A stretch of DNA of 64,000 bases, taken from contig NZ_NEFD01000007.1 of assembly GCF_002252155.1 (NCBI RefSeq), positions 1-64,000 of the forward strand, written 5' to 3'. The position numbers and the translations under genes were made by a program. The stretch is from Wohlfahrtiimonas sp. G9077 (GTDB lineage Bacteria; Pseudomonadota; Gammaproteobacteria; Cardiobacteriales; Wohlfahrtiimonadaceae). A model generated the notes under the pieces. It worked only from the letters and a program-made list of their open reading frames with translations. It made no database searches and was not told where the DNA came from. The stretch's first letter is position 1; each line of letters begins with the position of its first letter. Positions 1-64,000 of the stretch are shown one piece after another.

Positions 1-1364
1 CCATCATAATGCTGATATCGTGGCAAGTGTGCCAATTCATCTGTAGACAAGGATTGACTGCCAAAGGCCAACAAACGCGATTGCGCCAAGCAATTGGCCA
101 AGGCCAAATGGTGCTGTTCAATGAGCGCTGCTTCACTTTCAGCATAGGTAAATTGCTTGGCTGTATAGCGCTCAATGGGTGCAATGAAGTCACAACTCAC
201 CGCGTGCGTGCCTTGGTGCAATAACTGATAAAACGCGTGCTGTGCATTTGGCCCCACTTCGCCCCAGACAATTGGGCAGGTGCTCCATTCAACGGCCTCG
301 CCATTTCTTTGCACCGATTTACCATTCGATTCCATCTCCAATTGCTGCAAATAAGCGGCAAAATATTTTAAGCGGCCATCGTATGGCAAAACAGCGTGGG
401 TTTGAATGTTCAAATAATTGGCATTCCAAATGCCAATCATGGCCAGCAACATCGGAAGATTCTCTTTAAATGGCGCTTGTCTAAAATGCTCATCCATCGC
501 GTGTGCACCTGCTAAGAGCGATTGAAAGCCATCGATGCCAATGGTTAATGCAATCGGCAAACCAATGCAGGACCACAATGAATAACGGCCGCCCACCCAA
601 TCCCATAATTGCAATTGATGATCCGGATGAATGCCCCATGCGGTCATTTTTTCAACATTGGTAGAAACGCCCACAAAGTGATTTTTTAAAACACGTTCAT
701 GATGCCCAAGCGCCTTTTCTAGCCATACGCGCACCGTTTGCGCATTAGACAATGTATCAATGGTGCCAAACGATTTTGAAGAGATGATAAAAAGCGTCGT
801 TTCAGGGCGCAATTGATGCAGCAACGCAGAAAGCTGACTGCCATCCATCGTAGAGACAAAATGCATGTTCAATGGTTTGACGGTCGGCACTTTAAAATCA
901 GACAAAGCATGCGTCACCATTAATGGCCCTAAATCCGAACCGCCCACGCCAATGTTCACCACATCTGTGATCACTTCTCCGGTGGCACCGCGGCATTGCC
1001 CTGCGTGAATTTTCGTCACAAGCGCATACATACGCTCAAGTTCGCCATGCACAGCGGCATTAATGTTCGGTAGCGCTGCATCATCACTCGGCGACCTCAA
1101 AGCCCAATGCATCGCTGCGCGCGCCTCTGTATCATTGATGGGCTGATCCGAAAAGAGCTGATTCATCCATCCTTGTAAGTCATGCTGCTCAGTCAAGGCT
1201 TCTAATGCATCGAGCACCGCTGACGTCAAGCGCTGCTTACTGAAATCGAAGCATAAACCATCAAATGTGCGGGAAAAATTGGCGAAACGATGCGGATCAT
1301 CCGCAAACAATATGGATAAATCCACCGTTTTTAGCTTTGTTGCCAACTCTATTAACGTTTGCAT
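1..1364 (-). CDS. pgi: Glucose-6-phosphate isomerase (3' end cut by window edge)
   Basis: Cytosolic enzyme interconverting glucose-6-phosphate and fructose-6-phosphate, linking glycolysis with sugar-nucleotide supply. About 454 N-terminal codons are present; family members are usually 510-550 residues, so the C-terminus lies outside the window. Seen in the translation: [12 protein letters not shown] at about residues 136-147, [10 protein letters not shown] near 168, the second PGI signature [10 protein letters not shown] near 255, and LEMESNGKS further on. The start is ATG at 1364, overlapping the end of the ugd-like gene by 13 bp, which suggests translational coupling. It is the last visible gene of the galU-ugd-pgi module. 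The identification is secure; only the 3' end is unknown. Confidence 0.95.
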
Positions 1365-2530
1365 GGTCGCCCCACTCCTTCATACAGCAATCCTTGCGCC
1401 ACAACATACTGAGCATCATAGATATTGCGCCCATCTAATAATAACGGATGGCGCATCACCGTTTTTAATCGTGCATAATCAGGACTAAAATATGCTGGCC
1501 ACGGCGTCAGCACGCACAAAGCATCGGCGCCCATGGTGGCAGCGTAAAGATCATCACACAAAATTAAATCCGCTCGCTCACCATATTGTGCGGCGATTTT
1601 TGGCAAAGCTTTTGGATCATGCAGCTGAACAATCGCCCCTTGCGCCCACAATGCACTCAACATTTTATGAATGGGCGAATGCTGAATGCTCGATGTGTTT
1701 TCTTTAAAGGCAGCGCCCCAAATGGCGATCACTTTGCCCTGTAAATGGGTGTCAAAATGGTGCCAAAGCTTACGAAAAAGAATCTCTTTTTGATCCTCAT
1801 TGATCTCCCACACTTGCTGAAGCAAACGACTTTTGCCGCCATTTTCAGCAAATTCTGATGCCAACATGGTAATGTCATGGGAAAAATTCGCGCCGCCAAA
1901 ACCAACGCCGGCCGACAAATAACTACCGCCAATGCGCGTATCTGCCGCCATTCCTTGCTGAACATTGAGAATGTCCACGCCGAGTTTCTCAGCAATGTTG
2001 GCCAAATCATTCATATAGCTGATGCGCGTTGCGAGCATGCCGGAAATGGAGAGTTTTGTGAGCTCTGCATCCAAAATGGGCATCCATAAAATTTGCTGCG
2101 GGCGCGGAAAAAATGGGCGCAATAACTCTTGCATGAACATCTTGCCATGCTCATCATCACAACCCACAATCATCTGTTTGGCATCCACAAAACTGTCAAT
2201 GGCATTGCCCTCTTGAATGATGTCCGGCAGATAGCACCAAGGCGCTTGATCATAGATATGCGCCAATTGTGCGGTGCCATGTAAACCAAAAGTGGCGCCA
2301 TTAATCATGAGTTTTGGCGGTGCATGCGCCACAAAACTGCGTAGAAAATCAGCGGCTCGCTCCAACTCATGAGAAGGCACGCATAAACAGAGAATGTCCA
2401 TCTGCGCGGGTAAACGCTCAATGTCAATGCCTTTTAAACTTGGCTCATGGTGCACGCAGTTGCCCACATTACGCCACAATTCTGCCAAAACATTGGCCTG
2501 CAGCGTTTGCCCAATCATCGTAATGTGCAT
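1352..2530 (-). CDS. UDP-glucose/GDP-mannose dehydrogenase-family protein, probably catalytically altered
   Basis: A 392-residue member of the UDP-glucose 6-dehydrogenase family, placed between galU and pgi where capsule loci carry ugd. Working family members oxidise UDP-glucose to UDP-glucuronate with NAD through a thiohemiacetal on a cysteine in GGSCFPKD. Here that motif reads GGANFSHD (residues 212-219), so the cysteine position is Asn215 and the following Pro and Lys are also changed. The N-terminal nucleotide-binding glycine motif is degenerate (MIGQTLQA), and the Asn four residues after the conserved Lys159 is Ser. The frame is open and full length, and its stop overlaps pgi, so this is not a simple pseudogene. 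It may be an inactive or re-purposed relative. The ATG at 2530 shares one base with the galU stop (TAATG). Confidence 0.8.
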
Positions 2531-3402
2531 TATTTTAACTCGTCAATCATTGCCTTAAAATCTGCCCCAAGGGTTGGGTGATCCAGCCCATAATGCAAGA
2601 CCGCCTTTAAATAACCAAGCTTGCTGCCACAATCAAAAGTTTGCCCTTGCATGCGATATGCTTCAATCGGTGCCTCTTTTTGTAACATCGCAATGGCATC
2701 CGTGAGCTGAATCTCATTGCCCGCGCCTTTTGGCGTTTGTTCTAACAGCGCCATGATGCGTGCCGGCAATACATAGCGACCCACTACGGATAAGTTAGAG
2801 GGTGCATCATCCACTGCCGGCTTTTCCACAATCCCACGCATCACGATGCTTTCCCCTTCTTTAGGCACCGTTTCAACATCCACAATGCCATATTGATCCA
2901 CCAAATGTTCAGGCACTGACTCCACCATGATTTGGGCATGTTGTGTGGCGGCAAAGCGTTCGATCATCAAAGTTAAATCATGGGAATTGTCTTGATTTTT
3001 AATGAGTACATCTGGCAATAACACCACAAAATCATCATCGCCAATCACGCTTTTTGCACACAAAACGGCGTGCCCAAGGCCAAGGGGCTCAGGCTGGCGC
3101 ACCGCCACAATGCTCACATCACTGGGCACGATGTTGGTGATCTCTGCTAAAAGATCAAATTTCTTTTTCTGAGTCAATGTGGTTTCAAGCTCAAAGTTGC
3201 GATCAAAGTAGTTTTCAATCGATGCTTTTGACGAATGCGTCACCAAAATGATCTCTGTAATGCCCGCTTTAACGGCTTCTTTGACCACATATTCGATCAC
3301 GGGGCGATCGACCACCGTCACCATCTCTTTTGGGATGGCTTTGCTTGCAGGTAAAAATCGTGTGCCTAAACCGGCAACAGGAAGGATGGCTTTTTTGATC
3401 AT
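2530..3402 (-). CDS. galU: UTP-glucose-1-phosphate uridylyltransferase
   Basis: Makes UDP-glucose from glucose-1-phosphate and UTP for LPS and capsule synthesis. The 290-residue length is typical for GalU. The N-terminus shows the nucleotidyltransferase signature (GLGTRFLPASKAIPKEM, about residues 11-27), with VEKP near residue 192 and a glycine-rich FDCGSKLGYL near the C-terminus. The ATG at 3402 follows an 85-bp spacer holding a good promoter (TTGATT-17-TAAAAT), so galU-ugd-pgi probably has its own transcription start in addition to read-through from the polysaccharide genes. Its stop is fused with the ugd-like start (TAATG). Confidence 0.96.
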   Translation of the reverse strand: MIKKAILPVAGLGTRFLPASKAIPKEMVTVVDRPVIEYVVKEAVKAGITEIILVTHSSKASIENYFDRNFELETTLTQKKKFDLLAEITNIVPSDVSIVAVRQPEPLGLGHAVLCAKSVIGDDDFVVLLPDVLIKNQDNSHDLTLMIERFAATQHAQIMVESVPEHLVDQYGIVDVETVPKEGESIVMRGIVEKPAVDDAPSNLSVVGRYVLPARIMALLEQTPKGAGNEIQLTDAIAMLQKEAPIEAYRMQGQTFDCGSKLGYLKAVLHYGLDHPTLGADFKAMIDELK

Positions 3403-3445
3403 GTTATGTCTCTAATGAATGGATTCAATGTCCAATAGTTTACAT

Positions 3446-3474
3446 ATTTTATAAATATCTTAAACCGTAATCAA
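3446..3474 (-). promoter_or_regulatory. Predicted sigma70 promoter of galU-ugd-pgi
   Basis: On the minus strand, TTGATT (3474-3469) and TAAAAT (3451-3446) are separated by exactly 17 bp, in the spacer between the sugar transferase stop and the galU start. Predicted by eye from the consensus. Confidence 0.5.
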
Positions 3475-3487
3475 AAATTCTTTATAT

Positions 3488-4765
3488 TTACCTTGCCCCA
3501 AATCCTGTCAGCATTGTTTTAATGGTTTTAAACACAATGAGCACATCGAGCCAAAATGAAAAATGTTTAATGTAGTAAAAATCATATTGTAATTTTGTTG
3601 TCATGCCTTCTACTTCTGCGGCATAACCTTGCGTAACCTGTGCCCAGCCTGAAATACCAGGCCTTACAATATGTCGGTAGCTAAAAAAAGGCACTTCTTT
3701 CTCATACCACACAGACAAATCTAAAGACTCTGGACGTGGTCCAATAAAGCTCATGTCCCCTTTTAACACATTCAGTAACTGTGGTAATTCATCAATTCTA
3801 TATTTTCGAATCACTTTGCCAATACGTGTGATTCTAGGATCTTCACCTTGCTCAGTAAAACCTTTACCCGCTAAATCTATACGCATACTACGCAACTTAT
3901 ACATTTTAAATACCTTATTTTTATAACCGATGCGTTTTTGAATATAAAAAACAGGGCCTTTACTATCCAATTTAATCAATATACCTACAATAATTAATAT
4001 CAATAAAACTATAGGTAACAACAAAATAACTGCAATAATATCTATGCAACGTTTAATAATCCCATAAAAAGCAGAAGGCTGTAACGTTCCAAACACATTT
4101 TCTGATAAATGTTTAATTTTTACTCTTCCTGTGAATTGTTCCAACATTTGCCGACTATGATAAACAGGAATGCCTGCAATTGCACAATTACCTAAAAATC
4201 TAGCCCATTCATCAGGCATATCAGCTCTCAGATCAGCTACAACAGCATCAAAACGTGTACTACCCAAATGTGGTGTTTCTAGAGTACGGCTATCAACATT
4301 ACGAAATCTTTGTATTTCCCCAATATCTCCAAATGGAACAATCGCTAATTTCAAACAATAATATTTTCTTCCTAAAACATATCCAATCACTGTCCATACA
4401 TTTGCAAACATATATGCTAGGAATAGTACTGTACGCGAATACTCTAATTTGAATACAATAATTATACCTATGATAACTAGCCACGCAATTGTTACAGAAG
4501 GCAACAAATAGATGATAGAACGTGCATCTGGAAATTTTTGTATTTTTTTATACATCAAAAAAGATAAGAAAAATGCAAAGATGTTTGCAGATGTTGTATA
4601 GAAACGCGTAGGGGTAATATAGTAGGCATCAAAATGAAGTACTTTAGGCCATATCAAAATAGATGGTAAAATTCCAACAAGCATCATCCCACAGATTAAT
4701 TGAAACCAAAAATTAAATAACACTCTCTCATACCAGCGAGAATGTCGCCTGTGTTGATGTTCCAT
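3488..4765 (-). CDS. Initiating undecaprenyl-phosphate sugar phosphotransferase (WcaJ/WbaP type), copy 1
   Basis: A 425-residue polyprenyl-phosphate sugar-1-phosphate transferase expected to load the first sugar of a repeat unit onto undecaprenyl phosphate at the inner membrane. The N-terminal half has several hydrophobic segments (about residues 15-35, 60-75, 85-105, 110-135) and a soluble domain; one more hydrophobic segment (about 245-265) precedes the catalytic domain. The catalytic domain has KMYKLRSMR, a basic RITRIGKVIRK stretch, DELPQ and SFIGPRPE, all typical of the family. It is a paralogue of the gene at 10219-11493. Both begin with a basic HSRWYER motif and end in the same residues, and the last 68 bases of the two genes are almost identical. 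Which sugar is transferred cannot be told. Confidence 0.9.
   Translation of the reverse strand: MEHQHRRHSRWYERVLFNFWFQLICGMMLVGILPSILIWPKVLHFDAYYITPTRFYTTSANIFAFFLSFLMYKKIQKFPDARSIIYLLPSVTIAWLVIIGIIIVFKLEYSRTVLFLAYMFANVWTVIGYVLGRKYYCLKLAIVPFGDIGEIQRFRNVDSRTLETPHLGSTRFDAVVADLRADMPDEWARFLGNCAIAGIPVYHSRQMLEQFTGRVKIKHLSENVFGTLQPSAFYGIIKRCIDIIAVILLLPIVLLILIIVGILIKLDSKGPVFYIQKRIGYKNKVFKMYKLRSMRIDLAGKGFTEQGEDPRITRIGKVIRKYRIDELPQLLNVLKGDMSFIGPRPESLDLSVWYEKEVPFFSYRHIVRPGISGWAQVTQGYAAEVEGMTTKLQYDFYYIKHFSFWLDVLIVFKTIKTMLTGFGAR
3489..3556. repeat. Direct repeat, copy 1 (3' end of sugar transferase gene 1)
   Basis: 68 bases matching 10220-10287 with one mismatch (3506 versus 10237), including 50 uninterrupted identical bases (3507-3556). 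It encodes the C-terminal residues shared by the two initiating transferases. The genes diverge clearly upstream of this block, as after gene conversion or recombination. Confidence 0.85.
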
Positions 4766-4823
4766 GGAATATACTCTACCCTTTTAACTTATATAAATTT
4801 TAATTATTGTAATTCAAAAAAGA

Positions 4824-5954
4824 TTATCTTCCAAATAGTTTACACAATGTGATATTCACTTTCTTGGCATCAAATTTTTCTTCTGCCATTTTTCGGCTTG
4901 CTTGCCCCATTTCATTGATCTTTTCTGGGTGTTCAATAAAATAGAGCATCTTTTCTGCTAAGGCTTCAGGATTCCATTTCGGCACTAAAAAGCCATTGAC
5001 GCCATTGATCACTGTTTCACGGCAACCGGGGACATCCGTTGTAATCACAGGGCGGCCAATCGCCATCGCTTCTTGAGTGCTACACGGTACACCTTCACGA
5101 TATGATGGCAACACAAAGACACTACTCTCTCTCACCCATTCAGAGACATTATTGACAAATCCTGGGTATTCAAATAAACCTTCTTGAATGAGATCATCGA
5201 GCACTTCTTGGCCAATCCCGCCCTTATTTTGCGCATCAATCCCTCCTAAAATAACAAATTGCGCATTCGGCTGATGCATCTTCACTAGACGCATGGCGGC
5301 AATATAATCAAAAATCCCCTTCTCTTTTAATAATCGACCGATAAAAATAAAGCGCACAGGATCAGTTGGCGCAGGGCTATATGAAAACTTCTCTAAATTA
5401 ATACCGATACCACCTAAAATCGTGAGTGCTTTAACGGAAATATGATGGGCATCGATTAAATCTTTTTGATCATCTGGATTTAAAAGAATGAGTTGATCTA
5501 GTTTAGGCAATGCCAATTGATACAATTTAATCTGTATCGCACGAATGAGCTTAGCTTTAGTGCTCAATCCCTCAGGTTGTTCCGTAAATGCATACCCTAA
5601 TCCCTCAAGCATTCCCACAACGCGTGGCACCTTCGCCCATTTAGCAGCCAATGATCCATAGACCACTGGCTTTGCACAAAAAGATAACACCACATCCGGC
5701 TGCAGCGACTTAATTTGACGATGCAATTTATACAATGCAATTAAATCTGCAAGGGGATTGAGCCCACCACGACTCATTTGATACGTCATCGGAATGGCAC
5801 CTAACTCAGTGATGGCATCTAAGTCATATTGTGTGTATTCACACGTCAATGCATAGACTTTAACGCCCTGTTTTACAAGCGTACGAATTAAATCACCACG
5901 AAAGGTACGAAAATCTAGGGCTTTGGTGCCGATGATAAGGAGTGAGTTGTTCAT
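4824..5954 (-). CDS. Glycosyltransferase family 4
   Basis: A 376-residue GT-B fold glycosyltransferase expected to add a sugar to the lipid-linked repeat unit on the cytoplasmic face. The C-terminal donor-binding half shows FIGRLLKEKG (about 207-216), FVLPSYREGVP and the E(x7)E-type stretch EGVPCSTQEAMAIG typical of GT4 (about 283-300). The N-terminus resembles WbpT/PglA-like capsule glycosyltransferases. It lies 4 bp after the preceding glycosyltransferase gene and 58 bp before sugar transferase 1. Sugar and linkage are unknown. Confidence 0.88.
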   Translation of the reverse strand: MNNSLLIIGTKALDFRTFRGDLIRTLVKQGVKVYALTCEYTQYDLDAITELGAIPMTYQMSRGGLNPLADLIALYKLHRQIKSLQPDVVLSFCAKPVVYGSLAAKWAKVPRVVGMLEGLGYAFTEQPEGLSTKAKLIRAIQIKLYQLALPKLDQLILLNPDDQKDLIDAHHISVKALTILGGIGINLEKFSYSPAPTDPVRFIFIGRLLKEKGIFDYIAAMRLVKMHQPNAQFVILGGIDAQNKGGIGQEVLDDLIQEGLFEYPGFVNNVSEWVRESSVFVLPSYREGVPCSTQEAMAIGRPVITTDVPGCRETVINGVNGFLVPKWNPEALAEKMLYFIEHPEKINEMGQASRKMAEEKFDAKKVNITLCKLFGR

Positions 5955-5958
5955 AATA

Positions 5959-6849
5959 TTATTCTTGCATAATCTGATATAAAAAAGACTCTAATCTACT
6001 GGTATTTAATACTGTATCCCAATTATATTCATACATATTTGGAAAACTTTCTGTTTTCTGATCTAGCTCATCTGTACACAACTCATCACTTAGCCAAATC
6101 GGCTGATAATCATGATGATTACAAAATTGCACAATCCATTCATATTTATTTGAGATGACATTTAATCCAGAAGCAAGATATTCTAATGTCTTTGTGCTAG
6201 TTTGCATGTTAAATGGATAAATATCCGGTGTGTAATTTAACCCCGCTCGACATTGTCGATATAATTTTGGCAATTCATCACGGGAAACCTTGCCTGTCAA
6301 TGTAATATTCGGATGTTTTACCTGGCAAAGGTCATCAGATGATAATTCTCCAACCAATAGAATCTTAAAACCTTTGTGAGCCAATTTGAGAATGGTTTGA
6401 ATTAATCCGACTCGACCTGTCACGGACCCTGCATATACAACATCATACAAAGGATTCAAGTCAGGCGTTTGAAATAATGTTTCATCAATCCCCATATCCC
6501 TTTGTATCGAGGGTATATGATCTCTAAAATTTAATGCTCGTTGTACATATTGATTCAGAAAAATACGCCCATCAGGTTTTCCATTAATAATCTTTTTAAT
6601 ACCATCTTTGAGACGAGGACAGCACGGCACAGATAAGCTTTGATACTCATGAATTTCTTTAGCCCGCCCCTGCTTTTTCTTCCAAAAAGGACGAGTGCCC
6701 ATAAAATAAATATTCACATCATTATTAGGATCTAAAGCAAAATCTTCTGCTAATTGCACTTGCCAGCCTTTTGCTTCCAAATATTTTTGATAAGCGAAAG
6801 CTTCCGGGGTATAGGCATGGGGTTTGAGGGTGATACCTATTTTACCCAT
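5959..6849 (-). CDS. Putative GT-B glycosyltransferase
   Basis: A 296-residue protein, shorter than usual GT4 enzymes. The C-terminal half carries a GT1/GT4-like core: VYAGSVTGR near residue 140, LLVGELSSDD near 165, and a TSTKTLEYLASGLNVIS stretch near 220 that matches the conserved acidic/glycine donor loop. The N-terminal half is not recognisable by eye. The start overlaps the end of the GT2 gene by 8 bp, so it is co-translated with the polysaccharide cluster. The glycosyltransferase class is likely; the substrate is unknown. Confidence 0.7.
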   Translation of the reverse strand: MGKIGITLKPHAYTPEAFAYQKYLEAKGWQVQLAEDFALDPNNDVNIYFMGTRPFWKKKQGRAKEIHEYQSLSVPCCPRLKDGIKKIINGKPDGRIFLNQYVQRALNFRDHIPSIQRDMGIDETLFQTPDLNPLYDVVYAGSVTGRVGLIQTILKLAHKGFKILLVGELSSDDLCQVKHPNITLTGKVSRDELPKLYRQCRAGLNYTPDIYPFNMQTSTKTLEYLASGLNVISNKYEWIVQFCNHHDYQPIWLSDELCTDELDQKTESFPNMYEYNWDTVLNTSRLESFLYQIMQE

Positions 6850-7837
6850 ATGTTCTACCTAAATTTGGAATCACTTTTTTCAAACATCTCCAAGTCACTT
6901 GCAATAAACTAGGAGAAATTTTTAACATTAAAGCAACAATAAAAAATTTTGACCGATAAGAGAAATATTTACCTATTTTATTTAATGTAAAAATATTCTT
7001 ATCCAATTTTTGTTCTAAGCTGCGTACATCACTAGAAAAATTAGGCGAGTAATTTAATAAATGTAGCAATTCAATAAAGACACAACTTCTTAAATAGGAT
7101 TCTTCATAATATACTTGATATTGTGAATATAACTGATGAGATTGTAAAAAATTTTTATATTCAGCATAAATATACAAATACGAATCTATCGATTTTTGAT
7201 TATAAGAATGCATAATTGAACCAGATGCCTGCACATAAAAATACATATATTCTTCAATAACGTATAATTTTTTATTATATAAGAGCTTATAAGAGATTTC
7301 TTTATCTTCATACAATAACCCTTCTATAAATCTGATACCATTAAAAACATCTCTTTTATAAAGACGATTCCAAACACTATAATTGATCGAATGGTTACTT
7401 AAAAAAATATCTTGCGTTACATAATATTTCTCAACATTTGGCAAAAACTGACTGATTATTTCACCTTCTGTTGTTACTTGTGAAAAACCAAACAAAATAA
7501 TATCTAAGCTAGGATCTTCAGCAATCTTCACTATACACTGACTAAAACAATCTAATGACAAATAATCATCTGAATCTAAAAAAGCAATATAATCTCCCGT
7601 TGCATGATCTAAACCATAATTACGAGCACTAGATAATCCCCCATTTTCTTTTGCAAAAAAAATAAAACGTGGATCATCACCCACCATTTCTTTTACGATT
7701 TCTATCGACTGATCAGGACTGCCATCATCCACAATTAAAGCTTCAAAATTAGTATAGGTTTGATCTAATAAGCTTTGTATGCATTTGCCAATATATTTTT
7801 CGACCTTATAGACAGGTACGATCACAGAAATTTTCAT
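6842..7837 (-). CDS. Glycosyltransferase family 2
   Basis: A 331-residue inverting-type GT-A glycosyltransferase. The N-terminus is a textbook GT2: ISVIVPVYKVEKYI, LIVDDGSPD near residue 40, GGLSSARNYGLDHA near 66, and the metal-binding DSDD near 88-91. The C-terminal part is rich in aromatic residues and Lys, and the DNA here is strikingly AT-rich, as in variable capsule cores. The start overlaps the wzy-like stop (ATGA). It is expected to elongate the lipid-linked repeat unit; the sugar is unknown. Confidence 0.9.
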   Translation of the reverse strand: MKISVIVPVYKVEKYIGKCIQSLLDQTYTNFEALIVDDGSPDQSIEIVKEMVGDDPRFIFFAKENGGLSSARNYGLDHATGDYIAFLDSDDYLSLDCFSQCIVKIAEDPSLDIILFGFSQVTTEGEIISQFLPNVEKYYVTQDIFLSNHSINYSVWNRLYKRDVFNGIRFIEGLLYEDKEISYKLLYNKKLYVIEEYMYFYVQASGSIMHSYNQKSIDSYLYIYAEYKNFLQSHQLYSQYQVYYEESYLRSCVFIELLHLLNYSPNFSSDVRSLEQKLDKNIFTLNKIGKYFSYRSKFFIVALMLKISPSLLQVTWRCLKKVIPNLGRTYG

Positions 7838-8949
7838 AATGCCCCCACTGATTGACTAAAAATCGTTTTATACGGTGCAAGCATTGGATCCCCATAGACC
7901 GTTTTAATAGACAAAATATCTTTTTGAAAAGCCAAACACAGTAATATCAAAAATAAACATAACAATCTCTCAGCCACTAAATTATCTTTAAAAACTGTTC
8001 TGATGGTAAAAATTGCATAGATAAATGCGGGAACAAATATGTACATGAATCGCTCCATAATTGCGATCTCTTTAGCCATCAGCAAACTAATACCATAAAA
8101 ATAAATCAATAGTAATAATAACCAATAATGATCATTTTGAATAATAAAGTATCTAGAATAAAACAAAATAACACTTACAAAAAGAATCTTTGCTGTAATT
8201 ATAACACCATATCCCCAAGTCACTTTCATAAACTGCTTTTGACTGTCTACTAAATGTGTGTACTTAGGCAATATATACTGAACCAAATCCCCCATTATAT
8301 ATACCAATTGAGAAACAAAAAAATATCCGATCAGTAAAGTCAAAATTGCGATCATTGGAAAAATCTTTACTTTAAAATTGATTGATAATGGTACCAAAGA
8401 CAATAAATAAATGGGTACCAATATGATCGTGCTAGTATGGAACAATATTCCTATCCCTAATATTGTTAATGATAATAAAATACGCCCTTGATAATATTGT
8501 TTCAGTGACAACAAGGTCAAGGCAATCGCTAAACTATGTCTTACAATATTAAAACTCGGAAATAACATAATCAGCCAAACAATAAAATTAAAAAGATAAG
8601 CATCTTCTTTTGGATAAGAGAGAAAAATCAATGTGCTGAATAAAAATGCATATACCGCAATCCCCCATTGAGGATTATCCGTAAATATACGGATGAATTT
8701 TGTTAAATAAGTAAATCCCAATTCTATATGATAATAGTTATTAATATTGTTAAATATATTAATGTATCCATAATAATCTGTACCGATTTCAAATCGTATG
8801 GCGGATGGAATCGTTACAATTAAAAATGCTGCCAGTAACAATATCAGCTTAAACTTCACTTGCTCTGGCTGCACTATCTTTTCACGCACGTATAATAAAC
8901 CTGTACTGCCTAGCAACATTAAATTATATATTAAATATGTTTGTATCAT
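7834..8949 (-). CDS. EpsG-family polysaccharide polymerase (Wzy-like)
   Basis: A 371-residue, highly hydrophobic protein with about ten predicted membrane segments. The N-terminal region contains IRFEIGTDYYGYINIF (about 52-67), the RxxxGTDyxxY signature of EpsG/Wzy-type polymerases. It is expected to join repeat units in the periplasm after flipping by Wzx. The position between wzx and a GT2 gene fits. It is the most AT-rich gene of the window, suggesting horizontal origin. It starts 25 bp after wzx and overlaps the GT2 start. Confidence 0.8.
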   Translation of the reverse strand: MIQTYLIYNLMLLGSTGLLYVREKIVQPEQVKFKLILLLAAFLIVTIPSAIRFEIGTDYYGYINIFNNINNYYHIELGFTYLTKFIRIFTDNPQWGIAVYAFLFSTLIFLSYPKEDAYLFNFIVWLIMLFPSFNIVRHSLAIALTLLSLKQYYQGRILLSLTILGIGILFHTSTIILVPIYLLSLVPLSINFKVKIFPMIAILTLLIGYFFVSQLVYIMGDLVQYILPKYTHLVDSQKQFMKVTWGYGVIITAKILFVSVILFYSRYFIIQNDHYWLLLLLIYFYGISLLMAKEIAIMERFMYIFVPAFIYAIFTIRTVFKDNLVAERLLCLFLILLCLAFQKDILSIKTVYGDPMLAPYKTIFSQSVGAL

Positions 8950-8974
8950 ACCTTGGTTACACTCACTTCAATTT

Positions 8975-10219
8975 CTATTTTCTAATCAAATTAGTTTTTA
9001 TATATACACATACCGCTAATACACAAAATGTTAAAAACTCCGTCAATAAAATGGACCCACTTGCACCAATCGCACCAAAATAATGACTGAATACTATTGT
9101 ATACATCACGTGTAAAATACCTAACACCAATGGCACTAAATAATAAATTCGTTGATGCCCAAGTGGTAATAAGAGGTTATGCGCAAATACAATAGAAAAT
9201 GGGATCAAAAATAACATTGGCGCCATGATTTCTAATGTAATTTGTGACGCTTTAAATTGTTCACCTAATAGCCATGGTGCAATAATCGGTACAGTAAAAT
9301 AGAATATAATTGTACTCACCAACATCACTGGAAACATATAAATTAATAGCTTTTTGACAAAGCGGTAACCTGACTCAGGACTCTTTGCAAATAAATGATT
9401 CACTCGTGGATAAATCACTTGCCCTAATACAGAAAATACACCAATCGCTGCCATTTGCACTTGGAAACTTGCTGAATAAATTCCCACTTCATCATAATTG
9501 CTGACCAATCCTAAAATAATGGGTGTACTTGTATTATATAAGCTAATCGCTGCCGCCCCGATAAATAGTGGCAAAGATTGCTTCAATGCATACTTAATTT
9601 TGAGCTGCGAGTATTTAATGACAAAAATCATCTGCTCTTTTTTCACCAGCATCATATTGATCAATGCCGTCACTAACAATAACCCTGATTGAATTAAGGC
9701 TGCAATCTCAACATCGTTTGGCGAGCGCACGAATAAAATTAACAAAGGGATGTTTAATAGTCTTACAGCTGAGCCAATGAGCGATATTTTTTCTAACTTT
9801 TCAATGCCTTGAAAGAACCAAAGCGGATCAAGTGCCACTGACAATAATTGTAAGAATAAAATAAAGACTAACCAACGAATGACATAAAAACTCTCTATAT
9901 TCAATGTGATTAATGTCAAAAGCACACAAGCTATGACAAACAACCCCATTTTAGCCATCATCGTTTCCCAAAATGACCGGCTGATTAACAAGGGTTGATG
10001 ACGATGCCTTGCAATATATTGTGTTGCACTTAAGTTAAATCCAAAATTAATGAATAAAATGCCATATTGCGTGAGACTCAGCGCGACATTAAACGCTCCA
10101 TATTGTTCCGCACCAAGTGTGCGTGTTAAATAAGGCAGGGTAATTAAGGGAACTAAATACTTAATGACCTGCATCGCAAGCAAGGCAAATGCATTGCGTT
10201 TTAAAGAAGGTTCACTCAC
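8975..10219 (-). CDS. Oligosaccharide flippase (Wzx/RfbX family)
   Basis: A 414-residue polysaccharide-biosynthesis flippase with about 12 hydrophobic segments. The N-terminus (LPYLTRTLGAEQYG, about residues 27-40) is the conserved Wzx opening. It moves undecaprenyl-linked repeat units across the inner membrane. It uses a GTG start (10219) sharing one base with the TAG stop of sugar transferase 2 (TAGTG), so it is coupled to the initiating enzyme. Together with the EpsG-like polymerase it points to Wzx/Wzy-dependent assembly. A second flippase lies at 12596-13807. Confidence 0.9.
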   Translation of the reverse strand: MSEPSLKRNAFALLAMQVIKYLVPLITLPYLTRTLGAEQYGAFNVALSLTQYGILFINFGFNLSATQYIARHRHQPLLISRSFWETMMAKMGLFVIACVLLTLITLNIESFYVIRWLVFILFLQLLSVALDPLWFFQGIEKLEKISLIGSAVRLLNIPLLILFVRSPNDVEIAALIQSGLLLVTALINMMLVKKEQMIFVIKYSQLKIKYALKQSLPLFIGAAAISLYNTSTPIILGLVSNYDEVGIYSASFQVQMAAIGVFSVLGQVIYPRVNHLFAKSPESGYRFVKKLLIYMFPVMLVSTIIFYFTVPIIAPWLLGEQFKASQITLEIMAPMLFLIPFSIVFAHNLLLPLGHQRIYYLVPLVLGILHVMYTIVFSHYFGAIGASGSILLTEFLTFCVLAVCVYIKTNLIRK

Positions 10220-11493
10220 TACCTTGCCCCAAATCCCGTCAGCATTGTTTTAATGGTTTTAAACACAATGAGCACATCGAGCCAAAAAGAGAAATGCTTA
10301 ATATAATAGAGATCATATTCTAGTTTGATGCTTGTTTCATCGCTGTTTGCCGCATAGCCTTGCGTCACCTGCGCCCAGCCCGAAATCCCTGGGCGCACCA
10401 CATGACGATATGAATAAAAAGGAATCTCTTGCTTAAATTGCTCCACAAAAACGCGCTGCTCCGGCCGTGGGCCAATGAGGCTCATGTCGCCCTTGAGAAT
10501 ATTAATAAACTGTGGAATCTCATCAATGCGCGTTTTACGGATGAATTTGCCTATACGCGTCACACGTGCATCTCCTTGCGTGGCAAACTGCGCCCCTTGT
10601 TTTTCAGAGTCTTTGCACATGCTGCGAAGCTTATACACTATAAAATCCTGATTCCCAAGCCCCACGCGCTCTTGAGTAAAAAACATTGGACCTTGGCTCT
10701 CAAGTTTCACCAAGAGACCAAAAATCAGCATCAATGGCAGCCAAATGGGTAACAGCAGGAGCACAAATACAATCTCTGCACAGCGTTTGACCATGCCATA
10801 AGTGGATCGCGTATAGAGCGCACCAAAAATATTTTCAGACAAATGCGTGATCTTAATGCGCCCCGTCAATTGCTCCACCATCTGCCGACTGTGGTACACA
10901 GGAATGTTTGCCAGTGCACAATTGGCCAAAAAGGTTTGCCACTCGTTTGGCATATCGCTGCGTAAATCTGCCACAACTGCATCAAAGCGCGTATTACCAA
11001 GCGTGGGATCAATTAAAATTCGGGTATCGATGGATTTGAACTGCTCAAGCTCTTGATAATTGCCATATGGGACAACCGCAATTTTCAACTGATGGTAACG
11101 CCGCCCAAGGGTAACCGCTAAAGCCACGCCAATATTTGCCAAGATAAATGACAACACAATGGCAGGGCGAGAATAATCCAACCGCAAAAATAAAATGCCC
11201 ACAACCACCAACGACCAATTGACGAGTACCAATGGCAATAAATACGTTAAAGATCGTGCGCCAGGAAAGGCTTGAATGCGCTTATACATCACAAATGTCA
11301 GCACAAATGCAATGAAATTTGCAGCTGTTGTGTGATATTGCACTTGATCATCAAACAAGCGCGTTTGATAAAGTACAGGCCAAATCACCAATGTGGGCAA
11401 CAATACAATCAACGCCACACCCACCACAAAATGGAACCCGCCATTAAAGAGTATGCGCTCATACCAACGTGAGTGTCTGCGTTCGTGTGCCAT
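10219..11493 (-). CDS. Initiating undecaprenyl-phosphate sugar phosphotransferase, copy 2
   Basis: A 424-residue paralogue of the enzyme at 3488-4765 with the same layout: basic N-terminus with HSRWYER, several membrane segments, and a C-terminal catalytic domain with KLRSM, RVTRIGKFIRK, DEIPQ and SLIGPRPE. The start is placed at ATG 11493 because the N-terminus then aligns with copy 1; an open extension to 11589 has no counterpart. It is the first gene of the wzx-wzy cluster, with a 149-bp gap upstream. Two such enzymes in one locus may reflect duplication or two different first sugars. Confidence 0.9.
   Translation of the reverse strand: MAHERRHSRWYERILFNGGFHFVVGVALIVLLPTLVIWPVLYQTRLFDDQVQYHTTAANFIAFVLTFVMYKRIQAFPGARSLTYLLPLVLVNWSLVVVGILFLRLDYSRPAIVLSFILANIGVALAVTLGRRYHQLKIAVVPYGNYQELEQFKSIDTRILIDPTLGNTRFDAVVADLRSDMPNEWQTFLANCALANIPVYHSRQMVEQLTGRIKITHLSENIFGALYTRSTYGMVKRCAEIVFVLLLLPIWLPLMLIFGLLVKLESQGPMFFTQERVGLGNQDFIVYKLRSMCKDSEKQGAQFATQGDARVTRIGKFIRKTRIDEIPQFINILKGDMSLIGPRPEQRVFVEQFKQEIPFYSYRHVVRPGISGWAQVTQGYAANSDETSIKLEYDLYYIKHFSFWLDVLIVFKTIKTMLTGFGAR
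10220..10287. repeat. Direct repeat, copy 2 (3' end of sugar transferase gene 2)
   Basis: Matches 3489-3556 with one mismatch in 68 bases, in the same orientation. The two copies bracket the flippase, polymerase and three glycosyltransferase genes plus most of transferase copy 1. Confidence 0.85.
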
Positions 11494-11642
11494 AAAATCG
11501 TATTCGCCTCTATGATCGATCTTCAAATAATTCGTTATTGTAATACACTTTGCACAGAAAAAACGATCATATGATACACCACGCATCAAAAGCGCTTATT
11601 CAACCTTGCACCAGCCCTCCCCTTGCTCAGAACAATCACCAA

Positions 11643-12614
11643 TTACATGCTGTGCTCCTCAAGCTTCACCCGCTCAACCCCAACCGCATCGAGCACTGTA
11701 TAAATGTCTCGATCAATCGCATCAACATCAATGGCATATGTTTTGACAAATGGATAATGGGCAACATTGACCAAGACAGAGCTGAAAAATGAATAGACAT
11801 TGATCACCGCCACATCATGGGTTTGATACAACTTTGCAACGTACGCTTCAAAAATGAGCGGCGAATCCATTACATTAACTGCATGATTCAAAACATATTT
11901 TTCTCTCGGGTGCGGAAAATAGTGTTCAATTTTTAAGGCGTCAATCACCTGTTCCATAAAGGCTTGATCACATTGCGGATACATTTCATACAACGGTTGC
12001 CCAAGCAAAATATTGATCTGTCCTGTGCGTGGCTGATCATCCATTTCAATGGGAAATAATGTCAATGGCTCAATCTTCTCAATGATGTTCGGATGATTTG
12101 CATAAATCGTCCAATGCTTTTTACTCAATGCCCGCATTTCTCGCGTTGAATGTTTGCCCACTAAATATTGCCACACTCTTTTTTTATAGCTCTGCGTACA
12201 ATCATCCGCGTAATAATGGGAATGCGGATAGATGTTTGCTAAACCATCATCAAACGTATGTAAAGCCTCAAAAGGCAGGCGGTACACCAATGCTTGTAGA
12301 TACAGATGGCTAATCGATGCCAAATAGAGCGTATCAATCGTATACATTGACAATGCTTGCAGCATCTTTTGTCTAAAGGCTCGCACGGCACGAATCACGG
12401 ACAATCCATGCAACCCCGTGGGCTGTACATAATGGTGATGCCAGATCGCATCCTTTGTTAAGCGCTCAAAATAATATCTATGCTTCGATTCATCAGCAAA
12501 AATGCCAAGCACGCCATAGCGCTGAATGTTATTGTCACGAATGATGGCTTCTGCAATCACCATCTGTAATGGCGTCAAACAGATGAACACCGCTTCTAAT
12601 GTTTCTTTACGCAT
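11643..12614 (-). CDS. GT52-type sialyltransferase-like protein
   Basis: A 323-residue protein with the layout of family GT52 (Lst-like alpha-2,3-sialyltransferases of Neisseria and Haemophilus). Seen: CLTPLQMVIAEAI near the N-terminus (12-24), FDDG at 121-124 and HPRE at 235-238, the two short motifs shared by bacterial sialyltransferases. It is expected to transfer Neu5Ac from CMP-Neu5Ac to a terminal sugar of LOS or polysaccharide. It is the last gene of the neuBCA cassette and overlaps the preceding flippase by 19 bp. The exact acceptor and the GT52 assignment are inferred from motifs and context. Confidence 0.75.
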   Translation of the reverse strand: MRKETLEAVFICLTPLQMVIAEAIIRDNNIQRYGVLGIFADESKHRYYFERLTKDAIWHHHYVQPTGLHGLSVIRAVRAFRQKMLQALSMYTIDTLYLASISHLYLQALVYRLPFEALHTFDDGLANIYPHSHYYADDCTQSYKKRVWQYLVGKHSTREMRALSKKHWTIYANHPNIIEKIEPLTLFPIEMDDQPRTGQINILLGQPLYEMYPQCDQAFMEQVIDALKIEHYFPHPREKYVLNHAVNVMDSPLIFEAYVAKLYQTHDVAVINVYSFFSSVLVNVAHYPFVKTYAIDVDAIDRDIYTVLDAVGVERVKLEEHSM

Positions 12615-13807
12615 CGCACTAAATACCCAATTAAAAAGAGGTTACTGATAATCAAAGCAAACGGAATCCATTGCATGGAAAACTGTCCAAAGATCAATAG
12701 CAATCCTAAGTACACCACCGCACTGATCAAGCTACCGGCGGCGATCTGTTTATTTAAACCTAAATAAAATAGATAATTGACCACAATTAAATAAGGCACC
12801 GTCAATCCATATCCTAAAAGATAGAATACGGTGTAATATTGGCTCTCGCCATAATGTTCCCCTAAAAACCATAGATATAAACTGTTTGGCAGTGCAGCAG
12901 CAATCATTGCCGGTAAACATACGCCGCCTAAACTGATCACAAAATAACGGGGGAGTTTTGCCCGCACGGCAGCTTGATTGCGTTTAAGGCTGCCATAAAA
13001 ATGGGGCAATAATGCCTTATTCACGGCCATCAATAAAATGGGGAGAATCGCCGCTAGTTGTACACCTGCTGAATAAACCCCAAGCTCAGAGGACTCATAA
13101 TGTTGATAAATGAAAAAGCGATCCACTTGCCCTTTGACAAAAAAACTCAGATGATGAAAAATCAACGGCACACCAAATGCCAAAATGTACTGCAAACCTA
13201 AGCGCAATTGCCGAAAGGATGGACGAATGCGCATGTTTAATGTTTGCCTGCCCCATCTGATCGCCACCATAAAGGCAATGCCATTGGCCAATAACATTGC
13301 CAATAAACGATCATTAACGAGCGTTGCTGTTGGTTGCCACACATGCAAAAAAAGCAAAGTCAGTGCAACATTGCTGAGGGAAAATAGACTTTGAATGGTA
13401 ATGTAAGCCACACTTTGTCGCTGGCATTGTCGAAGGGAGAGCTGCACGCCCAATGCCGTTTGCAATAAAGCGATCAGCGTTAAATAAATGCCAACGGCTG
13501 AGCCATAGCTGATGGCGATGATCATCAGTACCAATGCCACAGCTCCGCTCATTAAGTAGCCCGCCCACATCACCATCGGCAGTGCACGACGTCCATAAAA
13601 ATAGTAATACCGGGCAATCGCACCCTCTTGACTCATGCTCATGCCAATACTGATGAGTGCTAACCACACCATGTAATAAGAGAGTTCACCAAATCCTTCT
13701 GTGCCAAGGGCGCGCGTTAAATAGGGCAACAATAAAAATGGCAGCGCTTTACTGATCAATTCTCCACCTAAATAAATGCTGCTCTCTTTCAATAAAGTAG
13801 ACTTCAT
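12596..13807 (-). CDS. Second oligosaccharide flippase (Wzx family)
   Basis: A 403-residue protein with about 12 hydrophobic segments; the N-terminal LPYLTRALGTEGFGELSYY is typical of the RfbX/Wzx family. It belongs to the sialic acid cassette: the start overlaps the neuA stop (ATGA), and the stop lies inside the sialyltransferase start region. It is clearly different in sequence from the flippase at 8975-10219. It may export a sialylated lipid-linked oligosaccharide separate from the one handled by the other flippase, or be left from an older locus. Confidence 0.88.
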   Translation of the reverse strand: MKSTLLKESSIYLGGELISKALPFLLLPYLTRALGTEGFGELSYYMVWLALISIGMSMSQEGAIARYYYFYGRRALPMVMWAGYLMSGAVALVLMIIAISYGSAVGIYLTLIALLQTALGVQLSLRQCQRQSVAYITIQSLFSLSNVALTLLFLHVWQPTATLVNDRLLAMLLANGIAFMVAIRWGRQTLNMRIRPSFRQLRLGLQYILAFGVPLIFHHLSFFVKGQVDRFFIYQHYESSELGVYSAGVQLAAILPILLMAVNKALLPHFYGSLKRNQAAVRAKLPRYFVISLGGVCLPAMIAAALPNSLYLWFLGEHYGESQYYTVFYLLGYGLTVPYLIVVNYLFYLGLNKQIAAGSLISAVVYLGLLLIFGQFSMQWIPFALIISNLFLIGYLVRCVKKH

Positions 13808-14478
13808 GGCATCGCCTGCTGCAATAAAAACTCTGCGTATGCCAGATCTAATGGCGTGTCGATGTCCACGCTGCTCAGTGCATCCATCTCATAAATGGCC
13901 AATGGCTCTGCAAAAAAGCTCTGCGCATTTAAAAAAGCAGCCACTTGGCAGATATATATGGCACCATTGATGTGATGTGTCTCGGGCAATTGTTGCCTTG
14001 GCATGCTCAAATGCGCCCAATCAAACAACGGCTGATAATCATCCCCAACCTTCACCAAACATTTATGGGGCGGATGCGTTGTGGCACATACACTCACCAA
14101 AGCTGCAGCTGATTGACTCTGATAACACTCAATGGCGGCACAAATATGCGCCGCTGTACGTAGAGGCGATGTGGGTTGAAGCAGCATAAAATCTTCTGTC
14201 TCAGGAATTTGGCAAGCAGATAAAACATGTGCAACCGTATCAACACTGCTTGCCGTGTCCGTGGCCAGTGATGCAGGACGCAACACCACCTCAACAGGAT
14301 ATGCTGCACACACATCCGCAATGGCAGCACAATCAGTGGACACAATAATGCGCGTGAATGCATCAGCATCGATTGCTGCTTGCAATGTGTAGACAATCAG
14401 CGGTGTGCCGGCTAAGGGCGCAATGTTTTTTTGTACAATGCCTTTGCTACCGCCACGCGCAGTGATGATGCCAATCAT
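13804..14478 (-). CDS. neuA: CMP-N-acetylneuraminate cytidylyltransferase
   Basis: Activates sialic acid: CTP + Neu5Ac to CMP-Neu5Ac + PPi. The 224-residue protein begins MIGIITARGGSKGI, the nucleotide-binding signature (usually IPARGGSKGI; here the Pro is Thr), and has IIVSTD near 44-49, LRPASLATD near 66 and LLQPTSPLR near 98-106. The start is chosen at ATG 14478 because it gives the canonical N-terminus and lies 1 bp after the neuC stop; an upstream in-frame ATG would run into neuC. It overlaps the flippase gene by 4 bp. Legionaminate or other nonulosonate specificity cannot be excluded from NeuA alone, but NeuB and NeuC point to Neu5Ac. Confidence 0.93.
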   Translation of the reverse strand: MIGIITARGGSKGIVQKNIAPLAGTPLIVYTLQAAIDADAFTRIIVSTDCAAIADVCAAYPVEVVLRPASLATDTASSVDTVAHVLSACQIPETEDFMLLQPTSPLRTAAHICAAIECYQSQSAAALVSVCATTHPPHKCLVKVGDDYQPLFDWAHLSMPRQQLPETHHINGAIYICQVAAFLNAQSFFAEPLAIYEMDALSSVDIDTPLDLAYAEFLLQQAMP

Positions 14479-14479
14479 G

Positions 14480-15616
14480 CTATGCCTCCACCACGACATC
14501 ATGAAACACTTTTTGCAGCGGCATTTGCCACATTGACTCATCGGTTAGCATCTGACAAAAGCGTGCCTGACTGTCCCCGGTGCCAAAATACTCACACGCT
14601 GCAAAGCGTTCCGTCAATTGATTCACTGTAGCAATCGCCTGCATAATCTCCCTTTGATCATAATCACAATCGATGATGGATTCACTCTTAAAGCGCAAGC
14701 TTTGACGCGTGCCAATATTGATGGAAGGCACACCAAAAATCGGCGCTTCCCGAATGCCCGCACTTGAATTACCAATGATGGAAACCGCATGATGAATCAA
14801 TGTTAAAAAATATTCAAAACGCACAGAAGGATAGATTTTAATGCGTGGATTGCCTTCTAAACGCTCATATTCACGTAAAATGTCATGGGTGCCATTGTCA
14901 TTGTTTGGATAAATCACAATGAATGCATCGCTAGATACCAATAATGCATCCACCAATGCCCGCGCATGTTGTGCCATCTGCTCAACTTCTGTGGTCACAG
15001 GATGAAAGAGCACAATATGATAGCGATCAAAAGGAATGTCATAATGATCTTTGACTTCTGTTAAGGTGGGCAATTGCTCAGGATTCATATAATCAATGTC
15101 CGCAGAACCCATCACATAAATGGATTTCGCAGCTTCACCTAACTGCATCACGCGTGCTTTTGCCTCTGCATTGGCCACACAATGTACATGGGATAACTTA
15201 GTAATGGCATGGCGCAATGAATCATCAATGGTGCCACTTCGCTCTCCACCTTCAATGTGAATCACACGGATGTTGCTGATGCTGCCCACAATTGCGCCCG
15301 CAAGCGCTTCCACACGATCCCCATGAATGACAATAGCATCTGGCCGCATCTCATGCACATAACGCGACAAACCATTGATGGTATTAGCTAAAATGAGATC
15401 CATCGGCTCATTGGGGTATTGATTGCAATATTTTTCCATCGTAAAGCCAGATTTTTCGATCTCCCGATACGTATGACCATAACGTGCCATCATGTGCATG
15501 CCCGTCACAAATAGACGATACTCAAACCCTTCTAGCATGTCTGTGGCTTGAATAAGGGCTTTTAACTTGCCAAAATCTGCACGCGTACCGGTCACAAATA
15601 AGATGACTTTAGCCAT
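14480..15616 (-). CDS. neuC: UDP-N-acetylglucosamine 2-epimerase (hydrolysing)
   Basis: Converts UDP-GlcNAc to ManNAc + UDP, the first committed step to Neu5Ac. The 378-residue length is typical. Conserved stretches: [12 protein letters not shown] at the N-terminus, [11 protein letters not shown] near 37, [12 protein letters not shown] near 98, [17 protein letters not shown] near 122, FHPVTTE near 203 and [11 protein letters not shown] near 280. It closely resembles meningococcal SiaA/NeuC as remembered. The start is chosen at 15616, where ATG overlaps the neuB stop by 8 bp (ATGGCTAA). Confidence 0.94.
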
Positions 15617-16640
15617 CGATGTCACTCCAACGCAACTGCTCATCAAGAGCAATGTCACGCGTTGCTTTTTTACCCAGTAAACTTTTAAAGTGCTCTGCTT
15701 TAATGTCACCCGTACCAGGACGCTTGACCCATACATTGTCCATCGTCAATGTTTCACCTTTAGCGATGTTACGAATGCTGACAACCGTGGCAAAGGCAAA
15801 GTCAATGGTCACTTGCTCTTCAGGTGCTGCTTTTTTCTCCCCGCCTCGCATTTGATGAATGAGGCGGCTACCATGAATGAGTTCAGACAATTCTTGGGCA
15901 TCCATCGAATTGATAATGTCTGGTCCAGGGCGTGACTTATGATCCGTAAAGTGGCGTTCTAACAACGTAGCGCCCAGTGCCACAGCAGCAAAACAAGCCA
16001 AATTTGAAGTGGTGTGATCAGAAAGCCCAAACGGTGCATTGACAAATGCATCGGCCAGTGCCTCCATCGCCCCTAAACGCACCAAGTGCGGCGGCGTTGG
16101 ATACAAATTAGTAGTGTGAAGCAAAGCATACGGCACCCCATGGGCCTCAAAAATTGCCACAGCTTTTTGCACACTTGCCAAATCATTCATGCCCGTACTT
16201 AAAATGATGGGTTTACCAAATTTTGCAATATGTTCAAGCAATGGATAATTATTGCATTCACCTGACCCAATTTTATACGCGGGCACATTCATACGTTCTA
16301 AACGATCAGCGGCCGCCCGTGAAAAAGGCGTGCTGATAAAGACCATCCCTTTAGATTCCACATAATCTTTTAATGCCCGCTCATCTTGCTCATTGAGCGC
16401 ACAGCGCGCCATAATCTCATAAATTGACACATCTGCATTGCCAGGGATGACAGATTTTGCCGCTTGGCTCATCTCATCTTCCACAATATGGGTTTGATGC
16501 TTGATGATTTGTGCACCTGCCTGATGGGCAGCATCCACCATTTCAAAGGCTGTACGCAATGAACCTTCATGATTGATGCCAATTTCCACAATCACAATCG
16601 GCTGACTCGTGCGACTGATCTCTAAATGACCAATTTTCAT
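15609..16640 (-). CDS. neuB: N-acetylneuraminate synthase
   Basis: Condenses ManNAc with phosphoenolpyruvate to give Neu5Ac. The 343-residue protein shows [11 protein letters not shown] near the N-terminus, [11 protein letters not shown] near 55, [51 protein letters not shown] and GLSDHT in the TIM-barrel domain, then a C-terminal SAF (antifreeze-like) domain from about residue 285 containing [11 protein letters not shown]. The [20 protein letters not shown] region matches meningococcal SiaC/NeuB closely as remembered, which favours Neu5Ac over legionaminate. ATG at 16640 gives the canonical start. It is the first gene of the sialic acid cassette. Confidence 0.95.
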
Positions 16641-16670
16641 AATGATTCCTTGGAAAATAAAAACAAAAAA

Positions 16671-16751
16671 CGGTGACACATACAATTGTTATATCTCTTT
16701 AACTGAATCATTAAGTGATTAATAGAGTGGTAAAAATTGTATGTGTCACCG
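16671..16751. repeat. Intergenic hairpin: 17-bp perfect inverted repeat
   Basis: Arms 16671-16687 and 16735-16751 are perfect reverse complements (17/17) around a 47-base centre, in the divergent region between neuB (-) and ung (+). It partly resembles the hairpin at 34596-34668; both contain CATACAA followed by T/A-rich sequence in each arm. It could be a small non-autonomous element, an operator or a transcript hairpin. No target-site duplication is evident. Confidence 0.75.
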
Positions 16752-16755
16752 CCAT

Positions 16756-16784
16756 TTGGTGGCATTATAAACAAATGTTATAAT
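16756..16784 (+). promoter_or_regulatory. Predicted sigma70 promoter of ung
   Basis: TTGGTG (16756-16761), 17-bp spacer, TATAAT (16779-16784) preceded by TGT (extended -10). It lies just after the right arm of the inverted repeat and about 40 bp before the ung start. Confidence 0.65.
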
Positions 16785-16823
16785 CCAGGGATATTAATTT
16801 ATTTTATTGTCAAACATTTATCC

Positions 16824-17501
16824 ATGTCAAACCACCTAAAATCCTGGCAGCCCTTCCTACAATCAGAAGGCAAAAAGCCCTATTGCCAACATATTTATGC
16901 ATATTTAAATGCTGAATTAAATGCCGGAAAAACCATCTATCCAACAGAGGCTGAGCGCTACAGTGCCTATCAACTGACGCCGCCTGATCAAGTGAAAGTC
17001 GTGATTTTAGGACAAGATCCTTATCATGGACCGAATCAAGCCAATGGCCTTGCTTTTTCTGTGCATCATGGCATTAAAGTGCCGCCTTCGCTTCGCAATA
17101 TCTATCAAGAGCTCAGTACAGACATTGAAGGATTTACGCCGCCCGCTCATGGCTCACTCATCAATTGGGCAAAGCAAGGGGTGTTTTTATTGAATACTTC
17201 TCTATCCGTTGAAGCTGCAAAAGCCGCTTCCCATGCGCACATTGGCTGGCAGCAATTAACGGACGAAACCATTCGTATGATCAATCAAAACTGCGAACAT
17301 GTTGTCTTCATTTTATGGGGCAGCCATGCACAAAAGAAACGCGTCCTCATTGATGAATCAAAGCACTGCGTAATTGCCTCTGTGCATCCTTCACCTTTGT
17401 CAGCATACCGTGGATTTTTTGGCTCGCGCCCATTTTCCAAGGCAAATGCCTACCTCATCGCACATGGGAAAACGCCGATTGATTGGGCAGACTTAAGCTA
17501 G
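16824..17501 (+). CDS. ung: Uracil-DNA glycosylase
   Basis: Removes uracil from DNA, the first step of base-excision repair. The 225-residue size is close to E. coli Ung (229). Signature VVILGQDPYHGPNQANGLAFSV (about residues 57-78) contains the catalytic Asp and water-activating region; PPSLRNIYQEL follows, then LLNTSLSVE (near 130) and HPSPLSAYRGF with the conserved His near 195. The start is set at ATG 16824: the open frame upstream crosses the promoter and the inverted repeat, so cannot be translated from the predicted transcript. The 3' end overlaps the convergent GNAT gene by 9 bp. Confidence 0.96.
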   Translation: MSNHLKSWQPFLQSEGKKPYCQHIYAYLNAELNAGKTIYPTEAERYSAYQLTPPDQVKVVILGQDPYHGPNQANGLAFSVHHGIKVPPSLRNIYQELSTDIEGFTPPAHGSLINWAKQGVFLLNTSLSVEAAKAASHAHIGWQQLTDETIRMINQNCEHVVFILWGSHAQKKRVLIDESKHCVIASVHPSPLSAYRGFFGSRPFSKANAYLIAHGKTPIDWADLS

Positions 17502-17924
17502 TTTTTTCACCATATGAATGTGCGGCTCGCCATCTTCTAGATAAATCTCACCTTCCGCCACAAAGCCTAATTTTTCATAAAAGGCAATGGCATGCACTTG
17601 TGACGAGAGCACAAGTGATGTGATGGGCAATTGTTTTGCCTGCATCATGAGCGCCTGCATCAGAAGTAATCCTATGCCCTGCCCACGATGAGATTTTAAC
17701 ACCGCAACGCGCCCTATTTTACCAATATCCCCCAAAGGAATGAGACGCGCTGTGGCAATGGCTTGATCATCCTGATACACAATCACATGAAAGGCAATGT
17801 CATCATAATCATCGATGTCAATCTCTGCGGCGTAGCCTTGCTCTTGTGTAAAGACAGCATCACGAATGGCAAAAGCCTCCGCAATCGTTGGGTCTGTACG
17901 ACCCTTAATGATGATGTGGTGCAT
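17493..17924 (-). CDS. GNAT-family N-acetyltransferase
   Basis: A 143-residue protein with a GNAT acetyl-CoA fold: IATARLIPLGDIGKIGRVAV strands (about 56-76), the pyrophosphate-binding loop HRGQGIGLLLMQAL (about 79-92) and AIAFYEKLGFVAEGE near 113-127. It would acetylate a small molecule or protein amine; the substrate is unknown. The start overlaps the NUDIX gene by 20 bp, placing it at the end of the long minus-strand run that includes the MCE transporter. It converges on ung with a 9-bp overlap and no visible terminator between. Confidence 0.85.
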   Translation of the reverse strand: MHHIIIKGRTDPTIAEAFAIRDAVFTQEQGYAAEIDIDDYDDIAFHVIVYQDDQAIATARLIPLGDIGKIGRVAVLKSHRGQGIGLLLMQALMMQAKQLPITSLVLSSQVHAIAFYEKLGFVAEGEIYLEDGEPHIHMVKKLA

Positions 17925-18795
17925 AATTTCCTGAAAGTGATAAATGTTCAGCTAAATAACGAGCTTCCGCATTAGAGACATCTAGCCAACCGCGGCGCAA
18001 TAAAAAATGAAGCATCACCCAAGCTGTGTTTGGTTTAAATTGATCAGGCTTTTTCAAAATTGCCCATAATTCTGGCAAAGGCAAACGCATAAAGCGCGCC
18101 ACTTCACCATCTTGATTGTGGGGCATAAAATCAATGGGCAGCTCAATGTCAAAGGCATGAAGCATGTCATTGCGAATGCCAAAGCCATCTTCAGCGGGCG
18201 TTAGATATTGCAAGCTGCCAAAAGGTTGAGCAGTACGCGCCACCACCTCAGGAATGCCGGCTTCTTCCCCGGCTTCTTTACAAACATTCTCAAGCAACGT
18301 GAGATCCGCAGGCAAGCCACCTGCCACCAATTGATCCAACTTTAAAGGGGCAATCGGGCGCGTTGCTGAGCGCTCTGCAATCCAAATGTGCGGCTCACCT
18401 TCGATTAAAGTGAAACCATTTAAATGCACACCGTGCGCTTGTAACCCAAGGACTGGCAACACACCACGCTCGATTTGAAAGAGTGGCAAAGTGCGCGCGG
18501 CATCTAAATACACAGTAAAGAGTTCATCTCGCCAATTAGGCACCACATGATGCGCTTTTAAATCATGACTGACGATCTCAAGCAATGCAGAACGCTTTGC
18601 AATGTCGAGCGCTAAAAACTCATCCGTAAAGCGCATTGCTTGTCCATCCACATCTTGAAAAAGATGTGGATATTTTGCCAATAACGGCACAATGCGCGCA
18701 TGCATACAACCCACAGCATGATGTTGCCAATTTAACGGCACAAACTCTGAAAAATCTGGCGCGGGCAACGCCTCAATGATGTGTTGATACTGCAT
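17905..18795 (-). CDS. NUDIX hydrolase with DUF4743-type N-terminal domain
   Basis: A 296-residue protein. The C-terminal half carries the NUDIX box GGLPADLTLLENVCKEAGEEAGI (about residues 154-176), with the catalytic KEAGEEAG core close to the REUXEEXGU consensus but Lys in place of Arg. The N-terminal ~115 residues match the layout of DUF4743 proteins, related to the NUDIX part of fungal thiamine pyrophosphokinases. Likely a nucleotide or thiamine-diphosphate-derivative pyrophosphohydrolase. It sits 8 bp after the lipoprotein gene and overlaps GNAT. Confidence 0.82.
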   Translation of the reverse strand: MQYQHIIEALPAPDFSEFVPLNWQHHAVGCMHARIVPLLAKYPHLFQDVDGQAMRFTDEFLALDIAKRSALLEIVSHDLKAHHVVPNWRDELFTVYLDAARTLPLFQIERGVLPVLGLQAHGVHLNGFTLIEGEPHIWIAERSATRPIAPLKLDQLVAGGLPADLTLLENVCKEAGEEAGIPEVVARTAQPFGSLQYLTPAEDGFGIRNDMLHAFDIELPIDFMPHNQDGEVARFMRLPLPELWAILKKPDQFKPNTAWVMLHFLLRRGWLDVSNAEARYLAEHLSLSGNYAPHHH

Positions 18796-18803
18796 GATGG
18801 CCT

Positions 18804-19397
18804 TTATGATTGTGTCGTAATGTCGCGGATGATCTCTGGCAATAAACGTGCTAACGCCCTGTTATAAGCCGCAACGCCGCCCTCTGCATTTAAGCTTTCG
18901 ACAGGCTCTTTAATGCTGTATTTTTTCGAGAACACCAATTTTTGTTGGCTATTATTGAGTAAACGCACCATCAAACTCAACTCCACATAACTGTGGCCAT
19001 TGTCAAAATATTGCTGCATTTTTTGAATGGTGGTGTCCACTTTATACGCACCCGTCAATGACGTCGGTGACACCACCACATCACGATAGGCATTCGATGC
19101 CATCAAACCATTGGCAATTGCCACTTGAATTTGCTGAACAGGTGGCTCGACCCATGCACTTTTCGTATAGACTTCCACTGTATTGGCATCACGCGAATAG
19201 GTCATGTCCACATTGTTGCCCATGCCAAAACTTTTCACATCACCCACCACAATGCCATAAGGCTTTTGATGCGCTGTTTCAACAATGTTCGCGCCCTCAG
19301 TGGCTAAGGTGTATTGTGTTTTATACGGCGCAGAAGAACACCCTGCCATCACAAGCATTGCCGCCATTAAACCTGTTAATTTCATCTTCATCATCAC
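18804..19397 (-). CDS. ABC-type transport auxiliary lipoprotein (PqiC/DUF330-like)
   Basis: A 197-residue lipoprotein: basic start, hydrophobic stretch and lipobox MAGC with the acylated Cys near residue 20. The mature part has the PqiC-like pattern (YTLATEG..., GIVVGDVKSFG, IQVAIANGLMAS), probably an outer-membrane partner of the MCE protein encoded 3 bp upstream. Known PqiC-type proteins anchor periplasm-spanning MCE assemblies to the outer membrane. It replaces the soluble MlaC/MlaA arrangement of the E. coli Mla system in this locus. Confidence 0.8.
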   Translation of the reverse strand: MMMKMKLTGLMAAMLVMAGCSSAPYKTQYTLATEGANIVETAHQKPYGIVVGDVKSFGMGNNVDMTYSRDANTVEVYTKSAWVEPPVQQIQVAIANGLMASNAYRDVVVSPTSLTGAYKVDTTIQKMQQYFDNGHSYVELSLMVRLLNNSQQKLVFSKKYSIKEPVESLNAEGGVAAYNRALARLLPEIIRDITTQS

Positions 19398-19400
19398 TCC

Positions 19401-20342
19401 TTATTCACCTGGGCCTGGTTTTGGTTTGCCTTTACCCATGATCAATGAGTTCGGCTGATTGTTCAGTTGTGTAATCAACAATGACATTTGATACAACACA
19501 TTGTTGAGCTCTGTAAATGTTGAATTCAAGTTTGGCACTTGTGAGCGCACAGATTGCCCAAAGTTGCGCCATTCCACCGCTGTTGCACCCCATGCTTTTA
19601 AGGTGCTGTCTGCATTGTCAAGCGTTGAGGTTAAGCCATCGGAGGCGGTTTTTACATTTTCTGCAATGGCACTGAAAGAGTCAATGGCTGACAATGCTCT
19701 GTCAATCTTCGGCTCTAAACCACGGAAGAATTTAGTGGCATCATCCGCCATCTCTTTGAGATCCTCTGAGCTTTCTGCAAAGTTACTGGTGACCACATCA
19801 AGGTTACGCAAAATATTGTTCACATGCTCAGCATTTTGTGTGGTGAGCACCATGTCTAATTTTTCAGATACGCCACTTAGTGCACGCGTGGCATCATTAA
19901 ATGCCGTGTCTAAACGCTGCGATAACGAAGGACCATTTTTGATCTCTGGCACAGGATCACTTTCAGTGGGCACCACATTCGGCGCACTCTCTGTACCACC
20001 ACGCAAGCTCACGCCCACCAAACCTGTAATGCCACGGCTCGTCAACACCGCTTCCGTATCCGATTTAATGGGTGTACCCGCTGCAATGTCAAGGGAGATG
20101 ATCACATAACGAGGATCTAAATCATTGAGTTCGATTTTACGCACCACGCCCACATCCACGCCTTTATAATCCACCACAGAATTGACGGATAAGCCAGAGA
20201 CAGATTCATTGGTCACCACTTTATAAGGCAGATATTTTACCTTATCTGTGCCCACGGTGAGCCAAACCACAAGCGCTAAGAGCGCAATGCTAAAGCCCAC
20301 CACAAATACGCCAACGGCGGCAAAACTGAATTTATTTTCCAT
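19401..20342 (-). CDS. MCE (MlaD)-family protein
   Basis: A 313-residue protein with one N-terminal membrane segment (about 8-28), a single MCE domain (about 38-120: YKVVTNESVSGLSVNSVVDYKGVDVG..., RGITGLVGVSLRGG) and a long helical, coiled-coil-prone C-terminal part with regular Ala/Leu/Asp spacing. E. coli MlaD is only about 183 residues, so this is a longer type. It binds lipids between inner and outer membrane as substrate-binding part of an ABC importer or exporter. It overlaps the ATPase gene by 11 bp. Confidence 0.88.
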   Translation of the reverse strand: MENKFSFAAVGVFVVGFSIALLALVVWLTVGTDKVKYLPYKVVTNESVSGLSVNSVVDYKGVDVGVVRKIELNDLDPRYVIISLDIAAGTPIKSDTEAVLTSRGITGLVGVSLRGGTESAPNVVPTESDPVPEIKNGPSLSQRLDTAFNDATRALSGVSEKLDMVLTTQNAEHVNNILRNLDVVTSNFAESSEDLKEMADDATKFFRGLEPKIDRALSAIDSFSAIAENVKTASDGLTSTLDNADSTLKAWGATAVEWRNFGQSVRSQVPNLNSTFTELNNVLYQMSLLITQLNNQPNSLIMGKGKPKPGPGE

Positions 20343-21117
20343 AAGCTTCCTCTGTTGCTCGGCCCCTTGGCCCTTGAAAATACTTTTGAATCAATGGATG
20401 CGGATCTTTCACCAATTCAGGCATTGGTTTGTACGCTAAAATTTTCTTCTCACCCAAAAAGGCCACTTTATCCGTCACAGCCCATAAAGAATCGAGATCA
20501 TGAGTCACCATCATAATGGTCAGCGAGAGAGATTCTTTGAGCTGATTCATCAAATCATCAAACTCGCCTGCACCCACAGGATCAAGCCCTGCAGTTGGTT
20601 CATCTAAAAAGAGCAATTGCGGATCAAGGGCTAAAGCGCGCGCTAAAGCTGCTCGCTTGATCATCCCGCCTGACAATTCACGCGGATAGAGATTTGCAGC
20701 ATGGGCAGGCAAACCAGAGAGCACAATTTTAAGCTCCGCCAACTCCTTCATCTCCGCTGTTGATAGCTTTAAATGCTCCTTCATGGGCACCATGACATTT
20801 TCCAATACCGTCAACGAGCTAAACAGCGCGCCGCTTTGAAAGAGCATGCCAAAACGCTTACGCAACTGCATTTGTTGCTGATTGCTGATGCCCCAAATGG
20901 GCTCACCAAACATATACACTTGCCCAGAATAGGGTTTGAGCAGCATGATGATCGAGCGCAATAATGTGGTTTTCCCTGAGCCTGAACCGCCCACCAAGGC
21001 CACCAATTCGCCCTTTTGTACCGTCATATTGAGATCTTCATGCACTGAATGGGTGCCAAAACGGTTATAAAGGTGCTCAATCTCGATGGCAATGTTGTTG
21101 TCTACTGTTTCTGTCAT
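20332..21117 (-). CDS. ABC transporter ATPase of the MCE lipid system (MlaF-like)
   Basis: A 261-residue ATPase. Walker A GGSGSGKTT (about 43-51), Q-loop LFQSGALFSSLTVLENV, signature LSGGMIKRAALARAL, Walker B LLFLDEPTAGLDP and the switch His (MVTHDL) are all intact. LSGGM(I/Q)KR and FQSGALFSS are typical of MlaF/Ttg2A. The start is chosen at ATG 21117, which shares one base with the permease stop (TAATG); open sequence further upstream lies in the permease gene. Confidence 0.93.
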   Translation of the reverse strand: MTETVDNNIAIEIEHLYNRFGTHSVHEDLNMTVQKGELVALVGGSGSGKTTLLRSIIMLLKPYSGQVYMFGEPIWGISNQQQMQLRKRFGMLFQSGALFSSLTVLENVMVPMKEHLKLSTAEMKELAELKIVLSGLPAHAANLYPRELSGGMIKRAALARALALDPQLLFLDEPTAGLDPVGAGEFDDLMNQLKESLSLTIMMVTHDLDSLWAVTDKVAFLGEKKILAYKPMPELVKDPHPLIQKYFQGPRGRATEEAYGK

Positions 21118-22232
21118 TAGATCGGCACATTCCTTGTAATAATGGAGAAAATGGCATCGCAAATGATCACTAAAAAGATCGATTGCACCACAGAAATGGT
21201 GGTTTGTTGCCCTACGCTGTCCGCACCGCCACTGACGCGAAAGCCTTGATAGCAACCGGTCAAAGAAATGATGATGGCAAACAGCGGGGTTTTCGCCAAG
21301 CCCACCAATAAAGTATCCACCGTCATCACTTGCGGAATACGCTCGACGAAGGTGCTAAAAGAGACATCTAAATAGGTGTTTGCGAGCACCATGCCGCCAA
21401 AGACACTGCACACATCGGCAAAGACCGTTAAAAATGGCAATGCCACAATGAGCGCCATCATCTTTGGCACCACAAGCTGATCTAAGGGATTGATGCCAAT
21501 GGTGCTCAACGCATCCACTTCCTCATTGACCACCATGGTGCCAATTTGTGCAGCAATCGCAGAACCTGTTCGCCCTGCCACAATGATGGCCGTCATCAAG
21601 GGCGCCAATTCTCTGAGCATCGAGATGGAAATCAATTCCACCACAAAGATGTTCGCACCATACTGTTTTAATAAAGCGCCACCTTGATAGGCAATCACGA
21701 TGCCGATCAAAAAGTTCAAAAGGCCAATGATGAAAAGCGCTTGTACACCGCCCGTTTGCACATTTGACCACATGGTTTTCCAACGGATCGACCAAGGATG
21801 GGCAAGATTTTTCGCCGTCACCATCGCCACTTGACCAATGAAGTCAAAAAAACGATACGTTTGATCTTTTGCCAAATAGGTGCGTTTACCCACTGCCACA
21901 AAGAAAGGATCTTTTTTCGGATCATCTAAAGCATCGGGCTCAAATGCGGCCATTTTATCGGAGATAAAATCCACCAAATTGGCAAACTCACCATGAAATG
22001 CGGTTAGATTCGCTTGGCCATTTTTGGCTTTCAAGGCTTTGACAATCGTGCCCATCCAATAGGCACCGCTTGTGTCTAACGACGTTAAAGCGCTGCCATT
22101 GATCTCGATGGCTTGTGATAAATCAAGTTTAGACCAATCAATCGCCGCAATCGATTTTTCAATGATGGGCGTATTGCCAATCGTCCATTCGCCCTCAAGC
22201 ATCAACTGATTATTGTTTTGCGTCAGCATCAT
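21117..22232 (-). CDS. MlaE-family permease with fused N-terminal STAS (MlaB-like) domain
   Basis: A 371-residue protein. Residues 1 to about 100 look like a STAS domain (beta strands around LEGEWTIG, SLDTSGAYWMG at the conserved Asp-Thr-Ser-Gly site), the role played by separate MlaB in E. coli. Residues about 130-371 are the MlaE permease: GGVQALFIIGLLNFLIG, LTAIIVAGRTGSAIAAQIGTM, NEEVDAL and several membrane helices. Together with the downstream ATPase, MCE protein and lipoprotein it forms a complete transporter. It overlaps the PH-domain gene by 4 bp. Confidence 0.9.
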   Translation of the reverse strand: MMLTQNNNQLMLEGEWTIGNTPIIEKSIAAIDWSKLDLSQAIEINGSALTSLDTSGAYWMGTIVKALKAKNGQANLTAFHGEFANLVDFISDKMAAFEPDALDDPKKDPFFVAVGKRTYLAKDQTYRFFDFIGQVAMVTAKNLAHPWSIRWKTMWSNVQTGGVQALFIIGLLNFLIGIVIAYQGGALLKQYGANIFVVELISISMLRELAPLMTAIIVAGRTGSAIAAQIGTMVVNEEVDALSTIGINPLDQLVVPKMMALIVALPFLTVFADVCSVFGGMVLANTYLDVSFSTFVERIPQVMTVDTLLVGLAKTPLFAIIISLTGCYQGFRVSGGADSVGQQTTISVVQSIFLVIICDAIFSIITRNVPI

Positions 22233-22843
22233 TTTTCATTCTCAACAACGCATGTGGTCAAGACTTCAGGCATTTTGATGGCGGGCAAACGTGCCGTTAA
22301 ACCACCAGAAGCTTGAATGATCAAAGTGCCCACATCCATGAATCGGCTCAGGAGACCTTTTTTAATGTGAAAGGCATCCACATGTAAACGCGCAAATTCA
22401 ATGCGCTGTGGGCGAAATAGCCCTGTGACCACTAAAATGCGTTGATCTGTCACCATCACTTTAGTGGTTAAAAACGTTAATGTGGCGCGCACTAAGCGAT
22501 ATAACGCATAAATGAGCACCAATTGGCTAATCCACTTACGCGGATGCAAGCGGATGCCATTTAAAAACTCATACATCGAACGCGGCAAATGTTCTTGAAT
22601 CACCTCAGAACCCATCGCTAAATAACTGTGGATCGTATGACTCAATCCTGTGCCACTTTGTGGCATCGGCCAAATCAACAATGAATAGAGCGAAAAAGAG
22701 CCATGGAGCGCTGCATTAAGCGCTAAATAGATGCCGGCCAATAGCCATAAAGCAGGCGCGACAAAAATCCACCAATGCGTGTATTGTGACAAAAGGAGGG
22801 ATTCGTTGTGGGCTAATTCTTCTTCTCGATGACTTAAATACAT
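22229..22843 (-). CDS. Membrane protein with bacterial PH (bPH2-like) domain
   Basis: A 204-residue protein with two or three hydrophobic segments (about 25-45, 50-60, 108-122) followed by a soluble part (about 125-200) with VTDQRILVVTGLFRPQRIEFARLHVDAFHIKKGLLSRFMDVGTL, the typical bPH2/YdbT pattern: a 'translated into another membrane-linked' beta domain with a G-x-x-x-x-x-x-x-i-x-l motif. Function unknown; location in a lipid transport operon suggests a membrane-associated accessory. It starts 16 bp after the thermonuclease gene. Confidence 0.75.
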   Translation of the reverse strand: MYLSHREEELAHNESLLLSQYTHWWIFVAPALWLLAGIYLALNAALHGSFSLYSLLIWPMPQSGTGLSHTIHSYLAMGSEVIQEHLPRSMYEFLNGIRLHPRKWISQLVLIYALYRLVRATLTFLTTKVMVTDQRILVVTGLFRPQRIEFARLHVDAFHIKKGLLSRFMDVGTLIIQASGGLTARLPAIKMPEVLTTCVVENEK

Positions 22844-22859
22844 ATCTATACCAAATGTT

Positions 22860-23480
22860 TTACGGATGCAGCCGCCGCCATTGTTCGGGTTGTTGTTGCG
22901 CGCCAGCTGTTTGCCAAATGCCTAATCGTGACATTTTAGCGCGTTTTTGTGCATTTATGTAGTCTTGATCATGATTATAGCGGGCATAAACAATCGCTGC
23001 CCCTGCTTCCACCATCTCAAGCCCCACATCTTGCGCTTGAATAAACAGTTTAGCCAATAATCGGCCATATTGATCTTTTTCCATCACTTGCAGTTCAATC
23101 GCTCGATGGTCACCAATCATATTTTTTAGGGTTTGTGTGGCCATTTCACCCCAAGGTTTTTGCCCGGTTTCGGGCGCATCAATGCCCCAAATGCGCACAG
23201 AGCGGCGTGATGTTTCACGTGGATCATGAGGTTTTGGGCATTGCATCACCACCGTATCTCCATCAATGATGCGCTCTAATTGGCATGTGAGGGTAATCGG
23301 ATAATGATCATAAGGTTCATCATCATACCAACGGCCTTTGGGCACATATAAGCTTGAGACAATGAACAGCAGAAGGCAACAAATCGGCACCAAAAGATGC
23401 TGATAAAAGCGCGGATGCGTACGCGCTTTACCAATGCGCCATCGAACATAACGCCCGATGCGTTTAACCAAGCACCGCAT
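22860..23480 (-). CDS. Membrane-anchored thermonuclease (SNase)-family protein
   Basis: A 206-residue protein with a basic N-terminus and one membrane segment (about 28-46), then a staphylococcal nuclease fold. Seen: RIIDGDTVVMQC (about 69-80), VRIWGIDAPETG (about 92-103) with the conserved Arg, Asp and Glu, and DQYGRLLAKLF (about 136-146) with the second catalytic Arg. It probably degrades nucleic acid outside the cytoplasm while tethered to the inner membrane. The start overlaps the pgpA stop by 17 bp. Confidence 0.88.
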   Translation of the reverse strand: MRCLVKRIGRYVRWRIGKARTHPRFYQHLLVPICCLLLFIVSSLYVPKGRWYDDEPYDHYPITLTCQLERIIDGDTVVMQCPKPHDPRETSRRSVRIWGIDAPETGQKPWGEMATQTLKNMIGDHRAIELQVMEKDQYGRLLAKLFIQAQDVGLEMVEAGAAIVYARYNHDQDYINAQKRAKMSRLGIWQTAGAQQQPEQWRRLHP

Positions 23481-23961
23481 AACCCCAAAGGATCAAATGA
23501 ATGCTGATCAAGGCCATGATGCCCGCTAAGACATCATCCACCATAATGCCAATGCCACCTTTCATCTTTTGATCCACCCATTTAATTGGCCAAGGTTTAA
23601 TCACATCAAAAATGCGAAAGAGCACAAAGCCCAAGATCGCTGTGTAAATGTTCACAGGCACTAAAAACATCGTGATGAAAAAACCCACAAATTCATCGAT
23701 CACAATGCCACCGTGATCATGCACATTGAGCTCGCGGCTTGCTTGATCGCTGACAATGCAGCCTAAAACAAAGACAAAGGCTGTGATCACGGCATACCAT
23801 AAATCTGGTAAATACGTCATCAAGAACCAAAATGGCACTGCCGCCAATGTCCCAAAAGTGCCGGGCGCCACCGGTGCACAGCCTGAACCAAAACCAGAGG
23901 CTAAAAACTGCGCCGGGGTTTTGATGGTGATTTTCACAGAGTGATCATGTTTGCTGTGCAT
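23464..23961 (-). CDS. pgpA: Phosphatidylglycerophosphatase A
   Basis: Dephosphorylates phosphatidylglycerophosphate to phosphatidylglycerol in the inner membrane. The 165-residue protein shows ASGFGSGCAPVAPGTFGT (about 16-33), HDHGGIVIDEFVGFF (about 75-90) and RIFDVIKPWPI (about 112-122), the conserved PgpA blocks, and about four membrane segments. It precedes the thermonuclease and lipid-transport genes and follows orn by 13 bp. Confidence 0.93.
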   Translation of the reverse strand: MHSKHDHSVKITIKTPAQFLASGFGSGCAPVAPGTFGTLAAVPFWFLMTYLPDLWYAVITAFVFVLGCIVSDQASRELNVHDHGGIVIDEFVGFFITMFLVPVNIYTAILGFVLFRIFDVIKPWPIKWVDQKMKGGIGIMVDDVLAGIMALISIHLILWGYAVLG

Positions 23962-23974
23962 CGTGCGCTCCTTA

Positions 23975-24517
23975 TTAATGTTGTTGTAAATAGTGAGTGC
24001 GATAGAATTTTAACTCGCCAATCGACTCACGAATGTCATCTAAAGCCTTGTGTGTGTTTTTCTTTTCATACATTGCGCCATTTGGATACCAACGCTTGAT
24101 CATCTCTTTAAAGGAGCTCACATCCACATTGCGATAATGCAAATATTGATCAATGTGCGGCATGTAACGTTTTAAAAAACGGCGATCGGTGCCAATGCTG
24201 TTGCCACACAAAGGCGAAGTGCCTTTTGCGATCCATAAACGCAAAAATTCATACGTCATCTCTTCGGCTTCTGCAAGGCTGATGTTGCTTTGGCGCACGC
24301 GCTCAATTAAACCAGATTCACCGTGCGTTTTTTGATTCCAATCATCCATCAACTCCAAAACATCATCCGGTTGATGAATGGCGATCACAGGACCTTCGGC
24401 CACAACATTTAAGTCGCTGTCCGTTACGATGGAGGCAATTTCTATGATGTGATCAAGATTTTCCTCCAATCCTGTCATCTCTAAATCTACCCAAAACAAA
24501 TAGCGATCTGACTGCAT
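23975..24517 (-). CDS. orn: Oligoribonuclease
   Basis: Degrades 2-5 nt RNA, including linear cyclic-di-GMP breakdown products. The 180-residue protein has the DEDDh layout: [11 protein letters not shown] at residues 9-19, IAIHQ near 45, [10 protein letters not shown] near 111, [11 protein letters not shown] and [11 protein letters not shown] near 157. A good ribosome-binding site (AAAAGG) precedes the ATG. It heads a run of ten minus-strand genes with gaps of at most 16 bp, down to the GNAT gene. Confidence 0.95.
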
Positions 24518-24596
24518 GTTCTACCTTTTCAATAATTGACTCAATAAAGCGCCATTTTATCACGGCTACTTTGTGCTGTGTGCCCTTGCATGATGG

Positions 24597-25199
24597 TTAT
24601 TTTTTATCAAGGATCGCCAAAACCTCATCCACAGAATCCACCAAATGCAGCCAATCAAAAGTGTCTGTGCTGATGAGCTTTTTCTCTAGTAACGTCGTTT
24701 TAAACCATTCAAATATGGGCGCCCAAAAGCCGCTGTCATACAACATTACCGGCGAGCACTGTAATTTACCGGTTTGCACCAGCGTCATCACCTCAAACAA
24801 TTCATCTAGCGTGCCAAAACCGCCGGGCATACAAATGTAGGCACAAGAATAATTGAAAAAGCTCATTTTACGTGGATAAAACTGAGAAAATCGCAGTGAA
24901 CGGGTTTGATAAGGATTCGGATGTTGCTCACGGGGCAAGATGATGTTTAAACCCACAGATTCTGTGCCGCCCTCAACCGCGCCTTGATTGGCCGCTGCCA
25001 TAATACCGGGGCCGCCGCCTGAAATAATGGCGTAACCTTGTTCGGCAATCGCTTTGGCAACATTGACCGTTGCCACATAATAAGAATCATCTTCAGGAAT
25101 GCGTGCAGAGCCAAAAATGGTGACGGCGCGCCCTAAATCATTGAGTACGCGTTTTGCTTCTTTCAATTCTGAATCGATCTGATGCACATCCCACAACAT
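24597..25199 (-). CDS. LOG-family protein (putative nucleoside 5'-monophosphate phosphoribohydrolase)
   Basis: About 200 residues with the Rossmann-like LOG fold: VTIFGSAR near the N-terminus, ISGGGPGIMAAANQGA, and MPGGFGTLDELFE with the catalytic PGGxGTxxE motif. Characterised relatives cleave ribose-5-phosphate from nucleoside monophosphates (LOG, PpnN/YgdH class). I place the start at ATG 25199 (AAGG a few bases upstream). ATG 25214 is possible; ATG 25262 is not, because it lies upstream of the predicted -10 box (25247-25242). Separated by 79 bp from orn. Confidence 0.85.
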   Translation of the reverse strand: MLWDVHQIDSELKEAKRVLNDLGRAVTIFGSARIPEDDSYYVATVNVAKAIAEQGYAIISGGGPGIMAAANQGAVEGGTESVGLNIILPREQHPNPYQTRSLRFSQFYPRKMSFFNYSCAYICMPGGFGTLDELFEVMTLVQTGKLQCSPVMLYDSGFWAPIFEWFKTTLLEKKLISTDTFDWLHLVDSVDEVLAILDKK

Positions 25200-25241
25200 G
25201 TTTGTCGCCTTCATTCTATTTTGTCTGTTCACGGGCGGGGA

Positions 25242-25274
25242 ATTATAACAGACCATTTTCATTAATGTTATAAT
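25242..25274. promoter_or_regulatory. Symmetric divergent promoter region between LOG gene and ubiD
   Basis: ATTATAAC (25242-25249) and GTTATAAT (25267-25274) form a perfect 8-bp inverted repeat that supplies a TATAAT -10 box to each direction: 25247-25242 on the minus strand for the LOG gene and 25269-25274 on the plus strand for ubiD. The plus-strand box has an extended TGT. The -35 regions are weak and would overlap the opposing unit. Confidence 0.6.
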
Positions 25275-25301
25275 CGATTTTTTTGGATGAGATCAGTGGG
25301 C

Positions 25302-26774
25302 ATGCAATTTCAAGATTTACGAGAATTCATCGATTATTTAGAAAAAAACAACAAACTACAGCGTGTTACCCATGAAATGGACACGAATTTAGAGATGACG
25401 GAATTCTCTGATCATGTGTTGCGCCAAGGTGGCCCTGCCCTTTTATTTGAAAATCCCAAAGATCACACCATTCCTGTGCTCACCAATTTATTTGGCACGC
25501 CTGAACGCGTTGCCCTTGCCATTGGCGAGACTGATCCTGCCCGCTTAAGAGACATTGGCAAGCTGCTCGCCTTTTTAAAAGAGCCCACGCCGCCAGAAAG
25601 CCTTCGCAGCATGATCAAGCAGTTCCCGATCTTTAAAAAAGTGCTCTCCATGAAGTCAAAAACCCTCTCATCACCGCCCTGCCGCGATGTGGTGATTGAA
25701 AAAGAAGAGGTAGATTTGAGCACTTTGCCCATTCAAAAATGTTGGCCAAAAGATGCAGCGCCCTTGATCACTTGGGGTTTGACCATCACCAAAGGGCCAC
25801 ACAAAAAACGTCAAAACATTGGCATTTATCGCCAGCAAGTGATCGGTAAAAACCGCATCATCATGCGTTGGCTTGCACACCGTGGCGGCGCATTGGATTT
25901 TCGTGAGTTTCAACTGAAAAATCCTGGCAAACCTTTTCCGGTTGCCGTTGCTTTAGGCGCAGATCCTGCCACCATCATCGCAGCTGTTACTCCCATTCCG
26001 GACACTTTATCTGAATATGCCTTTGCAGGCTTATTGCGCGGCAAAAAAACCTATGTGGCGCCTTCCCTCATCTCCGATGAATTAACGGTGCCAGCTTATG
26101 CTGAAATTGTGCTAGAAGGTTACATTTATCCCGATGACATGGCGCCCGAAGGCCCATATGGTGATCACACCGGCTACTACAATGAAGTGGACAACTTCCC
26201 TGTGATGACCGTTGAGCGCATCACGCATCGCAAAAATCCCATTTATCACTCCACATATACAGGTCGCCCACCCGATGAACCGGCGATGCTCGGCGTTGCG
26301 TTAAATGAAGTGTTTGTGCCCATCATTCAAAAACAATTTCCGGAGATTGTGGATTTTTATCTACCACCTGAAGGCTGCTCGTACCGCATGGCGGTGGTGA
26401 GCATTAAAAAACAGTATCCGGGGCATGCAAAACGCGTGATGCTGGGCGTTTGGTCATTCTTGCGCCAATTTATGTACACCAAATTTGTCATCATCGTGGA
26501 TGAAGACATCAATTGCCGCGATTGGAATGATGTGATGTGGGCGATCACCACACGCATGGATCCGATTCGCGACACCGTGATGGTGGACAATACGCCCATT
26601 GATTATTTGGACTTTGCTTCCCCCATCTCCGGGCTTGGCTCAAAAATGGGTTTAGACGCCACCAATAAATGGCCGGGCGAAACGGATCGCGAATGGGGCG
26701 AGCCCATCGAAATGACGCCAGAAGTGGTGGACAAAGTGAGTACAATTTTAAAAGAGTACGGATATGAAAGATAA
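25302..26774 (+). CDS. ubiD: 4-hydroxy-3-polyprenylbenzoate decarboxylase
   Basis: Prenylated-FMN-dependent decarboxylase of ubiquinone biosynthesis. The 490-residue sequence follows E. coli UbiD throughout: [11 protein letters not shown] near the N-terminus, [56 protein letters not shown] and the C-terminal [18 protein letters not shown]. An ATG at 25287 is in frame but lies only about 6 nt from the expected transcription start; ATG 25302 leaves a normal leader and is preferred. It overlaps gmhA by 11 bp. Confidence 0.96.
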
Positions 26775-27348
26775 CATCATTGCACAAATTCAAGCATCGA
26801 TTGCCACCAAAGCCGCCATTTTAGAAGATGCCAAGCTCATCGCAACCCTTGAGAGCGTGGCCGAAACATTGATTGATGTCTATCGCAATCACGGCAAAAT
26901 CCTCATTGTGGGCAATGGCGGCTCAGCTGCTGATGCACAGCACATGGCGGCAGAACTTGTGGGTCGCTTTGAATTAGAGCGCGAAGGCTTGCCGGCGATT
27001 GCATTGACCACCGATACTTCCATTTTAACGGCAGTGGGCAATGATTATGGCTATCATTATGTCTTTGCGCGCCAAGTTGAAGCACTCGCGCAACCAAGCG
27101 ATGCGCTGATTGCCATCTCAACTTCCGGCAACTCTGAAAGCATTGTCAATGCTGTAAAAGCGGCCCGCGCCAAAGGCATTTACACCATTGGCTTAACCGG
27201 CAGCAAACCCTGCACGATGGATCAATGGTGTGATGTGATGATCAAAATCCCATCGACGCACACGCCACGCATTCAAGAATCCCATTTATTGGTGGAACAC
27301 ATGCTCTGCCAATTGATCGAAACGGCGCTCTTTGCCCCATCATTATAA
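26764..27348 (+). CDS. gmhA: D-sedoheptulose-7-phosphate isomerase
   Basis: First step of heptose synthesis for the LPS inner core. The 194-residue SIS-domain protein shows [20 protein letters not shown] (about 48-67), the metal/catalytic region [16 protein letters not shown] (about 80-95), ISTSGNS (about 117-123) and [13 protein letters not shown] with catalytic Glu and His (about 168-180). These favour GmhA over the related DiaA. It overlaps ubiD and is followed 13 bp later by a lipoprotein and a glycosyltransferase, consistent with an envelope-related operon. Confidence 0.92.
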
Positions 27349-27361
27349 GAACGAGAGAACC

Positions 27362-27838
27362 ATGCAAAAAATCTTCCAAATTTTACCTTTAACCTTGTTA
27401 TTAGCCGCTTGCTCATCCACATTTGGCTCAGCTGCCAAAGATGCTTTAACGTATGAAGCGGCCGTTTCACAGCCGGTAAAAGCCATTTTAGGCAAAAAAA
27501 TGATTGTCGGCGGCCCTGTGATTGCGTATCAATATTCGCCTTCACAAACACAAATTGAGATCGCGAGTGCACCACTGAATGAAGAGTCCGCGCCGGCCAA
27601 AATTGCCAACAATAAGGATCGCGCGATCGTCATCGTCAATGGTTACATTGCACCTGAAGAGCTCGACAATGTGCGCTTTTCCGCCATTGGGCGCATCACT
27701 GATGTGGCACAGATCGAACGCTATGGCAAAAGCACCGTCATCATGATCACCGCCGATGATTACCGCATTTGGCGTGCATCAAAACCCATGTTCGGCCCAA
27801 GCAGCAAACCGCGTTATGGGTATAAATACGATCTCTAA
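27362..27838 (+). CDS. Slp-family outer membrane lipoprotein
   Basis: A 158-residue lipoprotein with signal peptide and lipobox LLAAC (Cys near residue 17). The mature part has the Slp/YeaY pattern: VGGPVIAYQYSPSQTQIEIASAPL and IVNGYIAPEELDNVRFSAIGRI, then a C-terminal tail with WRASKPMFGP. E. coli Slp is induced by carbon starvation and stationary phase; the role here is unknown. The start is ATG 27362 after a GAGAG ribosome-binding site. The stop is fused with the next start (TAATG). Confidence 0.85.
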   Translation: MQKIFQILPLTLLLAACSSTFGSAAKDALTYEAAVSQPVKAILGKKMIVGGPVIAYQYSPSQTQIEIASAPLNEESAPAKIANNKDRAIVIVNGYIAPEELDNVRFSAIGRITDVAQIERYGKSTVIMITADDYRIWRASKPMFGPSSKPRYGYKYDL

Positions 27839-28935
27839 TGACGATGAAAATCCTGCAAATTCTCCCCGCCCTCAATCAAGGGGGCGTGGAATATTATGTG
27901 CTTGAAAATTGCGCCCACATTGCCACGTATGCAAACAGCTACGTGATCTCAAGCGGCGGGCGATTGGTTTCACGCTTAGAACAAGCAGGATCAACGCACT
28001 TTACGTTGCCCATTGAGAAAAAGCGTGTGCGCTCTTTACTGCAAATTGGCAAATTAGCACGCCTCATCAACGAGATTGAACCAGACATCATTCACATTCA
28101 TTCACGCTTGCAAGCATGGCTTGTGCATTTTGCTTTAAAACGTGTGAAAACTCGCCCGCACATTGTCACCACCGTGCATGGCTTTAACTCCATCAGCCGC
28201 TATAGCGAGCAAATGCTCAAAGCTGATCGAGTGATTGTGGTGTCTAAAGCGCTAGAGAATTACTTAATCAATGCTTATCCACGCGCGGATATGAAGCGTT
28301 TTGCCATCATCACGCAAGGCATTGACCCAACGATCTTTCATCGAAATGTTACGGTGCCCGATGCCATGCATGCGCGCCTTCAAACCCTTGGCATCACTGA
28401 GCAGGATCAAATTTTGTTGCTGGCCGGTCGCATCACGCGCATCAAAGGCATTCCCCTTGTAATTGAGCTCATGGCCAAGCTTAAAGCAAATGGCATTACG
28501 CACATTAAAGCTTTAATTGTGGGCGGTTATGATGCACGCAATCGCGCATTTTATGAAGAGATGAAGGCACTCATTGCCGCAAAAGGGCTCACAAAATCCA
28601 TTCTTTGGTATGGCACTTGCGATGAGATGGCGGCCATCTATACACGGGCAAACATTACATTATCTCTCACCACAAAACCTGAATCCTATGGCAGAACCGT
28701 ACTTGAAGCCCTCGCTTGTGGCACGCCCGTGATTGGTTTTAATTATGGCGGTGTTGGGGAAAATTTATCACGCTTTTATCCAAATGGTGCAATTAGGCCA
28801 CATCATTTGCCTACGCTTTATGACAAAACGCTAGAGATTCTGGCGATACCGAAAGCGCAAGCACAGATTGCCCCCATCACCGATACCATTGCATTGAGTC
28901 AGGAAAAATTGCGCGACTTATATCAATCCCTCTAA
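27838..28935 (+). CDS. Glycosyltransferase family 4, probably LPS core
   Basis: A 365-residue GT-B enzyme. N-terminal ILPALNQGGVEYYVLE (about 6-21) with the glycine acceptor loop, HIHSRLQAW near 84, VTTVHGFNS near 105, the donor-domain LLAGRITRIKGIPLVIEL near 198 and the ExxE-type ESYGRTVLEALACGTPVIGF near 281. Its position in a ubiD-gmhA-slp unit suggests LPS core assembly after heptose synthesis, but the sugar is not known. The start at 27838 overlaps slp; ATG 27844 is an alternative. Confidence 0.86.
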   Translation: MTMKILQILPALNQGGVEYYVLENCAHIATYANSYVISSGGRLVSRLEQAGSTHFTLPIEKKRVRSLLQIGKLARLINEIEPDIIHIHSRLQAWLVHFALKRVKTRPHIVTTVHGFNSISRYSEQMLKADRVIVVSKALENYLINAYPRADMKRFAIITQGIDPTIFHRNVTVPDAMHARLQTLGITEQDQILLLAGRITRIKGIPLVIELMAKLKANGITHIKALIVGGYDARNRAFYEEMKALIAAKGLTKSILWYGTCDEMAAIYTRANITLSLTTKPESYGRTVLEALACGTPVIGFNYGGVGENLSRFYPNGAIRPHHLPTLYDKTLEILAIPKAQAQIAPITDTIALSQEKLRDLYQSL

Positions 28936-29025
28936 CGATCGTTTTCTTTTAGATGTAGAATGGCGTAAAATTTGCTAAGATATGCAACTTTTACGAATTC
29001 ACTCTTTCTATTATTCAAACCACCA

Positions 29026-30303
29026 ATGACAGTAATAGCTATCGGCATCAATCACAAGGCTGCTCCCGTTGAAATTCGCGAGCAAGCTTCCGTATTGCCT
29101 GAAAAAGTGCCACAATTTTTACACGCCCTCAAAAATCATGGGTGGGCGACCGGCGCTGTCATTCTTTCCACATGTAACCGCACAGAGTTTTACATTGACA
29201 ATTTAACTGTGCCTTTGCAGGACTTTTTTGCCCTCTGGACTGAGCATGCAAAAATCTCCATGGAAACCATCGAACAGTATCACTATTATTATGAAAATAA
29301 CGACGCTGTGGCGCATTTGTTGCGCGTCACCGCTGGGTTAGACTCCCTGATTTTAGGTGAGCCACAAATCATGGGGCAACTTCGCAATGCATTTGAATAC
29401 TCAAAGCAAGCGGACACCTTATGCAAAACCCTCAATCGGCTCTTTCAACTTGCTTTTCAAACGGCTAAAAAAATCCGCACAGAAACCAACATTGGTGCAT
29501 ACACCATTTCTGTGGCTTATACCGCTGTACAGATGGCAAAGCAGATCTTTGATCTTTCTGAGCAGCGCGCACTGTTAGTGGGCGCCGGTGAAACCATTGA
29601 ATTGGTGGCTGAACATTTAATTGAGGCAAACATTCAATCGTTAGCGATCGCTAACCGCACAGAAAGCCGCGCTAAAGAGATGAGCGCGCGATTGGCCATT
29701 CCTTCGACGGTGCACAGCTTAGATGAGATCCCAGAATTATTAGAAAAAGCGGACATTGTCATTGCGTCAACGGGTGCGCCATTTTCATTGATCTCCAAAG
29801 AGATGGCCGCACGTGCCTTAAAAGCCCGCCGTAACAAGCCCATTTTAATGGTGGACATTGCTGTGCCGCGCGACATTGATGCCAACGTCAATGAGCTCGA
29901 TGATATCTATCTTTATTCAGTGGATGATCTCAATAAGATCGTTGAAAAGAACTATCAATCACGCGAAGCGGCCGCAAAAGAAGCTGAAACATACATTCAA
30001 CGCAGTGTGTCTGAATGGGACGATTGGTTGCAACTTGCGGACTTATCGGTTCATTTACAAGCCATTTTCCACTATGTGGACGAACAAAAAGGCGTAACGT
30101 TGCGTAAAGCGAAGCAACTGACTCACCGTGAACAGACTCAGTCGATGGACGATGTGATTGACCAAGTGGTCACACAAATGAGCAATCGCGTCCTGCATCC
30201 TCTGATCAACCTGCTCAAAACCCTTGAGCAAGAAGGCGACAGCGAAACGGTCAATAAAATTTTGGCACACTACACCGCTGCCCCGAAACACAAAACTCGT
30301 TAG
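29026..30303 (+). CDS. hemA: Glutamyl-tRNA reductase
   Basis: First enzyme of the C5 haem pathway: reduces glutamyl-tRNA to glutamate-1-semialdehyde with NADPH. 425 residues. Seen: IGINHKAAPVEIRE near the N-terminus, LSTCNRTEFY with the catalytic Cys (about 47-56), GLDSLILGEPQIMGQ (about 105-119), the NADPH loop VGAGETIELVAEHL (about 185-198) and a C-terminal dimerisation helix. The start is set at ATG 29026 to match the family N-terminus; open frame further upstream is not conserved in pattern. hpt follows after 26 bp. Confidence 0.96.
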   Translation: MTVIAIGINHKAAPVEIREQASVLPEKVPQFLHALKNHGWATGAVILSTCNRTEFYIDNLTVPLQDFFALWTEHAKISMETIEQYHYYYENNDAVAHLLRVTAGLDSLILGEPQIMGQLRNAFEYSKQADTLCKTLNRLFQLAFQTAKKIRTETNIGAYTISVAYTAVQMAKQIFDLSEQRALLVGAGETIELVAEHLIEANIQSLAIANRTESRAKEMSARLAIPSTVHSLDEIPELLEKADIVIASTGAPFSLISKEMAARALKARRNKPILMVDIAVPRDIDANVNELDDIYLYSVDDLNKIVEKNYQSREAAAKEAETYIQRSVSEWDDWLQLADLSVHLQAIFHYVDEQKGVTLRKAKQLTHREQTQSMDDVIDQVVTQMSNRVLHPLINLLKTLEQEGDSETVNKILAHYTAAPKHKTR

Positions 30304-30329
30304 TTTAATCATCTAAATAGGTAAAATTC

Positions 30330-30884
30330 ATGTCAAATCCCGACAATAAGGCGCAACAAATCCTTGCGAATTCCGAAGAAATCATCTCAGCTCAAGCCGT
30401 CAATGATGCCCTTGACCAAATGGCTGTTGTGATCGAAAAAGATCTCCATGACGCAGATCCTGTGGTGTTGGTGGTGATGAATGGTGCGTTGATTCCGGGC
30501 GGTTTATTGTTATCTCGTTTAAATTTCCCATTTAGAATTGGTTACCTACATGCCACACGTTATCGCGGTGAAACCACCGGCGGTGAATTGCAATGGGTGG
30601 CACCACCAAGCATTCCGGTCGAGGGTCGTCCTGTGTTATTGGTCGATGACATCTTTGATGAAGGTAATACACTTGAAGCGATCACGCATGCATTGCGCGA
30701 TATGGGCGCAACAAAAGTGTACACAGCCACATTATTTAATAAAGTGCACACTCGTAAACCTAAAAACTTTAAAGTAGACTATATTGGATTAGATGTACCG
30801 GATCGCTACGTTTTTGGTTGCGGTATGGATTGTCATGAATACTGGCGTAACCTCAGCAGCATCTGGGCTCTTAACGAATCATAA
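30330..30884 (+). CDS. hpt: Hypoxanthine-guanine phosphoribosyltransferase
   Basis: Purine salvage: hypoxanthine or guanine + PRPP to the nucleotide. 184 residues. The PRPP-binding motif VLLVDDIFDEGNTL is at about residues 98-111, the substrate-loop region VVMNGALIPGG near 49-59, and VDYIGLDVPDRYVFG near 150-164 matches the family C-terminal purine-binding segment. It has a ribosome-binding region after hemA and precedes tolB by 22 bp. Confidence 0.92.
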   Translation: MSNPDNKAQQILANSEEIISAQAVNDALDQMAVVIEKDLHDADPVVLVVMNGALIPGGLLLSRLNFPFRIGYLHATRYRGETTGGELQWVAPPSIPVEGRPVLLVDDIFDEGNTLEAITHALRDMGATKVYTATLFNKVHTRKPKNFKVDYIGLDVPDRYVFGCGMDCHEYWRNLSSIWALNES

Positions 30885-30906
30885 AATCATCTCAAGGGGT
30901 GTAACA

Positions 30907-32163
30907 ATGAAAAAACATGTCGTCAAACTCTCATTTTGGTTGTTCTTCTCGCTGTTATCTTTGATCACCTTTAGTCATGCCCAATTAAAAATTCAGGTGA
31001 CGAAATCAGCGAGTAACGCCATTCCGATTGTGCTTTACTCGAATGATCAATTGGGCAACTTTGTTGAGCAAGTGGCAGGCGGCGACTTAGCGCGTTCTGG
31101 CCGCTTTATTGCGTTGCCCTCTAAAAACTCACCGGAGCCAACTGCGGGTCCTGCTGCCATCAATAGCGAAGCTTGGATGCAGCGCGGCGTGCAATATGCT
31201 GTGTTTTTAACCGTTCGTGGCAATCAGATTTCTGTGGATTTAGTGAATACATTCTCTAAGCAATCAATGCTTCAGCGCGTGTATACAGTGGGTGCAAACA
31301 ATGAACGCCAATGGCGTAAAACAGCACACCAAGTGGCCGATGCCATTTATGAGAAGATCTTAGGCGTCAAAGGCTCCTTTGACACGAAAGTGGCGTATGT
31401 TGCGAAAAATGGTCGTCAATATCAATTGATTGTCTCGGATGCTGATGGCGCATATCCAAGCACCATCTTTAACTCCAATGAACCCATTTTATCGCCTTCA
31501 TGGTCCCCTGATGGTCGATCAATTGCTTACTCTTCATTAGAAGGTAAGAAAAGTAAAATCGTAGTGCAAGATGTTTATTCAGGTAAACGTCACGTGGTGT
31601 TAGATTTACCGGGCATCAACGGTGCACCTTCATGGTCACCAGACGGTTCTCGTCTTGTGTTCACCTTATCGAAAGATGGCAACCCTGAGATTTATACCTC
31701 TGACATTTACGGTAAAGGCTTGACACGTTTAACAAATCACGCGAGCATTGATACCGAACCTGTTTGGGGTAAAGACAATATGATTTACTTTACGTCTGAC
31801 AGAACAGGTGCACCACAAATTTATCGCATGAGCCCAAATGGCGGCACACCAACACGTGTTTCCACTTCGGGTAACTACAATGCGAGCCCTTCCATTTCCA
31901 ATGATGGTCGCTATTTAGCAGTGATGAATCGTGGCAGTGGCGGCAATGGCTTTGGGATTGCCATCATCGACTTACAAACCGGTGCAACCAAACGTTTAAC
32001 CAACGGCGGCAAAGATGAAGCCCCAAGCTTCTCTAGCAATGGTCACATGATCATTTATGCCAATGGCGTGGGCGGTTTGAATGCTGTGTCTAACGATGGC
32101 AGTGTCACGCAAAAATTCTCAAGCAACGCTTCAGATGTTCGAGAGCCAGCTTGGTCTAATTAA
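30907..32163 (+). CDS. tolB: Tol-Pal system protein TolB
   Basis: Periplasmic component of the Tol-Pal envelope-constriction machine, binding Pal at the outer membrane. 418 residues: signal peptide ending at SHA (about residue 25), an N-terminal alpha/beta domain, and a C-terminal six-bladed beta-propeller with repeated WSPDGR/WSPDGS/SNDGRYLA motifs. The start is ATG 30907 behind AAGGGG, giving a normal signal peptide. pal follows after 41 bp. The tolQRA genes are not in the window, and no cpoB/ybgF gene lies next to pal. Confidence 0.96.
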   Translation: MKKHVVKLSFWLFFSLLSLITFSHAQLKIQVTKSASNAIPIVLYSNDQLGNFVEQVAGGDLARSGRFIALPSKNSPEPTAGPAAINSEAWMQRGVQYAVFLTVRGNQISVDLVNTFSKQSMLQRVYTVGANNERQWRKTAHQVADAIYEKILGVKGSFDTKVAYVAKNGRQYQLIVSDADGAYPSTIFNSNEPILSPSWSPDGRSIAYSSLEGKKSKIVVQDVYSGKRHVVLDLPGINGAPSWSPDGSRLVFTLSKDGNPEIYTSDIYGKGLTRLTNHASIDTEPVWGKDNMIYFTSDRTGAPQIYRMSPNGGTPTRVSTSGNYNASPSISNDGRYLAVMNRGSGGNGFGIAIIDLQTGATKRLTNGGKDEAPSFSSNGHMIIYANGVGGLNAVSNDGSVTQKFSSNASDVREPAWSN

Positions 32164-32204
32164 TCACGACAATGTACCGATCAATTATTTAATTGGGAGA
32201 AACC

Positions 32205-32726
32205 ATGAAAAAAAGTAGTCTCAAGCTTTTGGGCATCGTTTGCCTTTCTACCTTCATTGCTGCTTGTTCTTCCACATCAGGCAGTGGTGAGAATGGATAT
32301 GGCGATGGTGGTTATGGCAGCGTCAATGGCGGCGCTGGCACAGGCTACAATGGCGAACAAGCAAGCACCTATTATGATGCAATGTATGGTAAACGCGGCA
32401 CAGAAGATCGCATCATCTACTTTGACTTTGACTCCGACCGTTTACGCCAAGAGTCTTACAATGTAGTGAGCGCGCATGCAGCTGAGCTTCGTAAAAATCC
32501 ATCACGCGGCATCATTTTAGAAGGTCACACCGATGATCGCGGATCACGCGAATATAACATTGGCTTAGGTGAGCGCCGTGCAAAAGCCGTCTCCACTTTA
32601 ATGACCTCCGAAGGCGTGAACCCTAACCAAATTCGCATCGTCAGCTATGGCAAAGAACGCCCAGCTGTTGGCGGATCCGGTGAAGGTTCTTGGGCACAAA
32701 ATCGCCGCGTAGAGATCATCTACTAA
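32205..32726 (+). CDS. pal: Peptidoglycan-associated lipoprotein Pal
   Basis: Outer-membrane lipoprotein anchoring the membrane to peptidoglycan. 173 residues: lipobox IAAC (Cys near residue 21), a Gly/Ser/Tyr-rich linker (about 25-60) and an OmpA-like domain with IYFDFDSDRLRQES, LEGHTDDRGSREYNIGLGERRA and RIVSYGKERP, the diaminopimelate-binding layout. GGGAGA precedes ATG 32205. An inverted repeat follows the stop. Confidence 0.96.
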   Translation: MKKSSLKLLGIVCLSTFIAACSSTSGSGENGYGDGGYGSVNGGAGTGYNGEQASTYYDAMYGKRGTEDRIIYFDFDSDRLRQESYNVVSAHAAELRKNPSRGIILEGHTDDRGSREYNIGLGERRAKAVSTLMTSEGVNPNQIRIVSYGKERPAVGGSGEGSWAQNRRVEIIY

Positions 32727-32753
32727 GTTTTTTGCCGCATTTCCAGCAAAATC

Positions 32754-32787
32754 AAAGCGCACGGGAAGATTCTTTCAGTGCGCTTTT
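32754..32787 (+). terminator. Possible rho-independent terminator after pal
   Basis: 9-bp perfect stem (32754-32762 with 32778-32786, AAAGCGCAC/GTGCGCTTT), 15-nt loop, short T run. Moderately convincing because the T tract is only four bases. Confidence 0.55.
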
Positions 32788-32830
32788 GCTATCTATGGCA
32801 TAATTATTTTATTTTGATGCCCCAGAAATT

Positions 32831-34582
32831 ATGCAAACCACAAGTCTTCAACTATATAAACGCTTATTGACCTACACCAGTCAGCGCAAAGGCATTTTGA
32901 TCTTCGCATTGGTGGCCATCGCTTTATCTGGCATGTTTGAAGCGGGGCTCTTTGCCCTTTTAAAACCCATTTTGGATCAAGGTTTTTTTGATAAAGACCC
33001 TGAGTTCATCAAAATGATGCCTTTTATTTTAATTGGCGTTTTTCTCATTAAAAGTGCTTTTGGCTTCTTTGGGAATGTGGGCATGCAATTTATCGCCCAA
33101 AAAGTGATTAAAACCTTGCGTCAACAGATGTTTGATCGCCTCATCACATTGCCGATTGCCGAATACAATAAAACCAGCTCCGGCGCCCTGCTCTCTAAGC
33201 TCACATTTGATGTGAACCAACTGTTAACCATCAGCTCTTTTGCATTGGTGACGCTCATTAAAGACAGCGCTGCCATCATCGGCTTACTCTTTGTCATGTT
33301 TTACAACAGCTGGCAGATCAGCTTGGTGATGTTTGTGGTGGCGCCTTTCATTGCCATTACGCTGCGCATTGTGTCTAAACGCTTGCGTAAGCTCTCGCAC
33401 CGTGCGCAATCTGAAATGGGCGAGCTCAACCACATCACCGAAGAGACCATTCGCGGCAATAAAGAGATCAAACTCTTTAACGCCTATGATTTTACGCGTG
33501 CGCGCTTTGAGAAAACCAATGAACAATTGCAACGGGTGAATGTCAAAATTATGGTGGCTTCTGAAATTGCCAGCCCACTTGTGCAACTCCTCATTGTTTT
33601 TTGCATTGCTTTTATCATCAGCTATGCGGCTCATCAAGTGAGCCCGGATGGTTTAACGCCCGGCGCATTTTTAACCACGCTTGGCGCGATGGTGGGTTTA
33701 CTCAATCCTATTAAACGTTTAACGCGCTTAAATGAATCCTTACAGCGTGGTTTAGCCGGTGCTGAAAGCGTCTTTAGCCTCATTGATGCACCGATTGAAA
33801 AAGATGTGGCCACCCACCACAATCCTGAACATTTGCCTTTACACATCTCTGGCGACATTCGCTTTGATCATGTGGGCTTTCGTTATGGGGATGATTTAGC
33901 GCCCATTTTTAAAGATCTCTCCATCAACATTCGCCCTAAAGAGACCGTTGCCCTTGTGGGCGCTTCTGGCAGCGGGAAAAGTACCTTTGCCAATCTCCTT
34001 GCGGGCTTTTATACACCAACGGAAGGCAAAGTCTTGGTGGATGATTACAATGTGGCCGAGCTCTCTTTGCGCGATTACCGCCAACACATCAGCTATGTGA
34101 GCCAACATGTGGTGCTCTTTGCAGACACTTTGGCCAATAACATTGCTCTTGGCGATCCCAATCCTGATTGGCAGCGCATCGAAGAGGCGGCAAAAAATGC
34201 CAATGCTTGGGGATTCATCAGTGCAATGCCAGAAGGCTTACACACACATGTGGGTGAAAATGGCGCCAAACTCTCCGGTGGACAACGTCAACGCATCGCC
34301 ATTGCGCGCGCCCTATATAAAAAGGCGCCCATTTTGATCCTCGATGAAGCAACCAGCAGCTTAGATACAAAGAGCGAATTTGACATTCAAGAGAGCATTA
34401 AAGTGCTCAGCGAAGACACAACCACCATCATCATTGCGCACCGTTTAAGCACCATTGAGCAAGCCGATCGCATTGTTGTTTTTGAACAAGGTAAAATTGT
34501 CGAAATGGGCACACACCAAGAATTGTTGGAAAAAAACAACATTTATGCCTCGCTTTATCGTTTAGGAGAAGAATCTGCATAA
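32831..34582 (+). CDS. msbA: Lipid A export ATP-binding/permease protein MsbA
   Basis: Inner-membrane ABC exporter that flips lipid A-core. 583 residues, the usual MsbA length. About six membrane helices in residues 20-300, then an ATPase domain: Walker A GASGSGKST (about 378-386), Q-loop SYVSQHVVLF, signature LSGGQRQRIAIARAL, Walker B ILILDEATSSLD and switch His IAHRLST. Its own upstream spacer (104 bp) follows the pal terminator. lpxK, often next to msbA, is absent here. Confidence 0.94.
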   Translation: MQTTSLQLYKRLLTYTSQRKGILIFALVAIALSGMFEAGLFALLKPILDQGFFDKDPEFIKMMPFILIGVFLIKSAFGFFGNVGMQFIAQKVIKTLRQQMFDRLITLPIAEYNKTSSGALLSKLTFDVNQLLTISSFALVTLIKDSAAIIGLLFVMFYNSWQISLVMFVVAPFIAITLRIVSKRLRKLSHRAQSEMGELNHITEETIRGNKEIKLFNAYDFTRARFEKTNEQLQRVNVKIMVASEIASPLVQLLIVFCIAFIISYAAHQVSPDGLTPGAFLTTLGAMVGLLNPIKRLTRLNESLQRGLAGAESVFSLIDAPIEKDVATHHNPEHLPLHISGDIRFDHVGFRYGDDLAPIFKDLSINIRPKETVALVGASGSGKSTFANLLAGFYTPTEGKVLVDDYNVAELSLRDYRQHISYVSQHVVLFADTLANNIALGDPNPDWQRIEEAAKNANAWGFISAMPEGLHTHVGENGAKLSGGQRQRIAIARALYKKAPILILDEATSSLDTKSEFDIQESIKVLSEDTTTIIIAHRLSTIEQADRIVVFEQGKIVEMGTHQELLEKNNIYASLYRLGEESA

Positions 34583-34595
34583 ATCCAATAATATA

Positions 34596-34668
34596 CTGAA
34601 AATCATACAAATTTTATAAAACCACTGCTTTCTACGGAAAAGTGATTCTAAAAATTTGTATGATTCAG
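34596..34668. repeat. Intergenic hairpin between msbA and the OmpA-like gene
   Basis: A 15-bp perfect inverted repeat (34601-34615 with 34651-34665), extended outward by CTGA/TCAG with a two-base bulge. The interior adds imperfect pairing (ACCACT...AGTGAT). The arms share CATACAA with the hairpin at 16671-16751. There is no long T run, so it is not a standard terminator. Confidence 0.7.
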
Positions 34669-34751
34669 GATAATATATTTTCATTTTTGACACAAAAGTG
34701 TATTTTTTTTGTCAAAAATGCGGTATCATTCTGACATCAGTTGTGTTATTC

Positions 34752-34779
34752 TTGCGCTGAATATATTTACACTTATAAC
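34752..34779 (+). promoter_or_regulatory. Predicted promoter of the OmpA-like gene
   Basis: TTGCGC (34752-34757), 16-bp spacer, TATAAC (34774-34779), 46 bp before the ATG. The region upstream (34684-34719) also holds a TTTTTGACA...TGTCAAAAA inverted repeat that could bind a regulator. Confidence 0.45.
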
Positions 34780-34825
34780 TAGTGTTGATTTTTTATTTAG
34801 TTTAAGTCCTTATTGGAGGTTAAAT

Positions 34826-35344
34826 ATGAAAAAGCAATTAACTACATTAGTAATTGCTGGGCTTGTTGCTTCTACATCAGCAATGGCTCAACTAGAAGGT
34901 TTGGTTGACAGACAAGGTGATTTCGTAAGAGATCGTCAAGGCGAATGCGTATTAGTATTAGATGGTACTCCTGGCTGTGGTGCTAGAAGTGTTTCTTTAA
35001 GCGCGGATACTTTCTTTGATTTTGACAAAGCTGTATTAAAACCAGCGGGTAAAGCAGAATTGAACAAATTAGCAGCTCAAATCAAACAAGATGGCGCTAA
35101 AGTTAGATCAATCTCTTTAGCAGGTTACACAGACGGTATCGGTAGCCAACAATACAACTTAGGTTTGTCTGAGCGTCGTGCTAAAGCTGTTGAAGCTTAC
35201 TTAGTAGAAAACGGTGTTTCTCCAAGCATCATCACTACAAAAGGTTACGGTAAAGAAAACCCAATCGCAACAAACGAAACAGCTGAAGGCCGTGCGAAAA
35301 ACCGCCGCGTTGACGTTGTCATCAATGGCGTTGTTGGTAAATAA
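34826..35344 (+). CDS. Short periplasmic/outer-membrane OmpA-domain protein
   Basis: A 172-residue protein: signal peptide of about 21 residues ending AMA, a short linker (about 22-55) with a Cys pair (ECVLVLDGTPGC), and a C-terminal OmpA peptidoglycan-binding domain (FFDFDKAVLKPAGK, LAGYTDGIGSQQYNLGLSERRA, TKGYGKENP, AKNRRV). There is no N-terminal beta-barrel, so it resembles RmpM-type proteins rather than full OmpA. A strong ribosome-binding site (GGAGGT), frequent use of common codons and a strong terminator suggest high expression. Confidence 0.9.
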   Translation: MKKQLTTLVIAGLVASTSAMAQLEGLVDRQGDFVRDRQGECVLVLDGTPGCGARSVSLSADTFFDFDKAVLKPAGKAELNKLAAQIKQDGAKVRSISLAGYTDGIGSQQYNLGLSERRAKAVEAYLVENGVSPSIITTKGYGKENPIATNETAEGRAKNRRVDVVINGVVGK

Positions 35345-35365
35345 TTGAATTTTTCAGTTATTTAA

Positions 35366-35392
35366 AACACCTAGCACGCTAGGTGTTTTTTT
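35366..35392 (+). terminator. Rho-independent terminator of the OmpA-like gene
   Basis: Perfect 10-bp stem AACACCTAGC/GCTAGGTGTT (35366-35375, 35378-35387) followed by a run of seven T. It may also serve fau from the other side, where the T tract is weaker. Confidence 0.9.
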
Positions 35393-35399
35393 ATGCCTG

Positions 35400-35948
35400 T
35401 CATTTGGCAGAAAAATCTATAATGCCACTTGGGGAAATGAAATAATCCATCGGCACATCATGTGCTTGTCGCTCAATGATTTCTGAGCGCATTTGACAAT
35501 CAAATCCCACACCAATCTTGATGATCGATGCTGGCACAGTGGCCAAATAACGATCATAATAACCTTTGCCCATGCCAATGCGCGTGCCACGCTGATCAAT
35601 CGCAACCAATGGAATGATGAACGCTTCAGGCAGCGTTGCAATCTCTTTTGATGTGGGTTCAGGAATGCCAAAGGCGCCAATGGTCCATAATCGATCGGTT
35701 TGATCCTCGACAAACACCAAGCGATCATCATCACCAATCTTAGGCAATGCAATGGTTTTATCTGTTGCCCTTAACGCATCCACCGAAATTTCCCCACGCA
35801 CAGCACAATAGATGCCAAGGGATGAAAATCTCTGACAAAATGATGATAAATGTTGATTGAATGCCACTTGTTGTGAATGCCGAATGTTGGCATCTAAGTG
35901 ATTGCGCTCTTTGATGATTCGCGCACGAATCGCAGCTTGTTGATTCAT
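35400..35948 (-). CDS. fau: 5-formyltetrahydrofolate cyclo-ligase
   Basis: Converts 5-formyl-THF to 5,10-methenyl-THF with ATP. 182 residues. Seen: the basic N-terminus with RARIIKERN, IALPKIGDDDRL near 67-78 and GMGKGYYDRYLA near 125-136, the conserved ATP/folate loop. It follows the 6S RNA gene by about 10 bp on the same strand, the same order as ssrS-ygfA in E. coli, so it is probably expressed by read-through of 6S RNA. No good Shine-Dalgarno sequence is seen before the ATG. Confidence 0.93.
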   Translation of the reverse strand: MNQQAAIRARIIKERNHLDANIRHSQQVAFNQHLSSFCQRFSSLGIYCAVRGEISVDALRATDKTIALPKIGDDDRLVFVEDQTDRLWTIGAFGIPEPTSKEIATLPEAFIIPLVAIDQRGTRIGMGKGYYDRYLATVPASIIKIGVGFDCQMRSEIIERQAHDVPMDYFISPSGIIDFSAK

Positions 35949-35957
35949 AAGAATGGA

Positions 35958-36148
35958 GTGGATCCCAAAGTACCGTTAAGTATGTCATACCCTTGAACCG
36001 AACGGTTCAAATGGATATAAGTTTAAATGCCTTAGGCTTCTGATTCAAGATCAGCCTGCTCACCGGCATCTAGTAATATATCTTCGATATATACTTAGGA
36101 TCAAGGGGACTTAGACATATTGAACACGCATGCTTCAGAAATCCACCC
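35958..36148 (-). ncRNA. ssrS: 6S RNA
   Basis: Global regulator that binds sigma70 RNA polymerase by mimicking an open promoter. On the minus strand I see the conserved blocks of gammaproteobacterial 6S RNA in the correct order. GTCCCCTTGATCC lies near the 5' side, the central-bubble/apical stem GCCGGTGAGCAGGCTGATC is followed by AGAAGCCTAA, and the 3' CTTGAACCGTTCGGTTCAAG hairpin lies before the closing strand. The closing stem can be formed by GTGGAT (36146-36141) with ATCCAC (35963-35958) plus TATGTC with GACATA inside. Length is about 190 nt (E. coli 184). Ends are estimated to within about 10 nt. Directly upstream of fau. Confidence 0.9.
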
Positions 36149-36156
36149 ACAAACGA

Positions 36157-36184
36157 AGTATACCATTTTTTCATGCTTTCGCAA
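36157..36184 (-). promoter_or_regulatory. Predicted sigma70 promoter of 6S RNA, inside comF
   Basis: On the minus strand TTGCGA (36184-36179), 16-bp spacer, TATACT (36162-36157). The -35 box lies in the last codons of comF. The expected start is about 36150, which agrees with the closing stem of 6S RNA. Confidence 0.7.
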
Positions 36185-36860
36185 TCACCAATGCGGTGAC
36201 AGTTTGCGCACCGACATCTTTTAAGGCAGATGCCGCATGTTGCAAGGTTTTGCCGGTGGTCATCACATCATCTAGGAGCAATAAATGCCCATTCACAGGA
36301 TGCGCTGATAAGGCTCCGGTTAAATTTGTCAAGCGCGCCTTTCGATTGAGCCCACTTTGTGGAAGTGTGAAGGCCTGCTTATGCAGTACATTCGATAAAA
36401 TGGGCGCCGCCAACATCGGCTGCAATACTTTGGCAATCTCATGGACTTGATTAAAGCCCCTTTCCGCCAAACGCACGCGATCAACCGGCATCGGTACAAT
36501 GGCATCAATCGTTGATAACCAACTTTGATGCATCAAAATCACGCCATTGATCCATTCACCAATGGCTCTGACCATATATATTTGACGTTTGAACTTTAAG
36601 CCCACAATGGCTGTGCGCACCGCATCTTTATAGTGATAACCCATGATGATGTGATCAATGGCCGACGGCTGCGCCTCATTGCAATGTAAACACCCAATGT
36701 CCGGCAACAGATCACCGCCGCATGTGGTGCAATAATCCACAACTGGCCACAACGTACCATGGCAAGATGCGCACACATAACGCTCAAGCGTCATGGCATT
36801 TTGGCAGATCAAACACCGTTTCGGATACAGTCCATGAAAAAGTGTGGCAAAGCGTGACAT
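36171..36860 (-). CDS. comF: ComF-family phosphoribosyltransferase-like protein
   Basis: A 229-residue ComF/GntX-type protein. The N-terminus has two zinc-ribbon-like Cys pairs (CLICQ...CASC and CTTCGG...CLHC, about residues 17-59). The C-terminal type I PRTase domain has RVRLAERGFNQ (about 127-137) and the PRPP motif LLLLDDVMTTGKT (about 193-205). Relatives are required for DNA uptake or use of DNA as nutrient. It is the last gene of the run from rpiA; its start directly abuts the upstream stop, and the 6S promoter overlaps its 3' end. Confidence 0.9.
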   Translation of the reverse strand: MSRFATLFHGLYPKRCLICQNAMTLERYVCASCHGTLWPVVDYCTTCGGDLLPDIGCLHCNEAQPSAIDHIIMGYHYKDAVRTAIVGLKFKRQIYMVRAIGEWINGVILMHQSWLSTIDAIVPMPVDRVRLAERGFNQVHEIAKVLQPMLAAPILSNVLHKQAFTLPQSGLNRKARLTNLTGALSAHPVNGHLLLLDDVMTTGKTLQHAASALKDVGAQTVTALVIAKA

Positions 36861-37847
36861 TTAAACATCCTTCACCTGCGAATAATTCGGTATCACTAAG
36901 CGCCCATCGGGATCTTTAAGGCGAAGTGGCAAATCGGCTTCAAATGCATCAGGATTGAGGCGCTGTACGGCTCTGACAATGTCATTGATGTGCACGCCAT
37001 AACTGTTTGCTAAACTTTGAAACACCGGCACAAGCTTTTCATCAATGTCCAATGCCTCAACAATCGGCACAGCATGTTCGCCCACCATTCTCCGCGGACG
37101 CAAAATCACATCGGTGCTGTAACGGCTACTATTGAGCATCGGGCGATAGCCAACAAATCCATATCGATTAAGCTGCAATGGCAGCGTCACAAACGTGGCT
37201 TTATAGCTTGGTGCAGATGCCACATGATGATTCTCTTCGGTGATCTTTTGTACATCCTCTTGAATGATGGTGATTTCACCTTCAGCATTGAGGCGCTCAA
37301 TGCGATCAATGGGTTTAGGAATCGGTGTTTCCCGCGCGGCAATACGCACATTATTCGGCAATAACCAACCGACAGAAGCTTCATATTGCATAAAGCCCTC
37401 TAAAATCTTTTGAGCCGATTCTGAGCCTTTCTCTAAATCTTCTTTCGTCAACTTTGTGGCCAAAGCATCACGATACGCCACCAAATCACTGGCGCCATGG
37501 CGCGCTGCAATCACAGACCAAGCATACGCTTCGCTCATGTCTTTTGCTTGCCCAATGCCTAAGCGCAATAACGTTGAATAATTAAAAGCAGCATCCACAT
37601 GGCCCGCTGCCGCTGCTTTTTGATAAAGCTCGGCCGCTTTCACGTAATTGCGAGGCACACCGCGCCCTGTTTGGTACAACGTGGCTAAATTATTGCTCGC
37701 ATCCACATGCCCAAGGGCAGACAATTGACTGAATAAGTGCGCGGCCTCTTCATCATCATGGCGATCATAAGCAGCAACGGCATCTTCAAAGCTGTCAGCA
37801 TATGTGATGCCAAGCGCAAGCAGCAATGTCATCATCACTTTGAACAT
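36861..37847 (-). CDS. Exported SEL1-repeat protein with FimV-like C-terminal segment
   Basis: A 328-residue protein with a signal peptide (about 17 residues). Two or three SEL1/TPR-like repeats follow at about residues 35-130 (LATLYQTGRGVPRNYVKAAE, YSTLLRLGIGQAKDMSEAY). The middle (130-260) is not recognised. The last 60 residues (YGVHINDIVRAVQRLNPDAF..., RLVIP) resemble the FimV/LysM-type N-terminal module, which reads NPxAFxxxNxxRLxxGxxLxIP in known proteins. This suggests a periplasmic, possibly peptidoglycan-binding adaptor. It overlaps the EEP gene by 13 bp and abuts comF. Confidence 0.7.
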   Translation of the reverse strand: MFKVMMTLLLALGITYADSFEDAVAAYDRHDDEEAAHLFSQLSALGHVDASNNLATLYQTGRGVPRNYVKAAELYQKAAAAGHVDAAFNYSTLLRLGIGQAKDMSEAYAWSVIAARHGASDLVAYRDALATKLTKEDLEKGSESAQKILEGFMQYEASVGWLLPNNVRIAARETPIPKPIDRIERLNAEGEITIIQEDVQKITEENHHVASAPSYKATFVTLPLQLNRYGFVGYRPMLNSSRYSTDVILRPRRMVGEHAVPIVEALDIDEKLVPVFQSLANSYGVHINDIVRAVQRLNPDAFEADLPLRLKDPDGRLVIPNYSQVKDV

Positions 37848-38677
37848 AATTGCCCCGTCATTAAAATCGGATCGTGATCACTGTAGCGCCGTTCGCTCAT
37901 CACATCGGTGTTGATGTGTGCAATGGCGCCGGCAACCGCTTTAAAGTGTTCATTGTACAAAATATAGTCGAGCAAAATCGGCTTTTTCTGATATTTATAC
38001 GTATAGATTTGATATTTCAATTGTGCATGGACGCTCTCAAACCCAAGTTTAGCAATTGCTTGCACCGTTTTACTGTTAAACGTGTCATTCATATCCCCTG
38101 CAATGATCAAAGGATGCGCTTTGAGATCATGCGCTTCAATGAATTCTGCCACCACTTTCGATTGCTGATTGCGCTGCTTTTTGGCCTGTTTTTTCGTTTG
38201 ATTTTTAAGGCTCATGGATTTGAGATGGCAATTGATGATGTAAATCACCTGCCCTTGATACACAAATTTCCCCACAAGCGGCAACCTTGATGGCACACAA
38301 TCAAGTTCATCGCTGCCAATGAAAAAGGGGGAATCGCTGCCAATTTGTTCTAAGCCATGAAGCTCAATGGGCGCGCGATACAAAAAACCACAGCGAATGT
38401 TCATATTTTCAGCGCCGCCGGTTGTTTCTGGCAAGGGTGCGATGTCCGCATAATGATACGTCCATTGATGAGCGGCCAATTTTTGAATGATCCTCTCGGC
38501 CACCACTGCTTGAACCGCTTCATCGCCCATCGCCGCCGCACCAATCTCTTGAATGGCAATGATCAAAGGTGCGCCTAAATCCGTCACCATCGACGTCACA
38601 AAGGCATCAATGCGCGATTCATCAGACCATTCACCTAAATTTGCTGCATTGATGGATGCAAAAGAAAATTCACTCAT
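37835..38677 (-). CDS. Endonuclease/exonuclease/phosphatase-family protein
   Basis: A 280-residue EEP-fold metal-dependent phosphodiesterase. Motifs in order: FASINAANLGEW at the N-terminus, IAIQEIGA with the metal-binding Glu (about 40-47), INCHLKS (about 148-154), IAGDMNDTFNS (about 192-202) and SDHDPI near the C-terminus (about 268-273). No signal peptide, so cytoplasmic. The substrate could be DNA, RNA or a phosphoester; its position after sbcB favours nucleic acid. Gap of 3 bp after sbcB and 13-bp overlap with the next gene. Confidence 0.85.
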   Translation of the reverse strand: MSEFSFASINAANLGEWSDESRIDAFVTSMVTDLGAPLIIAIQEIGAAAMGDEAVQAVVAERIIQKLAAHQWTYHYADIAPLPETTGGAENMNIRCGFLYRAPIELHGLEQIGSDSPFFIGSDELDCVPSRLPLVGKFVYQGQVIYIINCHLKSMSLKNQTKKQAKKQRNQQSKVVAEFIEAHDLKAHPLIIAGDMNDTFNSKTVQAIAKLGFESVHAQLKYQIYTYKYQKKPILLDYILYNEHFKAVAGAIAHINTDVMSERRYSDHDPILMTGQLCSK

Positions 38678-38680
38678 ACA

Positions 38681-40093
38681 TCATTCAAAATATAACGAGC
38701 GGCAATCGGCCAGCAGCTTCGATTTCACAGGATCATCCGCATATTCAGCGACTTTAGCCGTGTACAAAGCTTGCTGTTCACAGAGCGTACGCTCGCGGCG
38801 TGCATCACAGTACGCTTCCCATTCTTGATACTCTTCACTCGTTAAGCTCATCGGAAAGTTTTTTGCACGATACAAAAAGAGCAACGGTGCAATGCGTGCA
38901 TCTTTAAATTGATAATGGCTATTTTTCAGTGCTTCTTCGGATAAATAGGGAATCTCTTCCATGATTTTTTTATCGCTGAATTCAAAAAAGCCATCATACA
39001 ACATCGATTCTACACGGGACAATAACGGCTGATCATCATAAGAGGGCGCAGTTGTTGGCGCAAAAATTTCGCGCGCTTTTCGTTCAAGCTCCGCATGGTG
39101 ACCATTGACAATGGCGACTTTATCAAGCGCGGCATTGAGGTCTAACCCATATAAATTTTGTGTGTATTTTAAAACATTCACCGGCGAAATGATCGGGCAT
39201 TTATTGAGATGAATGAGCTTTAATGGCACACGGCTTCTGCCTTCCCCAAGATCTTCATTCGCTGTATACATCGCCGCTTTAATCTCTTCAGCGCTGTAAT
39301 TGAGCAACTCATCTAAATCGCCGCGTAAATCCACCACCACAACAGCATTTTTATTCCAAGGATGCATGGTGAGCGGCACAACGACAGAGAAATAACCATT
39401 GTGTTCCCCAAACATGCCAGAAACATGCACCAACGGTCGCCCAAAATGTTGCTCAATGATGGGCAAAAGATCTTTAGCACGGCGGTGCTGATAGAAATAA
39501 TCATAAAAGCGCGGCTGCTTCTCTTTGATGAGCTTGAGTACATCAATCGTGGCATAAACATCACTTAAGGCATCGTGAGCATTGTCATGACTTAAACCAT
39601 TCGCTTTTGTGAGCAATTCTAATTTTAAACTGGTTTTACCATCAATCTTTGGCCACTCAATCCCTTCAGGGCGAAGGGCATATACGCCGCGCACTAAATC
39701 TAAAGCATCCCAGCGGCTGTTGCCATTTTTCCATGCATATGCATAGGGATCAAAAAAGTTACGATAAAAGAGATAACGGGTCATCTCATCATCAAAGCGG
39801 ATGGAGTTAAATCCCATCACGCAAGTATCAGGCTTCATGAACTCATCATAAATCTTGCGGGCAAATTCATGTTCAGGCAAACCGTGCTCATTGCAATAAT
39901 CTGGCGTAATGCCCGTGATTAAAATGGCTTCAGGCGAGGGGACATAATCGTCCGCTTGCTGACAATAAATATTGATGGGCTCACCAATGATGTTGAAATC
40001 GCTGTCCGTACGGATTGCCGCAAATTGCGCAATGCGATCATATTTTGGTGAAATCCCGAAGGTTTCATAATCGTAAAAGAGAAATTCAGCCAT
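38681..40093 (-). CDS. sbcB: Exodeoxyribonuclease I
   Basis: 3'-5' single-strand DNA exonuclease in mismatch repair and recombination. 470 residues, like E. coli (475). DEDDh motifs: FYDYETFGIS at 7-16, MGFNSIRFDDEM near 93-104 and SHDNAHDALSDV near 172-183. The SH3-like and C-terminal helical domains follow (VDLRGDLDELL, LYGLDLN). It lies 2 bp after lptB and belongs to the rpiA-to-comF run. Confidence 0.95.
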   Translation of the reverse strand: MAEFLFYDYETFGISPKYDRIAQFAAIRTDSDFNIIGEPINIYCQQADDYVPSPEAILITGITPDYCNEHGLPEHEFARKIYDEFMKPDTCVMGFNSIRFDDEMTRYLFYRNFFDPYAYAWKNGNSRWDALDLVRGVYALRPEGIEWPKIDGKTSLKLELLTKANGLSHDNAHDALSDVYATIDVLKLIKEKQPRFYDYFYQHRRAKDLLPIIEQHFGRPLVHVSGMFGEHNGYFSVVVPLTMHPWNKNAVVVVDLRGDLDELLNYSAEEIKAAMYTANEDLGEGRSRVPLKLIHLNKCPIISPVNVLKYTQNLYGLDLNAALDKVAIVNGHHAELERKAREIFAPTTAPSYDDQPLLSRVESMLYDGFFEFSDKKIMEEIPYLSEEALKNSHYQFKDARIAPLLFLYRAKNFPMSLTSEEYQEWEAYCDARRERTLCEQQALYTAKVAEYADDPVKSKLLADCRSLYFE

Positions 40094-40095
40094 GA

Positions 40096-40818
40096 TTACA
40101 GTGAGAAATTATCCCCTAAATAGGCAGTGCGCACGATCTGATTGTCTAAAAGTTCAGCTGTTGAACCTTCGGCAATCACCTGCCCACCACTTAAAATGTA
40201 CGAACGCTGACAGATGCTGAGCGTTTCACGAATGTTATGATCTGTGATCAAAACCCCAATGCCACGAGCAGACAGCTCTAAAATAATGGTTTGAATGTCC
40301 GCAACCGATAAAGGATCAACCCCGGCAAAAGGCTCATCTAACAGTAAAAATTTTGGATTGAGCGCAAGGCTTCTAGCAATCTCAACACGGCGACGTTCGC
40401 CGCCTGATAACGACATGCCAAGCGAGTTGGCAATGTGCGTCACTTTAAAATCTTCCAGCAATTGATCGGCCAGTTCATGCTGCTCTTTTTTCGTCAAATC
40501 CTTGCGAGTTTGACAAATGGCGAGAATATTATCCCGCGACGTCATTTTACGGAAAATGGAAGCCTCTTGCGGCAAATAGCCAATGCCGCGATGGGCGCGC
40601 TCATGCATTGGCAACTTTGTGATGTCATGCTCACCTAAAAACACGTGTCCTTCATCGGCAACAATCAAACCCACCGTCATGTAAAAGCTGGTGGTTTTAC
40701 CGGCGCCATTGGGGCCAAGCAATCCCACAATTTCACCGCTGTCCACATGGAATGAAGCCCCATTGACCACGGTGCGCTTTTTAAAACGCTTAACGAGTTC
40801 TTTGGCTCTCAATTGCAT
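40096..40818 (-). CDS. lptB: LPS export ABC transporter ATPase LptB
   Basis: Powers extraction of LPS from the inner membrane by LptB2FGC. 240 residues: Walker A GPNGAGKTT, Q-loop YLPQEASIFRKM, signature LSGGERRRVEIARSL, Walker B LLLDEPFAGVDP and switch ITDHNIRETL. ATG 40818 is chosen because AAGGA precedes it and the lptA stop lies 1 bp away; an in-frame extension upstream lies inside lptA. Confidence 0.96.
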   Translation of the reverse strand: MQLRAKELVKRFKKRTVVNGASFHVDSGEIVGLLGPNGAGKTTSFYMTVGLIVADEGHVFLGEHDITKLPMHERAHRGIGYLPQEASIFRKMTSRDNILAICQTRKDLTKKEQHELADQLLEDFKVTHIANSLGMSLSGGERRRVEIARSLALNPKFLLLDEPFAGVDPLSVADIQTIILELSARGIGVLITDHNIRETLSICQRSYILSGGQVIAEGSTAELLDNQIVRTAYLGDNFSL

Positions 40819-40819
40819 G

Positions 40820-41320
40820 CTATTTTCCTTTTGGCTTGATTTCAAAGAAGACACGATCAGATTTTTGATTGCTCAATGCTTTCACTTTTTTATTGATGGT
40901 GTCATATTCAATGCGATGCGCTTCCACCACATCATCTTCTTGCGTAAGCTTCGCGCGTTGGCTGAGCACCAATAGATTTTTCTTAGGATAATACTCTAAG
41001 CGCTCCCCTTCCCCAAATACCCAAGGTTTATCGGCTTCGGGTAGATATTTAATTTTGATGAGGTTGCCTTTAGCAATCACTTCTTCAAGTTCATCATTGA
41101 CCATTTTAAACTGCGCATGATCGGCGTGAATTTCTAATGTACCCTGCACCATCACAACGTTACCATCATAAAAGCCTTCGTTGATCTGATGATCATATCC
41201 GCCTGTATCTGACGTAATTTTAATGGGCTCGGCGCTGTCTTCTGGCAAAGCGTGCGCCATGGTGAACAATCCAAAAGCCACGAGCAAACTACTGAGTGTT
41301 TTCATCTTGAATGGTTTCAT
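40820..41320 (-). CDS. lptA: LPS transport periplasmic protein LptA
   Basis: Periplasmic bridge protein for LPS. About 166 residues: signal peptide ending AHA, then an OstA-type beta-jellyroll (PIKITSDTGGY, GFYDGNVVMVQGTLEIHADHAQ, FGEGERLEYYPKKNLLVLSQRAKLTQ). The start is uncertain: ATG 41320 and ATG 41305 both give good signal peptides and both lie inside the end of lptC; no ribosome-binding site decides between them. Probably translated by coupling. Confidence 0.92.
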   Translation of the reverse strand: MKPFKMKTLSSLLVAFGLFTMAHALPEDSAEPIKITSDTGGYDHQINEGFYDGNVVMVQGTLEIHADHAQFKMVNDELEEVIAKGNLIKIKYLPEADKPWVFGEGERLEYYPKKNLLVLSQRAKLTQEDDVVEAHRIEYDTINKKVKALSNQKSDRVFFEIKPKGK

Positions 41321-41876
41321 AATAACTGTGAACATCCTTTAATAAGTTAAACTGCCCGAGATTCGGATAGCCAATGAGGCCAATGCCTTCGATGGTGTTG
41401 TTCGGATAAGAGCGGATTTTGGTCCACACATCATTGGTGACCTTCTCGCCCTTATTGTGCACATACAATTGTGAGGTGTTCAACACAGTGGTTTTCGCAT
41501 TCTCAGCATTGTATTTTGTCAGCACCACGTTTTCATTCATCGTGATCAACGATTGATCTTCATTCACGATCGCTTCATCGCTGCGCGCCGTCCAATCAAT
41601 GCCGCCTTGATCCGTAAAATGGGTTAAAAATGGATGCTGTAATGTCGAGCCCCGATCATCGTCATAATGCTCTAATTCAGGGCCCTGAATCGTATAAATG
41701 CGATCACCTTTTGCATCAAAACGCACCAAATCATACCCTTTGATCTCAAAGAGTGGGAATGGTGATTTTTCCGAAGTCAGCGCATTATTTTCGTTGTACA
41801 AAGTCATCGAAACATAGGCTAAACCACCAATGGCCACCACAAAAAATGCGTTTTGAAGAAAAGATTTAGGGAGCAC
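41289..41876 (-). CDS. lptC: LPS export protein LptC
   Basis: Single-pass inner-membrane protein passing LPS from LptBFG to LptA. 195 residues: one membrane segment (about 8-26) and a periplasmic jellyroll domain with FEIKGYDLVRFDAKGDRIYTIQGPELEHYDDDRGSTL, typical of LptC. It uses a GTG start directly after the rpiA stop (TAA GTG). Neither kdsC nor kdsD precedes it; rpiA does. Confidence 0.9.
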   Translation of the reverse strand: MLPKSFLQNAFFVVAIGGLAYVSMTLYNENNALTSEKSPFPLFEIKGYDLVRFDAKGDRIYTIQGPELEHYDDDRGSTLQHPFLTHFTDQGGIDWTARSDEAIVNEDQSLITMNENVVLTKYNAENAKTTVLNTSQLYVHNKGEKVTNDVWTKIRSYPNNTIEGIGLIGYPNLGQFNLLKDVHSYYETIQDENTQ

Positions 41877-42536
41877 TTATTTTGCCTCGATCACTTGAAC
41901 GCCGTTGTCTGTAGCCAACACCAATAAATCTGCCGGACGATGCGCAAAAATACCATTTGTCACAACGCCCACGATTTGATTGATGTGGGTTTCAAGGGCA
42001 ACAGGATCTGTGATCTTTAAGCCAAACACATCAATGATCGGGTTGCCATTGTCTGTGATCACGCCTTCACGCACGCGCGCATCCCCGAGTTTATTCAATT
42101 CGCGTTGTACATGGCCAAGCGCCATCGGAATCACTTCCACCGGCAATGGGAATTGACCCAATACATCCACATATTTTGATTGATCAGCAATACAAATGAA
42201 GCGATCTGCATGCGCAGCCACGATTTTTTCACGCGTTAATGCAGCACCGCCACCTTTGATCATCTGTAATTTGTCATTAATTTCATCGGCGCCATCAATG
42301 TACAATGTGAGTGATTCCACATCCGTCATTGGCAACACGTTAAATCCTAATTCTAGCAACTGTTCTGTTGAGCGCTCAGAGCTTGAGACCACCACATCAA
42401 TGTGATGACGAACCTCTGGTAACAGCGCAATTAAGCAGTCAACAGTGGAGCCTGTGCCCACACCTAAACGCTCGCCTTTTGAAATGTATGTCAACGCTTT
42501 TTCGGCGGCTAACTGCTTTAATGTTTTTTGACTCAT
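41877..42536 (-). CDS. rpiA: Ribose-5-phosphate isomerase A
   Basis: Interconverts ribose-5-P and ribulose-5-P in the pentose phosphate pathway. 219 residues. Conserved loops: GVGTGSTVDCLI (about 25-36), SSERSTEQL, YIDGADEI (about 79-86), KGGGAALTREKI (about 92-103) with the catalytic Glu, and EVIPMAL. The start is ATG 42536, the family-like N-terminus (MSQKTLKQLAA). It appears to be the promoter-proximal gene of the run rpiA-lptCAB-sbcB-EEP-SEL1-comF. Confidence 0.95.
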   Translation of the reverse strand: MSQKTLKQLAAEKALTYISKGERLGVGTGSTVDCLIALLPEVRHHIDVVVSSSERSTEQLLELGFNVLPMTDVESLTLYIDGADEINDKLQMIKGGGAALTREKIVAAHADRFICIADQSKYVDVLGQFPLPVEVIPMALGHVQRELNKLGDARVREGVITDNGNPIIDVFGLKITDPVALETHINQIVGVVTNGIFAHRPADLLVLATDNGVQVIEAK

Positions 42537-42565
42537 TGATAATCCCCTACACAAAAACTATTGCC

Positions 42566-42655
42566 ATTATAGGTGTTTTTATCCCTAAAAGGGAGCTTAT
42601 TTATGACAAAAAGCAACGATTGCATCTAGTTGTTAGCAACTGTTTGCTGTATAGT
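42566..42655. promoter_or_regulatory. Divergent promoter region between rpiA and slyD
   Basis: On the minus strand a TATAAT (42571-42566) sits about 30 bp before rpiA, with a TCCCT/AGGGA palindrome (42582-42594) where its -35 would be. On the plus strand TATAGT (42650-42655) precedes slyD by 38 bp, with only a weak -35. Both assignments are by eye. Confidence 0.4.
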
Positions 42656-42693
42656 GGGAGACTTATAAACCGAAAAACTGAAAGGATTTTATA

Positions 42694-43179
42694 ATGAGCA
42701 TTGCACCGAATAAAGTGGTATCTGTTTTCTATACATTAACAGACGACCAAGGTAATGTGATCGACAGCAACAAAGGTCAAGAGCAACCATTAACTTACAT
42801 CCACGGCGCTGGCATGATGATTCCTGGCTTTGAAAAATCTTTAGCCGGTGTAGAAGCGGGCCAAAACATTGCATTTAGCGTAACACCTGAAGAAGGTTAC
42901 GGTCTTCGCAGCGATGAAAACGTATTTGTCATCAGCCGCAGCCAACACTTCAAAGATTCTGATGACATTCAAGCAGGCGGCATGATTGCAGCAGAAGAAA
43001 ATGGTCATCAACGTCATTTTGTGATCTTAAGTGTAGAAGGCGACGACATCACTTTAGATGCAAACCATTTCTTAGCGGGCAAAACATTGAACTTTGACGT
43101 TGATGTGGTTGATGTTCGTGATGCAACAGAACAAGAATTGGCACATGGTCACGTCCATGCAGGTGGTCACGATCACTAA
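42694..43179 (+). CDS. slyD: FKBP-type peptidyl-prolyl isomerase SlyD
   Basis: Cytosolic prolyl isomerase, chaperone and metal-binding protein. 161 residues: FKBP core YTLTDDQGNVIDSN, LTYIHGAGMMIPGFEKSLAGVEAGQ and PEEGYGLRSDENV, with the insert-in-flap domain at about 70-125 and a short His-containing tail (HGHVHAGGHDH). The tail is much shorter than in E. coli SlyD, so nickel storage may be limited. AAAGGA precedes the ATG. minC follows after 17 bp. Confidence 0.93.
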   Translation: MSIAPNKVVSVFYTLTDDQGNVIDSNKGQEQPLTYIHGAGMMIPGFEKSLAGVEAGQNIAFSVTPEEGYGLRSDENVFVISRSQHFKDSDDIQAGGMIAAEENGHQRHFVILSVEGDDITLDANHFLAGKTLNFDVDVVDVRDATEQELAHGHVHAGGHDH

Positions 43180-43196
43180 ATTAGGATTTATTCTTC

Positions 43197-43937
43197 ATGT
43201 CTAAACCTTGTTTTCAATTGAAGGGCGGTCTATTTACCTTGACCGTGCTTCATTTACAGTCAAACGACTTAAAAGATTTTGAACAGTCTCTGAATGCAAA
43301 AGTGTCAGAGTCTGCTGAGTTTTTTCAACAATTGCCCATCATTGTTGATTTAAGCCAATTACCGGAAAACACGCACCACTTAGATTTTGCGTGGCTCAAG
43401 AATTTGTTGACGAACCAAGGCATCATTCCGGTGGCACTCCATAACATTCCAAAAAATTTGCTCGCACAAGCAAAGCGCAGCGGTTGGCCCATTTTTCCGA
43501 ACATTCAACCCAGATACGACAAAGCCGAACAAGATAAAAAAGCGGCACAAGAGAAAGTTGAAGCGGCCAAAGTGGCTGAAAAATCCGTTGAGGCAGCCTG
43601 TAAACCCGTGAAATTGATCTCAAGCCATATTCGCTCAGGTCAGCAGGTGTATCACAATGGTGATCTAGTGATCATCAATACTGTCAACACAGGCGCTGAA
43701 GTCTTAGCCGATGGCAACATTCATATTTATGGTCCTTTGCGTGGCCGTGCATTAGCGGGCGTTAAAGGCAACACTTTGGCTAGAATTTTTTGTCAATCGT
43801 TAGAAGCTGAGCTTGTTTCCATCGCCGGAAAATATAAAGTAATCGAAGAACTCACCGAAGATTGGCGCGGCAAAGCGGTACAAATTTATTTGGATAAAGA
43901 TGAATTGATCATTGAACCATTGACCAAAGAATTTTAA
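43197..43937 (+). CDS. minC: Septum site-determining protein MinC
   Basis: Inhibits FtsZ polymerisation away from mid-cell. 246 residues: N-terminal MinC_N domain (1 to about 105), a charged Ala/Lys/Glu linker (about 105-135) and the C-terminal beta-helix with IRSGQQVYHNGDLVIINTVNTGAEVLADGNIHIYGPLRGRALAG, the canonical MinD-binding face (RSGQ and GRALAG). First gene of minC-minD-minE. Confidence 0.95.
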   Translation: MSKPCFQLKGGLFTLTVLHLQSNDLKDFEQSLNAKVSESAEFFQQLPIIVDLSQLPENTHHLDFAWLKNLLTNQGIIPVALHNIPKNLLAQAKRSGWPIFPNIQPRYDKAEQDKKAAQEKVEAAKVAEKSVEAACKPVKLISSHIRSGQQVYHNGDLVIINTVNTGAEVLADGNIHIYGPLRGRALAGVKGNTLARIFCQSLEAELVSIAGKYKVIEELTEDWRGKAVQIYLDKDELIIEPLTKEF

Positions 43938-43960
43938 ACATAACACTTAGGAGTAAAAAC

Positions 43961-44770
43961 GTGGCACGTGTAATAGTTGTAACTTCAGGTAAAGGTGGCG
44001 TTGGCAAAACCACAACAAGTGCTAGCATCGCAGCAGGTTTGGCAAAACGCGGTCATAAAACAGCGGTCATCGATTTCGATGTGGGCTTGCGTAACCTTGA
44101 TTTAATCATGGGCTGTGAGCGTCGCGTTGTTTATGACTTTGTGAATGTGGTCAATGATGAAGCGACCCTTCAGCAATCCCTCATTAAAGACAAACGTCTT
44201 GAAAATCTCTTTATTTTACCGGCATCACAAACCCGTGATAAAGATGCATTGTCCACAGAAGGCGTGGAAAAAGTCATCAATGGCTTAAAAGAGATGGATT
44301 TTAAATTCATCATCTGTGATTCACCTGCAGGCATCGAAAAAGGTGCACAGCTTGCCATGTATTATGCCGATGATGCGATTGTGACCACAAACCCAGAGGT
44401 TTCCTCCGTGCGAGATTCTGACCGCATTTTGGGCATTTTAGCCAGCAAAACGAAAAAAGCTGAAAATGGCGAAGAGGTCAAACAACATCTTGTGTTAAAC
44501 CGTTACAGCCCTGAGCGCGCAGAATCAGGCGACATGCTCTCTGTGACGGACGTATTAGAAATCCTCGGCATCCCGCTCCTTGGCGTTGTGCCTGAGTCAG
44601 AAGCCGTCTTACAGTGCTCGAATGCGGGTACCCCTGTCATTTTAGAAACTGAATCCGATGCCGGACAAGCGTACGAAGACATCGTCGCGCGCTTCCTTGG
44701 CGAAGATAAGCCCCATCGCTTTATTGAAGCGACGAAAAAAGGTTTCTTCCAAAGACTGTTTGGAGGTTAA
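43961..44770 (+). CDS. minD: Septum site-determining ATPase MinD
   Basis: Membrane-associated ATPase recruiting MinC and oscillating with MinE. 269 residues. Deviant Walker A SGKGGVGKTT (about 10-19), DFDVGLRNLDLIMG, ICDSPAGIEKGA and a C-terminal amphipathic helix (KKGFFQRLFGG) for membrane binding. It uses a GTG start with AGGAG upstream. minE follows after 3 bp. Confidence 0.97.
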   Translation: MARVIVVTSGKGGVGKTTTSASIAAGLAKRGHKTAVIDFDVGLRNLDLIMGCERRVVYDFVNVVNDEATLQQSLIKDKRLENLFILPASQTRDKDALSTEGVEKVINGLKEMDFKFIICDSPAGIEKGAQLAMYYADDAIVTTNPEVSSVRDSDRILGILASKTKKAENGEEVKQHLVLNRYSPERAESGDMLSVTDVLEILGIPLLGVVPESEAVLQCSNAGTPVILETESDAGQAYEDIVARFLGEDKPHRFIEATKKGFFQRLFGG

Positions 44771-44773
44771 AGC

Positions 44774-45112
44774 ATGTTCAGCGCGTTATTTAAAAGAAGA
44801 AAGAAAACAGCCTCAGCATCCATCGCTAAAGAGCGTTTACAAATCATCGTCGCCCATGAGCGCAACCAAAACTCACCGTCTCAGCAACCGGATTTCTTAA
44901 AAGCATTGCAGCAAGACATCTTAGAAGTGGTGCGTAAATACATGTCCATTGATGGTGATCAAATCAAAGTGGCGATGGATAAAGAAGATGGTTTTGATGT
45001 CCTTGAACTCAACATCACTTTGTCTGAAAAAGAAGAAGAGGCATTAGAAGCCCAAGCAGCTGATGCTGAAGAATCTTCTTCACAAGCAGAGCCGAGCCAT
45101 GAGACTCGATAA
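44774..45112 (+). CDS. minE: Cell division topological specificity factor MinE
   Basis: Stimulates MinD ATPase and drives Min oscillation. The first ~85 residues match MinE: amphipathic start LFKRRKKTASASIAKERLQIIVAHER, then the beta-strand dimer part KVAMDKEDGFDVLELNITL. The 112-residue protein is longer than E. coli MinE (88) because of an acidic Ala/Glu/Ser-rich tail (about 86-112). Its end overlaps the hslR start by 14 bp. Confidence 0.95.
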   Translation: MFSALFKRRKKTASASIAKERLQIIVAHERNQNSPSQQPDFLKALQQDILEVVRKYMSIDGDQIKVAMDKEDGFDVLELNITLSEKEEEALEAQAADAEESSSQAEPSHETR

Positions 45113-45467
45113 ATGGTTATGGGCGGCGCGTTTTTATAAGACGCGTCGTTTGGCGGTTGAAGCGATTGAGAAACACCAAGTGAGCGTCAATGGCGACAAT
45201 GCCAAACCTGCTCGCATGATTAAAATTGGTGACACACTCGTCATCGAAAAAGCGGGCGAAACCTTTGTCATCATCATTGATGATTTAAGCGAAGTGCGCG
45301 GCCCTGCCCCAAAAGCTCAACTTTTATATCATGAAACGGAAGAGAGTTTAGCCAAACGCTTAGCAGATCGTGAAATGCGTAAGCTTGTGCACGCACCAAA
45401 GCCTGACAAAGCCCCGGATAAAAAAGATCGTCAATTGTTGCGCAAAATGCGCCACAGCCATGAGTAA
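45099..45467 (+). CDS. hslR: Heat shock protein 15 (ribosome-recycling S4 protein)
   Basis: Binds 50S subunits carrying stalled nascent chains. 122 residues with an S4 RNA-binding domain at the N-terminus (MRLDKWLWAARFYKTRRLA..., VSVNGDNAKPARMIKIGD) and a basic Lys-rich tail. ATG 45099, inside the end of minE, gives the canonical N-terminus. The stop overlaps the xerC start by 8 bp (ATGAGTAA). Confidence 0.93.
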   Translation: MRLDKWLWAARFYKTRRLAVEAIEKHQVSVNGDNAKPARMIKIGDTLVIEKAGETFVIIIDDLSEVRGPAPKAQLLYHETEESLAKRLADREMRKLVHAPKPDKAPDKKDRQLLRKMRHSHE

Positions 45468-46386
45468 TTTACAGCTTGCCATTGATGATTTCTTAGCCAA
45501 ATTTGCCCAGCGCTACCGCGAACGTAGCGTTGAGGCGAAAGCCTTAGCACTCCATCAATTAGCGCATCATCTCGAAGATCAAGGGCTGACAGAATGGTCA
45601 CAATGCGATCAGCAGTTATTGCAAAAGTACATCATCTACCGCAACAAAGGCGATAAAAAGCATGAGTGTTTTCAGCGCCCTTTAGCCTTAACGAGTTTAA
45701 AAACTCATTTAGCGGGCATCCGTGTCTTTTTTGACCATTTAGTGGAGGAAGCCATCCTCACGGCCAATCCTGCACGCTTAGTGAAAATGCCTAAAGTTCA
45801 GCAATCGCTGCCCAAAGTGATTGCGGTAGATACCATCACGCAAATGCTCGATCAAACGGCAGAGACTGAACTTGAAACCCGTGATTTTGCCATCTGTGAG
45901 CTCTTTTACAGCACCGGTTTGCGTTTATCTGAATTGACGCAGTTAGATCTCAATCACATCTCTTTAAGCAATCTTGAGGTGAAAGTCATCGATGGTAAAG
46001 GCGGCAAAGGACGCATTGTACCCCTTGGCACAAAAGCCAAAGACGCCCTTGAAAAATGGCTACAGCTTAGAGCCACATGGAAAAATTTAGACGATGCCCT
46101 TTTTATCACCAAACGCGGCAGCCGCATGACATCTCGTCAAGTGAGTAATCGGGTCAAACACATTGCCGATAAGATGGGGAAAAGCCTGAAAGTCCATCCG
46201 CACATGTTTCGTCACTCCATGGCGACCCATGTTTTAGAGTCAAGCCAAGACATTCGCTCTGTGCAAGAGCTCCTTGGGCATGCGGACATCTCCACCACAC
46301 AAATCTATACCCATTTAGATTTTGGGCATTTATCCAAAATCTTTGATGCGGCTCATCCGCGCGCGAAAAAAAAGCCACGCAAATAG
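45460..46386 (+). CDS. xerC: Tyrosine recombinase XerC
   Basis: Resolves chromosome dimers at dif together with XerD. 308 residues: N-terminal SAM-like DNA-binding domain, then the catalytic domain with Arg in STGLRLSEL, Lys in GKGGKGR, HMFRHSMATH (His and Arg), LGHADISTTQIYTHL (His and the nucleophilic Tyr). ATG 45460 is chosen since the longer frame lies in hslR. Choice of XerC over XerD rests on overall resemblance and the absence of nearby integrase context. The last codons are shared with the ahpC terminator on the opposite strand. Confidence 0.92.
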   Translation: MSNLQLAIDDFLAKFAQRYRERSVEAKALALHQLAHHLEDQGLTEWSQCDQQLLQKYIIYRNKGDKKHECFQRPLALTSLKTHLAGIRVFFDHLVEEAILTANPARLVKMPKVQQSLPKVIAVDTITQMLDQTAETELETRDFAICELFYSTGLRLSELTQLDLNHISLSNLEVKVIDGKGGKGRIVPLGTKAKDALEKWLQLRATWKNLDDALFITKRGSRMTSRQVSNRVKHIADKMGKSLKVHPHMFRHSMATHVLESSQDIRSVQELLGHADISTTQIYTHLDFGHLSKIFDAAHPRAKKKPRK

Positions 46387-46393
46387 CGTGGCT
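46366..46393 (-). terminator. Rho-independent terminator of ahpC, inside the xerC 3' end
   Basis: On the minus strand: AGCCACGC, five-base loop, GCGTGGCT, then eight T. The stem (46393-46386 with 46380-46373) spans the xerC stop codon, and the T tract corresponds to the lysine codons of the XerC tail. It is 24 bp after the ahpC stop. Confidence 0.9.
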
Positions 46394-46416
46394 CATATTC
46401 AGTGTGGAACGAAAGC

Positions 46417-46992
46417 TTATAAAGTTTCGCCGCCCACTTGACGGTTACATGGGCATAATTCGTCAGTTTGTAACGCATCTAAAATACGTAAAACTTCTGA
46501 AGGGTTACGACCTACGTTCAAACCATTTACAGATACGTGTTGGATAACGTTGTCAGGATCTACGATGAAAGTTGCGCGAAGTGCAACGCCAGCTTCTTGA
46601 TCACGAATACCTAACATATCAACCAATTCACCTTTCACATCAGCGAAAGAGTAGTGACCTAATTTGTCTAAATCTTTGTGATCACGTCTCCAAGCGAGTT
46701 TACAGAATTCGTTGTCTACGCTACCGCCCATTAATACAGCATCACGGTCTTCAAAATCTTTTGCTAATTTGTCAAAAGCAACGATTTCAGTCGGACATAC
46801 AAATGTAAAATCTTTTGGATAGAAATAGATCACTTTCCATTTGCCTGGGAAAGATTTTTCATTGATTGTTTCAAAAGCAGATACGCCGTTTTCTTCGTGG
46901 TGGTTAAAGCCAGGTTTTACGCCTACAACTTCAAACGCATCTAAACGATCACCAACAGTTTTTGAGTTACCAAAAGTGAAATCAACATCCAT
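46417..46992 (-). CDS. ahpC: Alkyl hydroperoxide reductase C-type 2-Cys peroxiredoxin
   Basis: Reduces hydrogen peroxide and organic hydroperoxides. 191 residues. The peroxidatic Cys is in DFTFVCPTE (about residues 61-69), the resolving Cys in ELCPCNRQ near the C-terminus, and RATFIVDPDNVIQH (about 139-152) is typical of AhpC/Prx1. Codon use and a strong ribosome-binding site (AAAAGGAG) suggest high expression. No ahpF lies next to it, so electrons probably come from another reductase. It has its own promoter and terminator. Confidence 0.95.
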   Translation of the reverse strand: MDVDFTFGNSKTVGDRLDAFEVVGVKPGFNHHEENGVSAFETINEKSFPGKWKVIYFYPKDFTFVCPTEIVAFDKLAKDFEDRDAVLMGGSVDNEFCKLAWRRDHKDLDKLGHYSFADVKGELVDMLGIRDQEAGVALRATFIVDPDNVIQHVSVNGLNVGRNPSEVLRILDALQTDELCPCNRQVGGETL

Positions 46993-47039
46993 GTTAATAC
47001 TCCTTTTAAGTTAATTGAAAGAACATACTTGACGCATTC

Positions 47040-47068
47040 ATACTATATATTTACGGCCATATATTCAA
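47040..47068 (-). promoter_or_regulatory. Predicted promoter of ahpC
   Basis: On the minus strand TTGAAT (47068-47063), 17-bp spacer, TAGTAT (47045-47040), about 48 bp before the ATG. A GTTAC-TTAAT-GTAAC palindrome lies further upstream (47124-47138). I could not see a convincing OxyR site. Confidence 0.55.
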
Positions 47069-47189
47069 GGATATTACCCATTAAAATACTAAACTCGAAC
47101 CATTAATATTTTTAATTGCATGAGTTACTTAATGTAACTTCGTGGCGCAATATCTTTTCTATTGCCTTCATAATTATAGTATACACGGT

Positions 47190-48803
47190 TTATTCCTGAG
47201 GGATACCCTTTGATAAGGCAATCACTTTTTTAAATGTTTTGCGCAACAACGGCGGTACAGAGCGCATGCCACGTAAACGGGCATGATCACACACAGCAAT
47301 CGCTAAATCAGGTTTTGATGTTTTTTGTACCGCTCGCTGAATGATCTCATGAATGGGCTTATCCACAAAATCATCATTACCATAGGCAATCTCTTTATAC
47401 ACGCGGCTAAAGCCCTTTTGAAAGAGGAAATTTTCAATGTCTCGCGCAGGCAATCGCGTCACATGGCGGTAATACTCATCTTTATTTTTACAGTGTGTAC
47501 GCACCAATTTCGCATAATGTTTGCCGGCCGCATCGCCATCAGCCATCACATACCATTCAATGCCCATCGCCTCTGCATATTCCACAAGTGGCATCACGCC
47601 ACATTGGGCAAATTCCACCAGCGTAATGCCTTCTGCACTGAGATTATAGCCGCACACTTCGGCCAACTCTTTTAAGAGCCAAATCTCTGTCTCGCCTTCT
47701 ACTAAAAACCAACAGCGCGCAAAGAGCGCAATTGGCCGACGATGAAAAATATGAAACGTCACTTTGCGTTGTGTGCTGCGTGACAAACTGTTTGGCAACA
47801 CTTGATTGACGACAATTTCATTGTCGGCACGCGAGATTCTCAACACATTATGCAAAGAGACGATTGGAATTAAATCACTGCTGTTGCTCGTCAGAATTTT
47901 TTGAATGGGCAAATTGCCAAGCAGACGCATGCCAACGGACATAATCGTCGGGTGAATGCTGCCACCAAAATCTTTTAGAAATAAAATGGGCAATGCATGT
48001 TCAGACAATGAATAACCCATGCGATGGAAAATCACACTCGTAAAAAAGCGCATCATCACATTGCGCGCCGCCGAGTTATCAAGTTGATCCAATAAATCAT
48101 TGATTTTATCCAGCACCTGCCAATCTTCTAACGTCGGTTTCCGGATGTGCTCTTCTGTACTTTTGTGGCTCACTAAATAATAGGTTAAAAGAAGCGTTGC
48201 GGCATATAAGCCCTGCTCTAACTCGCGATCAGTCAATTGATGCGTGTCTTTCGTCAATTGCTGCACCAAAAGATTGTAATACGATTCGATGCGCTCATTG
48301 TCTTTACGCGTCACCGCTTCATAGGCCGCGCTGCCCCGCAAAATCAACAATGGATTGAGGTCAATCAAACACTGCAAACGCGCTTTAAAATCATCCACCA
48401 CAATTGGTTCACGCATGCCATCCACAAAACGATGCTGCGTGATGACAGTGTCCTGCATTTTACGAGCGCTCACTTCATAACAGATGCGTGACGCGTTGCC
48501 TTCGTCTAGATAACTGATGGCTTTAAGCTCAGGATAGATCGGCAAAATCGGCTTTTCTGTCGGATGCTCTTGATAAATAAAACGCACGCGTAGGCAATCA
48601 TTTGGGCAATCGCGCTCCTCAAAAAAGTCATACGGTTGGCATTGATAGAGAAAGTTCTCTTTTGTGATCATGGCAAGGGCTGAAATGAGGCTCGATGACC
48701 CCCAGCTATTTTCGCCAATTAAAACGCTCACATCATCATTGAGGTTGATCGTTAATTCACGAATCCCTTTGAATCCTTGGATTTCGATGGAATGCAGTAA
48801 CAT
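47190..48803 (-). CDS. OLD-family (YbjD-like) nuclease with altered Walker A
   Basis: A 537-residue protein with an N-terminal AAA/ABC-type ATPase (IEIQGFKGIRELTINLN, Walker A region GENSWGSSSL at 30-39) and a C-terminal TOPRIM domain (LVEGETEIWLLKELAE near 370 and ADGDAAGKHYA near 423), as in YbjD/DUF2813 proteins. The Walker A consensus GxxxxGK[ST] is broken: the Lys position is Ser36, read as TCA in the DNA. The TOPRIM acidic residues are intact. ATP binding may be weak or lost. It stands alone between ahpC and cysS with no UvrD-like partner. A DNA-repair or phage-defence role is only inferred from the family. Confidence 0.85.
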   Translation of the reverse strand: MLLHSIEIQGFKGIRELTINLNDDVSVLIGENSWGSSSLISALAMITKENFLYQCQPYDFFEERDCPNDCLRVRFIYQEHPTEKPILPIYPELKAISYLDEGNASRICYEVSARKMQDTVITQHRFVDGMREPIVVDDFKARLQCLIDLNPLLILRGSAAYEAVTRKDNERIESYYNLLVQQLTKDTHQLTDRELEQGLYAATLLLTYYLVSHKSTEEHIRKPTLEDWQVLDKINDLLDQLDNSAARNVMMRFFTSVIFHRMGYSLSEHALPILFLKDFGGSIHPTIMSVGMRLLGNLPIQKILTSNSSDLIPIVSLHNVLRISRADNEIVVNQVLPNSLSRSTQRKVTFHIFHRRPIALFARCWFLVEGETEIWLLKELAEVCGYNLSAEGITLVEFAQCGVMPLVEYAEAMGIEWYVMADGDAAGKHYAKLVRTHCKNKDEYYRHVTRLPARDIENFLFQKGFSRVYKEIAYGNDDFVDKPIHEIIQRAVQKTSKPDLAIAVCDHARLRGMRSVPPLLRKTFKKVIALSKGIPQE

Positions 48804-48951
48804 TCACGCTCCTTTATTATCATCATAATGATTCATCTTTAAAGAATATAGGAAAGTAACCGTTTCCCAAAGTCTTATTGTATTGAAAGCTTCAGAAATG
48901 TCCCCATCATGGTAGGATATAAGATCATTTTTTTAACACACGGACACACTT

Positions 48952-50328
48952 ATGCTCTCTATTTTTAACAGCTTAACGCGCCAACAAGAAGATTTCATCC
49001 CCATTGAGCCCAATAAAATTCGCATGTACGTGTGCGGCATGACGGTGTATGACTATTGTCACATTGGTCATGCGCGCTCTTTGATCGCCTTTGACATGAT
49101 CCGCCGTTACTTAATGCACAAAGGGTTTGATGTGCATTTTGTGCGTAACATTACAGACATCGATGACAAAATCATCAAACGTGCCAATGAACGCGGCATC
49201 ACCATTCATGAATTAACAGATGAATTCATCACGGCGATGCATGAAGACTGCGCAAAACTCAATGTATTAGCACCGGATTCTGAACCACGCGCCACAGATG
49301 CCATCGCTGGCATGATTGAACTCATTGAGGGCTTAATCAACAAAGGCCTTGCCTATGCTGTACCAGATGGCGATGTCTATTATCGCGTGCGCAGCTTTAA
49401 AGATTATGGCAAATTGTCCAATCAAAACATTGATGAATTGCGCTCAGGCGAACGCGTTGAAGTGCAATCCGATAAAGAAGATCCGTTGGATTTTGTGCTT
49501 TGGAAACGCGCCAAAGCCGGCGAACCTTACTGGGATTCACCTTGGGGACAAGGTCGCCCAGGTTGGCACATTGAATGCTCTGTGATGAGTAAAGAGACCC
49601 TTGGTCACCATTTTGACATTCATGGCGGCGGTATGGATTTAAAATTCCCGCATCATGAATGTGAAATTGCCCAATCTGAAGGCTACCACGAAGAACCGAT
49701 GGCCAATTATTGGATGCACAATGGCTTTATTAACATCAACAACGAAAAAATGAGTAAATCTCTCGGTAACTTCTTCACCATCCGCGATGTGCTCAAATAT
49801 TTTCCGGCAGAAGTGTTGCGCTTTTTCATGCTCAACAGCCATTATCGCACCCATGTGAACTATTCAGATGATTTGCTCAATCAAGCATGGAATGGTTTAC
49901 GCCGCTTGTACACAGCCCTTAATGATGCGCCTGATGAATTGCCAGCCTTTGATCCTCATCATCCGATTGCTGTACGTTTCAGTGACGTGATGGATGATGA
50001 TTTCAATACGCCACAAGCCATCGATTTACTCTTTGAGGCGGCCAATCTTTATAACAAACATCATGATCCTAAAGATTATGTGGTGCTCAAAACATTGGGC
50101 AATGTACTAGGCTTATTAGAAGCAAATCCGGATCACTTCTTAAAAAGTGCCCCTAACCAAAGCGATGATGACACTGATTTGATCGAAGCATTGATTGCAG
50201 AACGCAACGAAGCCCGCGCCAATAAGAACTGGGCAGAATCAGATCGCATCCGCGATGAACTCAAAGCGCGCAATGTTGTCCTTGAAGATAAACAAGGCAA
50301 AACCACATGGCGCCGCGAAACACAATAA
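48952..50328 (+). CDS. cysS: Cysteinyl-tRNA synthetase
   Basis: Charges tRNA-Cys. 458 residues, the usual length. Class I signatures: GMTVYDYCHIGHARS (HIGH at about 37-40), zinc-binding Cys/His in ECSVMSK and FPHHECEIAQSE, and NEKMSKSLGNF (KMSKS near 266-270). A C-terminal anticodon-binding part ends in DDKQGKTTWRR-like sequence. A 148-bp region upstream holds no strong promoter that I can point to. Confidence 0.97.
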   Translation: MLSIFNSLTRQQEDFIPIEPNKIRMYVCGMTVYDYCHIGHARSLIAFDMIRRYLMHKGFDVHFVRNITDIDDKIIKRANERGITIHELTDEFITAMHEDCAKLNVLAPDSEPRATDAIAGMIELIEGLINKGLAYAVPDGDVYYRVRSFKDYGKLSNQNIDELRSGERVEVQSDKEDPLDFVLWKRAKAGEPYWDSPWGQGRPGWHIECSVMSKETLGHHFDIHGGGMDLKFPHHECEIAQSEGYHEEPMANYWMHNGFININNEKMSKSLGNFFTIRDVLKYFPAEVLRFFMLNSHYRTHVNYSDDLLNQAWNGLRRLYTALNDAPDELPAFDPHHPIAVRFSDVMDDDFNTPQAIDLLFEAANLYNKHHDPKDYVVLKTLGNVLGLLEANPDHFLKSAPNQSDDDTDLIEALIAERNEARANKNWAESDRIRDELKARNVVLEDKQGKTTWRRETQ

Positions 50329-50348
50329 TTGAACAATAGGAGATACTG

Positions 50349-50624
50349 ATGATCAATCCTGAAACCCAACAACCGTTAGTAGATTTTCCAACGCACTTTT
50401 TATTCAAAATCACGGGTAAAAATGAGCCAAACTTTGAGTCAGACATCATTGCGCTGCTCAAAAAAGTTGATCCCACCATTGATGATTCAAAAATCACACG
50501 CAAATTGAGCTCATCGGATAAATATTTATCATTATCCGTCAATGTTTGGGTGACCAAACAAGAAGAGATTGATGAAGTTTACACGCTTCTCAAAGCTGAA
50601 CCGCGCGTTGTGTGGGCACTCTAA
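50349..50624 (+). CDS. YbeD-family (DUF493) protein
   Basis: A 91-residue protein of the small alpha/beta DUF493/YbeD family: FPTHFLFKITGKNEPNFESDII at the N-terminus, SSSDKYLSLSVNVWV in the middle and a C-terminal ALKAEPRVVWAL-like ending, all typical. In E. coli ybeD sits next to lipB; here it follows cysS by 20 bp and is closed by a strong terminator. Function unknown. Confidence 0.88.
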   Translation: MINPETQQPLVDFPTHFLFKITGKNEPNFESDIIALLKKVDPTIDDSKITRKLSSSDKYLSLSVNVWVTKQEEIDEVYTLLKAEPRVVWAL

Positions 50625-50630
50625 AGATTG

Positions 50631-50659
50631 ATCCCTTAGCTTGCTAAGGGATTTTTTTT
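50631..50659 (+). terminator. Rho-independent terminator after the ybeD-like gene
   Basis: Perfect 10-bp stem ATCCCTTAGC/GCTAAGGGAT (50631-50640, 50643-50652) followed by a run of eight T (counting the last stem base). Confidence 0.92.
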
Positions 50660-50727
50660 GGCATTTTGCCACAATTCGATTATAGTGATTGAGCCATCAT
50701 TAACCATTGATAATAACGAGGATACCT

Positions 50728-51123
50728 ATGAAAATACTAAAATTTTCTTCTCTATTGATCGCCGGTGCCATTTTATCTGCCTGCGCCACAACGCCTGCAG
50801 AAAAAGCAGCCTATCAAAAACAGCTGCTCGATACTCAAGTGAGTTTAGCCGCGCAATGTAATCCAAAAACTGCAGAGTTAATGGCACAATTGCCAACGGC
50901 ACAAAAGTTACCAGAAGCTGAGAAAAAAGCGTTTGAAAAAGCTTATGTCAACCATTTAAATAACCCTGTTTTCCAAGCATGTTACAAAATGGCTTGGACA
51001 AACTATAAAGAGCAAAACCAGCTAGAGATCGCACGCATGCAAGCATTAGATGCAACTGATGCTTGGGATTGGGACAATGGCTTTTTCTACAATGATCCAT
51101 GGGCATTTAACTATTACGACTAA
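50728..51123 (+). CDS. Small lipoprotein of unknown function
   Basis: A 131-residue predicted lipoprotein: signal peptide with lipobox LSAC (Cys near residue 18), then a helical, Ala/Lys/Gln-rich body containing two Cys (CNPKTAE, FQACYKM) and an aromatic, acidic tail (WDWDNGFFYNDPWAFNYYD). No family recognised. GAGGA precedes ATG 50728. It overlaps the convergent DUF805 gene by 4 bp, with no terminator between. Confidence 0.75.
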   Translation: MKILKFSSLLIAGAILSACATTPAEKAAYQKQLLDTQVSLAAQCNPKTAELMAQLPTAQKLPEAEKKAFEKAYVNHLNNPVFQACYKMAWTNYKEQNQLEIARMQALDATDAWDWDNGFFYNDPWAFNYYD

Positions 51124-51965
51124 CGCATCCACTGCGTCGTCGATTGTCGCTCAGCAGCTTGACGCAACGGTTCGTTGAACAAGCCGCCTAACAGCAAGAG
51201 CGCCAATAAAATCAGCACACCGTACCACGGTCCTTGTGGTACGGGTCTGCCATACTCGTTTTCTTCACTTGAGCCTGGCATCAGCATCACAAAGAGTAAA
51301 AATGCGACATTGAGTGCTGGAATAAAATAAAAAATCACCCACCAACCGCTTAAATTAATGTCGTGCAGACGCAACACCATGATGCGAATTGAGGCAATCA
51401 TCGTCAGCACAAGCAAAACTAAAATGAATAATGTTGGTAAAAAGAGCATGCTCACCACCATTGCGAGCATCAATACACCATAGAAAATCACCCATGCATT
51501 GATGAAGTTTAAGCGGCCATAACGGCCATCAAAGGATAAAGAAAAGAACTCTGGCACCGCATCTTGTCCATCTTCATAACGATCAATGCGCTGTGGCGCT
51601 AGGCTTTGTTTGCGCTCAATGTCCGCTTGCATGCGCTCAATGCGCTGATAATCATAGGGATCTTTTTCTGTCGTAACCGGTGAAGGCTCAAGCTTTGGTG
51701 GTGGTTCTGGCACATCAAAAGAGAGGTTCATCATGGATTCAGAGCTCATTTCCATCATGAGCCCCAAATTCTCTAAACGATTTTTGAGCGTCAATGCATC
51801 GTTCATGGACAGATGCTTTTTCAATGGAATGATTTTGCCTGAAAAAAATGCAGGGATTTGCTCCGCTGGCACTTTAAGTTTTTGCTGAACATCTCGCTTG
51901 ACGGCGTCAACGTCAAATCCCGGAATCACTTGACCGGTAAAAGAGACCGTGTATTGATCCTGCAT
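51120..51965 (-). CDS. DUF805 membrane protein with N-terminal cytoplasmic domain
   Basis: A 281-residue protein. Residues 1-75 form a small domain (VSFTGQVIPGFDVDAVKRDV, FFSGKIIPLKKHLSMNDALTLKNRLENLG) that I recall as a common N-terminal module in gammaproteobacterial membrane proteins. A Pro-rich, charged linker follows (about 85-135). The DUF805 part has FSLSFDGRYGRLNFINAWVIFYG near 140 and RLHDINLSGWWVIFYFIPALN near 200, with four membrane segments. Function unknown. Confidence 0.82.
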   Translation of the reverse strand: MQDQYTVSFTGQVIPGFDVDAVKRDVQQKLKVPAEQIPAFFSGKIIPLKKHLSMNDALTLKNRLENLGLMMEMSSESMMNLSFDVPEPPPKLEPSPVTTEKDPYDYQRIERMQADIERKQSLAPQRIDRYEDGQDAVPEFFSLSFDGRYGRLNFINAWVIFYGVLMLAMVVSMLFLPTLFILVLLVLTMIASIRIMVLRLHDINLSGWWVIFYFIPALNVAFLLFVMLMPGSSEENEYGRPVPQGPWYGVLILLALLLLGGLFNEPLRQAAERQSTTQWMR

Positions 51966-52067
51966 TGTTTCTCCTTGATGATTTATCGTTATTATTCATG
52001 TACAAAACGACTACATGTTATACAAGAAATGTGATGGAAAATCAAAATATTCAATGAAGTGCAAAGA

Positions 52068-52092
52068 TAAAAAAGCCGCCCGAAGGCGGCTC
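52068..52092 (-). terminator. Rho-independent terminator of the acrAB-like operon
   Basis: On the minus strand GCCGCC, tetraloop TTCG, GGCGGC, then six T. The stem uses 52090-52085 and 52080-52075. The TTCG tetraloop makes it especially stable. Confidence 0.92.
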
Positions 52093-52100
52093 TGTCTTTA

Positions 52101-52122
52101 AAGGATCCACGAAGGATCCACG
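52101..52122. repeat. Tandem duplication of an 11-bp unit after the RND pump gene
   Basis: Two perfect copies of AAGGATCCACG (52101-52111 and 52112-52122) between the pump gene stop and its terminator. Each unit contains a GGATCC palindrome. Probably a slipped-strand duplication. Confidence 0.8.
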
Positions 52123-52124
52123 GC

Positions 52125-55100
52125 TTATTTGTGCGCTGCGTCCTCATGATTTTTCTCATAAATGGCATGCTCTTTTTGACCAAAGCGCTTACCGATTAAA
52201 GAGAAGAAGACTGGCGCATAAAAGAGCACCAACAATGTCCCGCCAATCATCCCACCAATCACGGTTCGACCCACAACGTTTTGTGCACCAGAACCTGCGC
52301 CATTACTGAGCGCCATTGGCAATACACCAAAACCAAAGGCAAGAGATGTCATGATGATCGGACGCAAGCGAAGATGCGCTGCTTCCACCGTTGCTTCCAC
52401 AATGTTTTTGCCTTGTAAGAGCAAGTCCTTGGCAAACTCAATGATCAAGATGGCATTTTTAGAGGTCAAACCAAGCACTGTCAATAAGCCCACTTGGAAA
52501 TAGACGTCATTTTGAATGTCCACCAAGTTTGCCGCAGCCACCGCACCAATCACACCCACCGGCAATGTGAAGATCACCGCAAATGGAATCGACCAAGATT
52601 CATACAATGCAGCCAAGCTTAGGAAGATGACAAAAATAGAGATGATATAGAGATAAATCTGCATGTTCCCTGTTTTGCGCTCTTCATAGGATGTGTCTGT
52701 CCATTGCACTTGCACGCCATCTAAATATTGCTGTGTAATGGCCTCAATCTCATTCATCACTTCACCGGTACTAAAACCATGTTTGGCTTCAATGGAAAAT
52801 GGGAAGGCTGAATAACCATCAAAGCGGTTCAATTGCGGTGAACCTTGTGTCCAACGCGTGCTGGCAAAGGCACTGAATGGCACCATTTGACCCACTTTAT
52901 TGCGTACATACCATTTATCAAAGTCTTCAGGTTGCATGCGATACTCAGCATCCCCTTGCAATAAAACTTTCTTAATGCGACCGCGATCCACAAAGTCATT
53001 GACATACAAGCTACCCCACGCAATCGCTAAGGAGCTGTTGATGTCACCGACGGTAATTTGTAATGCACGGGCTTTTTCTTGGTCAATGTCCACATGCAGC
53101 TGCGGACCATCAAACTGACCACTTGGGCGCAATGTCTGAACGTTCATGGTTTTTGATTGTGTGGCCACAATGCCCATAAACTTCATCACTTCACCCATAA
53201 ATTGCTGATGCGGCAATCCGGTGACGTTTTGCAATGTGAACGACACACCAGAGGCTGTACCAAGCTCAATAATTGCAGGCGGCGCAAATACGAAACCTTG
53301 TGTACTTGGAATCGTATGTAAATACTCTGCCAAACGCTTTTGAATCGCCGCCAATTTCTGAGCAGGATCCTTACGCTCGCTCCAATCTTTAAGTTTTAAG
53401 AAGAATAAACCATGCTGACCACCGCGACCGCCAAAGCTAAAGCCTGAAATCGCCATAATGGCATCGATGGAGTTTTTCTCTTCCGTCAAAACATGATTGG
53501 AGATTTGCTCCAAAATATCGCTTGTGATGTCAAGCGCGGTACCATCTGGGCCAATCGTCATCCCAATCAGAATCCCTTGATCCTCATCAGGCAAGAAGCT
53601 TGTGGGCAAGCGTGAAAAACCATAATAGATCAACGCAAGCATCGCAAAAAATGCCACAACATAACGTTTCGGATGCGTCACAGCATGCGTTGCACCGCCA
53701 CGATAACGTTGATTCATGCGATCAAACCAGTTGTTAAACTTCGTCACCGGCCAATCCACAACGCGCCCAACGGCTGCAAAGATTTTACCAATCCCTTTAG
53801 GTTCCGTTTTATCATGCGGCGATTTTAAAATCGTGGCACACAACGCGGATGTAAAGATGATGGCACACACCACAGATAACGACATCGCCGTGATGATGGT
53901 AATCGAGAACTGACGATAAATCACGCCGGATGCACCACTTAAGAAGGCCATCGGCACGAATACCGCGGACAATACAACGGCAATCCCCACCAATGCACTG
54001 GTGATTTGATCCATCGATTTACGGGTGGCTTCAATGGGGGATAAACCCTCTTCTTCCATAATACGCTCAACGTTTTCCACCACAACAATGGCATCATCCA
54101 CAAGCAAACCGATGGCCAATACCATCGCAAAGAGCGTCAGCGTATTGAGGGTAAAACCAAAAACATCTAACACCGCAAATGTCCCAAGCAACACAACAGG
54201 AATCGCCAATGTGGGAATGATGGTGGCGCGAATGTTACGTAAGAAGAGATACATCACCACAAACACTAAAGCCACGGCTTCAATCAATGTTTTGACAACG
54301 TTGTGAATGGAGATTTCAACAAATGGCGTGGTGTCATATGGAAAGGCATAATCAATGCCTTCTGGCAATAACACAGATAAACGCTTTAAGGTGTCTTTAA
54401 CATCATGCGCGGTGTCTAAAGCGTTCGCACCAGAAGCTAGACTTAAACCCAATGCCGCTGAAGATTGGTTGTTATATTTTGCATCAAAGGCGGTGGATTC
54501 TGCTGCCAATTCGATGCGCGCCACATCGGCTAAACGCACTTGGCTACCATCTTCATTCACACGCAATTGAATGTCTTCAAATTGTTCGACCGATTCCAAT
54601 TGTGTTTGTGCGGTGATGGTAAAGTTAATCTCTTGACCGGGCACCGTTGGCGTTGCACCCAATTGACCAAAGGCCACTTGCGTATTTTGCTCTTTAATGG
54701 CGGATAAAACATCCATCGGCGTCATGCCATATTTATTCAGCAGATAAGGATCTAGCCATACACGCATCGCATAACCTGAACCAAAGAACTGAATGTCCCC
54801 AAGCCCATTAATACGACTAATGGTGTCTTTAATGTTGGTGTTGATGAAATCGCCAATGTCCGCATTGCTGTATTTGCCATCTTTAGAGTAGAAACTCACC
54901 ACCATAAAGAAGGAACCGGAAGATTTTTGTACCGTCACGCCTTGGCGCTGTACATCTTCTGGCAATGTGGATAATGCGGTTTGAATCTTGTTTTGTACCT
55001 GAACCTGTGCCATGTCAGGATCGACCCCTTGGTTAAAGGTCAACGTAATCTGAAAGCTCCCTTGGCTCGTGCTCGATGAGTTCATATAACGAAAACCATC

Positions 55101-55316
55101 TAAACCCGATAAGTTCTGCTCGATCACCTGCGTGACACTGTTTTCAATCGTGGTGGCGTTTGCCCCAGGATACATCCCGACAATGGAGACTTGAGGCGGT
55201 GCAATTTCAGGATATTGTGCCACTGGCAAAGAGCGCAGCGACAAAATCCCTAAAAACATGGTTAAGATCGCAAGCACCCATGCAAAGATGGGGCGATCTA
55301 TAAAAAAGCGAGCCAT
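52125..55316 (-). CDS. RND multidrug efflux pump, inner membrane component (AcrB/HAE1 type)
   Basis: A 1063-residue proton-driven drug exporter. N-terminal FFIDRPIFAWVLAILTMFLG and LPVAQYPEIAPP, the proton-relay pair in LLVDDAIVVVENVER (TM4, about residues 405-419), FLPDEDQG opening the second half, and GLTSKNAILIIEFAKD in TM10 with the conserved Lys. It overall resembles AcrB/MexB. Encoded 17 bp after the membrane-fusion protein; no outer-membrane channel gene follows, so it probably uses a TolC-like protein encoded elsewhere. Confidence 0.95.
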   Translation of the reverse strand: MARFFIDRPIFAWVLAILTMFLGILSLRSLPVAQYPEIAPPQVSIVGMYPGANATTIENSVTQVIEQNLSGLDGFRYMNSSSTSQGSFQITLTFNQGVDPDMAQVQVQNKIQTALSTLPEDVQRQGVTVQKSSGSFFMVVSFYSKDGKYSNADIGDFINTNIKDTISRINGLGDIQFFGSGYAMRVWLDPYLLNKYGMTPMDVLSAIKEQNTQVAFGQLGATPTVPGQEINFTITAQTQLESVEQFEDIQLRVNEDGSQVRLADVARIELAAESTAFDAKYNNQSSAALGLSLASGANALDTAHDVKDTLKRLSVLLPEGIDYAFPYDTTPFVEISIHNVVKTLIEAVALVFVVMYLFLRNIRATIIPTLAIPVVLLGTFAVLDVFGFTLNTLTLFAMVLAIGLLVDDAIVVVENVERIMEEEGLSPIEATRKSMDQITSALVGIAVVLSAVFVPMAFLSGASGVIYRQFSITIITAMSLSVVCAIIFTSALCATILKSPHDKTEPKGIGKIFAAVGRVVDWPVTKFNNWFDRMNQRYRGGATHAVTHPKRYVVAFFAMLALIYYGFSRLPTSFLPDEDQGILIGMTIGPDGTALDITSDILEQISNHVLTEEKNSIDAIMAISGFSFGGRGGQHGLFFLKLKDWSERKDPAQKLAAIQKRLAEYLHTIPSTQGFVFAPPAIIELGTASGVSFTLQNVTGLPHQQFMGEVMKFMGIVATQSKTMNVQTLRPSGQFDGPQLHVDIDQEKARALQITVGDINSSLAIAWGSLYVNDFVDRGRIKKVLLQGDAEYRMQPEDFDKWYVRNKVGQMVPFSAFASTRWTQGSPQLNRFDGYSAFPFSIEAKHGFSTGEVMNEIEAITQQYLDGVQVQWTDTSYEERKTGNMQIYLYIISIFVIFLSLAALYESWSIPFAVIFTLPVGVIGAVAAANLVDIQNDVYFQVGLLTVLGLTSKNAILIIEFAKDLLLQGKNIVEATVEAAHLRLRPIIMTSLAFGFGVLPMALSNGAGSGAQNVVGRTVIGGMIGGTLLVLFYAPVFFSLIGKRFGQKEHAIYEKNHEDAAHK

Positions 55317-55333
55317 ATGTATTCCCTTCCCTG

Positions 55334-56527
55334 TTAGTGAGTTTGCGTCGGTGCATCATTGGCAATGTTCAGCGGCACTTTATCCGTACGGCGCATCATA
55401 CTTTGCACCTGCTGAATGCCCTCAATCACCACTTGTTCACCGGCTTTTAAACCTTGGGAGATGAGCCAGTTATTGCCATTGGCATGCTCAATTTCCACAG
55501 GACGCACCTCAGCAATGTTGCCTTGACCCACCACGATCACAAAGGCTTGACCTTTTGGATCACGATAAATGGCTTTTTGTGGAATCTGAATGGCATCTTT
55601 CTGAATGCCTTGATCCACAATCGAACGCACAAACATCCCCGGCAACAATAATTGATCAGGATTGGGGAATTCGGCTTGAATTAAAATGGAGCCCGTTGTA
55701 GGGTCAACTGTGCGATCAGAGAATTTCACCACGCCAGCCTCAGGATAGATTGAGCCATCATCCATCACTAAGTGCACAGTGAAATTATTATCATCAATGG
55801 CACCCGGCACAGGATTGATTAATGTGCCATCACGGAATTTCTTCTGCATGCGCGTAAAATCTTTTGCAGAATAGGTAATGTCCACACGCATTGGATCATT
55901 TTGCTGAATCACAGCCATTTCCATCGCTTGCCCTGCCGTCACCAATGCACCTTGCGTATAATTAGAGCGGCCAATTTGACCACTAATGGGCGCCAACATT
56001 TTGGTGTAATTTAAGCTGATTTCAGCATTATTCACTTCTGCTTTTGCAGCGGACACTTGGGCATTGGCTTGGATCAATGCCGCATTGGCATCATCGACAT
56101 CTTGTTTGCTCACCGCTTTTGATGAAGACAACGCATTGATGCGTTTTGCCTTTTCAGCCGCGGCATATTGATTGGCTTTGGCCTGTTCTAATTTTGCTTC
56201 GGCAATTTTAAGCGCTGCATCATAAATGGCCGGATCAATTTGATAAAGCGTCGTGCCCTCTTCAACATAAGAGCCCTCTACAAAGTGACGATTTAAAATG
56301 ATGCCACCCACTTGTGGGCGCACTTCAGCAATTTTAGAAGCCTTTGTGCGGCCGGGTAATTCTGCTTTGACCAACACATCTTGGGCTTGTGTGGTATAAG
56401 TCACCACTTTGACAGGCGGCACACCTGCAGCTTGCTGAGCACTTTTATCGTCGGAACATGCCGATAGCGCCAATGCGCCCGCCATGACCAACAGCCATTT
56501 CTGATTGGACAACAATTTTCTCATCAT
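55334..56527 (-). CDS. RND efflux membrane-fusion protein (AcrA type)
   Basis: A 397-residue periplasmic adaptor lipoprotein: lipobox LSAC (Cys near residue 24), a biotinyl-lipoyl-like region (LPGRTKASKIAEVRPQVGGIILNRHFVEGSYVEEGTTLYQIDP), a helical hairpin (about 95-160) and the beta-barrel region with PISGQIGRSNYTQGALV. It bridges the RND pump and the outer-membrane channel. Located 23 bp after the MarR gene, in the same operon. Confidence 0.94.
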   Translation of the reverse strand: MMRKLLSNQKWLLVMAGALALSACSDDKSAQQAAGVPPVKVVTYTTQAQDVLVKAELPGRTKASKIAEVRPQVGGIILNRHFVEGSYVEEGTTLYQIDPAIYDAALKIAEAKLEQAKANQYAAAEKAKRINALSSSKAVSKQDVDDANAALIQANAQVSAAKAEVNNAEISLNYTKMLAPISGQIGRSNYTQGALVTAGQAMEMAVIQQNDPMRVDITYSAKDFTRMQKKFRDGTLINPVPGAIDDNNFTVHLVMDDGSIYPEAGVVKFSDRTVDPTTGSILIQAEFPNPDQLLLPGMFVRSIVDQGIQKDAIQIPQKAIYRDPKGQAFVIVVGQGNIAEVRPVEIEHANGNNWLISQGLKAGEQVVIEGIQQVQSMMRRTDKVPLNIANDAPTQTH

Positions 56528-56550
56528 ATCTACAGTCTCGATTAATAGTA

Positions 56551-56997
56551 CTAAAGCTTGGTTAAGTGAATCATGATCTTCATGGCATTTTCGATCTCAG
56601 CATCGCTGAAATCTTTCATTGAATTGAGCATCCATTCCCCATAAATTTCATCGAGTACACGCTGACACAACGCATCACCTTGATCCGATAAACAATAATA
56701 GGGAGAACGTTTGTCACTCTCATTCTCTTTAATGCAGATTAAACCTTCATCTAACAATGGCTTCATGTGCTTTTGGACAGCTTGGCGAGTAATGAGTAAA
56801 TCTGCGGCTAATGCTGCCGTTGTCATGCCTTGTTTTTCATATTTTTCATGCGTGGCAATGTGAATGACCAATTGCCAAGACGGAAAATTCAGCCCTGTTG
56901 GCTCAATCAACCGTTGGTTGATCTTCATTAAATTGGTTCGGGCTTTAAAATAATAAGTAAAAAACTCATGAATTGTATCGAAACGCTCTGCCATCAT
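56551..56997 (-). CDS. MarR-family transcriptional regulator
   Basis: A 148-residue winged-helix regulator: N-terminal helix with LMKINQRLIEPTGLNFPSWQLV, the recognition region TTAALAADLLITRQAVQKHMKPLLDEGLI (about 58-86), the wing (NESDKRSPYYCLSDQG, about 91-106) and a C-terminal dimerisation helix. First gene of the marR-acrA-acrB unit; by analogy it represses this operon and is released by drugs or phenolic ligands. A palindromic operator lies directly upstream. Confidence 0.9.
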   Translation of the reverse strand: MMAERFDTIHEFFTYYFKARTNLMKINQRLIEPTGLNFPSWQLVIHIATHEKYEKQGMTTAALAADLLITRQAVQKHMKPLLDEGLICIKENESDKRSPYYCLSDQGDALCQRVLDEIYGEWMLNSMKDFSDAEIENAMKIMIHLTKL

Positions 56998-57028
56998 GAC
57001 CTAAATAACACACAAAAGAAGATGACCT

Positions 57029-57065
57029 ATATTAATGTTCGACAACAAGGTTGTCAAACATTAAT
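57029..57065 (-). promoter_or_regulatory. Promoter and palindromic operator of the marR-acrAB-like operon
   Basis: 35-bp palindrome 57031-57065 with 16-bp arms (one mismatch) around a 3-bp centre. On the minus strand TTGACA (57057-57052), 17-bp spacer, TAATAT (57034-57029), so the promoter lies almost wholly within the palindrome. A bound MarR dimer would block RNA polymerase. Confidence 0.85.
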
Positions 57066-57097
57066 CGAGACTATAAATTGTTTCTATGAGGGGAAAA

Positions 57098-57535
57098 TTA
57101 GACTTTTACCACCAAAACATCACACGGAGAATCATTGATGATTGAACCCGATGTTGAGCCCAATAACAGCGCCAAACCTTGACGTGTGTGTGCACCAACC
57201 ACCACCAATTCCACTTGTAGGGATTCGGCTGTTTTGATGATGCCTTCTTTGGTTGAAAAGGCAGAAACCACGTGTGTGTCCGCATCCGGAATGCCTAAGC
57301 GATCGGCTAAAGCACGGGCATTTCTTTTTGCCTCGGCCACAACTTCTGAATCCGTTTGTTCAGAGATAATCGGCATCAACTCATAGCCAAGGGCAATGTT
57401 AATATCTTCTAACACATGCAGTAATGTGATTTTTGCATGGTTACGTTCTGCCACCACCATCGCTTGTTTGACGATTTTCTCTGAATCGGCTGAATGATCA
57501 ATGGCCACTAATACATGTTTATATTCATTACTCAT
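57098..57535 (-). CDS. Universal stress protein, UspA family
   Basis: A 145-residue UspA-fold protein: HVLVAIDHSADSEKIV at the N-terminus (nucleotide-binding Asp), ITLLHVLED near 38, and the ATP-binding loop GAHTRQGLALLLGSTSGSIINDSPCDVLVVKV near the C-terminus (G-2x-G-9x-G(S/T) type). The start is ATG 57535, behind GAGGA; an in-frame extension upstream lacks family resemblance. Single gene between the efflux operon and ispD; the specific stress role is unknown. Confidence 0.9.
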   Translation of the reverse strand: MSNEYKHVLVAIDHSADSEKIVKQAMVVAERNHAKITLLHVLEDINIALGYELMPIISEQTDSEVVAEAKRNARALADRLGIPDADTHVVSAFSTKEGIIKTAESLQVELVVVGAHTRQGLALLLGSTSGSIINDSPCDVLVVKV

Positions 57536-57632
57536 AATTATTCCTCTAGGGTTAGGGTTTGATGCTTTAGATTTATCATAACATTCTATGACCGAATGGG
57601 ATAAAATAGCCATTTTATTATTAATCTAAATC

Positions 57633-58331
57633 ATGGCAAGTCTCTTTTTTATTGTGCCTGCAGGTGGTGTTGGCGCACGCATGCAAGCGGATCGTCCGAA
57701 GCAATATTTGATGCTGACAGAGTCTCAATCTGTCCTTGCAGCCACGTTATCGCTCCTTAAAAGCCAAGGTGAGCATACGATTGCTGTAGGGGTTTCTGCC
57801 GATGATGGTTATTTTGCCAACCTTGATTTACCTAAAGATTTATTGCGCTATGATGCTGGCCCCAATCGCTCTGACACCGTTCGTTTGGGTTTACAAGCCA
57901 TTTCGCATTTAGCCAAAGATGATGATTGGGTGATCGTCCATGATGCAGCGCGCCCAGGTTTAACGCCCGAAGAGCTCCAACAATTCATCGAGCAAGTGAT
58001 GAAAGAACCCAATTCCATTGGTGGCATCATGGCGTTGCCTGCGGTAGACACAGTCAAACAAGTCCATGCGCAACAAATCACACACACCATTGATCGGAGC
58101 ACCATTCATTTGGCGCAAACGCCGCAAATGTTCCGCTATGGCATTTTAAAAGCCGCTTATGAAGAGGCATTGACGGGGAATTTAGCCGTCACCGATGAAG
58201 CCTCTGCCGTCGAAGCGCTTGGCCATCATCCATTTGTGTATCAAGGTTATCCCCATAATTTTAAAATCACGCATCCGACCGATTTACGATTGATGCAATT
58301 TTTATTTTCAGAGAGGACAATATGCGAGTAG
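57633..58331 (+). CDS. ispD: 2-C-methyl-D-erythritol 4-phosphate cytidylyltransferase
   Basis: Third step of the MEP isoprenoid pathway: CTP + MEP to CDP-ME. 232 residues. Signature IVPAGGVGARMQADRPKQYL (about 8-27), VIVHDAARPGL (about 100-110), and AQTPQMFRYG plus VTDEASAVEALGH in the C-terminal half. Its end overlaps ispF by 10 bp, the common ispD-ispF pairing. ftsB, usually upstream in enterics, is absent. Confidence 0.95.
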   Translation: MASLFFIVPAGGVGARMQADRPKQYLMLTESQSVLAATLSLLKSQGEHTIAVGVSADDGYFANLDLPKDLLRYDAGPNRSDTVRLGLQAISHLAKDDDWVIVHDAARPGLTPEELQQFIEQVMKEPNSIGGIMALPAVDTVKQVHAQQITHTIDRSTIHLAQTPQMFRYGILKAAYEEALTGNLAVTDEASAVEALGHHPFVYQGYPHNFKITHPTDLRLMQFLFSERTICE

Positions 58332-58801
58332 GCATTGGTTTTGATGTGCACGCCTTTACAGAAGGTGATCATGTAATCTTAGCGGGTGAAAAAATCCCTC
58401 ACACTCAAGCATTTTTAGCCCATTCCGATGGCGATGTGGTGCTCCATGCCTTAACCGATGCCATTTTAGGTGCGGCAAAATGCGGTGACATTGGCGTGCT
58501 CTTTCCCGATACAGATCCGACCTATAAAGGTGCAGACAGCATGATTTTACTGCAAAAAGCGTACGAGAAAGTCAAAGCCAAAGGCTGGTGCATTGGCAAC
58601 ATTGACATCACTGTGATGGCCGAACGCCCAAAACTGATGCCCCATAAAGAGAAAATGGCCTCAAACATTGCCAAAGCTTTAAATTTACCGGAAGATGATG
58701 TCAATGTGAAAGCCACCACGATGGAAAAACTCGGCTTTATCGGCCGTGAAGAAGGCATCGCCGCACAAGCCATCGTACTGCTGAACCCTTGTCAAGATTA
58801 A
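58322..58801 (+). CDS. ispF: 2-C-methyl-D-erythritol 2,4-cyclodiphosphate synthase
   Basis: Fifth step of the MEP pathway. 159 residues, usual length. GIGFDVHAF with metal-binding Asp and His (about 4-12), HSDGDVVLHALTDAILGAA (about 36-54), DIGVLFPDTDP, and KATTMEKLGFIGREEGIAAQAI near the C-terminus. AGAGGA precedes the ATG inside ispD. Confidence 0.97.
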   Translation: MRVGIGFDVHAFTEGDHVILAGEKIPHTQAFLAHSDGDVVLHALTDAILGAAKCGDIGVLFPDTDPTYKGADSMILLQKAYEKVKAKGWCIGNIDITVMAERPKLMPHKEKMASNIAKALNLPEDDVNVKATTMEKLGFIGREEGIAAQAIVLLNPCQD

Positions 58802-58870
58802 GGTTAATATAAATCGTGTAGAGTGCTACACTATTTCATTCGTTTTATTTTTCATTGAGAGCAAAACAAC

Positions 58871-60970
58871 ATGTCGATAGAGAAACGCAAGTTATTCATT
58901 ACCAATGCACTTCCATATGCCAATGGTGATATACACTTAGGTCATTTGTTAGGTTACATCCAAGGTGATATTTGGGCGCGTTTCCATCGGATGTGTGGCT
59001 CTGAAGTGCATTTCATCTGTGCAGATGATGCCCACGGCACACCCATCATGATCCGCGCACAAAATTTAGGCATAACGCCTGAAGAGCTCATTGCCAAAGC
59101 GCAAAAAGCCCACTTAGAAGATTTCGTGGATTTCCACATCGAGTTTGACAATTACTACACCACAAACAGCGAAGAAAACCGCCGACTCGTTGAAGACATC
59201 TATTTGAAATTAAAAGATGCAGGCTTGATCGAAACCCGCGAAATTCAGCAGTTTTTCGATGAAGAGAAACAGATGTTCCTGCCAGATCGCTTCATTAAAG
59301 GCGAATGCCCTAAATGTCATGCCAAAGATCAATACGGCGACAACTGTGAAGCCTGTGGCGGTGTGTATCATCCCACAGAATTGATCAACCCGTTTTCTGT
59401 GGTGTCCGGCAAAACTCCGGTGATGAAAGGCTCTGAGCACTTCTTCTTTAAATTATCCGATGAGCGCTGCGTCACTTTCCTTCGCGAATTTTTAGCCAAC
59501 AGTGATCGCTTACAACCTGAAGCGGCCAACAAAATGAAAGAGTGGCTCGGCACAGATGAAGACAATAAGCTTTCCGATTGGGATATTTCCCGCGATGCAC
59601 CTTATTTTGGCTTCCCAATTCCGAACGCACCCAATAAATACTTTTATGTATGGTTAGATGCGCCGGTGGGTTACTTTGCTTCATTGGCCAATTACATTGC
59701 GCGCCATCCTGAATTTGCTTTAAATGACTTCATTGAGCGCGATGCTGCTGAAAAAGCGGGCACAGAAATGGTGCACTTCATTGGTAAGGACATCATGTAT
59801 TTCCATACCTTATTCTGGCCTGCAATGCTCAATTTCTCAGGTTATCGCTTGCCCACGCAATATGCCGTCAATGGATTTATCACCGTCAATGGCGCAAAAA
59901 TGAGTAAATCACGCGGTACATTCATCACGGCGCGTTCTTACTTAGATGAACAATTGAATCCTGAATGGTTGCGTTATTACTTTGCCGCTAAATCATCGGG
60001 CGCGATTGATGATCTTGATTTAAACTTAGAAGATTTGGTCAGCCGCGTCAATTCTGATTTAGTGGGTAAATTTGTGAACATTGCATCCCGTACGAGCCGC
60101 TTTGTCTCTAATTTATTTAATAATCAGCTCAGCACTTTTGCACAAGAGACCACAGAATTATTGGCCACAATTCGCACGATGCAAGCGAACATCATCAATC
60201 ATTATGAAGATCGTAACTTTGCAGCAGCCATGCGCGAAGTGGCACGTGGTTGTGATTTGGTCAATGAGCACTTTGATACCACAAAACCTTGGGAATTGGC
60301 AAAAAATGAAGCCGATCATGCCCGTTTACAATCTTTGTGCACCAGTTATTTAGAAGCGTTTAGATTGCTAAGCATCTATTTATACCCAATCTTGCCACAA
60401 ACGGTGAAAAACATTGCCGCTTACCTTAACAGTGATCTTTCGACGTTTGATGCCACGCGCAATAACCTAGAAAATGCCACCATCAACAATTATGAGCACT
60501 TGATGAAGCGCATTGACATCAAACAGCTCAATCAATTGGTGGATCGCAATAAAGAGTCCCTCAAAGCGGCTGAGCCACAAAAGAAAGCGGAAAAAACTGA
60601 GAAGAAAGAGAAGAAAAAAGCTGAAGTTGTGTTGCCTGAAGGCTGCATCAACATCGATGACTTCTCTAAAGTAGATTTGCGCTTAGGCAAAGTATTGAGC
60701 TGCGATTTTGTGGAAGGCTCGGATAAATTGCTCGCATTTACAGTGGATTTAGGCGAAGAGAAACCGCGCAACATCTTCTCTGGCATTCGTTCAGCATATG
60801 GTGAGCCACAATTATTGGTGGGTAAATATGTAATTGTGGTGGCCAACTTAGCGCCACGCAAAATGCGCTTTGGCGTCAGTGAAGGCATGATTTTATCTGC
60901 ATCCATTGATGGCGATTTGGCCTTGTTGACCACATTGAGTGAATTAAAACCGGGTGCGAAGATTTCTTAA
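58871..60970 (+). CDS. metG: Methionyl-tRNA synthetase
   Basis: Charges tRNA-Met. 699 residues. [19 protein letters not shown] (HIGH-type HLGH at 22-25), zinc knuckle [18 protein letters not shown] (about 145-162), KMSKSRGT (near 340) and a C-terminal tRNA-binding OB-fold domain (about 600-699, with [20 protein letters not shown]) joined by a very Lys/Glu-rich linker. A weak promoter-like TTAATA-17-TACACT overlaps a small GTGTAG/CTACAC hairpin upstream. Confidence 0.97.
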
Positions 60971-60979
60971 TGCACATCA

Positions 60980-61013
60980 ACAAAGCTTGGGTTTCCCCAA
61001 GCTTTTGTTTTAT
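60980..61013 (+). terminator. Rho-independent terminator of metG
   Basis: 12-bp stem (60980-60991 with 60996-61007, core AAGCTTGGG/CCCAAGCTT), loop TTTC, followed by TTTTGTTTTATTT-type tail. Confidence 0.85.
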
Positions 61014-61078
61014 TTATCATCATGCTTTGCTATATTAAAGATGCACCATAAACATTTTCATCAATAAAGGAGATAACA

Positions 61079-61309
61079 ATGAACGAACATAAAAAAGACA
61101 TTCATGAATTAAAATCCTGGGCACAAGCGCATGAGTCCACTTCTTTAGAGATCGCTGAGGCCATTTTTGAATTGGCCAAGGGTGATGATGCATTGGCCGA
61201 AAAAATCTGGAGTGAAGCACAAGATGAAGTCTTGCCGCTCGCGTTTTCAAAAACCGACGCTGATCATCTTTTCTGGGGTTTACAGCGCATTGATCGCAAA
61301 GATGTTTAA
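61079..61309 (+). CDS. Small acidic protein of unknown function
   Basis: A 76-residue, mostly helical, acidic protein (MNEHKKDIHELKSWAQ..., FELAKGDDALAEKIWSEAQ, DHLFWGLQRIDRKDV). No family recognised. Evidence that it is real: excellent ribosome-binding site (AAAGGAGAT) at the right distance, metG terminator upstream and a strong terminator right after, leaving it as a single-gene unit. No signal peptide or membrane segment. Confidence 0.75.
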   Translation: MNEHKKDIHELKSWAQAHESTSLEIAEAIFELAKGDDALAEKIWSEAQDEVLPLAFSKTDADHLFWGLQRIDRKDV

Positions 61310-61323
61310 CAGAAACTGAATAC

Positions 61324-61353
61324 AAAAATCCCCGTCGTAACGGGGATTTTTTA
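61324..61353. terminator. Bidirectional rho-independent terminator
   Basis: 11-bp stem AAAATCCCCGT/ACGGGGATTTT (61325-61335, 61340-61350), four-base loop, T run on both strands. It serves the small gene on the plus strand and the symporter on the minus strand. Confidence 0.92.
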
Positions 61354-61367
61354 TGATGATTCATGCA

Positions 61368-62756
61368 CTATTTTTTCTGTGCCGCCTTGGTGATTTTCAC
61401 CACAATGGTGGAAAGTAAAATTAAGGCCAAAATGTTTGGCAATACCATCAAGCCATTGAACATATCCGCCATATCCCACACCAAATCCACTTTAAAGAAA
61501 GCGGCGATGAAAATACATGCCACCACCATCATTTGGAAAATGCGGATCGCCACTTCAGAGCCAAAGAGATAACGCACATTTGTCTCTGCATAATAATACC
61601 AACCCACAATGGTGGAAAAGGCAAAACACAATAAGGCAATGCTCACAAAGTAGCTACCAAAGGCACCAAAGACCGATTGATACGCTTGCTGCGTCACGGC
61701 AATGCCTTTCACTTGATAGACAGATAAAAAGTTACCTTGCCCCACCACATTGCCAAGGGCTGCCCAATCTTTCAGTGCGGAAGTAATGATGACAAAACCC
61801 GTTAACGTCACAATCGTACACACAATGAAAACACCCATCATGGCTAAAAATGCTTGCTGTTCAGGCGCGGTGTCTTTCGCCACCGCATGCGCGTGTGGCG
61901 TTGACCCCATCCCTGCTTCATTGGAGAATAAACCACGAGCAATACCAAAGCGCGCCGCCTGTTGAATCGCAATCCCCGCGCCCGCGCCTAACACAGCTTC
62001 AGGATCAAAAGCCGCCACAAAAATCACGCGGCAAGCATCCCATAAATAGGCTGAATTGATGGTTAAAATCACCACAACGCCCAATAGATAAAAGAGCGCC
62101 ATCAACGGAATCAATTTTTCCACCACCGCTGCAATGTTTTTAATGCCGCCCATAATCACTAAACCTGTGATGCTGGCCAATATTAAACCCATTAACCATG
62201 TTGGTGTATTAAATGAGTTGCTAAATGCCTCCACAATTGAGTTGCTTTGCACCATGTTGCCAATTAAACCCAATGCCATGATGATGAGCACTGCAAACAA
62301 CACCGCCAACCACTTCATGCCAAGCCCGCGCTCAATATAATAAGCCGGTCCGCCCACCACTTGCCCATTGCGATCTTTAGTTTTGAAATGAATGGCCAAA
62401 ATGGCTTCTGCATAAATGGTGGCCATGCCTAAAAATGAGGAGACCCAAATCCAAAAAAGCGCACCGGGTCCACCCAATAAAATGGCGGTGGCAGGTCCGG
62501 CTAAATTCCCTGTGCCCACTTGGCCGGCAATCGCTGTTGCAACAGCCTGAAATGAGCTCATCCCGTTTTTCCCAGCTTTTTCACCTTTTAGGGAAACGCC
62601 TGAAAAAAACATCTTCATCCCCGAGAAAAACCCTCGCACCTGAATGAATTTTAATCTGAATGTGAAAAAGATACCCACGCCAACGAGTAGGTAAATCAGA
62701 ATATTGTTCCACAAAATTCCATTAACGGCATTCACGACCGTTTCTAAAGCATGCAT
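61368..62756 (-). CDS. Alanine/glycine:cation symporter (AGCS family)
   Basis: A 462-residue inner-membrane transporter, about 11 membrane segments. Family features: FFTFRLKFIQVRGF near the N-terminus, AIAGQVGTGNLAGPATAI (about 72-89) with the sodium/substrate GxGN-type loop, GPGALFWIWVSSFLGM, and GLFSNEAGMGSTPHAHAVA (about 282-300). It imports alanine or glycine with sodium. A strong ribosome-binding site (AAGGAGG) precedes the ATG. It has its own terminator. Confidence 0.93.
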   Translation of the reverse strand: MHALETVVNAVNGILWNNILIYLLVGVGIFFTFRLKFIQVRGFFSGMKMFFSGVSLKGEKAGKNGMSSFQAVATAIAGQVGTGNLAGPATAILLGGPGALFWIWVSSFLGMATIYAEAILAIHFKTKDRNGQVVGGPAYYIERGLGMKWLAVLFAVLIIMALGLIGNMVQSNSIVEAFSNSFNTPTWLMGLILASITGLVIMGGIKNIAAVVEKLIPLMALFYLLGVVVILTINSAYLWDACRVIFVAAFDPEAVLGAGAGIAIQQAARFGIARGLFSNEAGMGSTPHAHAVAKDTAPEQQAFLAMMGVFIVCTIVTLTGFVIITSALKDWAALGNVVGQGNFLSVYQVKGIAVTQQAYQSVFGAFGSYFVSIALLCFAFSTIVGWYYYAETNVRYLFGSEVAIRIFQMMVVACIFIAAFFKVDLVWDMADMFNGLMVLPNILALILLSTIVVKITKAAQKK

Positions 62757-62897
62757 GTTACCTCCTTAATACAGCCGTATAGTGTATAATTTTTTTCACA
62801 GGTTGTATGGGAATAATTCAAAAAATCTACTACTCTATTGTCTCGATTTCCATTAGAATGGCGCTCTTTTCTCAGCGCATTTGAGACCACACACTTT

Positions 62898-62933
62898 ATG
62901 ATCAACACCGCACGCTTTTTCTTACAGCAGTGA
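62898..62933 (+). CDS. Possible leader peptide upstream of yedE
   Basis: An 11-codon open frame, MINTARFFLQQ, ending in TGA at 62931-62933, inside the 5' leader of yedE. Its codons 2-4 (ATCAACAC, 62901-62908) are the exact reverse complement of GTGTTGAT at 62989-62996, so translation could control leader folding. There is only a weak GAGA upstream as ribosome-binding site. It may be chance. Confidence 0.3.
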   Translation: MINTARFFLQQ

Positions 62934-62945
62934 CGCACTCACAGA

Positions 62946-63008
62946 ATCTCTAGGTTAGAGATAGGCTCGGGTGCTCGTCGTTGATTGCGTGTTGATGGTG
63001 AACACCCG
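62946..63008 (+). promoter_or_regulatory. Structured 5' leader of yedE
   Basis: Two stem-loops can be drawn: ATCTCTA-ggt-TAGAGAT (62946-62962) and CGGGTG/CACCCG (62968-62973 with 63003-63008), the second containing GTTGAT twice. It does not match a riboswitch class that I recognise. A regulatory role is inferred from position and pairing. Confidence 0.4.
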
Positions 63009-63046
63009 TCTTTTGTCGACCTCAAAAAACAAGGACAGGGTTCAAC

Positions 63047-64000
63047 ATGACCACATGGCACACTTTTAAACAAAAATATCTGATTCAATTTTGGAATCCC
63101 GTGGCAGCAGTGATTGCTGCTGGGATTTTGGCCACTTATTACTTTGGCATCACCGGCACTTTATGGGCCGTAACGGGAGAATTTACGCGCTGGGGCGGGC
63201 ACATTTTACAAGCCTTTGGCGTGGATCCAAGCGATTGGACGTATTTTAAAATGATCGGCTTTCAAGGCTCGCCTTTAGATCGCACCGATGGTTTATTATT
63301 GATTGGGATGTTTGGTGGTTGTATCGCTGCAGCACTTTGGGCAAACAACATCAAATATAGAAGCTCACCCCATAAAATCCGTATTTTCCAAGCATTGCTT
63401 GGCGGCATCATTGCCGGCTTTGGCGCCCGTTTAGCGATGGGTTGTAACTTAGCGGCATTCTTTACCGGCATTCCACAATTCTCCTTGCACGCTTGGTTCT
63501 TTGCCATCACAACGGCAATCGGCTCATATGCAGGTGCGAAAGTGGCCTTGCATCCGATTTTTCGCATTCCACTCAAAGTGCAAAAAGTCACCGCTCAAGC
63601 GCCTCTTCAACAAAATCCTGCCCAAGTCAAACGCCGTTTTATCATCGGTTCCATCGTGTTTGCGGCATTGTTCATCACAGGGCTTGTTTTACTCTTCATT
63701 AAACCATTGTTTGGCATTGCATTGATCTTCGGGACGGCATTTGGTTTACTCATCGAGCGCGCACAAATCTGCTTTACCTCAGCATTTCGTGATTTATGGA
63801 TCACAGGACGCACACACATGGCCAAAGCCATCATCATCGGTATGATTGTGAGCACCATTGGGACATTTGCATTCATTGAAGCAGGCATTGCACCTAAAAT
63901 TTACTGGGCAGCACCAAATGCCATTTTAGGCGGCTTACTCTTTGGCTTTGGCATTGTGTTGGCCGGCGGCTGTGAAACTGGCTGGATGTATCGTGCCGTT
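63047..64000 (+). CDS. yedE: YedE-type YeeE/YedE family membrane transporter (3' end cut by window edge)
   Basis: 318 codons are present; E. coli YedE is about 400 residues. The sequence follows E. coli YedE closely as remembered: WNPVAAVIAAGILATYYFGITG at the N-terminus, AVTGEFTRWGG, GARLAMGCNLAAFFTGIPQFSLHAWFFA with the conserved Cys, LIERAQICFTSAFRD with a second Cys, and LAGGCETGWMYRAV at the window edge. Members are proposed to move thiosulfate, sulfur or selenium species; the role in selenium metabolism is from the literature, not from this sequence. AAGGACAGGG precedes the ATG. A tusA-like yedF would be expected next. Confidence 0.93.
   Translation, partial: MTTWHTFKQKYLIQFWNPVAAVIAAGILATYYFGITGTLWAVTGEFTRWGGHILQAFGVDPSDWTYFKMIGFQGSPLDRTDGLLLIGMFGGCIAAALWANNIKYRSSPHKIRIFQALLGGIIAGFGARLAMGCNLAAFFTGIPQFSLHAWFFAITTAIGSYAGAKVALHPIFRIPLKVQKVTAQAPLQQNPAQVKRRFIIGSIVFAALFITGLVLLFIKPLFGIALIFGTAFGLLIERAQICFTSAFRDLWITGRTHMAKAIIIGMIVSTIGTFAFIEAGIAPKIYWAAPNAILGGLLFGFGIVLAGGCETGWMYRAV

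Follow-up and report, generated by a model that had tools for sequence, protein, structure and literature searches.

Can an OLD-family protein work without ATP hydrolysis if its Toprim nuclease site is intact? The question is raised by a gene in the stretch of DNA analysed here (the window, 64,000 nucleotides of Wohlfahrtiimonas sp. G9077), which occupies positions 47190..48803 on the minus strand and forms a complete open reading frame of 537 amino acids with an ATG start; the plus strand, read from 47190, contains many stops. A Pfam search of the protein assigned residues 1-359 to DUF2813 (E 7.1e-72; 243 bits compared with a cut-off of 21) and residues 360-424 to OLD-like_TOPRIM (E 5.1e-14), with an additional match to AAA_15 (E 6.2e-10). 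The protein belongs to the OLD family by its N-terminal ABC-type ATPase homology and its C-terminal Toprim domain of the OLD type. DUF2813 is a domain which we take to be that of Escherichia coli YbjD, and a Salinivibrio homologue is likewise annotated as DUF2813. Membership in the YbjD subgroup is indicated by the full-length DUF2813 match and by a phylogenetic tree, in which the protein is placed among the YbjD proteins and apart from two Gabija-like rows with a support of 100/100. The best matches in a plasmid collection, which also includes chromosome-sized records, were an Aeromonas protein (36% identity) and E. coli YbjD (35%), both over 99% of the length. The corresponding protein of W. 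chitiniclastica DSM 18708 is 98% identical, and a single copy of the gene was found in the genome to which the window belongs. The phage collection yielded no match to the protein, and no relative was found in the viral contigs scanned with a YbjD alignment.

The gene is located between cysS, which is divergently oriented (48952..50328, plus strand), and a downstream gene for a peroxiredoxin of the AhpC/TSA type (46417..46992, minus strand) at a distance of 197 bp, and the six Wohlfahrtiimonas species examined share both neighbours. There was no sign of a functional link between the peroxiredoxin gene and the ybjD-type gene of the window. The best PADLOC model for the protein was that of Gabija GajA, a Class 2 OLD protein (PDLC00094, E 1.2e-68). 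However, no UvrD-like GajB was identified by Pfam among ten adjacent or nearby open reading frames, and neither a helicase nor a reverse transcriptase nor any other defence gene occurred among the neighbours (five proteins including YbjD by PADLOC, ten open reading frames by Pfam). The gene thus stands alone, lacking a helicase, a retron or a split partner, and is by its context a Class 1 OLD gene. This agrees with the description in a first-pass annotation of the DNA, which had noted the absence of a helicase; its suggestion that the protein might need a partner receives no support from the gene context. Further genes near cysS include those for an AcrB-type RND efflux pump and a HlyD/CusB-type adaptor at 52125-56527 of the window; an RND pump gene also lies near cysS at four other loci of the genus, where the intervening genes differ.

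No match to the protein was obtained in 12 other genomes of the same family, and no OLD match was present at the 11 cysS loci found in these genomes, which were searched together with flanks of roughly 1.5 kb wherever the contig is long enough. At the level of the order, the strong DUF2813 matches are the six of Wohlfahrtiimonas (E <= 2e-62), the next being at 4e-8. In E. coli, ybjD is found between aqpZ and ybjX instead of between cysS and the peroxiredoxin gene. Besides this location, E. coli ybjD is annotated on four records of 42-88 kb which are filed as plasmids (NZ_CP134387.1, NZ_CP148399.1, NZ_CP148584.1 and NZ_CP148327.1), and a ybjD-like frame (L080, positions 1001-2557 of NZ_MT039179.1) adjoins a gene of the VirK/YbjX family on a conjugative plasmid of Serratia proteamaculans. 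Only from residue 33 of the query onwards does L080 match, and the gene table, which is inherently incomplete, has no entry at this place.

The P-loop of the protein, GENSWGSSSL, comprises residues 30-39 (48687..48716, minus strand), and Ser36, encoded by TCA at 48696-48698, replaces the Walker A lysine, as the first-pass annotation had observed. The same serine was found in all six species-level genomes of the genus (that of the window, L002/L006, L003/L008, L004/L009, L005/L007 and L010), four of which are also present as public records; the codon is TCA in five species and TCG in one. Lysine, which in other strains would have pointed to a sequencing error, occurs in none of these six genomes. 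As the serine is present in all six species and the gene always resides between cysS and the peroxiredoxin gene, an erroneous base call or assembly at this codon, for which no supporting point was found, can safely be dismissed.

A second substitution had been overlooked in the first-pass annotation. The degenerate Walker B motif with the D-loop, PILFLKDFGGSIHP, is located at residues 272-285 (47949..47990, minus strand; E. coli YbjD: PLLLIEDPETRLHP), and here Lys277 (47973-47975) replaces glutamate. This lysine is present in all six species, while 40 YbjD proteins from elsewhere have glutamate (39) or aspartate (1) at this position. The other species of the genus read PILCIKNF-GNTHP, PILCLKNF-GNTHP, PILVFKNFGGNMHP or PILVFKSFGGNMHP. 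Position 278 is asparagine in three, aspartate in two and serine in one of the six; position 280, a glutamate in each of the 40 other YbjD proteins, is glycine in four species and a gap in two. In contrast, Ser36, Lys277 and Phe279 are fixed in the six species, and position 37 is serine or threonine in all of them. In a profile alignment, E276 of the OLD protein from Thermus scotoductus (Ts OLD; PDB 6P74, Class 1) corresponds to position 277 and its D-loop residue H283 to the retained His284. For this reason the D-loop does not figure among the losses, and position 282 was rejected as its residue. The H-loop, KILTSNSSDLI (residues 302-312; 47868..47900, minus strand), has Asn307 where the Gabija-like protein L013 has histidine; asparagine is usual among YbjD proteins (39 of the 40 outside the genus), and the ABC signature is degenerate in all Class 1 OLD proteins (PMC7049728). 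Neither feature is a novelty.

Both residues that are typical of a functional P-loop ATPase, the Walker A lysine and the acidic, magnesium-binding Walker B residue, are therefore replaced in 6/6 species. In Ts OLD, which shares the ATPase-Toprim architecture, ATP is hydrolysed by means of K34 and E276, and the substitutions K34A and E276A each abolish the ATPase activity (PMC7049728); Walker A was matched to K34 through the shared motif, and K35 of GajA aligned at the same position. An altered Walker B motif does not by itself necessarily abolish the activity of an OLD ATPase, since ATPase activity of the archaeal OLD protein Cran1 was not significantly affected by single alanine substitutions in Walker B (PMC12796447). 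The loss of Walker B in addition to that of Walker A nevertheless gives better support to the absence of a normal ATPase cycle than the lysine alone, on which the first-pass annotation had relied, and it is well supported that the OLD protein of the window is incapable of such a cycle.

To place these substitutions, the protein was compared with 40 YbjD proteins from outside the genus, 14 from records of the plasmid collection and 26 from genomes of a phylum-wide draw. The plasmid collection had provided 28 near-full-length matches, of which 14 were omitted because their species, or apparently their strain group, was already represented. In the phylum draw (398 genomes), 31 matched. Apart from the window's own genome, 26 were accepted as YbjD; the remaining four, weaker and from other classes, were set aside, two of them being Gabija-like (L112, L114), one yielding no open reading frame (L113) and one lacking a locus. 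L084 was left out of the comparison, and L007-L009 were dropped as copies. A class-wide draw of 369 genomes, with at most five candidates scored per genome, gave a clear YbjD from the window's genome alone. Five of the next strong DUF2813 matches in this draw (L013-L017) were classed on visual inspection as different OLD proteins, and a UvrD-like frame adjoins two of these (L013, L014). As Spot 42 RNA was detected in only one of the 369 genomes, below its cut-off and under stricter filters, the class draw seems to miss the orders that bear YbjD.

Among the 40 proteins, the Walker A residue is lysine in 39 (including L080, counted despite its damaged N-terminus) and arginine in one (L110, of family f195). 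With two more proteins (L115, L116), lysine is kept in 39 of 42 outside Wohlfahrtiimonas, so that the serine pattern is more than chance. The three exceptions all belong to a single genus, g306 of family f195, a family in which the gene is present in three of five genomes. Their Walker A motifs read GRRSF (L110 and L116, from genomes G588 and G775) and GHRSF (L115, from G778). Like the protein of the window, they have lost the Walker A lysine (to arginine, histidine and arginine, respectively) with the Toprim residues intact; unlike it, they have Arg37 and keep Asp277 and Glu280 in Walker B (LLLLDMPEARLHP), which reads LLLLDMPE. In the tree, the f195 proteins are set apart from those of Wohlfahrtiimonas, which requires two changes, although both groups are on long branches and a joint clade is not rejected (p-AU 0.17). 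The different replacements (serine as opposed to arginine or histidine, and KDFG as opposed to DMPE in Walker B) argue for two events as well, and the f195 proteins thus probably represent a second, independent loss of the Walker A lysine.

The Toprim half (residues 359-537; 47193..47729, minus strand) does not share these changes. E369 and E373 within VEGETE and D422 and D424 of the DGD motif, which the first-pass annotation had correctly listed as retained, are accompanied by D455, E457 and K497, and none of the seven varies among the 46 proteins compared (six from Wohlfahrtiimonas and 40 other YbjD). In Ts OLD, E377, D381, D431 and D433 align with E369, E373, D422 and D424. As all acidic residues for two-metal binding (E369, E373, D422, D424, D455 and E457) are present, the Toprim domain may be the catalytic part of the protein.

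The two halves also differ in overall constraint. Of the positions conserved in 36 other YbjD proteins, 70 lie in the ATPase half and 55 in the Toprim half; all six Wohlfahrtiimonas proteins have lost 27 of the former and 7 of the latter (Fisher p 0.0012). With 38 reference rows, L080 and L110 being left out, the values are 30/76 and 8/56. Such a skew is not unique to the genus: f195 has lost 15/70 and 3/55 (p 0.019) and L107 14/76 and 3/56 (p 0.035). L109 (16/75 and 8/56) is hardly skewed, and the values are 3/71 and 3/55 for Aeromonas, 7/72 and 4/57 for L106, 5/72 and 1/55 for Proteus and 3/72 and 1/55 for L103. The ATPase share of Wohlfahrtiimonas is, however, the largest of the groups tried. 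Four pairs across Wohlfahrtiimonas lineages are 86-88% identical in the Toprim half and 59-63% in the ATPase half, compared with 70-86% in the ATPase half for those other YbjD pairs (47) whose Toprim identity is in the 85-90% bin, the pairs in both sets being not independent. The eight pairs that include the protein of the window or that of W. chitiniclastica have a Toprim identity of 76-78% and an ATPase identity of 54-61%. They fall into the lower part of the range of 27 others in the 75-80% bin (55-69%) or below it, and the ranges overlap. L080, L108 and L111 were excluded from the identity pairs, the tree and the lost-position count, and L006 and L114 additionally from the tree.

Such a pattern might be taken as the sign of a gene whose ATPase half drifts after loss of function, the more so as this half is only 54-63% identical between the three lineages, while in the four more distant species the neighbouring cysS is 89-90% and the peroxiredoxin 95-98% identical to that of the window. 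Decay is nonetheless quite improbable. The open reading frame is intact in all six species, the P-loop and the substituted residues are fixed and the Toprim residues are kept. Since dS is saturated in most distant pairs, dN/dS was determined for three close pairs only and amounted to 0.045, 0.051 and 0.068 in the ATPase half and 0.058, 0.017 and 0.057 in the Toprim half, i.e. to about 0.05 in both halves. The gene is under purifying selection, and the pattern in the ATPase half looks like remodelling and not like decay. Within the P-loop region (residues 26-39), the six species agree at 13 of 14 positions. Only seven of 345 segments of the ATPase half reach this value; besides the P-loop itself, these are the segments that start at 197 and 222-226. 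The stretch KPTLEDWQVLDKINDLLD (residues 222-239; 48087-48140, minus strand) is among the three most conserved of the ATPase half within the genus and only partly resembles E. coli YbjD; it is a possible genus-specific contact surface.

The strong conservation of the P-loop suggests that something may still bind there. Accordingly, the protein might act as a sensor which binds a nucleotide by the P-loop backbone without hydrolysing it, the bound nucleotide repressing the nuclease or its toxicity as in GajA until phage-driven depletion releases it. GajA of Bacillus cereus is devoid of ATPase activity, and nucleotides inhibit it (PMC8136825); its K35A variant is unchanged in both cleavage and nucleotide inhibition, and H320A partly relieves the inhibition. 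Loss of the lysine alone is therefore no proof of lost binding. A sulfate at the beta-phosphate site of Ts OLD is held by the main chain of G31, G33 and K34 and by the hydroxyl of Thr35 (PMC7049728), and the serine or threonine at position 37 in 6/6 species would suit such a contact. Unlike the protein of the window, GajA keeps Lys35 and a Walker B motif (EEPE) and pairs with the helicase GajB. Two points count against a sensor: the magnesium-coordinating Walker B acid is lysine in all six species, and K35A alone already alters the behaviour of E. coli YbjD, which becomes more toxic (PMC13261556). We regard such a nucleotide sensor as a less likely alternative. Nor does it follow from the lost lysine that the enzyme is unregulated, a possibility raised in the first-pass annotation, as the P-loop is still strongly conserved and GajA K35A continues to respond to ATP (PMC8136825).

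In P-loop proteins the Walker B acid sits beside the P-loop, which counts in favour of another reading, namely that Lys277 now contacts phosphate in place of the missing Walker A lysine and permits nucleotide or phosphate binding independent of metal, for which the WNK kinases provide an analogy. The former ATP site might then be a metal-free pocket for phosphate or a signal ligand that controls the Toprim nuclease, and, if this were true, the protein would represent a kind of OLD that senses something other than Mg-ATP. Ser36 and Lys277 are fixed together in the six species; however, that both arose on a single branch does not prove that they are coupled, and residues 278-282 are rearranged too, with a deletion of one residue in two species. 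The AlphaFold2 model, obtained from the protein of the window and four sequences of the genus, is unusable for distances (mean pLDDT 39.7, pTM 0.25). We therefore consider a relocated lysine, and likewise a pocket of this kind, unlikely.

The reading that we prefer, at a probability of roughly one in two, is that of a chromosomal YbjD-type Class 1 OLD protein that lacks ATP hydrolysis, in which the former ATPase would be a scaffold and the Toprim domain the catalytic part, its nuclease not being gated by an ATP cycle. The ABC ATPase domain may persist as a folded scaffold for dimerisation and target recognition, or, more generally, as a scaffold or sensor for the Toprim nuclease, which would run free of the hydrolysis cycle; the nuclease could be restrained by the need to recognise a substrate or a phage product, by low expression or by a ligand at the conserved P-loop. 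This reading is made plausible by E. coli YbjD, proposed as the Class 1 protein OldB (PMC13261556), a full-length homologue which shares with the protein of the window the DUF2813 and Toprim domains, the stand-alone gene, the Toprim residues and the H-loop asparagine, and which differs in having Lys35 and the Walker B motif LLLIEDPETRLHP in place of Ser36 and ILFLKDFGGSIHP. Induced E. coli YbjD reduces the number of plaques of phages Bas18 and Bas20 and makes those of Bas64-Bas68 smaller, deletion of the gene by itself is without effect, and the protein differs from P2 Old in its action on recBC (PMC13261556). As the K35A mutant retains restriction with raised toxicity in that study, hydrolysis-free action is plausible, and the protein of the window would, by analogy, be much like a natural counterpart of this engineered mutant. 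The same study found that restriction requires the ATPase domain and that the Toprim domain is dispensable, which argues against putting all weight on the nuclease.

Other OLD proteins bear on this reading from both sides. DNA cleavage by Ts OLD is largely independent of ATP (PMC7049728), which favours it, as do the skewed loss of ATPase positions and the low ATPase identity at high Toprim identity. In turn, the skew in f195 and L107 and the overlapping ranges of the eight pairs speak against it, as does P2 OLD, which requires the Walker A lysine for killing in vivo (PMC7049728). The generalization in the first-pass annotation that the nuclease of known OLD proteins is under the control of ATP hydrolysis is thus only partly right, in view of P2 OLD on the one side and of Ts OLD and GajA on the other (PMC7049728, PMC8136825). 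Among the matches listed in a search of the open-access literature, no report of a natural OLD protein without Walker motifs was found, and no paper on phage defence in Wohlfahrtiimonas was found in that literature. Judged by its residues, the combination of two lost Walker motifs with an intact Toprim site is a new natural variant of OLD, while the OLD/YbjD family itself is known.

For annotation, the finding means that software which detects defence systems by means of GajA models could label the gene of the window as part of a Gabija system, although no GajB adjoins it. For the family, it concerns the question of whether the OLD ATPase serves as engine, sensor or scaffold, which Ts OLD, P2 OLD, GajA and E. 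coli YbjD answer differently. By combining the loss of both Walker motifs with a preserved Toprim site, Wohlfahrtiimonas provides a natural experiment on the role of this ATPase.
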